DNA of 64,000 bases. Origin: Streptomyces europaeiscabiei. GTDB taxonomy: Bacteria; Actinomycetota; Actinomycetes; Streptomycetales; Streptomycetaceae. This document shows positions 1 to 64,000 of the stretch, one piece after another. The notes beneath the pieces were generated by a model, which saw only the letters and a list, made by a program, of their open reading frames with translations, was not told where the DNA came from and did no database searches. The stretch covers positions 2,291,001 through 2,355,000 of the forward strand of contig NZ_CP107841.1 in NCBI RefSeq assembly GCF_036346855.1, read 5' to 3'. The position numbers and the translations under genes were made by a program. Each line of letters begins with the position of its first letter. Position 1 is the stretch's first letter.

Positions 1-1164
1 GAAGGCGTCAAGACCGGTGAGCGCCTTGCCCAGCACCAGTTGGTGCATTTCGACGGTGCCCTCGTAGGTGAGCACGGACTCCAGGTTCGTCGCGTGCCGC
101 ATCACCGGGTACTCGAGGGAGATTCCGTTCGCGCCGAGAATCGTGCGCGCGGTACGGCAGATCTCGATCGCCTCTCGTACGTTGTTCAGCTTGCCGAAAC
201 TGATCTGCTCGGGACGGAGCCGTCCCGCGTCCATCCGCCGCCCCAGATGGTGGGCGAGCAGAATCCCTTTGTGCAACTCGACCGCCATGTCGGCGAGTTT
301 GGCCTGGGTGAGCTGAAATCCGCCGATCGGCTTCCCGAACTGCTCCCGCGTCCTTGCGTATTCGACGGCCGACTCGAAACACGCCCGTGCGGCACCCATC
401 GAGCCCCACACGATTCCGTAGCGGGCATGCGAGAGACAACTCAGCGGCCCTTTCAGCCCCTTGACCTCCGGCAGTACGGCGTTTTCGGGCAACCGCACGT
501 CGTCCAGGACGAGTTCACTGGTGACGGAGGCGCGCAGGGACCACTTGTGCTTGATCTCCGGCGCGGAGAACCCGGCGGTGTCCGTGGGCACGACGAACCC
601 CCGGACGCCCTCCTCGGTCTGCGCCCACACCACGGCGACCCCGGCGACTGACCCGTTCGTGATCCACATCTTCCGCCCGTTCAGGACCCAGTCACCGCCG
701 TCCCGCTTGGCGTACGTACGCATGGACGCCGGGTCGGAGCCGTGGTCGGGCTCGGTGAGCCCGAAGCACCCGATGACCTCACCGGAGGCCATGCGCGGCA
801 GCCACGCCTGCTTCTGCTCCTCGCTCCCGAACCGGTGGATCGCGTACATGGCGAGCGACCCCTGCACGGACACCAGCGACCGGATCCCCGAGTCCGCGGC
901 CTCCAGCTCCAGACAGGCGAGCCCGTACTGCACCGCACTGGCCCCCGCGCAGCCGTACCCCTGGAGCGACATCCCCAGTGCCCCGATCGCCCCCAGTTCC
1001 CGGGCCAACTCCCTGACCCCGGGGAGCTCCCCCTGCTCGTACCACTCGGCGACATGTGGCAACACACGATCCGCCGCCCAACTCCGCACGGTGTCCCGTA
1101 CGGCGAGATCCTCGGGGTCGAGCAGCTCGTCGAGACCGAGAAAATCGGTGGGGTCGAAGCTCAT
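1..1164 (-). CDS. gcdH: Acyl-CoA dehydrogenase, glutaryl-CoA dehydrogenase type (3' end cut by window edge)
   Basis: This flavoenzyme would oxidatively decarboxylate glutaryl-CoA to crotonyl-CoA in lysine/tryptophan breakdown, passing electrons to ETF. 388 residues are visible with no stop, and the family is about 390-400 aa, so only a few C-terminal residues are missing. The FAD/substrate signature CFGLTEPDHGSD lies mid-protein. The C-terminal motif TYEGT carries the expected catalytic glutamate (about residue 368). The ATG at 1164 has a GGAGG eight bases upstream. The gene lies downstream of the MFS exporter on the same strand, but the 123-bp gap holds its own promoter-like sequence and a palindrome. 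The family is certain. The exact substrate is inferred from the strongly GcdH-like C-terminus, and another short-chain acyl-CoA remains possible. Confidence 0.85.
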   Translation of the reverse strand, partial: MSFDPTDFLGLDELLDPEDLAVRDTVRSWAADRVLPHVAEWYEQGELPGVRELARELGAIGALGMSLQGYGCAGASAVQYGLACLELEAADSGIRSLVSVQGSLAMYAIHRFGSEEQKQAWLPRMASGEVIGCFGLTEPDHGSDPASMRTYAKRDGGDWVLNGRKMWITNGSVAGVAVVWAQTEEGVRGFVVPTDTAGFSAPEIKHKWSLRASVTSELVLDDVRLPENAVLPEVKGLKGPLSCLSHARYGIVWGSMGAARACFESAVEYARTREQFGKPIGGFQLTQAKLADMAVELHKGILLAHHLGRRMDAGRLRPEQISFGKLNNVREAIEICRTARTILGANGISLEYPVMRHATNLESVLTYEGTVEMHQLVLGKALTGLDAF

Positions 1165-1189
1165 GGGGGGTACCTCCGGCTCATAAAAC

Positions 1190-1200
1190 TAGCGACGCTA
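1190..1200. promoter_or_regulatory. Palindrome TAGCGACGCTA over the acyl-CoA dehydrogenase promoter
   Basis: A perfect 5+1+5 inverted repeat lies about 25 bp upstream of the dehydrogenase start and overlaps a TAGTTT-like -10 hexamer read on the minus strand. Its position suits an operator for a local regulator such as a TetR- or GntR-family acyl-CoA sensor, but no such regulator gene is adjacent. The operator role is inference. Confidence 0.4.
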
Positions 1201-1238
1201 ATCACCGTACCCACCGTGCGCACCCTCCAAGGCCGATT

Positions 1239-1255
1239 GCGCGGTTCCCCCGCGC
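1239..1255 (-). terminator. Short GC hairpin downstream of the MFS exporter
   Basis: GCGCGG and CCGCGC form a 6-bp stem with a 5-base loop, 30-50 bp after the exporter stop codon. There is no clear U tract, so the terminator call is weak. Confidence 0.3.
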
Positions 1256-1287
1256 CCTGTGAGGGCCCTCTGGCCGCCCCACACGGC

Positions 1288-2898
1288 TCAGCGCACCGAC
1301 TCCGCACGCACGGGGGTCGGCGCCTTGGCCCCCCGCGGCCCCGGCACCTCCGCGGAAGCCCCGCACTCCATCCCCCGAGGCAGTCGCAGGGCCATCACCG
1401 CGCCCAGCACGAGCAGCGCCGCACTCACCAGCAGCGTCACATGCAGCCCGTGGACGAACGAGTCCCGGGCGGCGTGCCGCAGCGCCTCCCCCGAGGGCCC
1501 GCCCAACCGGTCGGCGACCTCGTACGCCTCGCCGAGCGAGTGCCCTGCGGCAGCGGAGGCCGAGCCGGGAACCCCCGGCACGGACGACAGCCCCGGCGCG
1601 TACGCCGCGTTCATCACACTCCCGAGGAGCGCGATCCCGATACCGGCGCCCAGCTGGTACGACGTCTCACCGATCGCCGCCGCCCCGCCCGCCGAGGACG
1701 CCGGCGCCTCGCTCAGCATCGACTCGTACGCGCCGAAGAGAGTCGTCTCCAGGCCGAAGCCCAGCAGGACGAACCCGGCGAGCAGCAGCCCCGCGTTGTC
1801 GTGGCGCCCCATGGCCGTCAGCAGGACGACCGCGAAGGCGGTGAGGCAGAAGCCGAGGCAGACCATGCGGCGTGGCCCGAAGCGGTGCAGCAGGTGGGAG
1901 CCGACGAGCCCGGCCGCCATGGCGGCGATGGTCAGCGGCAGCAGTCGCAGCCCCGTCTGCAGGGGGGACAGCCCGAGGACCAGCTGCAGATACTGCGCGG
2001 CGATCAGCTCCAGCCCCACCAGCGCGAGCATCGCGAGGACGATGCAGCCGACGGACGTGCTGAACGCGGGGCGCGCGAACATCCGCAGGTCGACCAGTGG
2101 ATGCGTCCTGCGCCGCTGCCGTCGTACGAACGCGATCAGCAGCCCTGCGCCGACGGCGAGCGCGAGCGCGGTGCCCGGGTCGAACGGCGGGTGTCCGCCG
2201 CCGAGCCGCTTCACGGCGAAGACGACGCCGAAGAGGCCGACAGCCGCCATCAGGGCGCCGACCACGTCCCAGGGGCCGTCGCGGTCGCCCGTCGACTCGG
2301 GCAGCAGCAGCCGTCCGATCGGCAGACCGACGAGCATCAGCGGGATGTTGACCAGGAAGACCGAGCCCCACCAGAAGTGCTCCAGCAGGAACCCGCCGAG
2401 CAGCGGTCCGACGGCCGCGCCCACCGCCGCTACCGCGCTCCAGATGCCGATGGCGAGCGCCCGCTCCCTCCGGTCGGGGAAGACCTGGCGCAGGATCGAC
2501 AGCGTCGCGGGCATGATCATCGCGCCGCCGACACCGAGCAGGGCGCGGGCCGCGATCAGGATCTGCGGGTTGTCCGCGCAGGCCGCGAGGCCGGAGGCGA
2601 CACCGAAGAGGGCGTATCCGAGAAGGAGGATCCTTCTGCGGCCGACCCGGTCGCCGAGGGTGCCGAAGAGGATCAGCAGCGAGGCGCAGACCAGCGGGTA
2701 GACGTCGACGATCCAGAGCAGCTCCATGCCACTCGGCTTGATGTCCTCGGTGACCGCGGGAACCGCCACGTGCAGCACGGTGGCGTCGACGGCGACGAGC
2801 AGCAGGCTGACGCACAGGACGACGAGGACGACCCAGCGGTTGGCACCGGCCCAGGCCTCCCGGCGGCGTCGCACAGCGGCCGTGGGCGTCCCGGACAT
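1288..2898 (-). CDS. MFS drug exporter, DHA2 (14-TMS) family
   Basis: This is a proton-driven multidrug efflux pump in the cytoplasmic membrane. The 536-aa length and regular hydrophobic segments fit the 14-helix DHA2/EmrB-QacA class. The loop motif GDRVGRRRI after helix 2 matches MFS motif A, and a glycine-rich, MPATLSI-containing helix matches the antiporter motif. The N-terminus is arginine-rich and cytosolic. An upstream in-frame start exists at 2964, but the ATG at 2898 has a GGAGG seven bases upstream and gives the usual short N-terminus. The neighbour upstream is divergent (mannosyltransferase). No dedicated regulator is adjacent, and the substrate cannot be told from sequence. Confidence 0.9.
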   Translation of the reverse strand: MSGTPTAAVRRRREAWAGANRWVVLVVLCVSLLLVAVDATVLHVAVPAVTEDIKPSGMELLWIVDVYPLVCASLLILFGTLGDRVGRRRILLLGYALFGVASGLAACADNPQILIAARALLGVGGAMIMPATLSILRQVFPDRRERALAIGIWSAVAAVGAAVGPLLGGFLLEHFWWGSVFLVNIPLMLVGLPIGRLLLPESTGDRDGPWDVVGALMAAVGLFGVVFAVKRLGGGHPPFDPGTALALAVGAGLLIAFVRRQRRRTHPLVDLRMFARPAFSTSVGCIVLAMLALVGLELIAAQYLQLVLGLSPLQTGLRLLPLTIAAMAAGLVGSHLLHRFGPRRMVCLGFCLTAFAVVLLTAMGRHDNAGLLLAGFVLLGFGLETTLFGAYESMLSEAPASSAGGAAAIGETSYQLGAGIGIALLGSVMNAAYAPGLSSVPGVPGSASAAAGHSLGEAYEVADRLGGPSGEALRHAARDSFVHGLHVTLLVSAALLVLGAVMALRLPRGMECGASAEVPGPRGAKAPTPVRAESVR

Positions 2899-3223
2899 GT
2901 ACCTACCTCCCAGATGCTCTCGCGTTCGGCGGTACCAACGGGGTGGGGACTCCCCGGCGGCCACGGCCCGGGAGGAGCGGCGTCCCGGACCCGCGCAACG
3001 AAAGGCGAGCGAGCCGACAGCGTACGCGAGTCCCGGCCGGTGAAAAGTGGCGGGTGTCTCATGGAAGCTTCATGTGACGTGTGGCATACACCACGCCCCG
3101 GGCCGTCCACCGGTCCTCCATGACTCCTTCATCACTCGTCCGTGGTTCGCCGGTCACCGTCCATCACGGACCACCACGTGACCGCGTCCCGGCCGGTTCC
3201 CGACTCCGCCGATAATCGAGCGC
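2899..3223. other. Intergenic region between divergent exporter and glycosyltransferase
   Basis: These 325 bp hold no convincing gene. They must contain the promoters of both flanking genes. A GATAAT hexamer at 3211-3216 sits eight bases before the GTG at 3224, the spacing expected for a leaderless transcript of the plus-strand gene. Confidence 0.5.
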
Positions 3224-4417
3224 GTGACCGATCTTGCTACGCGCCCGGCGCCGCCTCTCCCGAGACGGGCCGCCCCCGCACTCCTCGGGTACGCCGCCGT
3301 GCGCGCCCTGGGCCTCGTCGCCCTGGCCGTGTGGAGCGCGGCGCGCGACAAGAGCGCCCTGACGCTGCTGTCGGCCCGCTGGGACTCGCTCTGGTACACC
3401 CGCGTCGCCGAACTCGGTTACGGCTACGAGGTGCGCCTGCCGAACGGCGACATCCACTCGAACCTGGCCTTCTTCCCACTGCTCCCCTGGCTGGAGCGGG
3501 CGGTGTCGGCGGTGACCCCGCTGCCGTACGCCCACGCCGGTCTCGTCGTCGGCACGCTCGCCTCCTTCGCCGCGGCCTGGGGGATCTTCGCGGTCGCCGA
3601 CCACGTGTACGGGCGTCGGGTCGGCGTGTGCGCGGTGCTGCTGTGGGCCGTGCTGCCGGTCGGGATCGTGCAGTCGATGGCGTACACGGAGTCGCTGTTC
3701 ACCGCGTTGGCGGCCTGGTCGCTGTACGCCGTCCTGACCGGCCGCTGGGTGACGGCGGGCGCCCTGGCCGCCCTGGCCGGCCTGACCCGCCCCGTGGGGC
3801 TCGCGGTGGTCGCGGCGCTCTGGGCGGCGGCGATCGCGTCGTACCTGCGGGAACGGCGACACGCACCCGCTCCCGCGTCGGTACGGAACCGGAGTGCGGA
3901 GGCATCGAACGGCGCCCACCTCTGGCCGCGCGCCCTAGGGATGCTCCTCGCACCTCTGGGTGCCGCCGGTTACGTCCTGTGGGTCGGCCACCGCACGGGC
4001 AAGGGCCCGCTCGGATATCTCGACGTCCAGGCGGGCTGGCGCAACGGCTTCGACGGCGGCTACGCCTTCGCGCGTTTCGTCGCCGACAAGTTCACGTCGT
4101 TCCCGTCGGCCCTGGCGGGTGTCGGCCTGATCATCGGAGTGGCGTTGGTCATCTGGCTGTACGTGGTGTGCGTACGGCAGGGGCAGCCGCTGCCGTTGCT
4201 GGTCTACGCGGGGGTCGTCACCGCGCTGGCACTGTGCGCGTCGAGCTACTTCGGTTCGAAGCCCCGGCTGCTGATGCCCGCCTTCCCGCTGCTGCTGCCC
4301 CTCGCCCGGGCCCTCGCCGGAGCGCGTACACCCAGGTCAGCGACGATTGTCGGCGCGGTCGGGGTGGCGTCGGCGGTCTACGGGGCGTTCTGGCTGAATG
4401 GCTCGGGTCCGCCCTGA
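3224..4417 (+). CDS. Integral membrane mannosyltransferase, PIG-V/GT-C-like
   Basis: This 397-aa polytopic protein is probably a lipid-linked-sugar (polyprenyl-phosphate mannose type) glycosyltransferase acting on the outer face of the membrane. After the first helix the loop RWDSLWYTRVAELGYG resembles the PIG-V active-site loop with its acidic residue, followed by NLAFFPLLPWLERA. About nine to ten hydrophobic segments follow. The GTG start has no Shine-Dalgarno but a GATAAT -10 element eight bases upstream, so translation may be leaderless. It is monocistronic: 240 bp separate it from the next gene. The acceptor is unknown, and membership in the broader GT39-like GT-C fold is the alternative label. 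Confidence 0.75.
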   Translation: MTDLATRPAPPLPRRAAPALLGYAAVRALGLVALAVWSAARDKSALTLLSARWDSLWYTRVAELGYGYEVRLPNGDIHSNLAFFPLLPWLERAVSAVTPLPYAHAGLVVGTLASFAAAWGIFAVADHVYGRRVGVCAVLLWAVLPVGIVQSMAYTESLFTALAAWSLYAVLTGRWVTAGALAALAGLTRPVGLAVVAALWAAAIASYLRERRHAPAPASVRNRSAEASNGAHLWPRALGMLLAPLGAAGYVLWVGHRTGKGPLGYLDVQAGWRNGFDGGYAFARFVADKFTSFPSALAGVGLIIGVALVIWLYVVCVRQGQPLPLLVYAGVVTALALCASSYFGSKPRLLMPAFPLLLPLARALAGARTPRSATIVGAVGVASAVYGAFWLNGSGPP

Positions 4418-4656
4418 CCGGCCCGCGACGGGCAGCGAGCGAACGGGTAATTCCGCGCAAGCATTCGGTGAACGAATTCAAAAGGGCCGCAAAACGACTG
4501 CTCAGCATTAGGCCATGGAATTGAAGGTCGAGTGGCGCAACGATTCGTCATTCAGCAGAAATAAACATCAATATGAGAGCAATCCCACATCACGGCGTCA
4601 TCACAAAGCCGGTGATTCACGCCGCGCCGGAGCTCACTCGCTGTAACGTCGATTGG
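4418..4656. other. Intergenic, comparatively AT-rich promoter region
   Basis: This stretch is lower in GC than its surroundings. TAACGT at 4643-4648 is a good -10 candidate eight bases before the GTG at 4657. I see no gene here. Confidence 0.45.
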
Positions 4657-5709
4657 GTGCGTACCGAACTAAAGCCGACCCGTCTGGACCGGGTCTTCTC
4701 CAGGCTGGACCGTGAGCCGGAACGACCGGCCCACATCGATGTGCCGGTCATGACCCGGCACCGGGTGGTGCTCCTCGGCTCCACCCTGGCCTTCTACGTG
4801 GCCATCGTGTGGGCCGTCGTGATCACCTCGTGGCTGGTCCGGCTCGACTGGCAGATCATGTTCTTCCGGCCGTACCAGCAGTGGCAGCAGATCCACGCCT
4901 TCCTGGACTACTACGTCGTCCTGGGCCAGCGCGGCCCCACCGCCGTGATGGTCGCCGCGTGGCTGGGCTGGCGCTCCTGGAGACAGCACACCCTGCGCCC
5001 GATGCTCGCCCTCGGCGTCTCGCTGCTCCTGCTGAACATCACGGTCGGCGCCGCCAAGATCGGCATGGGGCGGCTCGGCCCGCACTACGCCACCGAGATC
5101 GGCGCCAACGAGATGTGGCTGGGCGGCGACATATTTCCTTCGGGACACACCGCCAACGCCGTGGTGACCTGGGGCATCCTGGCCTATCTGGCGTCGACGC
5201 CGAGAGCCAGACGCTGGCTGTCCGCACTGTCCGCCGTGATCTCGCTCGGCGTCGGTCTCACCACGGTCTACCTCGGTACGCACTGGTTGAGCGACGTCCT
5301 GCTGGGCTGGGCCGCCGGTCTGCTGATCATGCTGGCCCTGCCCTGGTTCGAGCCGCTGATCGCCCGCGCCGAGGCCTGGCTCTTCTCGCTGCGGGACACC
5401 TGGCGCGACCGCCGTACGGCGCCGGTGGCGGCACCCGCGCCGACACCCGTGCCGGCACCGGTGGCGGCGCCCACCGCGGTGGGCACGGCCTCGCTGCGGG
5501 GGCCCGGCGAGGAGCCCGCGACCGTCCGGGAGACCGGCATCGCGGCCCGCGCCGCACACTCCCCGATCGTGCCGCTGCATCTGTCCCCCGGACCTCATCT
5601 GACCAGGTCGGAGAGGGCCCCGGTCACCCCGACCGGCCCCCGGCGACCGCCTCACGCGGACCGGGTCGCGCACAACGCGACCTCGGCCCGGCCGGTCGCG
5701 GGAGGCTGA
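4657..5709 (+). CDS. PAP2-family membrane phosphatase
   Basis: This is a membrane phosphatidic-acid or undecaprenyl-pyrophosphate-type phosphatase of about 350 aa. Six hydrophobic helices lie in the first two thirds. The three PAP2 catalytic motifs are KIGMGRLGP, PSGHTAN and the THWLSDVLLG block, with the active-site histidines in the second and third. The last 100 residues are an Ala/Pro/Arg-rich, probably cytosolic tail with no recognisable domain. An upstream in-frame ATG at 4573 would add 28 residues but has no ribosome site. The GTG at 4657 sits eight bases after a TAACGT -10 box, suggesting a leaderless start. A strong terminator follows. The substrate lipid is not determinable. Confidence 0.85.
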   Translation: MRTELKPTRLDRVFSRLDREPERPAHIDVPVMTRHRVVLLGSTLAFYVAIVWAVVITSWLVRLDWQIMFFRPYQQWQQIHAFLDYYVVLGQRGPTAVMVAAWLGWRSWRQHTLRPMLALGVSLLLLNITVGAAKIGMGRLGPHYATEIGANEMWLGGDIFPSGHTANAVVTWGILAYLASTPRARRWLSALSAVISLGVGLTTVYLGTHWLSDVLLGWAAGLLIMLALPWFEPLIARAEAWLFSLRDTWRDRRTAPVAAPAPTPVPAPVAAPTAVGTASLRGPGEEPATVRETGIAARAAHSPIVPLHLSPGPHLTRSERAPVTPTGPRRPPHADRVAHNATSARPVAGG

Positions 5710-5751
5710 CACGAGACAGCGGGGCCGGTACGCACCACCCATGCCCCGCAC

Positions 5752-5788
5752 GGTGAAGGCCCGGCTCTCCGAGAGCCGGGCCTTCACC
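5752..5788. terminator. Bidirectional terminator hairpin
   Basis: A perfect 18-bp inverted repeat with one central base lies between the convergent PAP2 and I78 genes, so it can serve both strands. Confidence 0.85.
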
Positions 5789-5814
5789 CGTCCTGGACCT
5801 GACGACGCCTGCTC

Positions 5815-6030
5815 TCAGCCCTTCCAGGCGCGCCTCACCCGGCCGTCCTCGACCTCGAGGTTGAGCCGGCCGAAGCGGTACTCCATGGTGATGATCGCGC
5901 CCGGCGGCAGCTTTCTGACAGTGGACCAGCCGCGTTCCGCGGCTCGGCGCTCGGCGTTCGGCGCCTCCAGTCCGACGTACGCGTCGGGGTCGTCCCGGGG
6001 CTCTTCGGGCGGGGTGGGGATGGGTGCCAT
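5815..6030 (-). CDS. Small I78-family peptidase-inhibitor-like protein
   Basis: This 71-aa protein ends in a compact domain, GWSTVRKLPPGAIITMEYR, followed by NLEVEDGRVRRAWKG. It resembles the I78/potato-inhibitor-like fold, in which the bottom strands place a flexible loop into a protease. There is no signal peptide, so it is probably cytosolic. An in-frame GTG at 6039 would add three residues, and neither start has a clear ribosome site. It is convergent with the PAP2 gene and divergent from ctaD. The physiological protease target is unknown, and the call rests on overall pattern. Confidence 0.7.
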   Translation of the reverse strand: MAPIPTPPEEPRDDPDAYVGLEAPNAERRAAERGWSTVRKLPPGAIITMEYRFGRLNLEVEDGRVRRAWKG

Positions 6031-6407
6031 GACCGCCACGGTAGGCGGCCGGAGGCCCGCTGTCCTCCCGCAGTCACGCTTCTGTCACAGAACCACGACA
6101 CGCGTTTCGGCCCAACTCAGTCACACGTACGAGCGGTTCCTTACGCCTTCCGCGTGCTGCCGAACGTAATTCCCGCCCACTTCGGCACCATCGCGAATAG
6201 CCCGTCGGAAAGCATGTCCGGGACGCGGTGTGTCCGGTGCATGTCCAGCCTTTTCCCACTGATTCCCGGACGGCTCCCGAAGCCCCCACCTCATGGGAAA
6301 TACACGGTTCCCGCACACTTTCCCCGTACGCCCCTGTCGGGGCGACCGGGGCGCGAGCATCATGGCGTGCGGCACGGGCCCAGGACGCGGCAGCGAAGGG
6401 GCGAGCG
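6031..6407. other. Divergent intergenic region upstream of ctaD
   Basis: These 377 bp contain no supportable gene. The notable item is a perfect 6+1+6 palindrome TTCTGTCACAGAA at 6080-6092. Long reading frames through here are extensions of the ctaD frame. Confidence 0.5.
6080..6092. promoter_or_regulatory. Palindrome TTCTGTCACAGAA, candidate operator
   Basis: A perfect 13-bp inverted repeat lies 50 bp upstream of the small I78 gene and 315 bp upstream of ctaD. Its location in a divergent intergenic region fits a dimeric regulator site. The regulator is unknown. Confidence 0.35.
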
Positions 6408-8138
6408 ATGGGGACCGAGACCGTACAGGAGCCGGCACGACCCGTACGGACCAGGCAGCCGGGCCGGATCATGGTCGACTGGCTGACCACGACGGACCAC
6501 AAGAAGATCGGCCACCTCTACCTGGTCACGTCGTTCCTGTTCTTCCTGGCGGCCGGTCTGATGGCGCTGGTGATGCGCGCCGAACTGGCCCGGCCGGGCA
6601 CACAGATCGTGGACCACGAGCAGTTCAACCAGCTGTTCACGCTGCACGGCACGATCATGCTGCTGCTCTTCGCGACGCCGACCTTCGCCGGGTTCGCCAA
6701 CGAGATCATGCCGTTGCAGATCGGCGCGCCCGATGTCGCCTTCCCCCGGCTGAACATGCTGTCGTACTGGCTGTTCCTGTTCGGCGGGCTGATCGTGATG
6801 GGCTCGCTGCTGGTGCCGTCGGGGCCCGCCGACTTCGGCTGGTTCGCCTACGCGCCGCTGAACAGTCTGGAGCGGTCGCCGGGGATCGGGGCCGACATGT
6901 GGATCATGGGGCTGGCGCTCTCCGGCTTCGGGACGATCCTCGGCGCGGTGAACTTCCTGACCACGATCATCGGGATGCGCGCCCCCGGCATGACGATGTT
7001 CCGGATGCCGATCTTCACCTGGAACACGCTGTTCACGTCGATCCTGATCCTGATGGCGTTCCCGGTGCTCGCCGCGGCGCTCCTGGTCCTGGAGGCGGAC
7101 CGGCGGTTCGGCTCGCAGGTGTTCGACGCGGCCAACGGCGGGGCGCTGCTGTGGCAGCACCTGTTCTGGTTCTTCGGGCACCCCGAGGTCTACATCATCG
7201 CCCTCCCCTTCTTCGGGATCATCACGGAGATCATCCCGGTCTTCAGCCGCAAGCCGATCTTCGGCTATCTGACGCTGGTCGGGGCGACCATGGCGATCAC
7301 CGGACTGTCGGTGGTGGTGTGGGCGCACCACATGTTCGCCACGGGCGCGGTGCTGCTGCCGTTCTTCTCGTTCATGAGCTTCCTGATCGCCGTGCCGACG
7401 GGGGTGAAGTTCTTCAACTGGACGGGGACGATGCTGAAGGGCTCGCTGTCGTTCGAGACGCCGATGCTGTGGGCGACCGGTTTCCTGGTGTCGTTCCTGT
7501 TCGGCGGTCTGACGGGGGTGATCCTGGCGTCGCCGCCGATGGACTTCCACGTCACGGACTCGTACTTCGTGGTCGCGCACTTCCACTACGTCGTCTTCGG
7601 CACGGTCGTCTTCGCCACCTTCGCGGGGTTCTACTTCTGGTGGCCGAAGTTCACCGGGAAGATGCTCGACGAGCGGCTCGGCAAGATCCAGTTCTGGACG
7701 CTCTTCGTGGGCTTCCACACCACGTTCCTGGTGCAGCACTGGCTGGGCGCCGAGGGCATGCCCCGGCGGTACGCGGACTATCTGGCCGCCGACGGCTTCA
7801 CGGCCCTCAACACGCTCTCGACGATCGGCTCGTTCCTGCTGGGCATGTCCACGCTCCCGTTCCTCTACAACGTCTGGAAGACGTCCCGGTACGGCGTGCG
7901 GGTCGACGTCGACGACCCGTGGGGCTACGGCCGGTCGCTGGAGTGGGCGACCTCGTGTCCGCCACCGCGCCACAACTTCGTGACGCTGCCCCCGGTCCGC
8001 TCCGAGGCCCCGGCGTTCGACCTGCACCATCCGAGGTTCGCGGCGATCACACCGCCCCAGACCCGGAAGGGCCAGGAGAGGACGCCGCATCCCCGCTTCG
8101 GTCAAGAGCGGCCGACAGACGGTCCCGAAGGGTCCTGA
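6408..8138 (+). CDS. ctaD: Cytochrome c oxidase subunit I (aa3 type)
   Basis: This is the catalytic subunit of the terminal oxidase. It binds heme a and the heme a3-CuB centre and reduces O2 while pumping protons. It is 576 aa with about twelve membrane helices. [10 protein letters not shown] carries the CuB histidine, the proton-channel glutamate and the cross-linked tyrosine. HHMFATG holds two more CuB histidines, and [10 protein letters not shown] the heme a3/a ligands. ATG 6408 is chosen over upstream in-frame starts because AAGGGG precedes it and MGTETVQ is a typical N-terminus. ctaC, ctaE and the qcr genes are absent, so this is probably a second ctaD paralogue away from the main oxidase cluster. 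Its last 92 bp overlap the convergent WYL gene. Confidence 0.95.
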
Positions 8139-9057
8139 TCGCCCCGGTCAGCTCCGCCGGTTCGACGACCTCGAAGTCGACGCCGGTCATCATCACGTGA
8201 ATGGCCATCACATCGAGGCTCGCGGCCCCGGTGCGCAGCAGACAGCTGTGCTCGTCGTGGGCCTCCAGGGTGCCCGCCGAGGGCGAGATCCGTTCGGCGG
8301 CCTCGTGCAGGGGCACCAGCAGCCGTACGACGGCGTGCGAGGCGTACACGCGTGTGGAGACGCCCTGGGAGACGTACGCGGCGAGATCCTCGGCCGGTGG
8401 CTCGCGGGGGACGAAGCGCGGGCCGTGCGGCGGCCTGGGCGTGACCCGGTCCACGCGGAAGGTGCGCCAGTCGGCGCGGTCGACGTCCCAGGCGACCAGG
8501 TACCAGCGGCGTTCGGTGCACACCAGGCGGTGCGGCTCGACGGTACGGCGGGTGGCGGTGCCGCCGTGGTCACGGTAGTCGAAGCGCAGCCGCTCGGCGT
8601 CCCGGCAGGCGTTCGCGAGCTCGGTGAGCACCGCCGGGTCGACCGCGGAGAGCTGGGGGCCGCGCAGCAGCGGCACGGTGAAGGCGTTCAGGGCGCCCAC
8701 CCGGCGGCGCAGCCGGTTCGGCAGTACCTGTTCGAGCTTGGCGAGGGCGCGTACGGAGGACTCGCCGATGCCGTCGATGCCCTGCCCGGCGGCCGAGCGC
8801 AGCCCGACGGCCACCGCGACCGCCTCCTCGTCGTCGAGGAGCAGCGGCGGCAGCTCGGCCCCGGCGCCGAGCTGGTAGCCGCCGCCCGTGCCGGGGCTGG
8901 CGTTGACGGGATAGCCCAGCTCACGCAGCCGGTCCACGTCACGGCGGACCGTGCGCGCGGTGACGCCGAGCCGGTCGGCCAGGTCCGCGCCGGACCATTC
9001 GCGGTGGGCCTGCAGCAGCGAGAGCAGTCGTAGCAGCCGTGCGGATGTCTCCAACAT
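8047..9057 (-). CDS. YafY-type transcriptional regulator (HTH plus WYL domain)
   Basis: This 336-aa DNA-binding regulator starts with a DeoR/HTH_11 winged helix (residues 1-60, with [20 protein letters not shown] as recognition region). A central WYL sensor domain ([22 protein letters not shown]) and a C-terminal WCX-like extension follow. WYL domains bind nucleic acid or nucleotide ligands. The gene is monocistronic, with ATG at 9057. The reading frame remains intact through the 92-bp overlap with the end of ctaD on the other strand, so mRNA 3' ends of the two genes would be complementary. The target genes are unknown, with ctaD or itself as candidates. Confidence 0.88.
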
Positions 9058-9175
9058 GGGGCGAGTGTGTCAGCGGTCGCGGACAGCTTGTGTCCTCGAC
9101 CGCCGACGTCGGCTCGGCTCGGCAGCTCCGCTCGGCTCGGTGGCTCCGCCAGATCGGCCAGATCGGGCAGATCGG

Positions 9176-10015
9176 TCAACTCACGGCGACGACCGTGACG
9201 GACAGGTCGTTGTGGGCCGTGTAGTACGGCTCACCCTCCACCGGGCCCTGCTCGGTCTCGGCGCGGATCCTGGGATAGACGAAGACCGGGTGCTTGTCGA
9301 CGATGTCGTCGAGCAGCCGCGCGATCCGCACCCGCGGACCACTCTCTCCCTGGGGGCGCAGCCACAGGTCCCAGTGACCGGGCCGCAGGTCGCCGTAGGC
9401 GACGGTGAAGCGGAGGCCGCCCCGGTCGTCGTCCGAGGCGAGATCGGTCCGTACGGCGGGTAGCACCCCGTTCTGGTCGGTGAACTCGGCGTACGCGTCG
9501 GGCGTGGGCCCGGCGCCGTACAGCTGAACGCTCACCTCGAGCCGGCCGTCGCCGAGGTGGAGTTCGCCTGCCTCGGCGTGAGGGGAGCGCTCCCAACTAC
9601 GGATGGTGAGGTTGCCGTGCTTGGTGCCGTACGGGATGCGGACGGCGATCCGGCCGGCGGAGGGGGTGGGGGCGCGGTCGACGAGGGAGCGCAGGTCGTT
9701 GACGCCGGGTGACAGGCGTCGCGGCTCGTCGTCGGCCACCTGGAGGTAGACGTCCCAGTAGCCTTCGGGGACGTCCACGCTGCTCGGCAGCGCGGCCCTC
9801 AGACGGCCTTTGCCGGCCGGGGTGAGCGGCAGTCGCACCCGCTGGTCACCGCTGCGGAGGACCAGGACCAGGTGGGCGGGGCCGGACTCGCCGCGGTCGG
9901 CGACCTCGAAAGTCAGTCCACCGGCGAAGTCGGCGACGCAGTCGGCGCGCGGGGGCGTAACCCTGTCCTCCTGGTCGTCGCGGTGCGTGGGCTGCTGCGG
10001 AGCCAGCGTCATCAT
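9176..10015 (-). CDS. Conserved unknown protein coupled to a GT4 glycosyltransferase
   Basis: I do not recognise this 279-aa protein. It appears to be soluble and mainly beta, with an alternating pattern of short strands. There are two similar-looking halves, GYWDVYLQVADDEPRRL and GHWDLWLRPQGESGPRVRI, suggesting an internal duplication of a sandwich domain. There is no signal peptide or transmembrane segment. The start codon overlaps the stop of the glycosyltransferase (ATGA), with AAGGGG eight bases upstream inside the preceding gene, so the two proteins are translationally coupled. This supports a role with the same glycan, perhaps as a carbohydrate-binding partner. That role is inference only. 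Confidence 0.7.
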   Translation of the reverse strand: MMTLAPQQPTHRDDQEDRVTPPRADCVADFAGGLTFEVADRGESGPAHLVLVLRSGDQRVRLPLTPAGKGRLRAALPSSVDVPEGYWDVYLQVADDEPRRLSPGVNDLRSLVDRAPTPSAGRIAVRIPYGTKHGNLTIRSWERSPHAEAGELHLGDGRLEVSVQLYGAGPTPDAYAEFTDQNGVLPAVRTDLASDDDRGGLRFTVAYGDLRPGHWDLWLRPQGESGPRVRIARLLDDIVDKHPVFVYPRIRAETEQGPVEGEPYYTAHNDLSVTVVAVS

Positions 10016-11274
10016 GCGGTGCGCCCCTTCTTGATGGCGGAACGTCCGGCATCCCGAACGGCATACGCTCCACCGAGCAGAACACCACGGGTGCGGTGCA
10101 GTGAGCCGCGTATCCGACCCACCGACGAGCCTGGGCCACGGGCGGCGAGGTCGCCGAAGAGCGTCTCGTAGCGCTCGGCGATGCGGGTCGGGTCGAAGCG
10201 CTCGGAGTCCTGGAGCGCGGCGTGGGCCATCCGCTGCCGCTTGTCGTCGTCGTTGATGAGCTCCAGCAGACCGTCGGCGATGGCCTCGACGTTGCCCACC
10301 TTGACCAGGCGGCCGTCGACGCCGTCGTCGATGATCTCGCCGGGGCCGTGCGGGCAGTTGGTGGAGACCACCGGCAGACCGCAGCGCATGGCCTCGACGA
10401 TCGTCATGCCGAACGACTCCAGGCTGGAGGTGACGGCCGCGATGGAGCCCTTGGCCCACTCGGGCTCGATGGGGTTGGCGGGGCCCATCAGATACACGTG
10501 GTTGTAGAGGCCCAACTTGTCGACGAGGGCGCGGAGTTTGTCCTTCTGCTTGCCGCCGCCGTAGATCCGCAGACGCCAGTCGGGCCGCTCTTCGCGCACC
10601 TTGTCGAAAGCCTTGATGAGCAGGTCGTAGCGCTTCACGGGCGCGAGCCGCCCGGCGGCGACGACCCACTTGCCGGAGCCGTCGGCCGGGTCGATGCCCG
10701 GCTCGGGCACCGGGTTGGGCACCGCCTGCAGGCGGACGCCGGGCAGCCGCATCTTCGAGCCGTACGCGCGCGCGTCGGCCTCGGTGGTCGTGGTGAGCGC
10801 GTCGAGCCTCGGGTAGACGCCGCGAAGGGTGGCGCGCAGGGCCGGGGAGTGACTGTCCAGCGTGAGGTGCTCCTGGCCGACGCGGACCGGGCCGCGGCGG
10901 GTCTGCCGGGCCATGTGCACGTTCAGTCCGGGGCGGGTGCCGACCAGGACGTCGGCGTCGACCGAGGAGAGGTGCTCGGAGATACGCCGGTCGGTCATGG
11001 CGCTGTACTGGGCGTAGCGGCCCTCGGCGCGCGGGAAGACCCTGGCGGGGCGCTCCAGGTCGGCGTGGCCCTTGTCGGCGCCGCCCTCCCTGATGTCGAC
11101 GAGGCCCCGCAGCCGGACCCTCGGGTCGACGTCGAACACCGGCTCGTCACGGTGGCGGAAGACGGAGACGATCTCCACGTCGTGCTGTTCGGCAAGGGTG
11201 TTCGCCAGGTTGTACGTCGTGCGGATCGTTCCCCCGATGCCGTACGCGTTGTGTATGAGGAAAGAAATGTGCAT
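10012..11274 (-). CDS. Glycosyltransferase family 4 (GT-B fold)
   Basis: This enzyme transfers a sugar from a nucleotide donor to an unknown acceptor on the cytosolic side. It has 420 aa. The N-terminal Rossmann half starts with a glycine-rich loop, NAYGIGGTIRTTYNLA. The donor-binding half contains VAAGRLAPVKRYDLLIKAF and the EX7E motif ESFGMTIVE, followed by GLPVVSTNCPHGPGEI. ATG 11274 is preferred over 11334 because it begins the GT-B strand directly and has a G-rich ribosome site. The downstream unknown gene overlaps its stop. A cell-surface polysaccharide or teichuronic-type polymer is a likely product, but no polymer-specific genes are nearby. Confidence 0.88.
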   Translation of the reverse strand: MHISFLIHNAYGIGGTIRTTYNLANTLAEQHDVEIVSVFRHRDEPVFDVDPRVRLRGLVDIREGGADKGHADLERPARVFPRAEGRYAQYSAMTDRRISEHLSSVDADVLVGTRPGLNVHMARQTRRGPVRVGQEHLTLDSHSPALRATLRGVYPRLDALTTTTEADARAYGSKMRLPGVRLQAVPNPVPEPGIDPADGSGKWVVAAGRLAPVKRYDLLIKAFDKVREERPDWRLRIYGGGKQKDKLRALVDKLGLYNHVYLMGPANPIEPEWAKGSIAAVTSSLESFGMTIVEAMRCGLPVVSTNCPHGPGEIIDDGVDGRLVKVGNVEAIADGLLELINDDDKRQRMAHAALQDSERFDPTRIAERYETLFGDLAARGPGSSVGRIRGSLHRTRGVLLGGAYAVRDAGRSAIKKGRTA

Positions 11275-11466
11275 GCGTCCCCCGAGCCCCCTGATTTCCC
11301 TGGTCATCCGTTGATTTCGCTGGTCATCCGTCAATGGCGGTGCTGGTCCACCGCCGCACCGTTAGACCCGGCATCCCTGGGAATGGTTGGACAGCATCAT
11401 CAACTTGTTTTGGAACGGTTGCCCGATCGATAGGCGAAAGAGGGAACTTGTTCGCTTCGAAACGCA

Positions 11467-12759
11467 TCAGGGCCGGTAAGGAAGCTGTGGAACGTCGAAA
11501 CAGGTGTCGTTCATGTCCCCCTGGCCCACCCACCCCTTACCGTCCTGCCAGCGGGCCACCGACACACACGTCCGGCGTGTCCTCGGGGGCTCGGTGAGCC
11601 GCTCGAAGCGGACGGGCACGAGCAGTCCGTCGGCGCTGTAGGGCTCGTCGCGGTTCATGAACCGGTCGACACACGCGCGCGTCACACCTTCCTCGTCCCC
11701 CGCGCACGAGCGCGCCGCGTCCGTGAACCACATGGCGGCCGCCCAGCCCTCCAACTGCCACTGGGAGTGCGTCTTCAGACGTTTCGTCGCGTCCCGGAAC
11801 TCCCGTACGGCCTCGTCGGCGTCGTCCGCGTGGTTGCGGCTGGAGCCGGTGGCCCACAGGGCGTTGCGACAGCGCGGGGCGTCCTTGTAGTCCTCGGCGA
11901 CCGTGGAGGTCCAGTTCTGCACATTGGTGACCTTGGCGGTGAGTTCGACGCCCGCCTCGTCCATCGCCTCGCAGAGCCGGGCGTTGCCGTGGCCGTCGAT
12001 GGCGTCGAAGACCAGGTCGACGCCCTGTTCCTTGATGTCGGCGGCGGCCGCGCGGAAGTTGGGCAGCGCGAAGTCGACCTGCTCGGTGACCACTTCGTAC
12101 CCCTCGGCCTTCAGCCCCTGCACGACCAGGCGCGCGTACGCGGCCGACGCGGACTGGTTGTACGAGACCACGGCGGCGGTACGGGCGCCGTGCGCACGCT
12201 TGAAGTAGCGGTAGACCTCGGTGCCGCCGTACTGCCTGCCGTCCCAGCCGGTCGTGCCGCTGCGGGGCGCGAGGCTGCCGTAGACGCTGTACAGGTACGG
12301 GTACGTGTCGTACGCCGGGCCGATGGGCTGGCCGCCGATGTCGGGCACGCGCGCGCGTGCGACACGGGAGGCGCCCGCGTAGTCGAGGGCGGTGGTGGCG
12401 ACGAGCGCCACCACCTCGTCCTCCTCCACTAGTCGGTGCACGCACTCGTTGTTGCCCACGCCGCTGCCGCCGTCGTCGCACTCCCGCACCTCGACGCGGC
12501 GGCCGTCGATGCCCCCGCGCGCGTTGAGCGCGGCGAAGTAGGCCTTCGCCCCGTCGCGCGGCCCGGTGAAAGCGGTACCGCCGACGGGGCTGGTGACGCT
12601 GGTGATGATCCCGACGCGCAACGGCTCGGCACTCGCCGGTGCCGTGGTGGCCCCCCGTCCCTCGAAGTCGCTCTCCGGAAGCCGGCTCCCGCAGGCCGTC
12701 GCCAGCAGGAGCAGCAGGCCTGCGGCAGCCGTCTCAGCAGCCCGGGCCCGGTGTCGCAT
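11467..12759 (-). CDS. Substrate-binding lipoprotein of a Liv-type ABC transporter
   Basis: This is the extracellular solute receptor (periplasmic-binding type I, Leu/Ile/Val class) for the divergent permease genes. It has 430 aa. The N-terminal signal ends in a lipobox LLLATACG, so the protein would be lipid-anchored through that cysteine. The fold signature starts LRVGIITSVTSPVGGTAFTG and continues with DGRRVEVRECDDGG. Its start overlaps the end of the upstream lipoprotein gene by 26 bp, implying coupling. The ligand is probably an amino acid or other small amide, but cannot be assigned. Confidence 0.85.
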   Translation of the reverse strand: MRHRARAAETAAAGLLLLLATACGSRLPESDFEGRGATTAPASAEPLRVGIITSVTSPVGGTAFTGPRDGAKAYFAALNARGGIDGRRVEVRECDDGGSGVGNNECVHRLVEEDEVVALVATTALDYAGASRVARARVPDIGGQPIGPAYDTYPYLYSVYGSLAPRSGTTGWDGRQYGGTEVYRYFKRAHGARTAAVVSYNQSASAAYARLVVQGLKAEGYEVVTEQVDFALPNFRAAAADIKEQGVDLVFDAIDGHGNARLCEAMDEAGVELTAKVTNVQNWTSTVAEDYKDAPRCRNALWATGSSRNHADDADEAVREFRDATKRLKTHSQWQLEGWAAAMWFTDAARSCAGDEEGVTRACVDRFMNRDEPYSADGLLVPVRFERLTEPPRTRRTCVSVARWQDGKGWVGQGDMNDTCFDVPQLPYRP

Positions 12760-13321
12760 TGCCGCTCAGCGCGACCAGTCCGCACAGCGTCTTGACGGAG
12801 ACCTTCCAGGTGCCGTCCTGTTCGACGGCCGTGCCCGCCGCGTCCGGCAGAGCCGTGGCGCCCTCCAGGAGCAGGGTGTACGTCACGTCGGCGTCGGTGG
12901 CCGAGGTGAACACGACCTTCTGGACCTCGGCCTCCACCTGTCCGCCGCGTTCGTCACCGCTGAACGCGGCGAGGACCGGGCCCATCTCGTCGCCGTTCTC
13001 CAGCACGGCCTGTTTCTCCTTGGTGGAGGTGGCCGGGTCGAAGAACGTCTTCCAGTTCTTCTCGATCTGCTTCTCGGCCGCCTCCGTGTCCGCGGGACCG
13101 CTCGCGCTCACGGTCGCTTCGGCGGGTTCGCTGGTCGTCCGTTCCACGGACGGCGTGGGCGGCGCCGTGTCGCCGCCGCCACCGCTGTCGTCACTGCACG
13201 CCGCGAGGGCCGGGGCGAGGAGGAGGACGAGGGCGGCCGCCAGGGCCGTACCCCGTCCCGCCGCCCGTGGGCCGCGGCCCCGCCGTCCGTTCGCCCGCCT
13301 GAGGTCGCTCCCGAGAACCAT
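12734..13321 (-). CDS. Small secreted lipoprotein, Liv locus
   Basis: This is a 195-aa predicted lipoprotein. A basic N-terminus precedes a hydrophobic stretch and the lipobox APALAACS, then a Ser/Thr/Pro/Gly-rich spacer. A roughly 110-residue domain follows (EKQIEKNWKTFFDPATSTKEK onward), with the look of the small extracellular NTF2-like domains found in actinobacterial lipoproteins. A longer reading frame to 13426 exists, but ATG 13321 begins the basic signal region. It is the first gene of a two-gene unit with the binding protein. The function is unknown, with an accessory role in the transporter inferred from position. Confidence 0.75.
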   Translation of the reverse strand: MVLGSDLRRANGRRGRGPRAAGRGTALAAALVLLLAPALAACSDDSGGGGDTAPPTPSVERTTSEPAEATVSASGPADTEAAEKQIEKNWKTFFDPATSTKEKQAVLENGDEMGPVLAAFSGDERGGQVEAEVQKVVFTSATDADVTYTLLLEGATALPDAAGTAVEQDGTWKVSVKTLCGLVALSGNATPGPGC

Positions 13322-13443
13322 CTGGCTCACCACCGGGTGTCGGTCCGGGCGGCTCGCGCCCGGTTCTTTCAGGGTCAGCTTGCAGAAGGCATAGTGCAAG
13401 CCATCGGCTGGGATGGACAGACACACGACGTGTGGGAGCCCCG

Positions 13444-13938
13444 ATGCGGACAGCCCGACTGCGGACCGTGCACCCCGTCCTCTGGGCCGGCTGGGCCGCG
13501 CTCGCCGGCGGCGCGGTGCTGTGCGTCATCGGCTGGTACGGCGTCTCCGGCGAGCGTTTCGCCGAACGGCAGCTCCCCTACCTGGCCTCCTGCACGGTCC
13601 CCGGCGCCGCGCTGATCATCGCGGGCGCGGTCCTCCTCGCCCACGGCCGGAACGCCCTGGCCGCCACGCGCGTCGAGGAGTTGTACGGCCTCCTGGTCGC
13701 CGCCGAGCCCTCCGACGCCGACGCGTCCGGGCAGGCGGCCGTGCCCCTGGCCACCAGCGGCAGCCTGCTGATGGTGCCCGGCGGCACCCTATGGCACCGC
13801 GCGGACTGCCCCCTGGTGGCCGGCCGGGCGGAGGCGGTGCCGGTGGACTCCCGGGTGCTGAGCGGCGGCGAACTGCGGCCGTGCCCGATCTGTGAAGCGC
13901 CCTCCGGGAGCGACCCCGCCGAGCCCCCGGAGGGCTGA
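13444..13938 (+). CDS. Small membrane protein with C-terminal Cys/His metal-site motif
   Basis: This 164-aa protein has two N-terminal hydrophobic helices (about residues 12-35 and 49-68) and a soluble tail. The tail ends in WHRADCPLV, then LRPCPICEA about 25 residues later. The H/C spacing resembles the zinc sites of Ada-like or nuclease-linked domains (H..DC ... PC..C). ATG 13444 has GGGAG five bases upstream; an in-frame GTG at 13432 is the alternative. It heads the plus-strand Liv operon, and its stop overlaps the permease start (TGATG). The function is unknown, and a regulator or assembly factor for the transporter is a guess. Confidence 0.78.
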   Translation: MRTARLRTVHPVLWAGWAALAGGAVLCVIGWYGVSGERFAERQLPYLASCTVPGAALIIAGAVLLAHGRNALAATRVEELYGLLVAAEPSDADASGQAAVPLATSGSLLMVPGGTLWHRADCPLVAGRAEAVPVDSRVLSGGELRPCPICEAPSGSDPAEPPEG

Positions 13939-16900
13939 TGGCGTCCCTGAGTTACGACCTCACGCTGGCCGGACTGTCGGTCGGCAGCGCGGCGGCCCTC
14001 ACCGGAATCGGCCTGATCGTGACGTACCGGGCGACCGGAGTGCTCAACTTCGCGCACGGGGCGATCGCGATGGTGTGCGCGTATCTGCTGCGCCAGTTCA
14101 CCGTGGAGTGGGGGTGGCCCCTCTGGCTCGGCGCCCTCGTGACCCTGTTCCTGGTCGCCCCCGCCGTCGGCCTCGCCCTGGAACGCCTCGTGTTCCGCCC
14201 GCTCGCCGTGCTCGGCAACGACCCGGCACAGACCCTGGTCGCCTCGATCGGCGTCTTCGTCCTCCTGGTCGGCGGGGCCGCGCTGCTGTGGGGCCAGGGG
14301 GCGCGGGACGACGCCCCGACGTTGGTGTCGGCCGACCCGTGGGATCAGCTGGCGGTGGCCGTGGCGATCGCGGCGACCGTGGGTGCGGTCACCCGCTGGA
14401 CTCGCTTCGGCCGCGAACTCCGTGCCGTCGTGGACGACCGGTCCCTCGCCGTCCTCGGCGGCATCGACGCGGACCGGGTCGCCGCCGCGGGCTGGGCGTT
14501 CGGCTCGTTCACGGCGGGTCTGACGGGCGTCCTGCTGGCCCCCTACGTACGCCTCGACCCGTACGGCATGCCGCTGCTGGTGATGGAAGTGGTCGCCGTG
14601 GCGGTCGCCGCCCGGATGCGCAGCCTCCCGGTGGCCGTGCTGGTCGCACTGGGCATCGGGATCGCCCAGAGCCAGCTGACCCGGCTCCACCCGTCGGGCT
14701 GGGCGGAGCCGTTGCTCCAGGCCGTCGGCGCCAACCTCTTCGTCGTGGCCCTCCTGATCGCGGCCCTCGTCCTGCCCGGCGTGGGCACCCGCGACGTGCT
14801 GCCCCGCGCGGCGACCGCGCCGGTCCGCGCACCCGTCGGAGCGTGGATCGTGGCGCTTCTGCTGTTCCTGATCCCGCTGGGCTTCGCGGGCGAGGACCTG
14901 CACACGGCCGTCCAGGTACCGGCGCTGGGCGTGGTCCTGCTCTCCCTGGTGGTGGTGACGGGCAGGGGCGGCCAGATCTCCCTGGGCCAGGCGGCGTACG
15001 CGGGTCTGGGCGCGCTCTTCACGGCACTGCTGTCGGCCGGCCGCCTCCCCTTCCTCCCCGCGCTCCCCGAACTGACCGCCCTCCTGGTGGCCGTACTCCT
15101 CGTGGCCCCCCTGGGCCTGCTGACCGGCTGGCCCGCCATCAGCCGTCACGGTCTGGCGCTGGCCCTCGCCACGTTCGCCGTGGGCGTCGGCGTGAGCCGC
15201 TTCGTCTTCGCCCAGCCGTACGCGACCTCGGGCCTCACCCTCACCCGCCCCCCGGGCTTCGAGGGCGACCGCGCCTACTACGTCCTGGAGCTGGGTCTGC
15301 TGTCCGCGGCCCTCCTGGCCACCCACGCCCTGCGCCGCGGCCGCACGGGCCGGGCCCTCGCCGCCATGCGCGACCACGAGTCGGGCGCGTCGGCGGCAGG
15401 CGTACGCGTCCCCTCGCTGAAGCTGGCGGCGTTCGTGACGGGCGCCGCCCTGGCCGCCCTCGGCGGCGGCATGCTCGCCATGGGCGTCCGCGCCTTCGAC
15501 CCCACCGCCTACGACCCCGTCCGCGGCCTTCTCTGGTTCGCCGCGATCGTCGTCCTGGGCGCCGACAGCACGCTCGGCGCGCTCGCGGCGGCCGCCCTGC
15601 TGGTCGGCCTGGACGCGGGCACCGAGGGCGGTGTGGCCGCGGCGGTCGTCGGCGTCCTGGCGGTACTGGTGGGCCGTTTCCCCGGCGGGCCCTACGAGGC
15701 GGTCCGGGCGGGATCCGCACGCCTGCGCCGGGGAGCGGGGGCCCGACGCGGGCTCACGGCGGCGGGGGTACGGGCTCGGGAGCGGGTGCGCGCCGGTGTG
15801 CCGGGGTCGGTCGCCCCGGGCCGGGGTGCGGCTTCGACGCGGGGCTCTGCACAGGACGCGAGCGGCGCATGGGCGAGGCGGGGCGTGGGTGCTGCCACAG
15901 GGGCGACGCTCGCCGCGGCGGACGGATCGATGCGGGACGGCGGCGTCGCGGGTGCGGCTGAGCAGGACGCGCCCGGCAGGGCCGACCGGGCCGACGGCCC
16001 AGCGGTGGGCAGGAGCCCGGCCGTGCGCCGCGACGGGCCCGGCCTAACGGCCCCGGGCGGCCGGCGGAGCCGTGGCGGAATCGGTCGACGGCGGCGGGCA
16101 TCGGCGCCGGATCGACCAGCGCCGCAGGACCAGGGACAGCCCGCCGAGAGGAAGCCGGGAATGGCGGAGCCCTCCGAGAGAAGGCCGGGAATGGCGGAGC
16201 CCTCCGAGAGAAGGCCGGGAGTGACGGAGCCCTCCGAGCGTGGCGGGGCGCGGGCCGGCACGGTGGCGCAGCCGTCCCCTCCCGGCCTCGACTTTCCCGC
16301 CGGGCACCGGCACGGGACCGGCCCGGCCTCCCTTCCTCGGCCGGCCACCACCCCTGCCCCCGCCCCGCGCTTCCCTGGCGCCGTCCCTCCTCCTGCTCCC
16401 TCGCTCCAAGCCCGCCGCCTCCGCCTCGGATACGGCGGGTTCACGGCCCTCGACGGTGTCGATCTCGACGTCCTCCCGGGGTGGGTCAGTGCGGTGGTGG
16501 GCCCCAACGGTGCCGGGAAGAGCACGCTCTTCCACTGTCTGACCGGGACGCTGCGGCCCGGCACCGGCCAGGTGCGCCTGGGCGGGCGGGACATCACGCG
16601 GCTGCCCGCGCACGCCCGCACCCGGCTCGGGATCGCCCGGACGTTTCAACAGCTGGCTGTCTTCCCGTCGTTGACCGTGGCCGAGAACGTGCGGGTGGGC
16701 GCCGAGCAAGGGCGGGTCGCCGATCCGGAAGCCGTGGAGGCGGCGTTGCGGCTGTTCGGGCTGGACGGGGCCGTGCGGACGGCGCCGGCGGCCGGGCTGC
16801 CGACCGGGACGCTGCGGCGGGTCGAGCTGGCGCGGGCGCTCGCCGGGAGCCCGCGCGTGCTGCTGCTCGACGAACCCGCCGCCGGACTCGACACGGCCGA

Positions 16901-17108
16901 GGTGGCCGCCCTCGCCCGCGTGCTGCGCGCCCTCGCCGACGACGGCATGGCCCTGCTGGTCGTCGAGCACGACCTCGACCTCGTCGCGGACCTCGCGGAC
17001 GTCGTGCACGTCATGGCGGCGGGCCGGATCGTCACCTCCGGCCCCGCCGACCACGTCCTCCGTTCACCGGGCACGCTCGACCCGCACGACCCGGCGGTCG
17101 AACGATGA
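13938..17108 (+). CDS. Fused Liv ABC transporter: LivH and LivM permeases plus LivG ATPase in one chain
   Basis: This 1056-aa polypeptide combines three subunits normally made separately. Residues 1 to about 290 form a LivH-like permease (GLIVTYRATGVLNFAHGA near the start). About 300-590 form a LivM-like permease (GRGGQISLGQAAYAGLGA is the conserved loop). About 590-820 is a Gly/Ala/Arg/Pro-rich linker with tandem repeats, and about 821-1056 a LivG-type ATPase. Walker A GPNGAGKST (about residue 853), Walker B VLLLDEPAAGLD and the H-loop VVEHD are intact. The signature expected as LSxGQ is instead LPTGTLRR. The stop overlaps livF (ATGA). It probably imports amino acids or related amides with the lipoprotein receptor encoded divergently. 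Confidence 0.88.
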   Translation: MASLSYDLTLAGLSVGSAAALTGIGLIVTYRATGVLNFAHGAIAMVCAYLLRQFTVEWGWPLWLGALVTLFLVAPAVGLALERLVFRPLAVLGNDPAQTLVASIGVFVLLVGGAALLWGQGARDDAPTLVSADPWDQLAVAVAIAATVGAVTRWTRFGRELRAVVDDRSLAVLGGIDADRVAAAGWAFGSFTAGLTGVLLAPYVRLDPYGMPLLVMEVVAVAVAARMRSLPVAVLVALGIGIAQSQLTRLHPSGWAEPLLQAVGANLFVVALLIAALVLPGVGTRDVLPRAATAPVRAPVGAWIVALLLFLIPLGFAGEDLHTAVQVPALGVVLLSLVVVTGRGGQISLGQAAYAGLGALFTALLSAGRLPFLPALPELTALLVAVLLVAPLGLLTGWPAISRHGLALALATFAVGVGVSRFVFAQPYATSGLTLTRPPGFEGDRAYYVLELGLLSAALLATHALRRGRTGRALAAMRDHESGASAAGVRVPSLKLAAFVTGAALAALGGGMLAMGVRAFDPTAYDPVRGLLWFAAIVVLGADSTLGALAAAALLVGLDAGTEGGVAAAVVGVLAVLVGRFPGGPYEAVRAGSARLRRGAGARRGLTAAGVRARERVRAGVPGSVAPGRGAASTRGSAQDASGAWARRGVGAATGATLAAADGSMRDGGVAGAAEQDAPGRADRADGPAVGRSPAVRRDGPGLTAPGGRRSRGGIGRRRRASAPDRPAPQDQGQPAERKPGMAEPSERRPGMAEPSERRPGVTEPSERGGARAGTVAQPSPPGLDFPAGHRHGTGPASLPRPATTPAPAPRFPGAVPPPAPSLQARRLRLGYGGFTALDGVDLDVLPGWVSAVVGPNGAGKSTLFHCLTGTLRPGTGQVRLGGRDITRLPAHARTRLGIARTFQQLAVFPSLTVAENVRVGAEQGRVADPEAVEAALRLFGLDGAVRTAPAAGLPTGTLRRVELARALAGSPRVLLLDEPAAGLDTAEVAALARVLRALADDGMALLVVEHDLDLVADLADVVHVMAAGRIVTSGPADHVLRSPGTLDPHDPAVER
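16155..16240 (+). repeat. 30-bp tandem repeat in the Liv fusion linker
   Basis: Nearly three in-frame copies of a 30-bp unit lie back to back (16155, 16185, 16215), encoding 10-residue units that contain MAEPSERRPG. The third copy has two changes. It lies in the disordered linker between LivM and LivG, so length change would not break the frame. Confidence 0.9.
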
Positions 17109-17746
17109 CTCTCCTCTCCCTCCGCCACGCCCGCGTCCGATACGGACCCCTGGAAGCCCTGCACGGCCTCACCCTCGCCGCCCCGGGCCCCGGCCTCACC
17201 GTGCTGCTCGGCCGAAACGGCTCCGGACGTACGACCGCGCTGCGGGCCCTCGCCGGAACGGTCCCGCTGTCCGGCGGTGCCGTCGTGTGGGACGGGGTCG
17301 ACATCACCCGGACGCCCGCGTACGAGCGCGCCCGGCGCGGCCTCGTCCTCGTACCGGAGCGCCGGGCCGTCTTCGGTTCGCTCACCGTGCGCGAGAACCT
17401 CGAACTGGCCGCGCCGGACCTCTCGTACGCCCTGGACGCCTATCCGTGGCTCGACCCCCTGCTCCCCCGCCGCGCCGGCACCCTCTCCGGCGGCGAGCAG
17501 CGCATGCTCGCCCTCGCCCGCGCCCTGTCGGCCCACGCGCGGGTCGTCCTCGTCGACGAACCCACCCAGGGCATGTCACCCGCGGTCGCGGCCCGGACGT
17601 ACGAGCTGCTGAGCGGCCTCCACACCTGTGTGGTCGTCGCCGAGCAGCGCCTGCCGCCGGGGCTGCGCGGCACGCCGGGCGCCCTCGTGTACGAACTGCG
17701 ACGCGGGGAACTGGCGTTCGGCGGCGAGGCGGCGGAACTCGCCTGA
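17105..17746 (+). CDS. livF: LivF-type ABC ATPase with degenerate Walker A
   Basis: This is the second nucleotide-binding subunit of the Liv-type transporter, 213 aa (LivF is usually about 235). It pairs with the LivG domain of the preceding fusion. The Walker A reads GRNGSGRTT, so the invariant lysine is arginine. The signature LSGGEQ and Walker B VVLVDEP with its catalytic glutamate are intact, and VVAEQ at the switch position is normal for LivF. The start is coupled to the fusion gene by ATGA. The consequence is a transporter with one consensus and one degenerate ATP site. The family is certain, and reduced ATP hydrolysis at this site is inference. Confidence 0.9.
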   Translation: MTLLSLRHARVRYGPLEALHGLTLAAPGPGLTVLLGRNGSGRTTALRALAGTVPLSGGAVVWDGVDITRTPAYERARRGLVLVPERRAVFGSLTVRENLELAAPDLSYALDAYPWLDPLLPRRAGTLSGGEQRMLALARALSAHARVVLVDEPTQGMSPAVAARTYELLSGLHTCVVVAEQRLPPGLRGTPGALVYELRRGELAFGGEAAELA

Positions 17747-17787
17747 GACGGCATGGGCCGTCGCGGTCCGGAGGAACACGGGCCCCA

Positions 17788-17807
17788 ACCCGGCGGGTGT
17801 GCCGGGT
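17788..17807. terminator. GC hairpin between convergent livF and rpf-like gene
   Basis: ACCCGGC and GCCGGGT form a 7-bp stem around a 6-base loop, placed 40 bp past both stop codons. No U tract is seen. Confidence 0.45.
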
Positions 17808-17846
17808 GGGACGTCCGCGCCCAGGGGAACGGGGACGACGGACGGT

Positions 17847-19050
<1,204 letters not shown>

Positions 19051-19821
19051 GTGCCGCGCATGCTCGAGGTCAGCGACGAGGTACGCGCCGAGATCGGCGA
19101 CGAAGAGGCCGACCGGCTGCTCGCCGGAGAGAACGCCCCCGGCGGCTACGACTGCACGTCGTGCCGCACCCCCGGCGACTCCGAGCAGGAGCGCACCAGC
19201 ACCGTTCTCTTCGTCGGCGACGAGACAGCCGTACTCGCCTTCGCCCACGCCACCTGTCTGCCCTCCCAGGTCGTGCAGGTCACCGAGGAGCAGTTGCAGG
19301 GCGCCGCCCGTTCCATCGCCGGGGACAGCCCGGCCCAGGCCGTGCCCGAGCAGGCCGTGCTCGGCGTCACCAGCGGACTGATCCTGCTCAGCGGCGAGCT
19401 GCACCCGGCACTGGTCGTCGAACCGACCGCCCCCATCGCCCGCCCCGGCACGACCGGCGTGGGCGACGACTTCCTGCCGCTGCTCATCGAGCAGGGCTTC
19501 ATGCCGCTTCCCCAGATCGACTCCGTACCGCCCGTACTGCACGGCTGGTCCGTCCTGCTCGCCATGGGTCAGCTGCACGCCATCCTGCAGCCGGGCGGCT
19601 CCGGTGGTTCGCCGGTCGCGTGGTGGCAGGCGCATCAGGCGCTGCAGGTCGCCGACGCGTGGCGGGCGGCCGCGAACAAGCACCAGCAGGTGCTGATGTT
19701 CGCGGCGCCGGTGGGGTCGATCGGACGGCAGCCGCGGGAGGACCTGCTGCGGGACGCGCTCGACAAGGCGGCGGCCAACGGGAAGTTGGTGGCCGCGACG
19801 CTGCCGCTGGCCGGGACCTGA
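19051..19821 (+). CDS. Conserved unknown protein
   Basis: This 256-aa soluble protein is not assigned to a family. The N-terminal part has a CTSCRTPGD motif (two Cys, about residues 33-36) shortly after an acidic helix. The middle alternates beta strands, and the C-terminus ends in a helix with PVGSIGRQPREDLLRDALDK. There is no signal or transmembrane helix. GTG 19051 is preferred because GAGGAG lies six bases upstream; the frame is open further upstream but lacks such a site. It is monocistronic. Its conserved look and codon usage support a real gene of unknown role. Confidence 0.75.
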   Translation: MPRMLEVSDEVRAEIGDEEADRLLAGENAPGGYDCTSCRTPGDSEQERTSTVLFVGDETAVLAFAHATCLPSQVVQVTEEQLQGAARSIAGDSPAQAVPEQAVLGVTSGLILLSGELHPALVVEPTAPIARPGTTGVGDDFLPLLIEQGFMPLPQIDSVPPVLHGWSVLLAMGQLHAILQPGGSGGSPVAWWQAHQALQVADAWRAAANKHQQVLMFAAPVGSIGRQPREDLLRDALDKAAANGKLVAATLPLAGT

Positions 19822-19984
19822 TCGCCCCTCCCTGCGAGCCGTGACGACCCGCCGCAGCAGTGCGGCTGGTCAGGTGGCCGCGGGTCGCATCCCGGCGGCG
19901 ATGGAACGGGGCGCGCCCACGCGGCGAGTGCATCTCGATACAGCCCCGCGCCCCTTCGGGGCACGGTTTCGGGCCGGAGGCTGA

Positions 19985-20440
19985 ATGGTTGAGCTACCGC
20001 ATCCCTTCCGCGGCGGGGTCGTTGGCACAGGCGTGCACGCATACGACGTTCCTCGCCGCCAGTCCTATCCGTCGATCCCGTCCATGCGGCCGACACAGGA
20101 TCCTTCGGCCACGCCCATCTACGACACGCTCTACGCGGAGTGGGTCAGGACCTACCGGACCCTGCCGGGCGACCGGCACGGGGAGGAGGAGCTGGGGTTC
20201 ACGGGTTTCGGCAGCCTGTCGCACGGCTCGGGCGGTCATCGCACCACCGGGTCGTACACCTCCGGCTCGTACGGCGCCCGGAACGCGGCGGGGCATCTCG
20301 CCACCCAGCGCGAGACACCGCCCGGTCACACGTCCACGACGACGGCCGTGTGGCAGCCGGTGGGGCGCATCCCCACCGGGCACACGGGGATGCACCACAT
20401 CCCCTCCCCGCTGCCCCCGGGCCCACGCCGAGGTCTTTGA
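19985..20440 (+). CDS. Conserved small hypothetical protein, low complexity C-terminus
   Basis: This 151-aa protein has a likely conserved core around PSIPSMRPTQDPSATPIYDT and YAEWVRTYRTLPGDR. A Gly/Ser/Thr/His-rich tail follows (GFGSLSHGSGGHRTTGSYTS), ending in Pro-rich sequence. ATG 19985 has GGAGG four bases upstream; GTG 20033 and ATG 20084 are alternatives that keep the core. It shows no signal peptide. It is convergent with der, the two separated by a strong terminator. The function is unknown. Confidence 0.6.
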   Translation: MVELPHPFRGGVVGTGVHAYDVPRRQSYPSIPSMRPTQDPSATPIYDTLYAEWVRTYRTLPGDRHGEEELGFTGFGSLSHGSGGHRTTGSYTSGSYGARNAAGHLATQRETPPGHTSTTTAVWQPVGRIPTGHTGMHHIPSPLPPGPRRGL

Positions 20441-20449
20441 AGCGGGCAC

Positions 20450-20493
20450 ATGAGGAGGCGGCCACCCGGATGTCCGGGTGGCCGCCTCCTCAT
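20450..20493. terminator. Strong bidirectional terminator between unknown gene and der
   Basis: A perfect 21-bp inverted repeat with a 2-base centre lies between two convergent genes. Confidence 0.9.
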
Positions 20494-20507
20494 GTCGTGC
20501 GGGCTTC

Positions 20508-21968
20508 CTACTTCTTCCTGCCGCGCTTCTCGCGCACCCGTACCGAGATGTGGATCGGGGTGCCGTCGAAGCCGAACTCCTCACGCAGCCGACGCTCGAT
20601 GAAACGGCGGTAACCGGCCTCGATGAAGCCGGAGGCGAAGAGGACGAAGCGCGGGGGCTTGGTGCCCGCCTGGGTGCCGAAGAGGATGCGGGGCTGCTTG
20701 CCGCCCCGGATCGGGTGCGGGTGGGCGGCGACCAGTTCACCGAGGAAGGCGTTCAGGCGGCCCGTCGGGACGCGGGTCTCCCAGCCGGCGAGCGCCGTCT
20801 CGATCGCGGGGACCAGCTTCTCCATGTGGCGGCCGGTGCGCGCCGACACATTGACCCGGGGCGCCCAGGCGACCTGGGCGAACTCGGTCTCGATCTCCCG
20901 CTCCAGGTAGTAGCGGCGCTCCTCGTCGAGGGTGTCCCACTTGTTGTACGCGATGACCAGCGCGCGGCCCGCCTCGACGGCCATCGTCACGATGCGCTGG
21001 TCCTGGACCGAGATGGACTCGGAGGCGTCGATGAGGATGACGGCCACCTCCGCCTTCTCGACGGCGGCAGCGGTGCGCAGCGAGGCGTAGTAGTCGGCGC
21101 CCTGCTGGAGGTGGACACGCTTGCGGATGCCCGCCGTGTCGACGAACTTCCAGGTGACACCGCCGAGTTCGATCAGCTCGTCGACCGGGTCACGGGTCGT
21201 GCCCGCGATCTCGTTGACGACGACGCGGTCCTCGTTCGCCACCTTGTTCAGGAGGGAGGACTTGCCGACGTTCGGGCGGCCGATCAGGGCGATACGGCGA
21301 GGGCCGCCGACCGCTGTGCCGAAGGTCTGCTCGGGTGCCTCCGGCAGGGCCTCCAGGACGGCGTCCAGCATGTCGCCGGTGCCGCGGCCGTGCAACGAGG
21401 AGACCGGGTGCGGCTCGCCGATGCCGAGGGACCACAGAGCGGTCGCGTCGGCCTCGCCGCTCGGGCCGTCGACCTTGTTGGCGCAGAGCACCACGGGCTT
21501 GCCGGCCTTGCGGAGCAGCCGGACGACGGCCTCGTCGGTGTCGGTGACGCCGACCTTGGCGTCGACGACGAACACGACCGCGTCGGCGGCCTCGATGGCG
21601 TACTCGGCCTGGGCGGCGACGGAGGCGTCGATGCCGAGGACGTCCTGCTCCCAGCCGCCGGTGTCGACGACCTTGAAGCGGCGGCCCGCCCACTCGGCCT
21701 CGTAGGTGACGCGGTCGCGGGTGACGCCGGGCTTGTCCTCGACGACCGCCTCGCGGCGGCCGATGATCCGGTTCACGAGCGTCGACTTGCCGACGTTCGG
21801 GCGGCCGACGACGGCGAGGACGGGCAGCGGGCCGTGGCCCGCCTCCTCGATCGCACCCTCGACGTCCTCGATGTCGAAGCCCTCTACCGCGGCGAGCTCC
21901 ATGAACTCCGCGTACTCGGCGTCGCCAAGCTCTCCGTGCTCGTGCTCGGAGGGAAACTGGTCGTTCAT
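20508..21968 (-). CDS. der: GTPase Der (EngA), 50S ribosome assembly factor
   Basis: This essential double-GTPase helps mature the 50S subunit. It has 486 aa. After a roughly 48-residue acidic N-terminal extension typical of actinobacteria come G domain 1 (P-loop GRPNVGKS at residues 55-62, DTGG, NKVDG) and G domain 2 (GRPNVGKS near residue 230, DTAG, NKWD). A KH-like domain ends in a basic tail. Four GTPase motifs are intact in both domains. It is the last gene of the aroH-tyrA-cmk-plsC-der block, 108 bp after plsC, and is followed by a strong terminator. Confidence 0.97.
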
Positions 21969-22076
21969 GAAGTCCGTACCTCGTAGTTCATCGTGGTGAT
22001 CGGTGGAACACCCGGCTTGCCCGCCGGCTGATCCACTACTCAGTGTCGCCCAGCGCCCGATCGGACGCCCGGCGTT

Positions 22077-22787
22077 TTACCGGCGGCCGGTGAGCCGCCG
22101 GGCATGCTCCAGGTGCGCGCCGAGATGCTTCTGGATGCGCACGGTCGCCTCGTCGAGGGCCTTGCGCGTACGCCGTCCGCTGCCGTCGCCCGCCTCGAAC
22201 GGGTCGCCGAAGACGACGTCGACGCGGGAGCGCAGCGGGGGCAGTCCCTTCATCAACCGTCCGCGCCGCTCCGTGCTTCCCAGTACGGCCACCGGGACGA
22301 TCGGCGCGCCGCCGCGCACGGCGAAATAGGAGAGTCCGGCACGCAGCGAGGCGAAGTCGCCCTCGCCGCGGGTGCCCTCCGGGAAGATTCCGAGCACGCC
22401 TCCGTTGTCCAGGACGGCGAGCGCCTGGGTGATGGCGGTGCGGTCGGCCGTCGACCGGTCCACCTTCACCTGCCCGATGCCGAGCAGGAAGGGGTCGAGG
22501 GGACCGATGAACGCCTCCTTCTTGATCAGGAAGTGCGTCGGGCGCGGTGCCACGCCCATGACCATCGGGCCGTCGATGTTGTGGGAGTGGTTCACGGCGA
22601 GGATCACCGGGCCGGTCGCGGGCACCCGCCAGGCGCCCAGCACACGCGGCTTCCACAGCCCGTACATCAGGCCGACGCCGATGCGCCGGCCCACCTCGGC
22701 GCCGCGCAGCGAAGGAGCCTCGGCCGACGGGGTCCGGGCCGAGGTTTCCCGGGCCGACGGGGCCCGGTCCGCGGAGGCTTCGCTCAC
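22077..22787 (-). CDS. plsC: 1-acyl-sn-glycerol-3-phosphate acyltransferase (PlsC family)
   Basis: This membrane-associated acyltransferase makes phosphatidic acid or related lipids. It has 236 aa. The catalytic HX4D box is NHSHNID, the substrate-binding block is FPEGTRGEGDF, and VPVAVLGSTE matches the family's block IV. The N-terminal 30 residues are Ala/Ser-rich and variable. The GTG start overlaps the cmk stop (GTGA), so it is coupled to cmk. Coupled cmk-plsC-der order is typical of actinobacteria. Confidence 0.9.
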   Translation of the reverse strand: MSEASADRAPSARETSARTPSAEAPSLRGAEVGRRIGVGLMYGLWKPRVLGAWRVPATGPVILAVNHSHNIDGPMVMGVAPRPTHFLIKKEAFIGPLDPFLLGIGQVKVDRSTADRTAITQALAVLDNGGVLGIFPEGTRGEGDFASLRAGLSYFAVRGGAPIVPVAVLGSTERRGRLMKGLPPLRSRVDVVFGDPFEAGDGSGRRTRKALDEATVRIQKHLGAHLEHARRLTGRR

Positions 22788-23461
22788 TTTCCCGCCCGCT
22801 TCTCCTCGACGAGGGTGACCACGCACTCGATGACCTGCTGGAGGGTGAGGTCCGAGGTGTCCACCTCGACCGCGTCGTCCGCCTTGGCGAGCGGCGAGGT
22901 CTTGCGGCTGGAGTCGGCCGCGTCCCGCTTGAGGAGGGCCTCGCGGGTCGCCTGGACGTCGGCACTCTTCAGCTCACCGCTGCGGCGGGCGGCACGGGCC
23001 TCCGGCGAGGCGGTGAGGAAGATCTTCAGGTCCGCGTCCGGCAGCACGGTCGTACCGATGTCCCGTCCCTCGACGACGATGCCGTTCTCGGCGTCCGACG
23101 CGATGGAACGCTGCAGCTCGGTGATCCGCGCCCGCACCTCCGGTACGGCGCTCACCGCGCTGACCCTGGAGGTCACCTCCTGGGTGCGGATCGGCCCGGC
23201 GACATCCGTGCCGTCGACGGTGATGGTCGGCCCGGACGGGTCGGTCCCCGACACGATCTCCGGCTTCCCGGCCACGGCGGCGATCGCCGACGGGTCCTCT
23301 ATGTCGATGGCGTTGTTGACCATCCACCACGTGATCGCCCGGTACTGGGCGCCCGTGTCCAGGTAGCTCAGCCCCAGCTGCGCGGCCACGGCCTTCGAGG
23401 TGCTCGACTTGCCCGTGCCGGAGGGGCCGTCGATGGCAACGATCACTGTGGCGCGTTCCAC
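22784..23461 (-). CDS. cmk: Cytidylate kinase
   Basis: It phosphorylates CMP and dCMP to the diphosphates. It has 225 aa. The P-loop GPSGTGKSS is near the N-terminus. LSYLDTGAQYRA, the VVEGRDIGTTVLPDA motif and the lid region ARRSGELKSAD are diagnostic. GTG 23461 gives the standard VERATVIVAID-type N-terminus; the longer upstream frame reads through non-coding sequence. It is followed without gap by plsC. Confidence 0.96.
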   Translation of the reverse strand: MERATVIVAIDGPSGTGKSSTSKAVAAQLGLSYLDTGAQYRAITWWMVNNAIDIEDPSAIAAVAGKPEIVSGTDPSGPTITVDGTDVAGPIRTQEVTSRVSAVSAVPEVRARITELQRSIASDAENGIVVEGRDIGTTVLPDADLKIFLTASPEARAARRSGELKSADVQATREALLKRDAADSSRKTSPLAKADDAVEVDTSDLTLQQVIECVVTLVEEKRAGK

Positions 23462-23679
23462 TGGGGAGCACCTTTCCTGTTCCGAGGTGGTGGGGCGAGA
23501 CGGAAGACGCCCCGGACAAGGGTACTGGGTGCGCGTAGCCCGTCCGGCCGCACATCTCCGGCCAGGCGCACACCCCCAGCCCGTCCCGCGTTCGAGGACG
23601 AGGCCGTTCGGGCCGAAGCGGGGACCAGGGGCGCAGGCCCCGGCGGGGTCCGGGGCGGAGGCCCGGGATGGGACGGGTA

Positions 23680-23712
23680 GGGGCGGCGGGGGTGAGAGAA
23701 CCACGCCGCCCC
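23680..23712 (-). terminator. GC hairpin downstream of tyrA
   Basis: GGGGCGGC and GCCGCCCC form an 8-bp stem about 40 bp beyond the tyrA stop and 220 bp before cmk. It may separate aroH-tyrA from cmk-plsC-der. Confidence 0.5.
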
Positions 23713-23749
23713 CACACCCCCGATACGCACACCCGCCCCTTCCCGCCCC

Positions 23750-24835
23750 CTACTGCCGAATCGCCCAGCCCCGCTCCCGCAACGCCCCGGTCAACACCAC
23801 CGCCGCCTTCGGCTCCACCAACAGCTGCACCAGGCCGGCCTGCTGCCCGGTGGCGTGCTCGATGCGCACGTCCTCGATGTTGATCCCGGCGGCCCCCGCG
23901 TCGGCGAAGATACGGGCCAGCTGCCCCGGCTGGTCGTCGATGAACACCGCCACCACCTCGTAGGCCCGCGGAGCGGACCCGTGCTTGCCGGGGACCCGGA
24001 CCTGACCGGCATTGCCCCGGCGCAGGACGTCCTCGATGCCGGTGGCGCCCTCGCGGCGCTTGGCCTCGTCGGATGCCTGGAGGGCCCGCAGAGCCTGGAC
24101 GGTCTCGTCGAGGTCGGCCGAGACGTCGGCGAGGAGGTCGGCGACCGGACCGGGGTTGGCGGAGAGGATGTCGATCCACATGCGCGGGTCGGAGGCCGCG
24201 ATCCTGGTCACGTCCCGGATGCCCTGCCCGCACAGCCGTACGGCCGACTCCTCGGCGTGCTCCAGCCGTGCGGCGACCAGGCTGGACACGAGGTGCGGCA
24301 TGTGCGAGACGAGGGCGACGGCCCGGTCGTGGGCGTCCGCGTCCATGACCACCGGGACGGCCCGGCAGTGCGAGACCAGCTCCAGCGCGAGGTTCAGGAC
24401 CTCGGTGTCGGTGTCCCGGGTCGGGGTGAGTACCCAGGGCCGGCCCTCGAAGAGGTCACCGGTGGCGGCCAGCGGCCCGGACTTCTCGCGGCCCGACATG
24501 GGGTGGCTGCCGATGTAGGCGGAGAGGTCGAGGCCCAGCTCCTCCAGCTCACGACGGGGGCCGCCCTTGACGGAGGCCACGTCGAGGTAGCCGCGCGCGA
24601 GGCCCCGGCGCATGGCGTCGGCGAGGGTCGCGGCCACATGTGCGGGCGGGGCCGCGACGATCGCGAGGTCCACCGGGCCCCCGGGTGCCTCTTCCGTGCC
24701 GGCGCCGAGCGCGGCCGCCGTACGGGCCTGCTGCGGGTCGTGGTCCGTGAGGTGGACGGCGACACCGCGCTGGGCCAGGGCGAGGGCGGCGGAGGTGCCG
24801 ATCAGCCCGGTGCCGATGACGAGTGCGGTTCTCAC
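23750..24835 (-). CDS. tyrA: Prephenate dehydrogenase with C-terminal ACT domain
   Basis: It oxidatively decarboxylates prephenate to 4-hydroxyphenylpyruvate in tyrosine synthesis. It has 361 aa. The N-terminal Rossmann motif is VIGTGLIGTS, the substrate motif SHPMSGREKSG contains the catalytic histidine, and SHMPHLVSS is the helical domain. Residues about 285-361 form an ACT domain (DQPGQLARIFADAGAAGINI), so tyrosine feedback is likely. The start overlaps the aroH stop by 4 bp, so the two enzymes of the chorismate-to-tyrosine branch are made together. Confidence 0.95.
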   Translation of the reverse strand: MRTALVIGTGLIGTSAALALAQRGVAVHLTDHDPQQARTAAALGAGTEEAPGGPVDLAIVAAPPAHVAATLADAMRRGLARGYLDVASVKGGPRRELEELGLDLSAYIGSHPMSGREKSGPLAATGDLFEGRPWVLTPTRDTDTEVLNLALELVSHCRAVPVVMDADAHDRAVALVSHMPHLVSSLVAARLEHAEESAVRLCGQGIRDVTRIAASDPRMWIDILSANPGPVADLLADVSADLDETVQALRALQASDEAKRREGATGIEDVLRRGNAGQVRVPGKHGSAPRAYEVVAVFIDDQPGQLARIFADAGAAGINIEDVRIEHATGQQAGLVQLLVEPKAAVVLTGALRERGWAIRQ

Positions 24836-25194
24836 TGGGCGATGTCCTTGCGGAGTGCGGCCGCGGTGCCCAGGTAGACGTGCGCGATCTCGGAGCGCGG
24901 CCGGTCAGACTCGATGTGCGCGAGGATCCGGACCACCCGGGGCATGGCGCCCTCGATGTCCAGTTCCTGCGCGCAGATCAGCGGTACGTCGACGATGCCG
25001 AGCTTGCGGGCCGCGGCGGCCGGGAAATCGCTGTGCAGGTCGGGGGTGGCCGTGAACCAGATGCTGATCAGGTCGTCCGGGGTGAGCCCGTTGCGCTCCA
25101 GGACCGCGGTGAGCAGCTCGCCCACCTGCTCGTCCATGTGCCCCGCCTCGTCCCGCTCGAGTTGGACGGCGCCCCGGACCGCTCGTACCGCCAC
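24832..25194 (-). CDS. aroH: Chorismate mutase, AroH class
   Basis: It rearranges chorismate to prephenate, the substrate of the coupled tyrA product. It has 120 aa, the size of the monofunctional trimeric AroH type. VRAVRGAVQLERDE at the N-terminus carries the active-site arginine; ISIWFTATPDLHSDFPAAAAR and LICAQELDIEGAMPR are conserved blocks. GTG 25194 has GAGGAG seven bases upstream, which decides it over the 25236 start. It is first in the operon. Confidence 0.95.
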   Translation of the reverse strand: MAVRAVRGAVQLERDEAGHMDEQVGELLTAVLERNGLTPDDLISIWFTATPDLHSDFPAAAARKLGIVDVPLICAQELDIEGAMPRVVRILAHIESDRPRSEIAHVYLGTAAALRKDIAQ

Positions 25195-25463
25195 GGCTCT
25201 GCTCCTCGCTGATGTACATCCCGGCTCTCTGTACAACCAGCCTAGTCAGCCCGCCCCGGGCCGGTGCGCGGCGCCCGCCTGCCGAGACACCCGGTCCGGA
25301 AGGGCTCCCCGGTGGCGGATCACCGTCGCAGACCCTGACAATGTCACGCGAACGTCACTGTCCCGCCACTTGGGGTGAAACACCTCCGCACGCCCTGGAC
25401 GCCGTCCCGCGTGTCCGCTTGCATGGGGGAGGCCGTCCGCGCCACGCCTCGGGGGAGGCTCGC

Positions 25464-26132
25464 ATGAAGCGCTCCGGACCACTTCTCACCCTTCTCGGCG
25501 GGCTGTTGCTCGCCCTGTTCATGCTGTCGCTCAACGCGACCACAGGGACCCGCGCCACCTCGTCGTCCACCAGGAACGACCCGCCGTCCGCCTCGGCGTC
25601 ACCGAGTCCGTCACCGAGTCCGTCGCCGACGAGGACCTCGCCGTCGCCACGTCCGACGCCCACCCCGCCGGCCGACGCCGACTACGCGGGCCGCACCGAC
25701 GACGACTCCGCGGCGATCGCCGTGACCCTGCGTGACGGCAGGGCGGTCGCCTACTTCTGCGACGGCCGCGACCAGGAGTCCTGGCTCAGGGGCGACGTCG
25801 AGGACGACGGCGGCATGCGGCTCACGAGCAGGGACGGCGCCGAGCTGAACGGCACGCTGAAGGGCGCCAGCGTCCGCGGCACGGTCGACGTCGGCGGCCG
25901 GGAGTACGGCTTCACGGCGCCCAGGACCGTCAAGCCCTCGGGGCTGTACCGCGCGACCGCCGACGTACGCGGGGCCGAGGTCGACGGCGGCTGGATCGTC
26001 CTGCCGGACGGCCGCCAGGTCGGCATCCTCAAGCGCGACGGCCGGCCCACGGCAGCACCGGAGATCGACCCGGAGACGGGGGCGGTGACGATCGACGGGC
26101 AGCGGCTCACAGCCCGCCCCGTCACACCGTGA
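25464..26132 (+). CDS. Membrane-anchored or secreted protein with Ser/Pro stalk
   Basis: This 222-aa protein has an N-terminal hydrophobic helix (LLTLLGGLLLALFMLSL) acting as signal or anchor, then a Ser/Pro/Thr stalk built from an SP repeat. A roughly 150-residue extracellular beta-rich domain follows (AIAVTLRDGRAVAYFCDGRD, then repeating short strands such as LNGTLKGASVRGTVDVGG). The strand repeats look like a beta-barrel or lipocalin-type fold. ATG 25464 has GGAGG five bases upstream. I cannot assign a function. The next genes encode a membrane redox pair, 98 bp downstream. Confidence 0.75.
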   Translation: MKRSGPLLTLLGGLLLALFMLSLNATTGTRATSSSTRNDPPSASASPSPSPSPSPTRTSPSPRPTPTPPADADYAGRTDDDSAAIAVTLRDGRAVAYFCDGRDQESWLRGDVEDDGGMRLTSRDGAELNGTLKGASVRGTVDVGGREYGFTAPRTVKPSGLYRATADVRGAEVDGGWIVLPDGRQVGILKRDGRPTAAPEIDPETGAVTIDGQRLTARPVTP

Positions 26133-26229
26133 CTGCCTGCGGCCCACCCGTCACCCGTGCCTCGTCCCTTCGGCAGGTTCCGCAAGCCCATGACGCCCCC
26201 AGGAACCCCCTCACGGCAGGGAGCAGCTC

Positions 26230-26820
26230 ATGACCGTCGACCCGAACGCCGCCACCCAGGACTTCCCGTCCCCGCGCCCCACCCCCGCCCGGGGCCCCGG
26301 CGGCGCCTCCCGCTATCTGGTCCCGGCCCTCGTGGCGTGCGCGGTGGCGGTCGGACTCGGCGCCTACGGCAAGGTGCACGACCCGGCGGGCACCGCGTTC
26401 AACCTCGCGGGCTTCAGCAGCACGGGCGCCGTGAAGTCATGGCTGGCGACGGCGTCGTTCGGCTTCGCGCTCGTGCAGCTGACATCGGCTCTGATGATGT
26501 ACGGCAAGCTGCCGGGCCCGAGCTGGTCGGGGGTGCTGCACCGCTGGTCGGGGCGGGCGGCGTTCCTGATCGCGGTGCCGGTGGCGGTGCACTGTCTGTA
26601 CGCCCTCGGCTTCCGGACGTACGAACCGCGCGTTTTGTGGCACTCTCTCCTGGGTTGCTTCTTCTTCGGTGTTTTCAGTGCAAAGATGCTGCTGCTCCGC
26701 TCGGAGCGACTCCCCGGCTGGCTCCTGCCGATCGTCGGCGGTCTCGTCTTCACCGCTCTCACGGTCGTCTGGCTGACCTCCGCCCTCTGGTTCTTCCGCA
26801 CGTTCGGAGTGACGACATGA
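26230..26820 (+). CDS. DUF6529-type polytopic membrane protein, possible heme b protein
   Basis: This 196-aa protein has about five transmembrane helices. Histidines at helix ends, in VLHRWSGRAAF, PVAVHCLYAL and VLWHSLLGCFFFG, are positioned like axial heme ligands in cytochrome b561- or ferric-reductase-like folds. The assignment to DUF6529 is from recollection of the family's look. The stop codon overlaps the start of the Rieske gene (ATGA), so the pair is probably a functional unit. A quinol- or heme-linked electron relay is inference. Confidence 0.7.
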   Translation: MTVDPNAATQDFPSPRPTPARGPGGASRYLVPALVACAVAVGLGAYGKVHDPAGTAFNLAGFSSTGAVKSWLATASFGFALVQLTSALMMYGKLPGPSWSGVLHRWSGRAAFLIAVPVAVHCLYALGFRTYEPRVLWHSLLGCFFFGVFSAKMLLLRSERLPGWLLPIVGGLVFTALTVVWLTSALWFFRTFGVTT

Positions 26821-27248
26821 CGATGGGTTCCACGCGGCGCACGGTGCTGGCCACCGGCGCGGCGGGCACGGCTGCGCTGCTCATGGGGTGCGGTGAGTAC
26901 GGCGACGACGGAGGCGACTCCGGGGACGAGACCTCGCCGGGGGACGCCGGTACGGACGGCGGCGGGGAGCTGGCGAGGACGACCGACATCCCTGTGGGCG
27001 GCGGCAAGATCTTCAAGGACCGGAAGGTCGTCGTGACCCAGCCCGAGGAGGGCGACTTCAAGGCCTTCTCGGCGGTCTGCACCCACGCGGGCTGCATCGT
27101 CAGCAGCGTCTCGGACGAGACGATCAACTGTGCGTGCCACGGCAGCAGGTTCAAGATCACGGACGGTGCGGTGGTGAAGGGTCCGGCCACCCAGCCGCTG
27201 CCCGCCGAGGAGATCACGGTCGCGGGAAATTCGATTCAGCCGGCCTGA
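26817..27248 (+). CDS. Rieske [2Fe-2S] protein, Tat-exported lipoprotein
   Basis: This 143-aa electron carrier is outside the membrane. The signal STRRTVLATGAAGTAALLMGC has the twin-arginine motif and a lipobox cysteine at 25, so it is folded before export and then lipid-anchored. An acidic Gly/Asp linker leads to the Rieske domain: CTHAGC (C88, H90, disulfide C93) and CACHGSRF (C105, disulfide C107, H108). All six cluster and disulfide residues are present. It is coupled to the DUF6529 membrane protein and is not part of the qcr operon. A respiratory or redox-sensing accessory role is inferred. Confidence 0.9.
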   Translation: MTMGSTRRTVLATGAAGTAALLMGCGEYGDDGGDSGDETSPGDAGTDGGGELARTTDIPVGGGKIFKDRKVVVTQPEEGDFKAFSAVCTHAGCIVSSVSDETINCACHGSRFKITDGAVVKGPATQPLPAEEITVAGNSIQPA

Positions 27249-27270
27249 GCCGGCACGTACGCTCCCGGAC

Positions 27271-28068
27271 ATGGAGCCCCCGCACCCACACGCCCTGGTC
27301 CGCGACCACACGATCTACGCCTGTGTGATGGGCTCACGGGCCTTCGGTCTCGCGACGGACGACAGCGACACGGACCGGCGGGGCGTCTTCCTGGCCCCCA
27401 CGGAGCTGTTCTGGCGCTTCGAGAAGCCGCCGACCCACGTGGAGGGCCCGGCGGAGGAGCAGTTCGGCTGGGAGCTGGAGCGCTTCTGCGATCTGGCCCT
27501 GCGCGCCAACCCCAACATCCTGGAGTGTCTGCACTCCCCCTTGGTGGAGCACGTCGACGCCACCGGCCGTGAACTGCTCGCCCTGCGCGGGGCGTTCCTG
27601 TCCCGCCAGGCCCACGAGACGTTCGCCCGCTACGCCCTCGGCCAGCGCAAGAAGCTCGACGCGGACGTCCGCACGCACGGCGCTCCCCGCTGGAAGCACG
27701 CCATGCATCTGCTCCGCCTCCTGATGAGCTGCCGCGACCTGCTGCGCACGGGCACGCTGATCATCGACGTGGGCGACCAGCGCGAGCCCCTGCTGGCGGT
27801 GAAGCGTGGCGAGGTCCCGTGGGCCCGGGTCGAGTCCTGGATGGCCCGGCTGGCCACGGAGGCCGAGGAGGCGGCGGCCCGCAGCCCGTTGCCGCCGGAG
27901 CCGGACCGGGAGCTGGTCGAGGACTTCGTCGTACGGACCCGGCGCGCCTCAGCCCTTCAGGTCGGCTCGGACCTCCGGGCCGGCTCAGACCTTCGGGCCG
28001 TCGAGCCGGACGCGGACGACGAAGTCGTGCAGGGCGTCGTAGGCGGCCGGGTTCTCCGGCAGCGCTGA
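27271..28068 (+). CDS. Predicted nucleotidyltransferase (COG3541-like), copy 1
   Basis: This 265-aa pol-beta superfamily nucleotidyltransferase has the motif GSRAFGLATDDSDTDRRG near the N-terminus. The GS and DSD pattern supplies the metal/nucleotide site. A helical region (LERFCDLALRANPNILECLH) follows. It transfers a nucleotide (AMP or similar) to an unknown acceptor. It is convergent with a second member of the same family, and the two reading frames overlap by 84 bp at their 3' ends. A short duplication, SDLRAGSDLRA, occurs in the C-terminal overlap region, so the true C-terminus may be variable. Confidence 0.8.
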   Translation: MEPPHPHALVRDHTIYACVMGSRAFGLATDDSDTDRRGVFLAPTELFWRFEKPPTHVEGPAEEQFGWELERFCDLALRANPNILECLHSPLVEHVDATGRELLALRGAFLSRQAHETFARYALGQRKKLDADVRTHGAPRWKHAMHLLRLLMSCRDLLRTGTLIIDVGDQREPLLAVKRGEVPWARVESWMARLATEAEEAAARSPLPPEPDRELVEDFVVRTRRASALQVGSDLRAGSDLRAVEPDADDEVVQGVVGGRVLRQR

Positions 28069-28746
28069 CAGGGCCTGTTCCTCGTCCAGTAGGCCCTGGA
28101 GCCGCTCCACATCCGCCGCGACCCGCTCCTGGTCGACGTCGGCCTTGCCGCGCTCGTGGGCAGCCTTCGCCGCGACGAGGTCCGGGAGATACGCGGGGGC
28201 CTCCTCGACCTCCGGCAGCAACGTGGGCAGATGGGCCTGCACCTTGCCGCTGCGCATGAGGTGGACGCCGGTGAGCAGCACCCGGAACGTGTAGAGGAGC
28301 GGCTTGAGTTCGCCGGTCTTCTCGAAGAGCCGCCACTGGGTGACGGCGAACCCCCGGTAGTGGTGGGCGTGGTGACGGGTGAGGACCCCGGGGGCGAGCG
28401 AGATCAGTTCGCGGTGCGCCTCGGTCGTGTGCACGACGAGCGGGGAGAGCAACTGCTCCAGCACATAGCCGTTGCGGCGCAGCATCAGCCGGGCGAACTT
28501 GCGCAGGTCGTGCGTGACGAGATCCATCTCGACGCCGTCCCGGTCCCACATCTTCGACCGGGTCTCCTCCGGCTCGCGCAACCCGACCAGTTCGGCCGTG
28601 GGCAGCAGATGCACACCGCGCAGGTCGACGTCCGAGTCGCGCGAGGGGAAGCCGTACAGGTGGGCTCCGGAGACGGTGGCGAACAGCAGGGGGTCGGGCT
28701 GTTCCGCGACCACGGGGGCCAGGTCGATGTCGAGGGCGTCGGTCAT
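27985..28746 (-). CDS. Predicted nucleotidyltransferase (COG3541-like), copy 2
   Basis: This 253-aa relative of the convergent protein has the core SGAHLYGFPSRDSDVDLRG with the same DSDxD metal site. Arginine-rich helices and DLRKFARLMLRRNGYVLEQL follow. It lies 3 bp after the ADP-ribosylglycohydrolase stop, so it is the third gene of the nrtR operon. With copy 1 it brackets the same intergenic point. A role in modifying an RNA or protein acceptor with a nucleotide is inference from the fold; the linkage to NAD genes suggests repair or ADP-ribose metabolism. Confidence 0.82.
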   Translation of the reverse strand: MTDALDIDLAPVVAEQPDPLLFATVSGAHLYGFPSRDSDVDLRGVHLLPTAELVGLREPEETRSKMWDRDGVEMDLVTHDLRKFARLMLRRNGYVLEQLLSPLVVHTTEAHRELISLAPGVLTRHHAHHYRGFAVTQWRLFEKTGELKPLLYTFRVLLTGVHLMRSGKVQAHLPTLLPEVEEAPAYLPDLVAAKAAHERGKADVDQERVAADVERLQGLLDEEQALSALPENPAAYDALHDFVVRVRLDGPKV

Positions 28747-28749
28747 CCC

Positions 28750-29772
28750 TCAAGCGTCCCAGAGGGCTCCCAGCGAGACGAGGTCGCCCTGGTACTCGAT
28801 CCGGTCCGCCCACTCGGACGGCCAGGCGTCCGGCCCGTGGTAGGCGCCCGCGAAGGCCCCGGTGAGGCAGGCGATGGAGTCCGAGTCGCCCGAGGTGCAG
28901 GCGGCGCGGCGCAGCGCGGTGACGGGCTCGTCGACGAAGAGCAGGAAGCACAGCAGCCCGGTGGCGAGGGCCTCCTCGGCGATCCAGCCCTCTCCGGTGG
29001 CCAGGCAGGGGTCCGTCTCGGGCGACGGGAGCCGCAGGGCGTCCCGGACCCGGTCCAGGGCCTGAAGGCACTCGTCCCAGCCCCGGGAGATGTAGTGCTC
29101 GGGCGAGGGGTCCTGGCTGTAGGTCCACAGGTCGCCGAGCCAGCGCGCGTGGTAGCGGGCGCGGTTCTCGTACGCGTAGGAGCGCAGCAGGCCGACCAGG
29201 CCCATCGGTTCGGTGCCCTGGGCGAGCAGCCGTATCGCGTGGGCGGTGAGGTCGGAGGCGGCGAGGGCGGTGGGGTGGCCGTGGGTGAGGGCGGCCTGCA
29301 ACTGGGCTGCTCCAGCGCGCTGTTCGTCGCTGAGCGGGCCGATCAGACCGAGCGGCGCGACCCGCATGTTGGCGCCGCAGCCCTTGGAGCCGATCTGGCT
29401 GGCGAACTGCCAGGGGTGGCGCTCGACCGCGAGGAGGTCGCAGGCGACCAGGCAGGTGCGGCCGGGGGCGCGGTTGTTCTCCGGCGAGCGGGACCAGTCC
29501 ACGAACTCCTTGCGGACGGACCTCTCCAGCGCCTCGGCGCCGAGCGACCCGCGGTCCATGGCCGCCCGCAGCCCGTGCGCCAGCGCCAGCGTCATCTGCG
29601 TGTCGTCGGTGACGATCGCGGGCCTCGGCAGCTCCATCTTCCGCCAGGGGCCGCACTTGGCGAGGATCGACGGGATGTCGTTGAACTCCGTCGGGAAGCC
29701 GAGGGCGTCTCCGAGGGCGAGTCCGATCAGGGATCCGGTGGCGGAGCGCTTCGTACGCAGCGTCATGGTCAT
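28750..29772 (-). CDS. ADP-ribosylglycohydrolase family protein (DraG-like)
   Basis: This 340-aa all-alpha dinuclear-metal hydrolase would remove ADP-ribose from proteins or small molecules. LGDALGFPTEF near the start, TDDTQMTLALA (TDDT metal ligands) and CTSGDSDSIACLTGAF (GDSDS) are the defining motifs. The start overlaps the stop of the nrtR gene (TGATG), and the nucleotidyltransferase follows after 3 bp, giving a tight three-gene unit. NrtR regulators have been linked to ADP-ribose metabolism elsewhere, so autoregulated control by NAD metabolites is likely. Confidence 0.92.
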   Translation of the reverse strand: MTMTLRTKRSATGSLIGLALGDALGFPTEFNDIPSILAKCGPWRKMELPRPAIVTDDTQMTLALAHGLRAAMDRGSLGAEALERSVRKEFVDWSRSPENNRAPGRTCLVACDLLAVERHPWQFASQIGSKGCGANMRVAPLGLIGPLSDEQRAGAAQLQAALTHGHPTALAASDLTAHAIRLLAQGTEPMGLVGLLRSYAYENRARYHARWLGDLWTYSQDPSPEHYISRGWDECLQALDRVRDALRLPSPETDPCLATGEGWIAEEALATGLLCFLLFVDEPVTALRRAACTSGDSDSIACLTGAFAGAYHGPDAWPSEWADRIEYQGDLVSLGALWDA

Positions 29773-30524
29773 CAGGGCCGTCCTTCCGTGGTGGGTCGCA
29801 GCAGGGGCGGGTGCAGGGCGGTGGCCCCACCCGCGCGGTACAGCGCGGCGGGCTTGCCGCGACCGCCGGTCAGGCGGGCGGCGCCGGGCACCTGTTCGAC
29901 GAAGCCCGGCGTGGCCAGCACCTTGCGCCGGAAGTTGGGCCGGTCGAGCGGAGTGCCCCACACGGTCTCGTAGACCTGCTGCAGCTCGCCGAGCGTGAAC
30001 TCGGGCGGACAGAAGGAGGTGGCGAGACAGGTGTACTCGAGCTTGGCGCCGACGCGTTCGTGGGCGTCGGCGAGGATGCGGTCGTGGTCGAAGGCGAGCG
30101 GACCGATTGCGTTGAACCGCAGCCACTGGGCCTGTGCCGCGTCACCACCGCCGTGCGGGGCGGGCAGGTCCGGGAACAGTGCGGCGAACGCGACGGTGAC
30201 GACCCGCATCCGCGGGTCCCTCCCCGGCTCGCTGTAGGTCCGCAGCTGCTCCAGATGGAGCCCGGGGACGTCCGTGACCCCGGTCTCCTCCGCGAGTTCG
30301 CGCCAGGCGGCCTCCTCCGCGGACTCGTCCGGCAGCACGAACCCGCCGGGCAGTGCCCAGCGACCCGCGTACGGCTCCTGCCCGCGCTCGACGAGCAGCA
30401 CCTGGAGGGTGCCCACGCGGACGGTGAAGACGGCCAGGTCGACGGTGACGGCGAAGGGTTCGAAGGCGTACTTGTCGTAGCCCTCCGGTGCGGTGCCGTT
30501 CGACGCCCCGACAGGTGCGGTCAT
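29772..30524 (-). CDS. nrtR: NrtR-type NUDIX/wHTH transcriptional regulator
   Basis: This 250-aa regulator of NAD metabolism combines an ADP-ribose-sensing NUDIX domain with a winged helix. The Nudix region reads GGFVLPDESAEEAAWRELAE. The C-terminal wHTH has FTLGELQQVYETVWG and LDRPNFRRKVLATPGFV, which is diagnostic for the NrtR family. ATG 30524 is preceded by G-rich sequence; GTG 30530 is an alternative. Two overlapping palindromes 29 bp upstream are the probable operator. It heads the operon nrtR-glycohydrolase-nucleotidyltransferase. Whether the Nudix core is catalytically dead cannot be told by eye. Confidence 0.9.
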   Translation of the reverse strand: MTAPVGASNGTAPEGYDKYAFEPFAVTVDLAVFTVRVGTLQVLLVERGQEPYAGRWALPGGFVLPDESAEEAAWRELAEETGVTDVPGLHLEQLRTYSEPGRDPRMRVVTVAFAALFPDLPAPHGGGDAAQAQWLRFNAIGPLAFDHDRILADAHERVGAKLEYTCLATSFCPPEFTLGELQQVYETVWGTPLDRPNFRRKVLATPGFVEQVPGAARLTGGRGKPAALYRAGGATALHPPLLRPTTEGRP

Positions 30525-30552
30525 GTCCACCCGCCCCCTTTATGGTCACCAC

Positions 30553-30574
30553 GACTAATAGTCATACCGACTAT
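30553..30574. promoter_or_regulatory. Candidate NrtR operator (two overlapping palindromes)
   Basis: GACTA-A-TAGTC at 30553-30563 and ATAGTC-ATACC-GACTAT at 30558-30574 are perfect inverted repeats sharing TAGTC. The 22 bp lie directly upstream of nrtR. Actinobacterial NrtR sites use TAGTC/GACTA-type half sites, as I recall, so autoregulation is the natural reading. Confidence 0.7.
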
Positions 30575-30646
30575 AAAGGGGTGGGAGGCGGCGCACAACC
30601 CTTTTACGGGGAAAGGGAAGCCAAGAGCAGTGCCGGGAACGGCAAA

Positions 30647-30680
30647 GGGCCGGCCCCGGAGGTAAACCCGGGACCGGCCC
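30647..30680 (-). terminator. Terminator of the parA-scpAB-rluB run
   Basis: GGGCCGG/CCCGG pairs with CCGGG/CCGGCCC across a short loop, with one mismatch. It begins 25 bp past the rluB stop. Confidence 0.75.
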
Positions 30681-30704
30681 ACTGCTCGAACGTGACGCGG
30701 GACC

Positions 30705-31826
30705 CTAGAGGTCGACCTCCTGCATCAGCATCCCGACCTCGGTGTTCGACAGCCGGCGCAGCCAGCCCGACTTCTGGTCGCCGAGGGTGATCGGCCCGAA
30801 CGCGACGCGCACCAGCTTGTCGACCGGGAAGCCGGCCTCCGCCAGCATCCGGCGCACGATGTGCTTGCGCCCCTCGTGCAGCGTGACCTCGACGAGGTAG
30901 TTCTTGCCGGTCTGCTGCACGACCCGGAAGTGGTCCGCGCGCGCGTACCCGTCCTCCAGCTGGATGCCGTCCTTGAGCTGCTTGCCCAGGTCGCGCGGGA
31001 TCGGGCCCACGATGTGCGCGAGGTAGACCTTCTTCACGCCGTACTTGGGGTGGGTCAGCCGGTGCGCCAGTTCACCGTGGTTGGTGAGCAGGATGACGCC
31101 CTCGGTCTCGGTGTCGAGCCGTCCGACGTGGAAGAGCCGCGTCTCGCGGTTGGTCACGTAGTCGCCGAGGCACTGACGGCCCTCGTTGTCCTCCATCGTC
31201 GACACGACGCCGGCCGGCTTGTTCAGCGAGAAGAACTGGTACGACTGCGTCGCGACGGTCAGCCCGTCGACCTTGACCTCGTCGTTCTCGGGGTCGACGC
31301 GCTTGCCCTGCTCCAGGACGATCTCGCCGTTGACCTCGACCCGGGCCTGCTCGATCAGCTCCTCGCAGGAGCGCCGGGAACCGTAGCCCGCGCGCGCGAG
31401 GATCTTCTGCAGACGCTCGCCCTCCTGCTCGGCGCCCGGGAAGGTCTTGGGCGGCTTGACGTCCTTCTTGCCCGCGTACCGCTCGCGGTTGCGCTCCTCG
31501 GCCCGCGCGTCGTACTCGCGGGAGGTCGCCGGGGCCCAACGGCCGCGCCCACTGCTCGGGGACTGCTTGGGGCCGCCCTTGGCACCACCGCGGGCCGCGG
31601 TGCCCCGCCCGGACTTCGGTCCTTCGTGGGTGGCGCCGGGGCCCACGTCGTAGCGGCGCTCCTCGGGACGGGGCTTGCCCTCGCGCTTCGGCCTGTCGTC
31701 GCGCCCTCCCCCGCCCTTCGGCTGGGAGCCGCTTCCACCGGACCCGCGGGGCTTACCGCCCCCACCGCTCCCCCGGGGGTTGCCGCGCCCGTTGTTCCTG
31801 CCACTGCCGCTGCCACTGCTTCGCAT
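30705..31826 (-). CDS. rluB: 23S rRNA pseudouridine synthase (RluB/RsuA family) with long basic N-terminal extension
   Basis: It isomerises uridine to pseudouridine in large-subunit rRNA. It has 373 aa. The first 120 residues are a disordered Gly/Arg/Lys/Ser-rich extension (e.g. GNPRGSGGGGKPRG) that may bind RNA. Then come the S4 domain (RLQKILARAGYGSRRSCEEL) and the catalytic domain with HVGRLDTETEGVILLTNHG, in which the aspartate is the catalytic residue. LHEGRKHIVRRML is a conserved late motif. ATG 31826 overlaps the scpB stop (TGATG). Confidence 0.93.
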   Translation of the reverse strand: MRSSGSGSGRNNGRGNPRGSGGGGKPRGSGGSGSQPKGGGGRDDRPKREGKPRPEERRYDVGPGATHEGPKSGRGTAARGGAKGGPKQSPSSGRGRWAPATSREYDARAEERNRERYAGKKDVKPPKTFPGAEQEGERLQKILARAGYGSRRSCEELIEQARVEVNGEIVLEQGKRVDPENDEVKVDGLTVATQSYQFFSLNKPAGVVSTMEDNEGRQCLGDYVTNRETRLFHVGRLDTETEGVILLTNHGELAHRLTHPKYGVKKVYLAHIVGPIPRDLGKQLKDGIQLEDGYARADHFRVVQQTGKNYLVEVTLHEGRKHIVRRMLAEAGFPVDKLVRVAFGPITLGDQKSGWLRRLSNTEVGMLMQEVDL

Positions 31827-32482
31827 CAAAGTTCCGTCGTCGTCGTGTCGTCTGCATCTGCATCCGGTGCATCCGGATCGAACGACGGGACCCCTTCCAG
31901 CGTCTCCGCCTCGATCGCCTCCGCCTCCGGGAGGAAGGGCGCGAGCTCCGGGAGCTCGTCCAGGCCGCGCAGGCCCATCCGCTCCAGGAAGTAGTTCGTC
32001 GTCCTGTACAGGATCGCACCTGTTTCGGGTTCCGCGCCCGCCTCCTCGACGAGACCGCGTTGAAGGAGGGTGCGCATGACCCCGTCACAGTTGACTCCCC
32101 GCACGGCGGAGACCCTGCTCCGGCTCACCGGCTGCCGGTACGCGACCACGGCCAGCGTCTCCAGCGCGGCCTGGGTCAGCCGGGCCTGCTGCCCGTCCAG
32201 CACGAACCGCTCGACGGCGGCGGCGTACTCGGGCCGGGTGTAATAACGCCACCCGCCGGCGATCAGCCGCAGCTCGAAGCCGCGGCCCTGCACGGCGTAC
32301 TCGTCGGCCAGTTCCCTGAGCGCCCTGGCGATCTGGCGCCTGGGCCGCTCCAGGATCTTCGACAGGTGCTCCTCCGTCGCGGGCTCGTCCACGACCATGA
32401 GGACGGCCTCCAGGGCGGGCTTGAGATCGAGGTCGGCGACGGTACGCGAACCTGCGGGCACCCCGGTTCTCTCCTCGCTCAC
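31826..32482 (-). CDS. scpB: Segregation and condensation protein B
   Basis: This is the kleisin-associated winged-helix subunit of the SMC-ScpAB complex that compacts and separates chromosomes. It has 218 aa. Two wHTH domains are visible (ALEAVLMVVDEPATEEHLSK, then TQAALETLAVVAYRQPVSRS with VRGVNCDGVMRTLLQRGLV). GTG 32482 has a GGAGGAG ribosome site and overlaps the scpA stop (GTGA). The acidic Asp/Thr C-terminus is variable. Confidence 0.95.
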   Translation of the reverse strand: MSEERTGVPAGSRTVADLDLKPALEAVLMVVDEPATEEHLSKILERPRRQIARALRELADEYAVQGRGFELRLIAGGWRYYTRPEYAAAVERFVLDGQQARLTQAALETLAVVAYRQPVSRSRVSAVRGVNCDGVMRTLLQRGLVEEAGAEPETGAILYRTTNYFLERMGLRGLDELPELAPFLPEAEAIEAETLEGVPSFDPDAPDADADDTTTTEL

Positions 32483-33738
32483 GCCTTCTCCTCCTCGGGC
32501 GACTCGGGCGACTCTGGCGGCTCGGGCGGCCGGTCGAACTCGTCCGTGACCACGGGCTCCGCGCCCCCGGCCCCACCGGTCCACCGCACGACGAGATCCC
32601 CGAGCGCGGTCTCCTGGTCGAGGGCCACGGCCTTCTCCCGGTAGAGCTCCAGCAGGGCGAGGAAACGGGCGACCACCGTGAGGGTGTCGTCGGTGTCCGC
32701 GACGAGCACCTGGAAGGACGCCTCCCCCAGCTCCCGCAGCCGCGCGACGACGATCCCGGCCTGTTCCTGCACGCTGACCAGCGGCGCGTGGATGTGATCG
32801 ACGTACACCTGCGGCTTCGGCTTCGGCTGCATCGCCTTCACGGCCAGCCTGGCGAATCCTTCCGCCCCGATGCTGATGACCACCTCGGGCAGCAGTTGCG
32901 CGTGCTGCGGCTCCAGCCCGACCGTCCGCGGGTACCGTCGCGCCTCCTCGTCCAGCCGCCGGTTGAAGATATCCGCGATCTGTTTGTACGCGCGGTACTG
33001 CAGCAGCCGGGCGAAGAGCAGGTCCCTCGCTTCGAGGAGCGCCAGGTCGGCTTCGTCCTCGACCTCGGCGGCGGGCAGCAGCCTGGCCGCCTTCAGATCC
33101 AGCAGCGTCGCCGCGACCACCAGGAACTCGGTCGTCTCGTCCAGGTCCCAGTCCGGCCCCATCGCCCGGATGTGCACCATGAACTCATCGGTGACCTTGG
33201 AGAGCGCAACCTCGGTGACGTCCAGCTTGTGCTTCGAGATCAGCTGGAGGAGGAGGTCGAAGGGCCCCTCGAAGTTGGCGAGCCGAACCTTGAAGACCCC
33301 GTCGTCGGATTCTCCGGCCTGGTCGGCCACCCCATCCGGCACAGCGCCGGCTTCGGCTTCGGCTTCGGCTTCGGCTTCGGCTTCGGCTTCGGCTTCGGCT
33401 TCGGCTTCGGCTTCGGCTTCGGCTTCGGCTTCGGCTTCGGCTTCGGCTTCGGCTTCGGCTTCGGCTTCGGCTTCGGCTTCGGCTTCGGCTTCGGCTTCGG
33501 CTTCGGCAGGAACGACGGCGGGCGGTTCCTCGTCACCGCCGCCGGCGTTGTGGGCAGGCGTTCCGCGGGGCGGACCGGGTGGGCACAACGCCCCACCGGC
33601 CTCGGCCGAAGAGCGCTCCTGAGCCGAAGACCCGCCCGTATCCGGCTCAGCCGGCGGAGCCAGTGGCCCCCTCCCCAGCGCACGCCGACGACCGCCCGAA
33701 CCGCCGGAGGCCGCCGCAGAGGAGTCATACGAGGTCAT
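32479..33738 (-). CDS. scpA: Segregation and condensation protein A with a 26-fold Glu-Ala repeat
   Basis: This is the kleisin subunit of SMC-ScpAB, linking the SMC heads. It has 419 aa against 250-300 usual. The extra length is a roughly 130-residue N-terminal region holding 26 tandem EA dipeptides, probably a helix or charged tether. The ScpA core starts VRLANFEGPFDLLLQLISKHKLDVTE and ends with FLALLELYREKAVALDQE. The DNA repeat is hexameric, so length changes keep the frame. It lies 18 bp after the ribbon-helix-helix gene. ATG 33738 has GGGGG two bases upstream, which is weak; a start after the repeat is conceivable. Confidence 0.92.
   Translation of the reverse strand: MTSYDSSAAASGGSGGRRRALGRGPLAPPAEPDTGGSSAQERSSAEAGGALCPPGPPRGTPAHNAGGGDEEPPAVVPAEAEAEAEAEAEAEAEAEAEAEAEAEAEAEAEAEAEAEAEAEAEAEAEAEAEAGAVPDGVADQAGESDDGVFKVRLANFEGPFDLLLQLISKHKLDVTEVALSKVTDEFMVHIRAMGPDWDLDETTEFLVVAATLLDLKAARLLPAAEVEDEADLALLEARDLLFARLLQYRAYKQIADIFNRRLDEEARRYPRTVGLEPQHAQLLPEVVISIGAEGFARLAVKAMQPKPKPQVYVDHIHAPLVSVQEQAGIVVARLRELGEASFQVLVADTDDTLTVVARFLALLELYREKAVALDQETALGDLVVRWTGGAGGAEPVVTDEFDRPPEPPESPESPEEEKA
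33349..33504. repeat. Hexanucleotide repeat GGCTTC x26 within scpA
   Basis: Twenty-six perfect copies (156 bp) encode (Glu-Ala)26 in scpA on the minus strand. Perfect identity over this length implies recent expansion and ongoing slippage potential. Confidence 0.97.
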
Positions 33739-33756
33739 AACCCCCGCAGGCTACCT

Positions 33757-34341
33757 CTACCGCCCCCGAAGCCGTCGTACGAGGATGCTCGCGTCCCCTC
33801 GGGACTCCAGATCCGCCAGCACCACGGCGACGGCCTCCCGCACGATGCGTCCGCGGTCGACGGCCAGCCCGTGCTCCCCGCGCAGCACCAGCCGCGCGTG
33901 TTCGAGATCCATGAGCTCCTCGGCGGAGACGTACACCGTGATCTTCTCGTCGTGCCGCTCCCGCCCACTGGGGCGGCGCCCGGAGCCCCGCCCCCGCTTG
34001 CGGGGCGCGGCGGTGGCAGAACCTTCCTGCGGTTGCGGCTGCGGCTGACGTCCGGCCGCGGCGGCCCGCTCGGCCCCCGCGGCGGCGGACCGGCTGCGCG
34101 GCTGGTCACCGTCGGACTCGGCATCGGCGGCCACATGCTCGGACCCCTCGCCGTCACCGCCCCGCACGGGCACGGAAGGCGGTGCGTCCTCAGCGCCGAC
34201 GACCCCGTCGCTGTCCCCGGCGGGAGCGGGCACACGGGCTTCTCCGCCTGGCCCCCGCCGGGGAGCGGACGGCTGCAGCGCCATTCCCCCTGTCGTACGG
34301 AAGAGTTCGTCGGCCCCCGGCAGACTCACTCGGCGTGACAC
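33757..34341 (-). CDS. Unknown protein with C-terminal ribbon-helix-helix-like segment
   Basis: This 194-aa protein has a disordered Ala/Gly/Pro/Gln-rich N-terminal two thirds. It ends in a short basic domain: KITVYVSAEELMDLEHAR, a helix, then GRIVREAVAVVLADLES. The single strand followed by two helices fits a ribbon-helix-helix DNA-binding fold. It overlaps the 3' end of the parA-like gene by 16 bp and precedes scpA by 18 bp. Conserved placement between parA and scpA suggests a DNA-binding partner for the ParA-like ATPase. That is inference. Confidence 0.7.
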   Translation of the reverse strand: MSRRVSLPGADELFRTTGGMALQPSAPRRGPGGEARVPAPAGDSDGVVGAEDAPPSVPVRGGDGEGSEHVAADAESDGDQPRSRSAAAGAERAAAAGRQPQPQPQEGSATAAPRKRGRGSGRRPSGRERHDEKITVYVSAEELMDLEHARLVLRGEHGLAVDRGRIVREAVAVVLADLESRGDASILVRRLRGR

Positions 34342-35495
34342 CGGGCGAGCACCTCCCTGGCGAGCTGACGGTAGGCGGCGGCACCGACGGAGTTGGAGGC
34401 GTACGTGGTGATCGGCTCACCGGCGACCGTGGTCTCCGGGAAGCGGACCGTGCGCCCGATGACCGTGTGGTAGACGTGCTCGTCGAACGCCTCGACGACA
34501 CGCGCGAGGACCTCACGGCTGTGCACGGTGCGCGAGTCGTACATCGTGGCGAGGATGCCGTCGAGCTCCAGGTCGGGGTTGAGCCGCTCCTGGACCTTCT
34601 CGATGGTCTCCGTCAGCAGTGCGACACCGCGCAGGGCGAAGAACTCGCACTCCAGTGGCACTATCACCTTGTGTGCGGCCGTCAGGGCGTTCACGGTGAG
34701 CAGGCCGAGCGAGGGCTGACAGTCGATCACGATGTAGTCGTAGTCGGCCAGCAGCGGCTTGAGCGCCCGCTGCAGCGTGGACTCGCGCGCGACCTCGGAG
34801 ACCAGCTGGACCTCTGCCGCCGACAGGTCGATGTTGCTCGGCAGCAGGTCCATGTTGGGGACCGCGGTCTTCAGCAGGACCTCGTCGGCTGACATGCCCC
34901 GCTCCATGAGCAGGTTGTAGACCGTGAGGTCGAGCTCCATCGGGTTCACCCCGAGGCCGACCGAGAGAGCACCCTGCGGGTCGAAGTCGACGAGCAGGAC
35001 CCGGCGGCCGTACTCCGCGAGCGCGGCACCCAGGTTGATGGTCGACGTCGTCTTGCCGACGCCACCCTTCTGGTTGCACATCGCGATGATCTTCGCGGGG
35101 CCGTGGTCGGTCAGCGGGCCCGGGATCGGGAAGTACGGCAGCGGGCGACCGGTCGGACCGATGCGCTCGCGGCGCTGGCGGGCCGCGTCGGGCGCGAGCG
35201 TGGCCGCGTACTCCGGATCGGGTTCGTACTCGGCGTCGGGGTCGTAGAAGTGCCCGTCGGGCAGCTCGTCGTAGTCGGCGAAGTGGTTGTGGACCCCGCC
35301 ACTTCCGTCGCCGGCCATGGCGTTCACGTGTAGGCCATCCATGCTCTGGAGTGCTGTCGGAGTTGCCTGCGGGCTCTGGTGGGCCGCGAAGGTGCGGACA
35401 GCGACCGAGCCGACAGCCGCGAACCCTGTGGGGCCCGAGACCGGCGCAGACATTCCTGGTTGACCACCCCCGGGAGTAAATGTCGACTCATTCAC
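34326..35495 (-). CDS. ParA-family ATPase, chromosome partitioning/sporulation type
   Basis: This 389-aa deviant-Walker ATPase has an N-terminal roughly 130-residue variable region. The Walker A is KGGVGKTT, followed by LVDFDPQGALSVGLG and VIDCQPSLGLLTVNAL (switch motifs), all canonical. It should bind DNA non-specifically as an ATP dimer. There is no ParB gene beside it, so it is not the oriC parAB pair but the second, scp-linked type common in actinobacteria. A perfect GGAGG sits 11 bases before the GTG start. It is the first gene of the run parA-RHH-scpA-scpB-rluB. Confidence 0.92.
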   Translation of the reverse strand: MNESTFTPGGGQPGMSAPVSGPTGFAAVGSVAVRTFAAHQSPQATPTALQSMDGLHVNAMAGDGSGGVHNHFADYDELPDGHFYDPDAEYEPDPEYAATLAPDAARQRRERIGPTGRPLPYFPIPGPLTDHGPAKIIAMCNQKGGVGKTTSTINLGAALAEYGRRVLLVDFDPQGALSVGLGVNPMELDLTVYNLLMERGMSADEVLLKTAVPNMDLLPSNIDLSAAEVQLVSEVARESTLQRALKPLLADYDYIVIDCQPSLGLLTVNALTAAHKVIVPLECEFFALRGVALLTETIEKVQERLNPDLELDGILATMYDSRTVHSREVLARVVEAFDEHVYHTVIGRTVRFPETTVAGEPITTYASNSVGAAAYRQLAREVLARCHAE

Positions 35496-35888
35496 AAGTC
35501 GTCTTACCTCCTTGGTGACCAGGAAACTTCTAGATAGGTCAGCGTGGCACCATGCCGACAGCTGGCGACTCTATGGCGTGTCGGCGGTTCGCAGCAACAC
35601 AATCCGCCGGACCCGGCCCGATGTGTCGGCAATGAAACATGCGGCTGTCAAGGGCGTAGGGCCGTCGCACGGCAGGTTTCACCGGTGCGCGAAACATCCG
35701 AACGGTTACGTTCGACGCGAGTTGCGCGAGTGTCGCAAAGTGACCATACACACATCCGGCCGGACCTTGTCGGGCAAGATCCGGCCGGGACGGTGCTGTT
35801 GACGACCTGTGTTGACGTATCGCCTTTTACCGAAAGGTGACTTGAAGCAGCCGGTCGGCGGCCGGTCTGCGGCTTTTCCGACGGCGGG
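35496..35888. other. Intergenic region between ald and the parA operon
   Basis: These 393 bp hold no gene that I can support. They contain the parA-operon promoter and ribosome site (AAGGAGGT at 35506-35513) and the ald terminator candidate. A GTTTC/GAAAC pair at 35676-35695 is an imperfect inverted repeat and not a parS site. Confidence 0.5.
35847..35870 (-). terminator. Hairpin downstream of ald
   Basis: GCAGCCGG pairs with CCGG(T)CTGC with one bulge, 20-40 bp beyond the ald stop. Confidence 0.45.
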
Positions 35889-37013
35889 TCAGCCGAGCAG
35901 CGACGCCAGCTCGACGTGCTCCAGGCCGTGCGCCTCGGCGACCTCGCGGTAGACGACCCCTCCGTCATGGGTGTTGAGCCCCCTGGCCAGGGCGGGGTCA
36001 CGGCGCGACGCCTCGGCCCAGCCGTGGTCGGCGAGTTCCACGATGTACGGCAGCGTGGCGTTGGTCAGCGCGTAGGTGGAGGTGTTGGGCACCGCGCCCG
36101 GCATGTTGGCCACGCAGTAGAAGACCGATCCGTGGACCGGGAACGTCGGCTCGGCGTGGGTGGTGGGCCGGGAGTCCTCGAAGCAGCCGCCCTGGTCGAT
36201 CGCGATGTCGACAAGGACACTTCCCGGCTTCATCCGCGACACCAGCTCGTTGGTGACCAGCTTCGGCGCCTTGGCGCCCGGGATCAGGACGGCGCCGATG
36301 ACGAGGTCGGCCTCCAGGCACGCCTTCTCCAGCTCGAAGGCGTTGGAGACGACCGTCTGGATCTTCGTGCCGAAGACCTTGTCGGCTTCCTTGAGCTTGT
36401 TGATGTCCTTGTCGAGCAGGGTCACGTGGAAGCCCATGCCGATGGCGATCTGGGCGGCGTTCCAGCCCGACACGCCGCCGCCGATGACGACGGCCCGGCC
36501 TGCGAGCACACCCGGCACGCCGCCGGGCAGCACACCGCGGCCACCGTTGGCCCGCATCAGGTGGTAGGCGCCGACCTGCGGGGCCAGCCGGCCCGCGACC
36601 TCGGACATCGGCGCGAGCAGCGGCAGCGCGCGGCTGGGCAGCTCGACCGTTTCGTACGCGATCGCGGTGGTGCCCGACAGGACGAGGGCGTCGGTGCACT
36701 CCTTGGAGGCGGCCAGGTGCAGGTAGGTGAAGAGCGTCTGGTCCTTGCGGAGGCGGTGGTACTCCTCGGCGATGGGCTCCTTGACCTTGAGCAGCAGGTC
36801 GGCGGTGGCCCACACCTCGTCGGCCGTGGCCAGGATCTCGGCGCCGGCGGCGACGTACTCGACGTCCGGGATCGACGAGCCGACACCGGCGCCCTGCTCG
36901 ATGACGACCTGGTGGCCGTGGCGCACCAGTTCGTGCACGCCGGCGGGGGTGATGGCCACCCGGAACTCGTTGTTCTTGACCTCGCGGGGGATGCCGACCT
37001 TCACGTCGATCAC
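35889..37013 (-). CDS. ald: Alanine dehydrogenase
   Basis: It interconverts L-alanine and pyruvate with NAD and ammonia. It has 374 aa. [21 protein letters not shown] is the classic N-terminus with substrate-binding lysine and arginine. HLAASKE, the dinucleotide motif [16 protein letters not shown] and DIAIDQGG complete the signature. GTG 37013 gives the usual [10 protein letters not shown] start with AAGGA just upstream; GTG 37004 is the close alternative. The gene is monocistronic. Confidence 0.97.
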
Positions 37014-37177
37014 GGTCCTTGGCTCGGAGGGGTGTGGGGCTCGCACCTACAGCGGCACATGCCCAGGCAATGCAGGGCATACCCGTACGTATCGGAGCGC
37101 ACCGGGAGACACCGCAGGAGAACCGGCGGCGTAGCCAGTCTAATGAAGGTCTCCCCGCTGTCTAGCCTTTCAATGCA

Positions 37178-39268
37178 TCAATCTTTCGCGGATGCACTAC
37201 GGATTTCGCAGGCGTTAGCGTCCTGTTCCGGCTCGATCTCATGGGTTTCGGGGTCCAGGGCCTCGTCGTCCAGCAGCCGCTCGGCGGCCTGCCGGTGCAG
37301 CCGGGCCGCCGCCGGGTCGCCGAGCCGCTCCAGGGTGTCGGCGATCCGGAGCTGGATCGCGGCCTGCAGCCGGGTGTCGTCGGCGCGCCGCGCCCACTCA
37401 GCCGCCTCCTGGCAGGTCTGCAGCGCCTCCTCGGGCCGCCCCGCGTACTCCTGGACGCGTGCCATCTCGCTCAACGCCCTTGCCTGGCCGCCCACATCAC
37501 CGAGCCTGCGGTGGCCGGTGAGCGCCGAACTCCAGTTGCGCAGCGCTTCTCCGTAGCGGCCCGCGTAGGTGTGCGCGGTGGCGATCCGGCCGTACAGCCG
37601 GGCGGCGTCCTGGCGCTCGTCGCGGGCGAGCCGCTGGGCGAGCGCCCTGCCGTACCAGTCGGCGGCCCGGTCGTAGTCCTCCAGCTCCTGATGGGCACCG
37701 CCTACGGATTCCATCGCGCGGCCGGTCGCGTACGGGTCGCTCGCCCGCCGTCCGGCGTCGAGCGCGGCCCGGTAGCGGGCCAGCGCGGCCTGCGTACGGC
37801 CGGTCCGGGCATCCAGGTCGCCGAGGTTCAGCAGCGCCGCCGCCTGCTCCCGGGGCAGGTCGCGGCGCTCGGCGACATCGAGGACGAGGCCGTGGATGCC
37901 GTACAGGTCGGGCGCCGCGGCCTGGGTGCCGAAGTGGGCCACCATGGCCCGGACCAGCTGGGACATCAGCCGCCGGGCAAGGGTGTCCAGCTCCCCGTCG
38001 GCGACCGCGAGCCGGGCCGCGGCCAGCAGTGCGGGCCGGCGGACGCGCAGCCACTCCTCGGCGGCCCTGGGGGTGGGGAACCGCAGCGCCTTGGGCATCG
38101 CGAGGAGCTTCTCGCGGGCCAGCGGACTGTCGGTCTCGGTGATGGCCCGGCAGGACTGCAGCAGCCGTACCGTCCGCTCCAGCATCCGCGCGCGGGCGAG
38201 CTGCAGCTCGCCCGGTCGCTCCTGGCTCTCGGCGAGGGACCACAGCAGCGGCTGCAGGCAGCCGGGGACCTCGTACTGCGGCAGCCCCGCATCGGCCTGG
38301 TGCAGGAACCCCAGAGCCACGAAGTCGTCCAGCGCGGTGCGGGCCGCGCCGACCGAGCAGCCGGCGAGCCCGGAGGCGATGTGCGGGTCGACCAGGCCCG
38401 CCGGGGCGAGCGCGAGGAGGCGCAGTATCCGGGCGGCGGTGGTCGGCAGGGAGGCGTACGCCAGCTTGAGGACCCTGGCCAGCGGCGGACTGTCGTCGTT
38501 CTCCGCGCGCAGCTGTTTGGCCAGGTCGGAGACGGCCGCGGCGGGTCGGGCGGCCAGCCAGCCCCCGGCGAGCCGCAGCGCGGCGGGCTGGGACCCGCAC
38601 ACCTCGGCGAGCCCCTCGGCCGAGCGGGGGTCCACGGTGATGCGCACCGAGCCGCTGAAGCGTTCCAGCAGCTCCACGGCGGACTTGGTGTCCAGTCCGC
38701 CCAGCGTGCACGGGCGGACGTCGGAGATGCCCGTCAGCGGCCCCTCGGAGACGGCCACGACCAGGGAGTCGGGGGTGTCCGGCAGCAGCGCGTCGACCTG
38801 TTCGGCGTCGGCCGCGTCGTCCAGCAGGACCACCACCCGGCGGTCGGCCAGCGCCTCCCGCAGCGCCTCGCTGAGGTCGTCCTCGTCGGCACCGGCAGGC
38901 GCCGGCAGCCCGAGTTCGCCGAGCAGGTCCCGCGCCGCCCGCTCGACCGGCACCCGGGTGCCGTCGGGTTCGGTGAGCCGGGCCCGCAGCACACCGTCGG
39001 GGTAACCGTCGGTAACCTGCCGTACGAGTTCCTCGGCCAGCGCGGTGCGGCCGAAGCCGGGCCGGCCGGCGATGAGCAGCACACGCGCGTGGGGCGCCTT
39101 CCGGCCCGCGAGGGTGTTGAGCCCGGCCCGGCCGATGTCGGCCCGCAGTTCCTTCAACTCTCTTGTCCGACCGAGGAACTGACTGTCCGTGGGGGCGGCC
39201 TCGGCAGCCGGGGGCCGCCCTGCTCCGGACACCTGGGTACCCCCGATGTCGACCGCCTGATCCGCCAC
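37178..39268 (-). CDS. STAND-like NTPase with C-terminal TPR repeats
   Basis: This 696-aa protein looks like a regulator of the AfsR/STAND type without its own DNA-binding domain. After FLGRTRELKELRADIG comes an NB-ARC-like NTPase. The Walker A reads GRPGFGRTAL, with arginine in place of the invariant lysine. VVVLLDDAADAEQV is the Walker B, and winged-helix and arginine-sensor-like regions follow. The last 250 residues are TPR-type helical repeats (ALARYRAALDAGRRASDPYATGR). GTG 39268 has GGGAG eight bases upstream. Such proteins act as signal scaffolds; the partner is unknown. The altered P-loop may impair ATP binding. Confidence 0.82.
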   Translation of the reverse strand: MADQAVDIGGTQVSGAGRPPAAEAAPTDSQFLGRTRELKELRADIGRAGLNTLAGRKAPHARVLLIAGRPGFGRTALAEELVRQVTDGYPDGVLRARLTEPDGTRVPVERAARDLLGELGLPAPAGADEDDLSEALREALADRRVVVLLDDAADAEQVDALLPDTPDSLVVAVSEGPLTGISDVRPCTLGGLDTKSAVELLERFSGSVRITVDPRSAEGLAEVCGSQPAALRLAGGWLAARPAAAVSDLAKQLRAENDDSPPLARVLKLAYASLPTTAARILRLLALAPAGLVDPHIASGLAGCSVGAARTALDDFVALGFLHQADAGLPQYEVPGCLQPLLWSLAESQERPGELQLARARMLERTVRLLQSCRAITETDSPLAREKLLAMPKALRFPTPRAAEEWLRVRRPALLAAARLAVADGELDTLARRLMSQLVRAMVAHFGTQAAAPDLYGIHGLVLDVAERRDLPREQAAALLNLGDLDARTGRTQAALARYRAALDAGRRASDPYATGRAMESVGGAHQELEDYDRAADWYGRALAQRLARDERQDAARLYGRIATAHTYAGRYGEALRNWSSALTGHRRLGDVGGQARALSEMARVQEYAGRPEEALQTCQEAAEWARRADDTRLQAAIQLRIADTLERLGDPAAARLHRQAAERLLDDEALDPETHEIEPEQDANACEIRSASAKD

Positions 39269-39439
39269 GGGCCACACTCCCGTCCCACCGCACGAGCAAG
39301 CCCGCCGGGACTCCGGTTCGGGCGTTTCCCGAGCCTAGTTCACGCTCTGCGACGATCTGGGCGGAGCAGGGCGGCGAGGTCGCCCGATCGGATCAGCAGA
39401 TCGTACGACCGGTGGTGTGTGGTTGCCGTGAAAGCGGGT

Positions 39440-40066
39440 TCAGGACTCGAACGGCCGGGCGGGCCACGGTGCCTCCGCCGCGCGCAGCGACTCCACACCG
39501 CCCCCACTCCTCGCCGCCACCAGCGAAAGTACCCCCACCACCAGGCAGTTGTTGTGCAGCTCCCCGGCGAGAACCCCGCGCACCACCTCGTCCAAGGGCA
39601 CCCGGGCCAGCTCCATGTCGGCCTCCTCGTCCTCCACCTCGAACCGCTGCCCCTCGGCCTCCGACAGGTCCTGGGCCAGGAAGATCCGTACGGCCTCGTC
39701 ACAGCCGCCGGGCGTGGTGTAGACGTCGGTCAGCACCCGCCACTCCTCCGCCTTGACGTGCGCCTCCTCGTACAGCTCGCGCTGGGCGGCGTGCAGGGGG
39801 TTCTCGCCGGGCACGTCGAGCAGTCCGGCGGGAATCTCCCACAGCTTCTCGCGGACGGGGTGGCGGTACTGCCGGACGACCAGGACCCGGTCCTGGTCGT
39901 CGACGGCGAGGACGGCGACGGAGCCGGGGTGGACCTGGTAGTCGCGGCGGGCGACCGAACCGTCGGGCATGACCACCTCGTCGGTGCGCACGGAGGTCTT
40001 GTTGCCGACGAACGGCGTCTCGCTCGCCCGGACCTCCCACTCCTCGGCGGTGTCCTTGATCGTCAT
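39440..40066 (-). CDS. NUDIX hydrolase, ADP-ribose pyrophosphatase type
   Basis: It hydrolyses ADP-ribose or a related nucleoside diphosphate-X to AMP and ribose-5-phosphate. It has 208 aa. The Nudix box is GLLDVPGENPLHAAQRELYE followed by EAHV, with the RE..EE metal residues present. The flanking LVVRQYRHPVREKLWEIPAG is typical of the ADP-ribose group. ATG 40066 has GAGGA upstream; longer frames begin in non-coding sequence. It follows pyrG on the same strand, about 100 bp downstream. Confidence 0.92.
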   Translation of the reverse strand: MTIKDTAEEWEVRASETPFVGNKTSVRTDEVVMPDGSVARRDYQVHPGSVAVLAVDDQDRVLVVRQYRHPVREKLWEIPAGLLDVPGENPLHAAQRELYEEAHVKAEEWRVLTDVYTTPGGCDEAVRIFLAQDLSEAEGQRFEVEDEEADMELARVPLDEVVRGVLAGELHNNCLVVGVLSLVAARSGGGVESLRAAEAPWPARPFES

Positions 40067-40100
40067 GTCGACTCGTCCTCCCACACGTGCAACGAAGAAA

Positions 40101-40134
40101 CCGGGGCACACATCCCGAAAGACGCGCACCCCGG
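40101..40134 (-). terminator. Hairpin downstream of pyrG
   Basis: CCGGGG and CCCCGG form a 6-bp stem followed on the minus strand by a short T-rich stretch. It lies between pyrG and the NUDIX gene. Confidence 0.5.
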
Positions 40135-40163
40135 TCACCGTACAGCTCTTGTGTCGCCCGGTT

Positions 40164-41822
<1,659 letters not shown>

Positions 41823-42386
41823 GGCCAAGAGGGGGCTCCCGTGGTCGCGGTTCGGTATGCGGGTCGGCCGCCGCCCGAGCGGATCCGCCGGGGGTGCCTT
41901 CGCTGCGGTTCGGGGGTCCCTTCCGAGTCGGGGCGCCCACCGGTCCACGGGCTACCAGGGTATCAGCGACAGGACACGATCGCTTCCGGCCACGCTCCGC
42001 GCACGGGTCGACACGTACGCGTACGACAGTCGGCGAACTCGGTCGGCCTTCACCCCTGGCTCACCCGTTCGGCCCACTCGCGTTGCCTGGAGCGGCACGC
42101 GGAGCCCTCCGGTGCGTCGTATCCTCTTCGGACACTCGCTGCCGAGCGCGGCCGGCGCGACGGCACCACCCCCGCCCGTCTCCGGTAATCATGAGAGCTC
42201 GTCAGTCCGTTGAGCAACGACCGCCTCATTTGCGTTGAGGATCGTTGAGCGACATCGCATGACACCGTCCCTTGGATCACTCTGGAAACATGGTTCCTTT
42301 GTCGTTCCCTTGGGTCCCCTGACCGCACACCGCACAGCGACCGCCCCTCGGGGGGCGACGACGTGGCCGTTCGACTGGAGTTGCAC
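41823..42386. other. Divergent intergenic region between pyrG and the GH15 gene
   Basis: These 564 bp hold no supportable gene. A palindrome CGTTGAGCAACG at 42208-42219 and two more CGTTGAG copies at 42233 and 42243, 10 bp apart, form a repeat cluster 140-180 bp before the GH15 start. It may be a regulator site. Confidence 0.5.
42208..42249. promoter_or_regulatory. CGTTGAG repeat cluster upstream of GH15 gene
   Basis: CGTTGAGCAACG (5+2+5 inverted repeat) at 42208-42219 is followed by CGTTGAG at 42233-42239 and 42243-42249. The last two are 10 bp apart, on one face of the helix. The operator role is unproven. Confidence 0.35.
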
Positions 42387-44189
42387 GTGGCCGGGCGCAT
42401 CGAAGACTACGCACTCATCGGAGACATGCAGACAGCGGCGCTGGTCTGCCGGGACGGCACGGTCGATTGGCTGTGCCTGCCCCGCTTCGACTCCCACGCC
42501 GTCTTCGCGGGACTGCTCGGCACCGAGGAACACGGATTCTGGAGACTGGGCCCCGCGCACGCCTCGGACGCCGAGCCGCCGACGGCCTCCCGCCGCCGGT
42601 ACCGCGGCGACTCGCTGATCCTGGAATCCGAGTGGGACACCCCGCGCGGCACGGTCCGTGTGACGGACTTCATGCCGCCCCGTGACGGTGCCCCGCAGCT
42701 GATCCGGATCGTGGAGGGCGTCAGCGGCCGGGTGCCGATGCGCTCGGCGCTGCGCATGCGGTTCTCGTACGGCCGTGTGGTGCCCTGGGTGCACAAGCAC
42801 GAGGGGCGCACGGTGGCCGTCGCCGGGCCGGACTCGGTGTGGTTCGACACCGAGTGCGAGACGTACGGCAAGGCGCTGACCACGTACGCCGACTTCACGG
42901 TGACGCCCGGCGACCGGATCGCGTTCACGATCTCCTGGGAGCCCTCGCACAAGCAGCCACCGCCGCTGCCGGAGCCCGAGCCGTCGCTGCGGGCCACCGA
43001 GGAGTTCTGGCACGACTGGGTCGAACAGTGCACGTACCACGGCCCGTACCGCGAGGCCGTGATCCGCTCGCTGATCACGCTGAAGGCTCTGACGTACGCC
43101 CCCACCGGCGGCATCGTCGCCGCGCCGACCACCTCGCTCCCGGAGCACATCGGCGGCGTCCGCAACTGGGACTACCGCTACACCTGGCTGCGTGACGCGG
43201 CCATCACCCTCTCCTCGCTGCTGCGCACCGGCTACCGCGACGAGGCCCGCGCCTGGCGCGAGTGGCTGCTCAGGGCCGTCGCCGGCGACCCCGAGAACCT
43301 GCAGATCATGTACGGCATCGCCGGTGAGCGGGAGCTGGGCGAGGCCGAGCTGGAGTGGCTGCCCGGGTACGAGAACTCGGGCCCGGTCCGGGTCGGCAAC
43401 GGCGCCGCGCACCAGCTCCAGCTGGACGTGTACGGCGAGGTCACCGAGGCGCTGCACCTGGCCCACATGACGGGCCTGGCCCGCAACGACTACGCCGCTC
43501 TCCTCCAGCTGAAGCTGATCCGCTATCTGGAGGACCACTGGGACCAGCCGGACGAGGGCATCTGGGAGGTGCGCGGCCCACGCCGCCACTTCGTGCACTC
43601 CAAGGTCATGGCCTGGGTCGCCGTGGACCGCACGATCAAGCTCATCGAGTCCGGCGACGCGGACGGCCCGCTGGAGAAGTGGCGCGAGCTGCGCGACGAC
43701 ATCCACCGGGACGTGTGTGAGAAGGGTTACGACAAGGAGCGCAACACCTTCACACAGTCGTACGGCTCGAAGGAGCTGGACGCCTCGCTGCTGCTGATCC
43801 CGCAGATGGGCTTCCTGCCGCCGGACGACAAGCGGGTCATCGGCACCATCGAGGCGATCCAGCGCGAGCTGTCGACCCCGGACGGCTTCATCCTGCGCTA
43901 CCCGACCTCCGGCGAGGACGAGGGCGTGGACGGCCTGCCGGGCGACGAGGGCGCGTTCCTCGCCTGTTCGTTCTGGATGGCCGACGACCTGGCGATGATC
44001 GGCCGGGTGGACGAGGCCCGCAAGCTCTTCGAGAAACTGCTCGCCCTCCGCAACGACCTGGGCCTCCTCGCCGAGGAATGGGACCCGGTCCTCAAGCGCC
44101 AGGTGGGCAACTTCCCGCAGGCGTTCAGCCACGTGCCGCTCATCGACACGGCCCTGCGGCTGACCGCTTCGGGGGCGTACGGCGGCTGA
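42387..44189 (+). CDS. Glycoside hydrolase family 15 (glucoamylase/trehalase-type)
   Basis: This roughly 600-aa inverting alpha-glucosidase-type enzyme is probably a trehalase or glucodextrinase. An N-terminal beta-sandwich region (VDWLCLPRFDSHAVFAGLLG) precedes the (alpha/alpha)6 barrel. NWDYRYTWLRDAAIT, GNGAAHQLQLDVYGE and LACSFWMADDL carry the expected catalytic and binding acidic residues. It has no signal peptide, so it is cytosolic. GTG 42387 has GGAG six bases upstream; GTG 42363 would add eight residues. It is monocistronic. The substrate is inferred from the common actinobacterial member, the trehalase type. Confidence 0.9.
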   Translation: MAGRIEDYALIGDMQTAALVCRDGTVDWLCLPRFDSHAVFAGLLGTEEHGFWRLGPAHASDAEPPTASRRRYRGDSLILESEWDTPRGTVRVTDFMPPRDGAPQLIRIVEGVSGRVPMRSALRMRFSYGRVVPWVHKHEGRTVAVAGPDSVWFDTECETYGKALTTYADFTVTPGDRIAFTISWEPSHKQPPPLPEPEPSLRATEEFWHDWVEQCTYHGPYREAVIRSLITLKALTYAPTGGIVAAPTTSLPEHIGGVRNWDYRYTWLRDAAITLSSLLRTGYRDEARAWREWLLRAVAGDPENLQIMYGIAGERELGEAELEWLPGYENSGPVRVGNGAAHQLQLDVYGEVTEALHLAHMTGLARNDYAALLQLKLIRYLEDHWDQPDEGIWEVRGPRRHFVHSKVMAWVAVDRTIKLIESGDADGPLEKWRELRDDIHRDVCEKGYDKERNTFTQSYGSKELDASLLLIPQMGFLPPDDKRVIGTIEAIQRELSTPDGFILRYPTSGEDEGVDGLPGDEGAFLACSFWMADDLAMIGRVDEARKLFEKLLALRNDLGLLAEEWDPVLKRQVGNFPQAFSHVPLIDTALRLTASGAYGG

Positions 44190-44267
44190 GTGCGCCGTCC
44201 GGTCCGGCGCGCACGGCGGCGGACCGGGGCGCGCGGCGGCGGACCCTGTCGCGAGCGGGCGCGTGCG

Positions 44268-44279
44268 GCAAGCGCTTGC
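44268..44279. promoter_or_regulatory. Palindrome GCAAGCGCTTGC, LacI-type operator candidate
   Basis: This perfect 12-bp inverted repeat has an AAGCGCTT core, the form recognised by many LacI-family sugar repressors. It lies 80 bp after the GH15 gene and 280 bp before the FAD oxidase. No LacI gene is in the window. Confidence 0.4.
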
Positions 44280-44361
44280 GCTCGCTGGCACGGGTTCAAC
44301 TCGTCCGCCGCCCCAGCTGCCCCTGGCTGCGGGCGATGGTGCCGCTGGGGCGATGAGGGCG

Positions 44362-44392
44362 CCTCCCGCTCGAGCGAAGCCGAGAGTGGAGG
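44362..44392. repeat. Streptomyces-type intergenic hairpin element
   Basis: CCTCC with CTCG pairs to CGAG with GGAGG around a GAGCGAAGC core. Variants of this short hairpin are familiar to me as an abundant intergenic repeat in Streptomyces genomes. Possible functions include termination or mRNA end protection. Confidence 0.5.
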
Positions 44393-44560
44393 ATGGTGGG
44401 CGCGGCGGCACCTCGTGACCACCGAGCGGCGGAACCTCCCCGGCCGGAACCGGCGCCGGGTCCCCGGATACACGACAGGGAGCCCTCACCAGGCCCCATC
44501 CGCCGCCCCCGCCTAGCCTGGAAAGAGCCCTGTCCCCTGACCGGAAGGGGGCGGCTCACC

Positions 44561-45943
44561 ATGGCTCCCCTCTCGAAGGCGCACGCGGCCCTCACCGCAC
44601 TGCGCGAGGATCTGTCCGGCGACGTGTTCGCGCCGGGGGATCCTGGGTACGACGACGCCCGCACGGTCTTCAACGCCATGATCGACCGACGTCCGGCCGT
44701 GATCGCGCAGTGCGCGGACGAGACCGATGTCGTCCGTTCCGTGCGTTTCGCCCGCGATCTGGACCTGAAGATCGCGGTGCGCGGCGGTGGCCACAGCGTG
44801 GCCGGAATGGCGCTGAACGACAACGGCCTCGTCATCGACCTGCGCCGGATGCACGGCGTCACGGTCCACCCGGGGTCCATGAGCGTCCGGGTCGAGGGCG
44901 GGGCCACCATGAGCCATCTCGACCGCGCCACCGAACCCCACCGACTGGCGACCACGGGCGGCCGGGCGTCGACCACGGGCGTGGGCGGCTTCGTCCTCGG
45001 CGGCGGCAGCGGCTGGCTGGACCGCACCTTCGGCCTCGCCGTCGACAACCTGCTCGGTGCCGAACTGGTGACCGCCGACGGCCAGACGGTCCGCGCGAGC
45101 GCCGAGGAGAACCCGGACCTGTTCTGGGCGCTGCACGGCGGCGGCGGTAACTTCGGCGTGGCCACCGCGCTCACCCTCCGGCTGCACGAACTGCCCGCGT
45201 TCGCCATCGCCCTGCTGCTCTACCTCCCGGAACACGGCCCCGAGGTGCTGCGCGTGTACCGCGAGGTCATCGAGAACGGCCCACCGGAGGCGAGCGGCGG
45301 TGTCCTCTATCTCACCGGCCCGCCCGAGGAGTTCGTGCCCGAGCATCTGGTGGGCAGGCTCGCGTGCGGTGTCCTGCTGACGTACGCGGGCACCGAGGAG
45401 GACATGCGCAAGATCGCCCAGCCGCTGCTGGCGCTGCCGCACGAGGCCGAGGTGGTCGGCGCGATGCCGTACGCGGACGTGCAGTGCATGATCGACGACC
45501 CGCCGGGCATGCGGAACTACTGGTCGGCGGAGTATCTGACCGGTCTGCCGGACGAGTTGGTGGACCTCTTCACCACCCGTGCCTGGACGATGCCCGTGCC
45601 GACCGGTACCCAGCACGTTCTCTTCCCGCTGGGTGGCGCGATCGCCGACGGCCCCGACCACTACCCCGTGCCGTACCGGAACTCCCCGTGGGTCGTGCAC
45701 CCCTTCGGCGTCTGGGAGGACCCCGCGGACGACGAGCGGTGCGTGCGGTGGGTACGCGACGTCCGAGCCGACGTGCGGCCGTGGAGCACCGGCGCGGTCT
45801 ATCTCAACTTCGTCGGCGACGAGGGCGCCGACCGGGTGGTGGCCGGTCTCGGCGTCGACAACTACCGCCGGCTGACCGCGGTGAAGACCCGGTACGACCC
45901 CGACAACGTCTTCCGCTTCAACCACAACATCCCGCCGGCCTGA
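44561..45943 (+). CDS. FAD-linked oxidase, berberine-bridge type
   Basis: This 460-aa flavoenzyme oxidises an unknown alcohol or sugar. The FAD-binding domain includes VRGGGHSVAG, whose histidine is the usual site for covalent FAD. No cysteine for a second linkage is seen in the GVGGFVLGGGSGWL region, so attachment is probably single. The C-terminal BBE motif NYRRLTAVKTRYDPDNVFRF ends the protein. ATG 44561 has AAGGGGG upstream; the frame is open further back but lacks support. It has no signal peptide. It precedes the PucR gene by 21 bp. Confidence 0.88.
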   Translation: MAPLSKAHAALTALREDLSGDVFAPGDPGYDDARTVFNAMIDRRPAVIAQCADETDVVRSVRFARDLDLKIAVRGGGHSVAGMALNDNGLVIDLRRMHGVTVHPGSMSVRVEGGATMSHLDRATEPHRLATTGGRASTTGVGGFVLGGGSGWLDRTFGLAVDNLLGAELVTADGQTVRASAEENPDLFWALHGGGGNFGVATALTLRLHELPAFAIALLLYLPEHGPEVLRVYREVIENGPPEASGGVLYLTGPPEEFVPEHLVGRLACGVLLTYAGTEEDMRKIAQPLLALPHEAEVVGAMPYADVQCMIDDPPGMRNYWSAEYLTGLPDELVDLFTTRAWTMPVPTGTQHVLFPLGGAIADGPDHYPVPYRNSPWVVHPFGVWEDPADDERCVRWVRDVRADVRPWSTGAVYLNFVGDEGADRVVAGLGVDNYRRLTAVKTRYDPDNVFRFNHNIPPA

Positions 45944-45964
45944 CGACCGGGTACCGTCCGCTCC

Positions 45965-47617
45965 ATGGACACCCGTGACACCCGCGCACCAGGTGACGGC
46001 AGCGAGGCGCAGGGCGGTATCACCGTGCGGCGGGCGCTGGAGCTGCCCGGACTGCGCGGCGGGCTGCCCGAGGTCCTGGCCGGCGCCGACCGGCTGCACC
46101 GGACCGTGCGCTGGGTGCACGCGGGCGAGGTCCCGAACATCGCCTCGCTGCTCAAGGGCGGCGAACTGCTGCTGACCACCGGGTACGGGCTCGGCACCCG
46201 TCCCGCCGACCAGCGCGCGTTCGTCCGGACCCTCGCCGAGCGCGGTATCTCGGCCCTCGTGATCGAACTGGGCCCGCGCTTCACCCGGCTCCCTGCCGCC
46301 CTCGTCGAGACGGCGCGCTCGGCCGGTCTGCCCCTGGTACAACTGCACCGCGAGGTGGCCTTCGTGACGGTCACCGAGGAGATCCACACCGAGATCGTCA
46401 ACGGCCACTACGCGCTCCTCCAGCAGGCCGAGGAGGTCCACCGCCGCTGCACCGAGGCCCTGCTCGGCGGGGGCGGGATCCCCCAGGTCCTCGACATCCT
46501 GGCCGGCTTCAGCGGTAACCCGGTCTTCCTGGAGACCGCCGACGGGCAGCTCCTGTACGCCGCCGGGAGCGGCCCCGCGGACACCGATCCGCTCCAGGTG
46601 TGGGAGGGGCTGCGCGACCGGCAGCAGGACGCGCCGCCGGCCGGGACGACCATCGTCGACGTACCCGGAGGCGGCCCCGGAACGGGCTCGGTACGCGCCC
46701 GGCTGGTCCTCCTTCCCGTCGTCGCCCCCCTGGCCCCCGTGCACCGGATGGCCGCCGAGCGCGCGGCCGGCGTTCTCGCCGTCGTCCTGATGCAGGCCCG
46801 GCAGGAGGAGGAACTGGCGGCGCGCGGACGCGGCGACTTCCTCACCGACCTCGCCGAGGGCCGCGTCAAGGCCCAAGACGCCCCCGCGCAGGCCCGCGTC
46901 CTCGGCTTCAAGCCGGGCGGCGGCCCCCTGCTCCCCGTCGTCATGCGGCTCGCCGACGGCCTCTCCCCCGAGGGGGGAGGCTGGGCCGTCCTCGCCCGCG
47001 CGGTGGCCGAGGAGCTGGCCTCCGTGGGTGTGCCCGTCCTGCTCGGCGTACGCCCGGTCGAGGGCCGCGTCCCGCTGCTGCTGGGCCTGCGCGCGGAGTC
47101 GGAGCGCCCGGCGGTCGCCGACAAGGTCGCGGCGGCGCTGCGTGCCGGGGCGGAGCGTGCCGGGATGCGGCGGCCGGGCGGGCGGCCGCCCGTGGTGGTC
47201 GTGGGCGTGCCCGGCGGCTGGGCGGCCGCCTCGGCGGGGCTGCGGCACGCGGCGGAGACGGCGACGGCCGCGCAGGGGCTGGCCGACCGCCCCTGGTACG
47301 ACGCCCGGCGCCTCGACATCGACCTGCTGCTGTGGCGGCTGCGCGACCACCCCGACCTGGCCGCCTTCGTGGACCGCGCGATCGGCCCCCTCCGCGACCA
47401 CGACGACCGTGCCAAGCCCCCGCTGCTGCCCACCCTGGAGACCTATCTGGCGCACGCGGGCCGCAAGGCGGAGACCGCCCGCGAGCTGCACCTCAACCGC
47501 CAGACCCTCTACAACCGCCTCGCCCGCATCGGCGAGCTGCTCGGCACCGACCTGGACGACCCGCAGGCCGTCCTGGCCCTGAGCCTGGCGCTACGGGCCC
47601 GCCGACACGTCGCCTGA
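45965..47617 (+). CDS. PucR-family transcriptional regulator
   Basis: This 550-aa regulator of the purine-catabolism type starts with a PucR domain (ALELPGLRGGLPEVLAGADR, then VRWVHAGEVPNIASLLKGGE). A middle sensor part is followed by a C-terminal helix-turn-helix (TARELHLNRQTLYNRLARIG). It lies 21 bp downstream of the FAD oxidase, so both may be co-transcribed and the regulator may respond to the oxidase substrate. The target is unknown. Confidence 0.9.
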   Translation: MDTRDTRAPGDGSEAQGGITVRRALELPGLRGGLPEVLAGADRLHRTVRWVHAGEVPNIASLLKGGELLLTTGYGLGTRPADQRAFVRTLAERGISALVIELGPRFTRLPAALVETARSAGLPLVQLHREVAFVTVTEEIHTEIVNGHYALLQQAEEVHRRCTEALLGGGGIPQVLDILAGFSGNPVFLETADGQLLYAAGSGPADTDPLQVWEGLRDRQQDAPPAGTTIVDVPGGGPGTGSVRARLVLLPVVAPLAPVHRMAAERAAGVLAVVLMQARQEEELAARGRGDFLTDLAEGRVKAQDAPAQARVLGFKPGGGPLLPVVMRLADGLSPEGGGWAVLARAVAEELASVGVPVLLGVRPVEGRVPLLLGLRAESERPAVADKVAAALRAGAERAGMRRPGGRPPVVVVGVPGGWAAASAGLRHAAETATAAQGLADRPWYDARRLDIDLLLWRLRDHPDLAAFVDRAIGPLRDHDDRAKPPLLPTLETYLAHAGRKAETARELHLNRQTLYNRLARIGELLGTDLDDPQAVLALSLALRARRHVA

Positions 47618-47628
47618 GGCCGTGAGCG

Positions 47629-48765
47629 TCAGGTGAGCGGGCGCAGCTGCGTCAACTCGTCGTAGACGCTGAGCACCTGGGCCACCGTCTCGTCCTCCGT
47701 CGGCCAGGTGGCGGCCTGCCGCGTGCCCCGCTCCCGCAGCGCCTCACAGCGGGCCGGGTCACCGAGAAGGCGTACGACGGCCGTGGCGAGCGCCTCGGCG
47801 TCGCCGTACGGGACGAGTTCGGCACCGTCGCCGACCAGGTCGGGCAGCGATCCGACGGCGGCGGCGACGAGCGGCACGCGCGCGTGGAGCGCCTCCTGGG
47901 CGAGCACGGAGCGTGCCTCGGGGTCGCCGGGCAACAGCGCGACGTCGGCGGCCGCGATCAGCTCGGAGGCGTCGTCGCGCCGCCCCACGAGCCGCACGGG
48001 CAGCTCCTCGTCCTCGATACGGCGCTGCAGAACGCTCCGCAGAGCCCCCTCGCCCGCGACGACGAGCAGCGGCGCCGGGTCGAGACCGCGCCATTGACGG
48101 GCGGCGTCGAGCAGCGTGTCGTACCCCCGGTGGCGGTCCAGCGTGCCGGCGGCCATGAGCAACGGGCGGTCCGTGGCGCCCAGTTCGGCCCGGATCTTGG
48201 AGGCGGGCCGGTCCGGGTCCGCGCAGGGGTCGGCCCGGCGTGGCGTGGGCAGGGCGACGGCGGCGAGCCGGGCGTCGCGCGCACCCCTGCTGCGGGCCCG
48301 GTCGACCAGGTCGGAGGAGGTGCCGAGGACCACGGCGGCGGCCTTGGCGACGCGCCGCTCCAGCAGCCGCAGCAGATGCGCCCGCGCGCCCTCCGCGTGC
48401 GCACGCGTGTGCCAGGTGACGACGAGCGGGGTGGTGCGCCGGCCGAGCGCGAGGGTGGCCCGGAAGCCGGCGTGCAGGCCGTGCGCGTGCACCAGGTCGG
48501 CGTCCGCGCAGGCGCTGCGCAGGCTGGCCACCGAGGCGGGGTCGCTGCTGCGTGGCACGTGGACGTGGTGGGCGCCGACGCCGGTGAAGTCGTACACACC
48601 GTCGGCCTCACCGGGGGCGCACACGGTGACCCGCACGCCCCGGGCGACCAGGCCGGAGGCCAGCGACCGCACATGCGCACTGCTCACCGCGCTGCCGCCG
48701 CCGAGCACTTGCACGGTTCGCAGCGGCGACTGGCCGTGCGGTGAGTGGCTGCTCACGTGGCTCAC
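47629..48765 (-). CDS. Glycosyltransferase family 4
   Basis: This 378-aa GT-B glycosyltransferase has the N-terminal glycine-rich loop VLGGGSAVSSAHVRSLASGL and the acceptor half HAHGLHAGFRATLALG. The donor half has LLMAAGTLDRHRGYDTLLDA and EARSVLAQEALHARVPLVAA as the EX7E-like region. GTG 48765 has AGGAG ten bases upstream; GTG 48756 is the alternative. It is convergent with pucR, with an 11-bp gap. The product is unknown. A 330-bp leader region with a strong hairpin lies upstream. Confidence 0.85.
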   Translation of the reverse strand: MSHVSSHSPHGQSPLRTVQVLGGGSAVSSAHVRSLASGLVARGVRVTVCAPGEADGVYDFTGVGAHHVHVPRSSDPASVASLRSACADADLVHAHGLHAGFRATLALGRRTTPLVVTWHTRAHAEGARAHLLRLLERRVAKAAAVVLGTSSDLVDRARSRGARDARLAAVALPTPRRADPCADPDRPASKIRAELGATDRPLLMAAGTLDRHRGYDTLLDAARQWRGLDPAPLLVVAGEGALRSVLQRRIEDEELPVRLVGRRDDASELIAAADVALLPGDPEARSVLAQEALHARVPLVAAAVGSLPDLVGDGAELVPYGDAEALATAVVRLLGDPARCEALRERGTRQAATWPTEDETVAQVLSVYDELTQLRPLT

Positions 48766-49101
48766 GTGGCCGGGGCTCCTGGTTCGGGTCGGACGGTCAC
48801 GAAGAAACGTACAGAAGGATCCCGCGGTGGGGGTGGACCGTACGAGGCGATTCCGTACGGTCCACGCAGCACGTCCTGCTACGTCGTTCCTGTCCAAGGA
48901 TGCCAGGCCGCAAGAGTGTTCCGGGACAGCCGGACGGGGCGGGAGCCGGAGGGCCGGGCAACCCCGGAGCAACGGTCACCCACACGAGTGAACTCCCGCA
49001 CGAGGTTGCCCCTCCGTTCGACTCCCGTCCCACTCCCTACCCGCGGCTTTCACCGCCCTGCGCACGCACAGCCGACGAAAGCGGCGGGCCCGGCCCTCGT
49101 C
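48766..49101. other. Intergenic region between recN and glycosyltransferase
   Basis: These 336 bp hold no supportable gene. The region has a perfect 11-bp stem hairpin at 48834-48864 and is the only space for the glycosyltransferase promoter. Confidence 0.5.
48834..48864 (-). terminator. Perfect hairpin upstream of the glycosyltransferase
   Basis: TGGACCGTACG and CGTACGGTCCA form an 11-bp stem with a 9-base loop, 70-100 bp before the glycosyltransferase start and 240 bp after the recN stop. It could be the recN terminator or an attenuator in the glycosyltransferase leader. Confidence 0.5.
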
Positions 49102-50853
49102 CTACGCGTCCGCGCGGGCCGCCGCCAGCAACTCCTCCGCGTGCGCCCGCGCCGTCTCGGAGTCCTCCTGGCCGGCGAGCATGCGCGACAGCTCACGCAC
49201 CCGGTCCTCCCCCTCCAGGACCTTCACACCGGACCGGGTCACGGACCCGTCGCTGGTCTTCTCCACCAGCAACTGCCGGTCGGCGAAGGCGGCCACCTGG
49301 GGCAGATGGGTGACGACCACGACCTGCGCCGACCTGGCGAGCCGGGCGAGGCGCCGGCCGATCTCGACCGCGGCCTTGCCGCCGACACCCGCGTCGACCT
49401 CGTCGAAGAGGTACGTCGGCACGGGGTCCGTCCCCGCGAACACGACCTCCACGGCCAGCATCACCCGCGACAGCTCACCACCGGACGCGCCCTTGGCGAT
49501 GGGCCGGGGCGGCGCCCCCGGATGCGGGGCGAGCAACAGTTCGACCTCGTCGACACCGGACGGCCCGTACGCGACCGTACGCCCGCCCACCTCGACGCCC
49601 TCGGGATCGACGCTCTGCCGGATCTCGAACGACACGCGCGCGTGCGGCATGGCGAGCGAGGCCAGCTCGGCGGTGACGGCGGCGGCGAACCGCTCGGCGG
49701 CCTCCGCCCGCGCATCGGTCAGGGCCTGGGCGAGCCCGCCCAGTTCGGCGCGCAGCGCGTCCCGCTCGGCGGTCAGCTCGTCGATCCGCTCGTCGTCGCC
49801 GTCGAGTTCGGTGAGCCGCTGGGTACCCTCCTCGGCCCAGGAGAGCACGGAAGCGGTGTCCTGTCCGTACTGGCCGTACTTCCGGGTGAGCGCGTTGAGA
49901 GCGGCCCGTCGCTCCTCGACGGCCGCCAGCCGCAGCGGGTCGGCGTCCAGGTCGTCGGCGTATCCCGCCAGCTCCCCCGCCACATCTCCCAGCAGGATCC
50001 CGATCTCCCCGATCCGCTCGGCGAGCGCGGCCAGCGCCGGGTCGTGCGACCGCACGGCCTCCAGCGCCCGGTGTGCGCCCGCGACGAGCGTGGAGGCGTC
50101 CACGCCCTCCGGGTCCTCGGGGTTGCCCGCGAGCGCGGCGTGCGCGGCCGTGGCGGCGGAGGCCAGTGCCTCCGCGTGCCCGAGCCGCTCGGCCTCCTCG
50201 GCCAGTTCCACGTCCTCGCCGGCCCGCGGCTCGACGCCCGCGATCTCGTCGAGCCCGTACCGCAGCATGTCGGCTTCCTGGGCCCGCTCACGGGCGCGCG
50301 TGACGATCTCGTCGAGTTCGCCGGCCACGGCCCGCAGCCGCCGGTAGGCCTCGCCGTACTTGGTGAGCGGCACGGCCACGGCGTCCCCCGCGTACCGGTC
50401 GAGCGCCGCCCGCTGCCGGGACAGCTTCAGCAGCCCCTGCTGGTCGGTCTGCCCGTGCACGGCCACCAGTTCGTCGGCCAGCTCGGCGAGCACGCCCACC
50501 GGGACGGAACGCCCGCCCAGATGTGCCCGCGACCGTCCCTCGGCGGAAACGGTACGGCTGATCAGCAACGCCCCGTCGTCGAGTTCGGCCCCGGCCTCCT
50601 CGGCCCGGACGATCGCCGCCGCGCCCTCGGGCACGGTGATCCGGCCCTCCACGACGGCGTTCTTCGCGCCGATCCGTACGAACGCCGGGTCCGCCCGCCC
50701 GCCGAGCAGCAGGCCAAGACTGGTGACGACCATGGTCTTGCCCGCACCCGTCTCACCCGTCACAGCGGTGAAGCCGGGCGACAGCTCGACCACCGCGTCG
50801 TCGATGACTCCGAGCGACCGTATCCGCATCTCCTCCAACACGGACACGACCAT
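49102..50853 (-). CDS. recN: DNA repair protein RecN
   Basis: This SMC-like ATPase acts in double-strand-break repair. It has 583 aa. Walker A GETGAGKT is at residues 33-40. The long central part is coiled coil (RARERAQEADMLRYGLDEIA onward). GASGGELSRVMLAVEVVFAG is the signature, and YLFDEVDAGVGG the Walker B. MVVSVLEEMRIRSLG is the standard start. It is third in the order tlyA, nadK, recN on this strand, 149 bp after nadK, with a hairpin in between. Confidence 0.97.
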   Translation of the reverse strand: MVVSVLEEMRIRSLGVIDDAVVELSPGFTAVTGETGAGKTMVVTSLGLLLGGRADPAFVRIGAKNAVVEGRITVPEGAAAIVRAEEAGAELDDGALLISRTVSAEGRSRAHLGGRSVPVGVLAELADELVAVHGQTDQQGLLKLSRQRAALDRYAGDAVAVPLTKYGEAYRRLRAVAGELDEIVTRARERAQEADMLRYGLDEIAGVEPRAGEDVELAEEAERLGHAEALASAATAAHAALAGNPEDPEGVDASTLVAGAHRALEAVRSHDPALAALAERIGEIGILLGDVAGELAGYADDLDADPLRLAAVEERRAALNALTRKYGQYGQDTASVLSWAEEGTQRLTELDGDDERIDELTAERDALRAELGGLAQALTDARAEAAERFAAAVTAELASLAMPHARVSFEIRQSVDPEGVEVGGRTVAYGPSGVDEVELLLAPHPGAPPRPIAKGASGGELSRVMLAVEVVFAGTDPVPTYLFDEVDAGVGGKAAVEIGRRLARLARSAQVVVVTHLPQVAAFADRQLLVEKTSDGSVTRSGVKVLEGEDRVRELSRMLAGQEDSETARAHAEELLAAARADA

Positions 50854-50914
50854 ACGAGGTCGGAGGAGCGAAGTGCGACGCCCCCCGTCCCCAATGTCAC
50901 TCCGGCGAGCTACA

Positions 50915-50932
50915 GCGCCCCGAAAGGGGCGC
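50915..50932 (-). terminator. Terminator between nadK and recN
   Basis: GCGCCCC and GGGGCGC form a perfect 7-bp stem with a GAAA tetraloop. Confidence 0.7.
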
Positions 50933-51001
50933 GGGGAACCACGTGATCAGCCACTAACCACCCGCGGCCGCCGACGAGTCCCCGCCGGCCCCCACGAGGC
51001 G

Positions 51002-51907
51002 CTAGTGCCGAGCCCCCCGCCATCCGGAGACCGGCAGCGCGAACTTCGCCACCAGCCGATCCGTGAACGACGCATGATGCAACCGGGCCAGCCGCACCGG
51101 AACGGCCCCTCGCCGCACCTCGACGCGCGCCCCCGGCGGCAGCTCGACGGTCCGCCGCCCGTCGCACCACAACACCCCCGGCGGGATGTGCGGCAGGACC
51201 TCGACCGCAAGCACCGAGTTCGGCGAGGTCACCAACGGCTTCGCGAACAGCGCATGCGCGCTGATCGGCACCATCAGCAGCGCCTCGACCTCGGGCCACA
51301 CCACGGGCCCACCCGCCGAGAACGCGTACGCCGTGGACCCGGTCGGAGTCGACAGCACGATGCCGTCGCACCCGAACCCGGTCACCGGCCGGCCGTCGAT
51401 CTCGAGGACGACTTCGAGCAGCTTCTCGGCGCCGGCCTTCTGCACGGCCGCCTCGTTCAGCGCCCAGTCCGTGTGGACGATGTTGCCGTTCTGGTGAACG
51501 ACGACATCGACGGTCATCCGCTCCTCGACCTCGTACGCCTTGGTCACCACCCGGTCGACGACCTTGTCGAGGTCGTCCCGTTCGGCCTCCGCGAGGAAGC
51601 CGACGCTGCCGAGGTTGACGCCGAGCATCGGCACCCCGGACGCGCGGGCGAACTCGGCGCCGCGCAGCAGCGTGCCGTCACCGCCGAGGACGATGAGCAG
51701 CTCACACCCGTCGAGGCACTGCGGGGTGGCCTCCTTGACGAGTTCCACCTCCTCGGGCACCGGAATGTCCTCGGCCTCGTGCTCCAGGACACGCACACCG
51801 ATGCCGTGGTGCAGCAGCCCCTTGACGACGAGTTCGGCACTGCGGATCGCCGCCGGCCGCCCGGTGTGGGTGAGCAGGAAAACAGTTCGAGATCGGTCCT
51901 GAGTCAA
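51002..51907 (-). CDS. nadK: NAD kinase (TTG start)
   Basis: It phosphorylates NAD to NADP. It has 301 aa. LLIVLGGDGTLLRGAEFA is the GGDGT motif, and GFGCDGIVLSTPTGSTAYAFS the second conserved block. TTG 51907 is chosen because it overlaps the tlyA stop (TTGA) and GGAGG lies seven bases upstream; no ATG or GTG fits. Coupling to tlyA implies co-expression of an rRNA methyltransferase with NADP supply. Confidence 0.95.
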   Translation of the reverse strand: MTQDRSRTVFLLTHTGRPAAIRSAELVVKGLLHHGIGVRVLEHEAEDIPVPEEVELVKEATPQCLDGCELLIVLGGDGTLLRGAEFARASGVPMLGVNLGSVGFLAEAERDDLDKVVDRVVTKAYEVEERMTVDVVVHQNGNIVHTDWALNEAAVQKAGAEKLLEVVLEIDGRPVTGFGCDGIVLSTPTGSTAYAFSAGGPVVWPEVEALLMVPISAHALFAKPLVTSPNSVLAVEVLPHIPPGVLWCDGRRTVELPPGARVEVRRGAVPVRLARLHHASFTDRLVAKFALPVSGWRGARH

Positions 51908-52719
51908 CGCGGCCCCTCCGCCACTGCTCGGTCGACGTCGGCCGGGTCCAGCGCGGGAGCTCCGGCACGCAGCCACAGAAAGTACTCGACATTGCCCGAG
52001 GGCCCGGGCAGCGGACTGGCCGTCACACCCTTCACCCCGAGCCCCAGTTCGCCGGCCCGCCCGGCCACCCCGCGCACCGCTTCGGCGCGCAGCTGCGGAC
52101 TCCGTACGACTCCCCCACTGCCCAGCCGCTCCTTACCCACCTCGAACTGCGGCTTGACCATCATCACCAGATCGGCATCCGGCTTCACGCACCGCACCAG
52201 GGCGGGCAGTACCAGGCCGAGTGGGATGAAGGACAGATCCCCCACGACAAGATCCACAGGCTCCCCATCGATCGCTTCGAGCGTCAACTCGCGTACGTTC
52301 GTACGGTCCTTGACGGTGACGCGTTCATCACTCTGCAGAGTCCAGGCGAGTTGTCCGTATCCGACGTCCACGGCGACGACCTGCGCGGCCCCGGCCCGCA
52401 GCAGTACGTCGGTGAAGCCGCCGGTGGAGGCGCCGGCGTCCAGCGCCCGCCGCCCCTCGACGGCGAGTCCTAGAGGGACGAACACATCGAGGGCGCCCGC
52501 GAGCTTGTGGCCGCCTCTGGACACGTACTCCGGGTCGCCGTCGTCGGTCACGACCACGATCGCGGCGGCGGTCTCCACCTGGGTGGCGGACTTGGTCGCG
52601 ACGGTCTTGCCGACGGTGACGCGCCCGGCGGCGATCAGCTGGCTCGCGTGCTCACGCGACCGCGCGAGCTTCCGCCGGACCAGTTCGGCGTCCAGACGGC
52701 GGCGTGCGACTCCTGCCAC
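51904..52719 (-). CDS. tlyA: TlyA-family 2'-O-methyltransferase
   Basis: This 271-aa methyltransferase probably modifies 16S/23S rRNA ribose (capreomycin sensitivity in relatives). An N-terminal S4 domain (RRLDAELVRRKLARSREHAS) is followed by the SAM-binding fold: ALDAGASTGGFTDVLL, then VVGDLSFIPL and MVKPQFEVGKE. GTG 52719 has AGGAG eleven bases upstream; the longer frame to 52869 enters the neighbouring gene. It is coupled to nadK. Confidence 0.95.
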   Translation of the reverse strand: MAGVARRRLDAELVRRKLARSREHASQLIAAGRVTVGKTVATKSATQVETAAAIVVVTDDGDPEYVSRGGHKLAGALDVFVPLGLAVEGRRALDAGASTGGFTDVLLRAGAAQVVAVDVGYGQLAWTLQSDERVTVKDRTNVRELTLEAIDGEPVDLVVGDLSFIPLGLVLPALVRCVKPDADLVMMVKPQFEVGKERLGSGGVVRSPQLRAEAVRGVAGRAGELGLGVKGVTASPLPGPSGNVEYFLWLRAGAPALDPADVDRAVAEGPR

Positions 52720-52774
52720 GGTGGGTTCAGCTCCTGCTCTCGTACTGCGATCGATAGGTGCGACCCGAAGGGTC

Positions 52775-53119
52775 TCATCGAGGGCCGGTGGTCGGGTGAC
52801 GGGTGGGAGCCGTAGGTCCCGGGCGGGCGTCGAGCGCGGTGAGCGCGTCACGCAGCCCCCGGTGTACATCCTCGTACACCTCCACGTGGCCGTCGGTCGC
52901 GAGGTGGTCGGCGTCGGCCAGCCGGTCGAGCACGCCGTCGACCTCCGGGTGGCCGGTGGCGGTGCGGGGCACGTTCAGCGGGGCCGGGGCTGCGGGGTCG
53001 TCCCCGGGGTCGACGACCGGGGGCTCCGACTGCGGGCCGGGCTCGCCGGCCGCGCCGGCCGCGATCTCCGGAACCACTGCTTCCACCCCAGCTCCGACCT
53101 CGGGCAAAGAGTCGCTCAT
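52775..53119 (-). CDS. Small conserved actinobacterial protein
   Basis: This 114-aa protein is acidic and Pro/Ala-rich at the N-terminus. It has a compact conserved-looking C-terminal part, TGHPEVDGVLDRLADADHLA and EVYEDVHRGLRDAL, that resembles a small helical domain. It lies 55 bp before tlyA on the same strand. There is no signal or transmembrane helix. The function is unknown, with a role in the tlyA operon suggested by position. Confidence 0.65.
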   Translation of the reverse strand: MSDSLPEVGAGVEAVVPEIAAGAAGEPGPQSEPPVVDPGDDPAAPAPLNVPRTATGHPEVDGVLDRLADADHLATDGHVEVYEDVHRGLRDALTALDARPGPTAPTRHPTTGPR

Positions 53120-53161
53120 GCCCAGACGCTACCGCGAAGCTCTGGGGTACCGTCGAGCGCG

Positions 53162-53509
53162 ATGGCAACGATTGAGGAGTGCCGCGCCGCACTCGAAAAG
53201 CTCTCGGACAACATGGCAGGCGCCGAAGGACACGCGAGCGAGGCCACGGCCCTCGACCGCTCGGTGAGCTGCCATGTAAAGGATCTCGACGTCACCTTCG
53301 TGGGCCGTATGCGCGACGGGCGCATCGAGGTGCACGACACCCTTCAGGGGCCGCCGTCCCAGAAGGCCCAGATCCGGCTCGCCATGACGGGCGACGACCT
53401 GGTGTCCCTCGTCGGCGGCGAACTGAACTTCGCCAAGGCCTGGGGTTCGGGCCGGGTGAAGCTGGAGGCGGGTTTCCGGGACCTGCTCCAGCTCAGGAAG
53501 CTTCTGTAG
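53162..53509 (+). CDS. SCP2 sterol-binding-domain protein
   Basis: This 115-aa single-domain protein (EECRAALEKLSDNMAGAEGH, later FVGRMRDGRIEVHDTLQG and LVGGELNFAKAWGSGRVKLE) has the SCP2 lipid-binding fold. In bacteria its ligand is usually an unidentified hydrophobic molecule. ATG 53162 has no ribosome site but a TACCGT -10-like element eight bases upstream, so it may be leaderless. Its last 17 bp overlap the convergent ABC ATPase. Confidence 0.85.
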   Translation: MATIEECRAALEKLSDNMAGAEGHASEATALDRSVSCHVKDLDVTFVGRMRDGRIEVHDTLQGPPSQKAQIRLAMTGDDLVSLVGGELNFAKAWGSGRVKLEAGFRDLLQLRKLL

Positions 53510-54326
53510 CGGCCACCTTCTCGGTCTCCTCCATGCCGCTCCGTGCCCTGCGCGCCGCCGGCACCACGAGCGGTGTCCCCGTCTCCGGGTCGTCGATGAC
53601 CTGACAGCGCAGCCCGAAGACCTCCTCGACCAGCTCGGCCGTGACGATCTCCGAGGGGGCGCCCTCGGCGATCACCGAGCCGCCGCGCAGGGCGATGAGG
53701 TGGGTGGCGTATCGGGCGGCGTGGTTGAGGTCGTGCAGCACCGCTACCAGGGTGCGGCCCTGCCCCTCGTGGAGTTCGGCGCACAGGTCGAGCACGTCGA
53801 TCTGGTGCTGGATGTCCAGGAAGGTGGTCGGCTCGTCGAGCAGCAGCAGCGGGGTCTGCTGGGCGAGTGCCATGGCGATCCAGACGCGCTGGCGCTGGCC
53901 GCCGGACAACTCGTCGACGTAACGGTCGGCCAGTTCGGCGACCCCGGTCGACTCCATCGACTCCCGGACGATCCGCTCGTCCTCGGTGGACCACTGCCGC
54001 AGCAGCCCCTGGTGCGGGTACCGGCCGCGGCCCACGAGGTCGCCGACGGTGATCCCGTCGGGCGCGATCGACGACTGCGGCAGCAGACCGAGCGTCCGCG
54101 CGACCTTCTTGGCGGGCATCGACTGGATGACCTGCCCGTCGAGCAGCACCCGCCCCTGGGACGGCTTCAGCATCCGGGAGAGGGCGCGCAGGAGCGTGGA
54201 CTTGCCGCAGGCGTTGGGGCCGACGATCACGGTGAACGAGTTGTCGGGTATCTCCACCGACAGCTGCTCGGCGATGACCCGCTGGTCATAGGCGAGGGTG
54301 ACGTTCTCGGCGGACAGGCGGTTCAC
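53493..54326 (-). CDS. Iron-siderophore ABC transporter ATPase
   Basis: This 277-aa cytosolic ATPase drives Fe(III)-siderophore import with the two permeases upstream. The Walker A is GPNACGKST, the signature LSGGQRQRVWIAMA, and Walker B LLLLDEPTTFLD with H-loop LHDLNHAA. GTG 54326 has GAGGAG four bases upstream. The same frame is open back to an ATG at 54530 that overlaps the permease stop (ATGA); it would add 68 residues of repetitive Arg/Pro/Ile sequence. I annotate the shorter form, but the coupled longer one is possible. Confidence 0.93.
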   Translation of the reverse strand: MNRLSAENVTLAYDQRVIAEQLSVEIPDNSFTVIVGPNACGKSTLLRALSRMLKPSQGRVLLDGQVIQSMPAKKVARTLGLLPQSSIAPDGITVGDLVGRGRYPHQGLLRQWSTEDERIVRESMESTGVAELADRYVDELSGGQRQRVWIAMALAQQTPLLLLDEPTTFLDIQHQIDVLDLCAELHEGQGRTLVAVLHDLNHAARYATHLIALRGGSVIAEGAPSEIVTAELVEEVFGLRCQVIDDPETGTPLVVPAARRARSGMEETEKVAATEAS

Positions 54327-54381
54327 TGTGCTCCTCTTGTCGTTCTCGTTCGCCGACGCGCCGCGGTCCGGCCCGGGGGAT

Positions 54382-54501
54382 GTCGGCCTGATCGACTTCG
54401 GCCTGATCAACTTCGGCCTGATCGCGTTCGGCCTGATCAACTTCGGCCTGATCGCGTTCGGCCTGATCAACTTCGGCCTGATCGCGTTCGGCCTGATCTC
54501 A
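54382..54501. repeat. 15-bp tandem repeat upstream of the ATPase
   Basis: Eight consecutive 15-bp units contain TCGGCCTGATC, mostly alternating two variants so that 30-bp copies recur. On the minus strand the units read (IRPNA/IRPKL) in frame with the ATPase. The unit is a multiple of three, so expansion keeps the frame. Confidence 0.93.
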
Positions 54502-54526
54502 TTCGGCGCGTTCGGCTCGGGGCGGC

Positions 54527-55627
54527 TCATATCCGTCCGGCCTTCCGCTCGGTGACCAGCAGCCACAGCAGATAGACGCCGCCGAGCACGCCGGTGACGA
54601 CGCCGACGGGCAGCTGGTCGGCCCCGAAGGCCCGCTGCGAGGCCCAGTCGGCGACGATCAGCAGGGTCGCGCCCATGCACATCGCGGGCACCAGGTTCGG
54701 GCCGGGCGAGCGGGTCAGCCGCTTCGCGAGCTGGGGCGCGGTGAGGGCGACGAAGCCGACCGGCCCGGCGGCCGCGGTCGCCCCGGCGGTGAGCAGCACC
54801 GCCGACACCATCAGCAGCAGCCGTACACGCTCGACGCTCACCCCGAGGGCGTACGAGACGTCGTCGCCCATCTCCATCATCCGCAGCCCGCGCGCGTTGC
54901 CGAGCACCAACGGCACGAGGATCACGCACATGATCAGCAGTGGCCAGACCTGGGCCCAGTCACGGCCGTTGAGGGAGCCGGTCATCCAGACGACCGCGCG
55001 GGCCGCGTCGACGAGGTCGGCCTTGGTGATCAGATAGCCGTTGACCGCCGTGACGATCGCGGAGACACCGATACCGACCAGCACGAGCCGGTAGCCGTGC
55101 ACACCCCGCTTCCACGCCAGCGCGTAGATCGCGAAGCCGGTGACCAGCCCGCCGACGAGTGCGCCGAGGGCGACCTGGTTCGCGCTGCCGGAGAACAGCA
55201 CGATGACGACCAGCGCCCCGGCGGTGGCGCCCTGCGAGAGGCCGAGCACGTCCGGACTGCCCAGCGGATTGCGGGAGATGGACTGGAACAGCGCCCCGCC
55301 GAGTCCGAGCGAGGCCCCGACGAGAAGCCCGACCAGGACTCTGGGCAGCCGCAGTTCGTTGACGATGAACTCCTGGCCCGCGTCGCCGTTGCCGAGCAGC
55401 GTCTTCAGGACGTCGCCGGCCGGGATGGGGAAGTCGCCGGTCCCGATCAGTACGACACCGGCGGTCAGCGCCGCCACCAGCAGCAGGGCGACGACGGTGA
55501 ACGCCCGTACGTCCAGCCGGACCGACAGCCCTCCGGGAGTGCGGACCGCGCGGTCGCGTGCGGCGGGCTTGCTCATGACCTGCGGCTTGGTCATGACCTG
55601 CGGCTTGCTCGTGGCCTGCGTCTTCAC
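54527..55627 (-). CDS. Iron-siderophore ABC permease (FecCD family), second
   Basis: This 366-aa inner-membrane permease has about ten helices. ELRLPRVLVGLLVGASLGLG and NPLGSPDVLGLSQGA are FecCD family landmarks. The N-terminus holds three near-repeats (KPQVMTKPQVMSKP). GTG 55627 overlaps the first permease's stop (GTGA). It forms the membrane heterodimer with the product upstream. Confidence 0.93.
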   Translation of the reverse strand: MKTQATSKPQVMTKPQVMSKPAARDRAVRTPGGLSVRLDVRAFTVVALLLVAALTAGVVLIGTGDFPIPAGDVLKTLLGNGDAGQEFIVNELRLPRVLVGLLVGASLGLGGALFQSISRNPLGSPDVLGLSQGATAGALVVIVLFSGSANQVALGALVGGLVTGFAIYALAWKRGVHGYRLVLVGIGVSAIVTAVNGYLITKADLVDAARAVVWMTGSLNGRDWAQVWPLLIMCVILVPLVLGNARGLRMMEMGDDVSYALGVSVERVRLLLMVSAVLLTAGATAAAGPVGFVALTAPQLAKRLTRSPGPNLVPAMCMGATLLIVADWASQRAFGADQLPVGVVTGVLGGVYLLWLLVTERKAGRI

Positions 55628-56667
55628 AGCTGCGCCGTCCTCCGCCGTCGTACGAGAAAGATGAAGACCGGCCCACCGAGAATCGCGGTGACAATGCCGA
55701 CCTGGAGTTCCGCGGGCCGCACCACCATGCGGCCGAGGACATCGGCGCCGAGCAGCAGCACGGGCGACAGGACGGTCGCGTACGGCAGGATCCAGCGCAG
55801 GTCGGGCCCGGTGAAGGACCGCACGACGTGCGGGACCATCAGCCCGACGAAGACGATCGGCCCGCAGGCGGCGGTCGCGGCACCGCACAGCACGGTGGCG
55901 GCGGCCATCGAGAGCGCCCGGGTGCGGTTGAGGTGGGCGCCGAGCGCGCGGGCGGTGTCGTCGCCCATGGCCATCGCGTTCAGCGGCCGCGCGAGCAGCA
56001 GCGCGACGACCGTGCCGACGGCCAGGAACGGCAGCACCTGTGTGATGGTCTCGTCGGTCGCCGAGGCCAGCGAACCGACCGTCCAGAAACGCATCCTGGA
56101 GAGCGCCGCGTCATCCATGATCATCACGGCCTGCAGATAGCCGTAGAGGGCCGCGCTGATGGCCGTGCCCGCGAGCGCCAGCCGCACGGGTGTCGCGCCC
56201 CGGCTGCCGCCGAGGAACCAGACCAGCGCCCCGACCACGGCGGCACCGGCGAACGCGAACCACACGTACCCGCTCAGCGAGGTGACGCCGAAGTAGGTGA
56301 TGGCGGTGACCACCGCGGCGGACGCGCCCGCGTTGATGCCGAGCAGTCCCGGGTCGGCCAGCGGATTGCGGGTGAGCGCCTGGAGCACGGCTCCGGCGAG
56401 GCCGAGCGCGGCGCCCGCGAGCAGTCCGAGGAGGGTGCGCGAGACCCGTTCCCCGACGACGGCGTCGCCGTACGTCCCCGTGTTCTCGAACAGGCCGTGC
56501 GAGACCTGCTCGAAAGTCAGCTCTTTCGCACCGATCGCGATACTCGCCAGGGCGACCAGGACAAGGATCACGAGGGACACGAGGAGCCCTACGGCTCGTA
56601 CCACCCGGCGGTTCGGGGGCGCGGGGGCGGTCTCCGCGCTCGGTTCAGGAGGACTGTCGACCAACAC
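55624..56667 (-). CDS. Iron-siderophore ABC permease (FecCD family), first
   Basis: This 347-aa permease is the first gene of the iron-uptake operon. RTLLGLLAGAALGLAGAVLQ and NPLADPGLLGINAGA match FecCD. The start is probably GTG 56667, followed by a Pro/Ala cytosolic segment; the iron box lies immediately upstream. No substrate-binding protein gene lies near, so that component is encoded elsewhere or shared. Confidence 0.92.
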   Translation of the reverse strand: MLVDSPPEPSAETAPAPPNRRVVRAVGLLVSLVILVLVALASIAIGAKELTFEQVSHGLFENTGTYGDAVVGERVSRTLLGLLAGAALGLAGAVLQALTRNPLADPGLLGINAGASAAVVTAITYFGVTSLSGYVWFAFAGAAVVGALVWFLGGSRGATPVRLALAGTAISAALYGYLQAVMIMDDAALSRMRFWTVGSLASATDETITQVLPFLAVGTVVALLLARPLNAMAMGDDTARALGAHLNRTRALSMAAATVLCGAATAACGPIVFVGLMVPHVVRSFTGPDLRWILPYATVLSPVLLLGADVLGRMVVRPAELQVGIVTAILGGPVFIFLVRRRRTAQL

Positions 56668-56671
56668 TCGG

Positions 56672-56690
56672 TTAGGTTAGCCTATCCTCT
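56672..56690. promoter_or_regulatory. Iron box (DmdR/DtxR-type) before the siderophore operon
   Basis: TTAGGTTAGCCTATCCTCT matches the 19-bp iron-box consensus TTAGGTTAGGCTAACCTAA at most positions. It lies 5 bp before the first permease start, so iron-loaded regulator would repress the operon. Confidence 0.85.
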
Positions 56691-56786
56691 CTTTTTGGCT
56701 CGATCGCGTCCCTCGAACACCGCACGGGCGCACAGGCCGAACGGACCTAACCATGGTCGGCCCGCTCTCAGGGGCCACGACCATCG

Positions 56787-56816
56787 CCCGGGCCCTCGGG
56801 ATCCCGAGGGCCCGGG
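56787..56816 (-). terminator. Terminator of the HAD hydrolase gene
   Basis: A perfect 15-bp inverted repeat directly follows the HAD stop (CCCGGGCCCTCGGGA and its complement). Confidence 0.85.
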
Positions 56817-56820
56817 ACAC

Positions 56821-57849
56821 TCACAACCCCAGCCGTGCCAGCGCCTTCTCCCCGTCCAGCTCGCACGAGCCCTCCCCGGCAGCCGTCCAGGCCGCCGCGC
56901 ACAGCGCCCGCAGCCCGTCCAGCGCCTCGCCCTCACCCTCCAGCTCCAGCCGCTCTCCACCGGCGGTCGCCGTCCAGCCGCCGCAGCGGAAGCCCGTGCC
57001 CGCCTCCACGACCTCCGGCTGTCCGGTGAGCATGCCCCGCAGATCGGCGTCGACATACGTCGGCCGGTGCTGCGGGGGCGCGGCCAGCAACTGTGCGCCG
57101 TCGGTCACGCCGGTCAGCACGAGCAGCGAGTCGACCTCGCCGTTGAACGCGCCCTCGATGTCCGTGTCCAGCCGGTCCCCGACCACCAACGGCCGCTCGG
57201 CGCCGGTCCGCAGGATCGTCTCCCGGTGCATCGGCGGCAGTGGCTTGCCCGCCACCTGCGGCTCGGCCCCGGTCGCGATCCGGACGACCTGCACCGCAGC
57301 CCCGTTGCCGGGTGCGATGCCCCGCGCGCTCGGAATGGTCAGGTCGGTGTTGGACGCGTACCACGGCACCCCGCGCGCGATGGCGTAGCTGGCCTCCGCG
57401 AACCGCCCCCAGGGCAGGTCGGGACCGCCGTACCCCTGCACCACGGCCACCGGATCGTCGTCCGCGGACTCGACGGGCTCCAGGCCCCGCTCGCGCAGCG
57501 CCACCCGCAGCCCCTCGCCGCCGATGACCAGCACCCTCGCCCCGGCGGGCAGCTGCTCACTGATGAGCCGGGCCACGGCCTGTGCAGAGGTGATGACGTC
57601 ACCCGCCTCGGTCGGTATCCCCAGCGCCGTGAGGTGCGCGGCCACGGTGTCGGGGGTCCGCAGCGCGTTGTTCGTGACGTACGCGAGGTGCATACCGCCC
57701 GCGCGCGCCGTACTGAGTGACTTCACGGCGTATGCGATGGCGCTGCCGCCCGCGTACACCACCCCGTCCAGATCGAGCAGCGCCGTGTCGTACGCCTCGC
57801 TCAGGGCCTGCCCGCTGCCATCGGGCCGCGTCCTGACTGCCTGACTCAT
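56821..57849 (-). CDS. HAD-IIA hydrolase (NagD-like phosphatase)
   Basis: This 342-aa phosphatase has motif I LLDLDGVVYAGG with the nucleophilic aspartate, motif II YVTNNALRTPD, and the C-terminal GDRLDTDIEGA block. It acts on an unknown phosphate ester in the cytosol. A roughly 70-residue C-terminal extension (GFRCGGWTATAGG onward) is unlike NagD. ATG 57849 has GAGGAG nine bases upstream. It is divergent from the DUF1015 gene. Confidence 0.9.
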   Translation of the reverse strand: MSQAVRTRPDGSGQALSEAYDTALLDLDGVVYAGGSAIAYAVKSLSTARAGGMHLAYVTNNALRTPDTVAAHLTALGIPTEAGDVITSAQAVARLISEQLPAGARVLVIGGEGLRVALRERGLEPVESADDDPVAVVQGYGGPDLPWGRFAEASYAIARGVPWYASNTDLTIPSARGIAPGNGAAVQVVRIATGAEPQVAGKPLPPMHRETILRTGAERPLVVGDRLDTDIEGAFNGEVDSLLVLTGVTDGAQLLAAPPQHRPTYVDADLRGMLTGQPEVVEAGTGFRCGGWTATAGGERLELEGEGEALDGLRALCAAAWTAAGEGSCELDGEKALARLGL

Positions 57850-57971
57850 TGCACTCTGCTCCTCGCTCGGTCCATCGGTCGCCGGTCGCCCGGTCGCCCG
57901 GTAGGTCAACAATCGGTTGGGGCGCTTTCCCCCGATCATCCCTCACGGCCTGACAGCCATACGATGCATCA

Positions 57972-59264
57972 ATGAACTACGCAGGTCCCGCGGAGGAGAT
58001 CCCGGCGCGCAGCGGCCTCGAGCTGACCCCGTTCCGGGGGCTTCGCTACGACCCCGACCGGGTCGGCAGCCTGGCCGCCGTGACATCACCGCCGTACGAC
58101 GTGGTCGTACGGCCGGACGGTCTGCACCACCTCGAATCGGCTGATCCGCACAACATCGTCCGCCTGATACTCCCCCAGGCCAGAACGCCCGCCGCCCGTG
58201 ACGAACAGGCAGCCGAAACCCTGCACCGCTGGCTCGCCGACGGCATCCTCGCTCCCGACACGAAGCCCGGTCTCTACGTCTACGAGCAGGCGGACGACAG
58301 CATCCTCCAGCGCGGCCTCATAGGCGCCCTGCGCCTCTCGGAGCCGTCCGCCGGCGTGGTCCTCCCCCACGAGGACGTCATCCCCCACGTCATCGCGGAC
58401 CGTGCGGCCCTGATGCGCGCCACCTCCACCAACATGGAGCCCCTGCTCCTCACCTACCGGGGCGAGGGCGCCACCGCCGGGGCGACAGCCGTGGTCGAGC
58501 GCACCACGGAACGAGCCCCTCTTTTCGCCACGACCACGGAGGACGGCTTCAGGCACCGTCTCTGGGCGGTCACCGACCCCGCCGAACTCGCCGAGATCCA
58601 GTCGGACCTCGCCCGCCACCAGGCTCTGATAGCCGACGGCCACCACCGCTGGGCGACGTATCTCCGGCTCCGCACGGAGCACCCGTCACCCAGCCCCTGG
58701 GACTACGGTCTGGTCCTCCTCGTGGACACCGCCCGCTACCCCCTCCGTGTCCGCGCGATCCACCGCCTCCTCCACCAACTCCCTGTCTCCGACGCCCTCA
58801 CCGCCCTGGACGGCCGGTTCCGCGTCCGCCGGCTCGACGTCCCGCTGCCCGAGGCACTGGAGGCCCTGGCGACCGCGGCCGCCGCCGGCAACGCCTTCCT
58901 CCTCGCGGGCGACGGCTCCTTCCACCTCGTGGACCGGCCGGACCCGGATCTCCTCACCCGTACGATTCCCGCCGACCGCCCGGCCGCCTGGCGCACCCTC
59001 GACGCGACCGTCCTGCACTCCACCCTCCTCCACCACGTCTGGCGCATCCCCGAGGACTCCCCGGCCCACGTCGCCTACATCCACGACACCGCCGCCACCG
59101 TCGAGAAGGCCGAACGCGACGGCGGCACGGCCGTCCTCATGCACCCGGTCCGCGAGGAGGTCGTACGCGACCTCGCCCGCCAGGGCGTCACCATGCCCCG
59201 CAAATCCACGTCGTTCGGCCCGAAGCCGGCGTCGGGACTGGTGCTGCGCGCGTTGGAACTCTGA
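57972..59264 (+). CDS. DUF1015 family protein
   Basis: This 430-aa conserved protein has the DUF1015 pattern TPFRGLRYDPDRVGSLAAVT near the start, then SPPYDVV, with HHRWATYLRLRTEH and VLHSTLLHHVWRIPED in the C-terminal half. It is cytosolic with no catalytic assignment; some relatives are linked to amino acid or serine metabolism. ATG 57972 has no ribosome site, but TACGAT ends seven bases upstream, suggesting leaderless translation. It is convergent with the large TPR gene across a strong terminator. Confidence 0.88.
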   Translation: MNYAGPAEEIPARSGLELTPFRGLRYDPDRVGSLAAVTSPPYDVVVRPDGLHHLESADPHNIVRLILPQARTPAARDEQAAETLHRWLADGILAPDTKPGLYVYEQADDSILQRGLIGALRLSEPSAGVVLPHEDVIPHVIADRAALMRATSTNMEPLLLTYRGEGATAGATAVVERTTERAPLFATTTEDGFRHRLWAVTDPAELAEIQSDLARHQALIADGHHRWATYLRLRTEHPSPSPWDYGLVLLVDTARYPLRVRAIHRLLHQLPVSDALTALDGRFRVRRLDVPLPEALEALATAAAAGNAFLLAGDGSFHLVDRPDPDLLTRTIPADRPAAWRTLDATVLHSTLLHHVWRIPEDSPAHVAYIHDTAATVEKAERDGGTAVLMHPVREEVVRDLARQGVTMPRKSTSFGPKPASGLVLRALEL

Positions 59265-59292
59265 GGGAGCGCCTCCGTACGAGCGCAGACGA

Positions 59293-59326
59293 AAGGGCGG
59301 GACCCCGTGTACGGGGTCCCGCCCTT
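59293..59326. terminator. Bidirectional terminator
   Basis: A perfect 16-bp inverted repeat with a 2-base centre lies between convergent genes. Confidence 0.9.
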
Positions 59327-59344
59327 CACCGTCTCTGCCGGACG

Positions 59345-61846
59345 TCAGTCCTTGTCGCCCTTGTCGCCCTGGACGTCCTGGACGTCCTTGTCATCCGCGT
59401 CGCCCTGGACGTCGATGACGTCGTCGGTCACGTCGTCTTCGACGTCCTCATCGGTGAACTCGTCATCCTCGTCGGTGACGTCGTCCTCGTCCTCGTCCTC
59501 GTCGGTGTCGCTGTCCTCGCTGTCCTCGACGACCTGGGGGTCGTCCACGGCGGACGCGCTCTGCGGTGCCTCGTCACCGTCGTGCCTGTGCTCGTCGTCC
59601 TCGTCGCCGAGGGCGTCGACGAACTCGACACCGTCCATTTCCGCGAGTCGGTCCGACGCGTCCGTGCTGCCGTCCTTGTCGGCCTCGACGGCCTTCGCGA
59701 ACCACTCCCGCGCCTCGCCCTCACGCCCCGCCGCGAGCAGCGCGTCGGCGTAGGCGTACCGCAGGCGCGCGGTCCAGGGCTGTACGGAGTTGGAGGCCAG
59801 CTCCGGGCTCTGCAGGGTCACGATGGCCGCGTCGAGCTGATCCATGTCACGCCGCGCGCCGGCCGCCACGAGCCGCATCTCGACCTGACCGGCCTTGTCC
59901 AGCTTGTGCACCTCGGGCGCCCCGGCCATGTCCAGCGTCTTCTCGGGCCGCCCGAGACCACGCTCGCAGTCGGCCATGACGGGCCACAGGTCGACGTTGC
60001 CGGTCATCCGCCGGGCCGCCCGGAACTCCGCGAGCGCCTCGCTGTACTTCTGGTTGGCGTACGCGGCGAAGCCGGCGGCCTCCCGCACCGCGGCGACACG
60101 CGACGCCAGCCGCAGAGCCACCCTGGAGTAGCCGTACGCGCCCTCGGGGTCCTCGTCGATGAGCCGCGCGACCATCACCAGGTTCTTGGCGACATCGTCG
60201 GCGAGCGTCTTGGGCAGGCTCTGCAGCTCCTGCCGTACGTCCTTGTCGATCTCCTCGCCGGTGACGTCCTCCGGAATCGGCAGTCGCTTGATCGGCTCCC
60301 GGTCCCGGTCCCGCTCGTCACGGAAACGCCCGCCACCGCGCCGGTCGTCGCCGCCCCGCCGGTCGTCCCGGTCACGGAAACCACCACCGGGTCGGCCGCC
60401 CCGGTCGTCCCGACGGGGACCACGGCTCCGGTCGTCGGTGCCGCGATCGTCGCGTCCACGGAAGCCGCCGGTGCGCTCGCCACCGCGGTTGTCATCCCTG
60501 CGGAAGCCACCGCTGCGCTCACCACCGCGGCTGTCGTCCCTGCGGAAGCCACCGCTGCGCTCACCACCGCGGCTGTCGTCCCTGCGGAAGCCACCGGTGC
60601 GCTCACCACCGCGGCTGTCGTCCCTGCGGAAGCCACCGGTGCGCTCGCCACCGCGGCTGTCGTCCCGACGGAAGCCACCGCTGCGCTCACCACCGCGGCT
60701 GTCGTCCCTGCGGAAGCCACCGCTGCGCTCGCCACCGCGGCTGTCGTCCCGACGGAAGCCACCGCGGTCGTCATCACGGCGGTACGCGGGACGGTCGCCC
60801 TCACGACGGTCGGGGCGGTCGTCACGCCGGTCATCGCGGCGGAAGGCCGACCGATCCCCGCCCCCACGGTCATCCCGCCGGAACGGCGGACGCCCACCGC
60901 GGTCGTCCCCACGCCTGTCGTCGGGGCCGCGATCGTCGCGTCCACGGAAGCCGCCAGGGCGCTCGCCGCCACGGTTGTCGTCCCGACGGAAGCCGCCGGT
61001 GCGCTCGCCACCGCGGCTGTCGTCCCTGCGGAAGCCACCGGTGCGCTCGCCACCGCGGCTGTCGTCCCGACGGAAGCCACCGCTGCGCTCACCACCGCGG
61101 CTGTCGTCCCTGCGGAAGCCACCGCTGCGCTCGCCACCGCGGCTGTCGTCCCGACGGAAGCCACCGCGGTCGTCATCACGGCGGTACGCGGGACGGTCGC
61201 CCTCACGACGGTCGGGGCGGTCGTCACGCCGGTCATCGCGGCGGAAGGCCGGCCGATCCCCGCCCCCACGGTCATCCCGCCGGAAACCGCCACGGTCCCC
61301 GCTGTCGCGCCGGTCGTCCCTGCGATCGTCCTTGCGGGCGTCGGGCCGGAATGCGGGACGGTCGTCGCCGCGACGGTCATCACGGCGGAAGGCCGGCCGA
61401 TCCCCGTCCCGCCGGAAGCCACGGTCGCGATCGTCACGACGCGGACCCGCACCTGCAGGGCGATCGTCACGACGCGCACCCGCACCTGCAGGGCGATCGT
61501 CACGACGGGGTCCCGCACCTGCAGGACGCTCGTCACGCCGAAACGCGGGGCGAGGCCCACGGTCGCCTTCACGACGATCGTCCCGTCCACGGAATCCACC
61601 GCCGCCGCTGCCGCCGCGCTGCTCACCGCGATTGTCGTCACGCCGGAAGCCACCACGGTCGTCACCTCGACGGTCATCACCACGGCGGTTGTCGCCGACG
61701 CGGTCGTCACGCCGGCCGTACCCACCACGGTCGTTGTCGCGCCGGTCGTTGTCCCGAGGCGGCCCACCGCGATAGCCGCCACGGTCACCACTGTCCCGTC
61801 GCCGCTGGTCGCGCTCCGGTCGATCGTCGGGAGAGTTGGTGGACAT
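59345..61846 (-). CDS. TPR protein with a large Arg/Asp/Gly repeat N-terminus
   Basis: This 833-aa protein has an N-terminal 515 residues or so of disordered sequence made of FRRDDSRGGERSGG-type repeats, rich in Arg, Asp and Gly. The pattern is reminiscent of RGG RNA-binding or condensate-forming proteins. A TPR-like helical domain of about 210 residues follows (KRLPIPEDVTGEEIDKDVRQ, RVALRLASRVAAVREAAGFA). A roughly 85-residue acidic tail, rich in DED, ends the protein. ATG 61846 has AGGAG five bases upstream. It sits immediately downstream of the rrn terminator on the same strand. Function is unknown; an RNA- or ribosome-related role is suggested by composition and location. Confidence 0.85.
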   Translation of the reverse strand: MSTNSPDDRPERDQRRRDSGDRGGYRGGPPRDNDRRDNDRGGYGRRDDRVGDNRRGDDRRGDDRGGFRRDDNRGEQRGGSGGGGFRGRDDRREGDRGPRPAFRRDERPAGAGPRRDDRPAGAGARRDDRPAGAGPRRDDRDRGFRRDGDRPAFRRDDRRGDDRPAFRPDARKDDRRDDRRDSGDRGGFRRDDRGGGDRPAFRRDDRRDDRPDRREGDRPAYRRDDDRGGFRRDDSRGGERSGGFRRDDSRGGERSGGFRRDDSRGGERTGGFRRDDSRGGERTGGFRRDDNRGGERPGGFRGRDDRGPDDRRGDDRGGRPPFRRDDRGGGDRSAFRRDDRRDDRPDRREGDRPAYRRDDDRGGFRRDDSRGGERSGGFRRDDSRGGERSGGFRRDDSRGGERTGGFRRDDSRGGERTGGFRRDDSRGGERSGGFRRDDSRGGERSGGFRRDDNRGGERTGGFRGRDDRGTDDRSRGPRRDDRGGRPGGGFRDRDDRRGGDDRRGGGRFRDERDRDREPIKRLPIPEDVTGEEIDKDVRQELQSLPKTLADDVAKNLVMVARLIDEDPEGAYGYSRVALRLASRVAAVREAAGFAAYANQKYSEALAEFRAARRMTGNVDLWPVMADCERGLGRPEKTLDMAGAPEVHKLDKAGQVEMRLVAAGARRDMDQLDAAIVTLQSPELASNSVQPWTARLRYAYADALLAAGREGEAREWFAKAVEADKDGSTDASDRLAEMDGVEFVDALGDEDDEHRHDGDEAPQSASAVDDPQVVEDSEDSDTDEDEDEDDVTDEDDEFTDEDVEDDVTDDVIDVQGDADDKDVQDVQGDKGDKD
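60430..61830 (-). repeat. Degenerate repeat array encoding Arg/Asp/Gly units
   Basis: A 48-bp-type unit (FRRDDSRGGERSGG) recurs more than ten times. A roughly 220-bp block at about 60661-60882 recurs 402 bp away at about 61063-61284 with almost no difference, showing in-frame segmental duplication. Confidence 0.9.
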
Positions 61847-61918
61847 GGTGACTCCTGTCTTCGGTACCGCAAGTCATTCTCGCGCAGCCGGGTACCCGGC
61901 GCGCTCCGGAAAAACAAA

Positions 61919-61962
61919 AAGGACCCCTGGTCCCAGCTGTACGCTGGTGACCAGGGGTCCTT
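61919..61962 (-). terminator. rRNA operon terminator
   Basis: AAGGACCCCTGGTC pairs with GACCAGGGGTCCTT in a perfect 14-bp stem, with an inner CAGC/GCTG pair. It is followed on the minus strand by TTTTTGTTTTT, a textbook factor-independent terminator. Confidence 0.95.
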
Positions 61963-61970
61963 CAAAGATT

Positions 61971-62089
61971 GTTCGGCGGCGTCCTACTCTCCCACAGGGT
62001 CCCCCCTGCAGTACCATCGGCGCTGTAAGGCTTAGCTTCCGGGTTCGAAATGTAACCGGGCGTTTCCCTCACGCTATGACCACCGAAAC
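61971..62089 (-). rRNA. rrf: 5S ribosomal RNA
   Basis: The minus strand begins GTTTCGGTGGTCATAGCG and ends GTAGGACGCCGCCGAAC, the actinobacterial 5S sequence, about 119 nt. The ends are approximate by a few bases. It is followed directly by the operon terminator. Confidence 0.95.
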
Positions 62090-62190
62090 CCTATTGGTTT
62101 CGAGCGAACAAGCACACTTTTCAGTTGATGTTCTGCTCTGAGCCGACAACTGTTCGTTGTCTCAGAACTAACACAGTGGACGCGAGCAAC
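62090..62190 (-). other. 23S-5S spacer with processing hairpin
   Basis: GACAAC and GTTGTC pair at 62145-62161 with a 5-base loop, inside the spacer. A probable RNase processing stem. No tRNA gene is present here. Confidence 0.6.

Positions 62191-64000
<1,810 letters not shown>

Follow-up and report, generated by a model that had tools for sequence, protein, structure and literature searches.

We identified, in the 64,000-nucleotide stretch of Streptomyces europaeiscabiei DNA analysed here (the window; contig NZ_CP107841.1), a Liv-like ABC importer with two unequal ATP sites. It is likely that the site formed by the LivG Walker A and the LivF signature hydrolyses ATP, while the opposite site is conserved but non-hydrolytic. 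The catalytic site would combine the Walker A, Walker B and H-loop of LivG with the LSGGEQ signature of LivF. The opposite site, comprising the LivF Walker A with Arg42, the LPTGT sequence of LivG and a glutamine at the LivF H-loop, appears to be specialised; we infer that it has lost hydrolysis and that it probably still holds nucleotide, serving as the half of the dimer that stays fixed. Import would be powered from the LivG site, where ATP is bound and hydrolysed, with the neighbouring binding protein delivering the substrate.

The system is built on a LivH-LivM-linker-LivG fusion gene (13938..17108, forward strand; open reading frame of 1056 residues), in which two BPD_transp_2 permease domains (two stretches matching PF02653) are followed by a low-complexity linker and an ABC ATPase domain, LivG (PF00005). 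The second ATPase subunit, LivF (213 residues, PF00005), is encoded on the same strand at 17105..17746 and overlaps the fusion gene by an ATGA; its start at 17105 is our choice within a longer frame, 16481-17746. Its fold is predicted with a pLDDT of 93.8, and its closest solved relative is 1ji0. A small conserved protein of 168 residues (13432..13938, forward strand), recognised by its conservation, lies directly upstream of the fusion gene and returned no match in Pfam and NCBIfam searches. On the reverse strand, a substrate-binding protein of the Peripla_BP_6 type (11467..12759; PF13458, E 3.9e-44) is encoded divergently from the rest of the system, with a lipoprotein-like gene between it and the permease (12734..13426, reverse strand; NF053527, 62.8 bits for a cut-off of 105). 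This arrangement is conserved: across two sets of related loci searched, the binding protein was matched in 66/66 and 54/54, the lipoprotein-like gene in 65/66 and 53/54, and the 168-residue protein and the permease each in 65/66 and 54/54.

With two PF02653 permease domains, two PF00005 ATPases and a neighbouring Peripla_BP_5/6-type binding protein, the locus has the composition of a Liv-type importer, and the best NCBIfam matches of both ATPases are Urt/Liv models. The scores fall below the curated cut-offs for LivF (NF008626, 98.2 of 441 bits for LivF; UrtE, 141.9 of 285.8 bits) and for LivG (NF008449, 151.1 of 362 bits; UrtD, 156.1 of 304.1 bits). We therefore call the system only Liv-like, and its substrate is not assignable; such Liv-like, branched-chain-amino-acid-type ABC importers carry the label HAAT. 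As a long linker ties LivG to both permease domains and the genome holds three further Liv-type systems, one might imagine that the fused LivG dimerises with itself or with a LivF from elsewhere, and that the LivF and LivG encoded here are not partners in a working heterodimer. We regard this as very unlikely. The other Liv loci possess their own two ATPases, and the LivF gene overlaps the fusion gene. Of the 169 orthologue loci, 168 have LivG on the same strand and no more than 1.5 kb upstream; in the remaining one, L035, the contig begins at LivF.

In an ABC dimer each ATP site is established to pair the Walker A of one subunit with the signature of the other. Direct reading of the DNA confirmed the four motifs that the earlier note had reported, namely a perfect Walker A and an LPTGTLRR signature in LivG, and an LSGGEQ signature and a GRNGSGRTT Walker A in LivF. 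All motifs given here lie on the forward strand. The LivG Walker A, GPNGAGKST (16500..16526), is of consensus type and is accompanied by a Walker B, VLLLDEP (16857..16877), and an H-loop histidine within VEHD (16968..16970); facing this Walker A is the consensus LivF signature, LSGGEQ (17483..17500). On the other side, the LivF Walker A GRNGSGRTT (17210..17236) has its lysine replaced by Arg42 (codon CGT, 17228..17230, as read from the DNA and placed in a codon survey), and it faces the deviant LivG signature LPTGTLRR (16797..16820), in which three of the five residues of LPTGT depart from LSGGQ. The LivF H-loop position is occupied by Gln181 (17645..17647) rather than histidine. LivF does keep the aspartate and catalytic-type glutamate of Walker B in VVLVDEP (17543..17563). 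Within the same sequences, the degenerate site thus departs from consensus in its Walker A, its signature and its H-loop, and the key residues are altered in one composite site only, as expected of a degenerate-site heterodimer. The LivF Q-loop position is Glu85; this residue and the missing H-loop histidine had been overlooked in the earlier note.

To place these residues in context we read 283 loci, which yielded 253 LivF/LivG pairs (195 with Arg, 57 with Lys and 1 with Cys at the LivF Walker A), or 220 distinct pairs once loci fetched twice and repeated LivF sequences were removed. The loci giving no pair were L006-L030, which encode other ATPases, together with L004, L142, L035, L235 and L257; L004 and L142 are one paralogue from the same genome, with both domains scored as LivG. 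The LivG signature was unreadable in L068 and L148, and L045 and L195 have motifs in two frames; all four were left unaltered. Across the Arg pairs the consensus site is nearly invariant. The LivG Walker A lysine is present in 163 of 164 readable pairs and the Walker B DE in 167 of 168, the sole exceptions being the frame-shifted assemblies L045, with GPNGAGKST in another frame, and L195, with LLLDEPA in another frame. LSGG is found in all 169 LivF signatures, and the LivG H-loop histidine in 167/167 readable Arg pairs as well as in 50/50 Lys pairs.

Arg42 appears to be conserved rather than drifting. Arginine occupies this position in 168 of 169 orthologue loci, gathered irrespective of Arg42, the single exception being L161 with GPNGSGCTT (Cys); these sequences share ancestry and the counts are not independent. 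It also occurs in 80/80 loci from a genome-contig search that used six peptide patterns, the Walker A not among them, and in 120/120 of the best protein relatives (best 120 of 4273 matched). Five arginine codons are in use (CGT 83, CGC 54, CGG 30, CGA 1 and AGA 1), and the median dN/dS is 0.23 for both LivF and the LivG domain, indicating purifying selection. Modal identity in the Arg-class pairs averages 0.95 over the Walker A columns of LivF vs 0.79 across LivF. A sequencing error hiding a lysine, which the earlier note had named as one thing that would speak against its reading, is ruled out by the number of loci and codons that agree on arginine. Several critical positions are changed, as might be seen in a pseudogene, under relaxed selection or through error; with the recurrence of Arg, its varied codons, the low dN/dS and the conserved operon, we consider the chance of this negligible, and for Arg itself both error and pseudogene are refuted. 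Nor would the degenerate site simply be eroding, since LivF retains the Walker B DE in 169/169 and the A-loop tyrosine in 161/169 Arg pairs.

Such retention could also be read as a sign that Arg42 substitutes for the lysine and that both sites hydrolyse ATP, the changes being conservative and near-neutral. Arginine preserves the charge, the P-loop glycine framework is kept along with the A-loop tyrosine and Walker B, and the LivF model, a nucleotide-free monomer, has an ordinary NBD fold with a P-loop helix that begins at residue 42. However, the facing signature departs from LSGGQ and the H-loop histidine is missing from the same site; a near-neutral change should vary, and only one variant, Cys, was seen in the 169 orthologue loci; and an arginine at the equivalent position of ABCG8 accompanies an inactive site (PMC8403869, PMC7756502, in part). 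Full activity at both sites is accordingly improbable in our judgement, though some hydrolysis with Arg at the degenerate site might still take place. We favour a degenerate site that is non-hydrolytic.

The two changes in this site seem to be nested, not coupled. A TG-type LivG signature without Q, D or E occurs in 25 of the 50 distinct Lys-bearing pairs, whereas Arg together with Q, D or E at LivG signature position 5 was found in 0 of 167 readable pairs. The proposal that one site is consensus and the other doubly degenerate is borne out, and the pattern is conserved; its description as complementary defects, in the sense of coupling, does not hold, as relatives that show one change and lack the other, which the earlier note had named as evidence against it, make up that half of the Lys pairs. 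In one direction, then, we reject coupling of both changes, since a changed LivG signature is common alongside Lys. The LivG signature change looks older than the Lys-to-Arg change, because half of the Lys pairs already have it. The Lys set was assembled by convenience from the nearest class-genome relatives, nine plasmid regions, of which eight yielded a pair, two paralogues from the same genome and Lys copies from order family f45; the class search matched 298 of 393 genomes, from which 30 loci given and 28 chosen regions (20 + 8) were read, and Arg may also occur in Liv subfamilies beyond these loci.

Arginine probably arose later and once, within the order of Streptomyces. The tree is consistent with loss of the LivF H-loop histidine and the LivG signature change first, and Lys to Arg after. 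Free trees require two changes to Arg; grouping all Arg and Cys rows raises the log-likelihood by 13.4 for LivF and 20.0 for LivG (p-AU 0.67 and 0.75), and we tentatively prefer one origin over two. We considered the permease-LivG fusion as a link to Arg and rejected it, as Arg occurs with both fused and unfused LivG. In the 177 loci with a LivG frame starting inside the locus, repeats kept, the Arg pairs comprise 87 fused, 44 LivG alone and 1 LivM-LivG, the Lys pairs 43 LivG alone and 1 fused, and the Cys pair is fused; some of the "alone" cases, including L045 and L068, stem from shifted frames.

The sampled Liv-type systems appear asymmetric irrespective of Arg. The LivF H-loop histidine is present in 0 of 219 Arg and Lys pairs, while LivG keeps its own, and a GG in the LivG signature occurs in only 1 of 50 Lys pairs (L258). 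LSxGQ is hence not the signature to expect in LivG, and LPTGT is less odd than the earlier note took it to be, because LivF lacks the H-loop histidine and a true LSGGQ is rare in LivG. Ordinary Liv/Urt importers (paralogues L002-L004 of the same genome, 1ji0 of LivF type, and 1g6h/1gaj, MJ1267, of LivG type) resemble the present system in gene content, in the SGG signature of LivF, in an H-loop glutamine in most LivF proteins including 1ji0, and in a LivG with an H-loop histidine and seldom LSGGQ. They differ in the LivF Walker A, which has Lys in L002-L004, in 1ji0 and in the 50 distinct pairs classed as Lys by this very position. Site asymmetry in Liv-type systems was not found in literature searches that reached few subscription papers, and queries there for LivF with H-loop, LivF with cryo-EM, and branched-chain amino acid with degenerate and asymmetric returned nothing. 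In the passage found of PMC6703430, LivF/G are mentioned solely with regard to the LptB C-terminus. One figure of a DppABCDF study sets DppD and DppF against consensus and degenerate sites, and the stem "asymmetr" is absent from the main text of that study (PMC12136057, in part).

ABCG5/ABCG8 is an exporter of a different membrane fold, with an ABCG-type membrane domain behind the NBD. This human sterol exporter is likewise a heterodimer with one consensus and one degenerate site, as described in parts of PMC7756502, PMC8403869 and PMC7756269, and its degenerate site likewise unites a TG-type signature (ISTGE in ABCG5) with a Walker A Lys-to-Arg change (GSSGCGRAS in ABCG8); transport needs only the other site (PMC7756502, PMC8403869, in part). 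The system described here is instead a binding-protein-dependent importer in which both BPD_transp_2 permease domains and LivG form one chain; the PF02653 permeases precede the NBD, and the likeness is confined to the ATP sites. In ABCG8 the Arg-bearing P-loop is displaced by ~10 Å and ATP binding is reduced (PMC8403869, in part), which weakens our guess that nucleotide is still bound. By direct analogy, the degenerate site could bind no nucleotide and Arg42 could serve a structural role, for instance by touching the LivG signature loop. That loop is fairly conserved in Arg systems, with a mean modal identity of 0.93 over five positions vs 0.68 in the more diverse Lys set, and the Walker B residues may be retained for dimer contacts; yet the kept A-loop tyrosine and Walker B DE are hard to square with never binding nucleotide. 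We hold such an empty site to be possible but the less probable variant, and prefer one that remains occupied.

Among importers, RbsA/NupO of Bacillus subtilis has a second Walker A without Lys and at least one deviant signature, and so offers importer ATPases with one degenerate site (PMC11466899, in part). The genome studied here encodes a double ATPase of similar kind (L012), with GHNGAGKST and LPMGQ in its first NBD and GLIGSGRT (Arg for Lys) and FSGGN in its second. These RbsA-type proteins, of the CUT2 family, carry both NBDs in one polypeptide, unlike LivG and LivF, which are encoded by separate, overlapping genes. Arg42 would be independent of the RbsA-type Arg, because its NBDs are on separate chains of the Liv type. 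Yeast Pdr5 has a Lys-to-Cys change in the Walker A of its degenerate site, as does L161, but it has also lost the catalytic glutamate that LivF keeps (PMC7756269, in part). ATP-site asymmetry is known, and the Liv-type case is a variant of a known phenomenon.

This lineage suggests that in importers, much as in ABCG8, replacement of the Walker A lysine by Arg can be stable and selected. More tentatively, and with somewhat less than even confidence, we propose that the Liv family is organised round a single working ATP site, the lineage in the order of Streptomyces being the end of a stepwise series (loss of the LivF H-loop histidine, loss of the LivG signature Gln, LivF Lys to Arg) through which the ABCG5/ABCG8 pattern evolved independently in a prokaryotic importer that uses one ATP per cycle. 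The system bears on whether one hydrolytic site can drive an ABC importer and on what the second site is for, a question that in our judgement has been studied mainly in exporters. Natural comparisons are at hand in order family f45, where Arg-bearing and Lys-bearing sister copies were read in the same four genomes, and in relatives that carry Lys together with one or the other kind of LivG signature.

Two genes on the + strand encode the ATPase pair: an ORF at 13938–17108, in which ORF reading and domain matches show a pair of permease domains, then a linker, then a LivG-type ATPase domain, and the next gene, livF, at 17105–17746. In the translated sequence, LivG carries the Walker A motif GPNGAGKST and the signature LPTGTLRR, and LivF carries GRNGSGRTT and LSGGEQ, exactly as an earlier note had read them. 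That note was also right to pair motifs across subunits: it is established, and also stated in PMC8403869, that an ABC dimer forms each ATP site between the Walker A of one subunit and its partner's signature. Here one site is complete, and the other lacks the lysine, a standard signature and the H-loop histidine. The two deviations claimed for this odd site are present, but the count rises to four, because in LivF the H-loop residue is Gln and the Q-loop residue is Glu. Among the matches listed, the best named protein relatives belong to S. europaeiscabiei (95–96% identity). The LivM–LivG linker contains 3.4 repeats of a 30-bp unit (16138–16238); across 89 fused loci, the stretch between the permease match and the LivG domain spans 67 to 386 residues.

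The flagged feature is real and conserved. All 80 loci from named genomes have Arg at the LivF Walker A lysine position, and 76 of the 78 with a readable LivG signature have LPTGTLRR; LATGTLRR and LSTGTLRR account for the remaining two. When the set was enlarged to 169 orthologue loci, with 29 further loci and 60 regions mostly from more distant genomes (LivF identity down to about 49%), Arg was found in 168; the sole exception, L161, from a sampled genome of the same family (G016), has Cys (GPNGSGCTT). Arg also occurs in all of the best 120 of 4273 matched protein relatives. As a match at E ≤ 1e-45 was found in 97/297 sampled genomes of the family, the system is widespread there but not universal.

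The surroundings were searched in loci picked by length, 66 of the 80 and 54 of the 60. A divergent binding-protein gene (11467–12759, − strand) was present in 66/66 and 54/54, the permease in 65/66 and 54/54, a lipoprotein-like gene (12734–13426, −) in 65/66 and 53/54, and a small conserved protein of 168 residues (13432–13938, +) in 65/66 and 54/54. For the lipoprotein-like gene, a 'WKL family lipoprotein' model scores 62.8 bits, below its cut-off of 105; the 168-residue protein had zero matches in Pfam and NCBIfam. Among 12 loci from another family of the order (f45), several of which end early, the permease was found in 11 and the binding protein in 4, all Arg copies. The Lys-bearing sister copies of f45 (L271–L275) have Pro at the LivF H-loop position (VVLAEP).

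By profile scoring, 253 of 283 loci gave a LivF/LivG pair, and 220 distinct pairs were left once second fetches and repeated identical LivF were dropped: 169 Arg, 50 Lys and 1 Cys. An H-loop His was found in LivF of none of the 219 Arg and Lys pairs (Arg pairs: Gln 164, Arg 4, Gly 1; Lys pairs: Gln 45, Pro 5), and the solved LivF-type protein 1ji0 likewise has Gln. LivG has this His in 167/167 readable Arg pairs and 50/50 Lys pairs. SGG occurs in every one of the 219 LivF signatures; LivG signatures in Lys pairs read LPYGD, LSYGD, LSTGQ, LAHGQ, LPTGA and similar, with a GG form in 1/50 (L258). In the same genome, the other three Liv-type systems fit this rule, with Lys in LivF. Because LivF lacks the His that LivG has, SGG always lies in LivF and GG is rare in LivG, the site built on the LivF Walker A is, judged by its motifs, the weaker one among the sampled Liv proteins. 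The LivG signature and LivF H-loop states are ordinary among these sampled systems; of the two changes that the earlier note saw, the fixed Arg P-loop stands as new.

Q, D or E is absent from position 5 of the LivG signature in 31/50 Lys pairs, 25 of which have TG, and in 167/167 readable Arg pairs. A tree of LivF with 98 rows, built by a quick method without the Walker A columns and with many weak branches, nests the Arg rows in a clade supported at SH-aLRT 98; the 11 Lys members of this clade have partner LivG signatures of the [PS]TG[TA] kind or LPIGT. Keeping all Arg/Cys rows together beats the free search (p-AU 0.67), and the LivG tree is concordant on this grouping (p-AU 0.75). In f45, seven genomes have an Arg copy (L264–L270) and five a Lys copy with LivG signature LPTGTMRL, or LPIGTMRL in L271; four of these five also gave an Arg copy. 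We read this as loss of the LivF H-loop His, then the LivG signature change, then Lys to Arg, a direction that depends on the choice of outgroup.

Five codons encode the arginine in the 169 distinct Arg pairs (CGT 83, CGC 54, CGG 30, CGA 1, AGA 1); the lysine codons of the 50 Lys pairs are AAG 48 and AAA 2. Over 300 random pairs drawn from 79 Streptomyces loci, median dN/dS was 0.23 both for LivF (quartiles 0.21–0.26, median dS 0.53) and for the LivG domain. Mean modal identity in the Arg set is higher in the LivF P-loop columns (0.95) than in LivF overall (0.79), and Arg pairs retain the LivF A-loop Tyr (161/169) and Walker B Asp-Glu (169/169). On this sequence evidence, the Arg P-loop is a maintained state, not decay.

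Among 25 other ABC ATPase loci of the same genome, taken from best matches (L006–L030), the parsed domain has the Walker A Lys in 24; the other, L026, was unparsed. Beyond the reach of this parse, the double ATPase L012 has Arg in its second NBD, with GLIGSGRT opposite LPMGQ. The second NBD of another double ATPase, L019 (G000:C1:9553060), has Gln for the lysine (GVEGNGQAT) and lacks the Walker B Asp-Glu.

The same pair of changes is described for ABCG5/ABCG8, with signature ISTGE in ABCG5 and Walker A GSSGCGRAS in ABCG8, where transport reportedly needs only the other site (PMC7756502, PMC8403869); PMC7756269 presents the Lys-to-Arg change there as paired with the signature change. RbsA and NupO of B. 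subtilis are described with a second Walker A without Lys and a deviant signature (PMC11466899), and the degenerate site of yeast Pdr5 with Cys for the lysine (PMC7756269), the residue found in L161. From one complete and one degenerate site here, and the parallels in ABCG5/ABCG8, RbsA/NupO and L012, we propose that the LivG Walker A and LivF signature would form a single catalytic site, with the LivF Walker A and LivG signature as a maintained, non-hydrolytic partner site. The A-loop Tyr and Walker B that LivF has kept are points in favour of this partner site holding nucleotide, and the ABCG8 structure, as described, speaks against it by analogy. What is new here is an Arg P-loop that is fixed in a lineage of Liv-type importers, together with the apparent stepwise route leading there.
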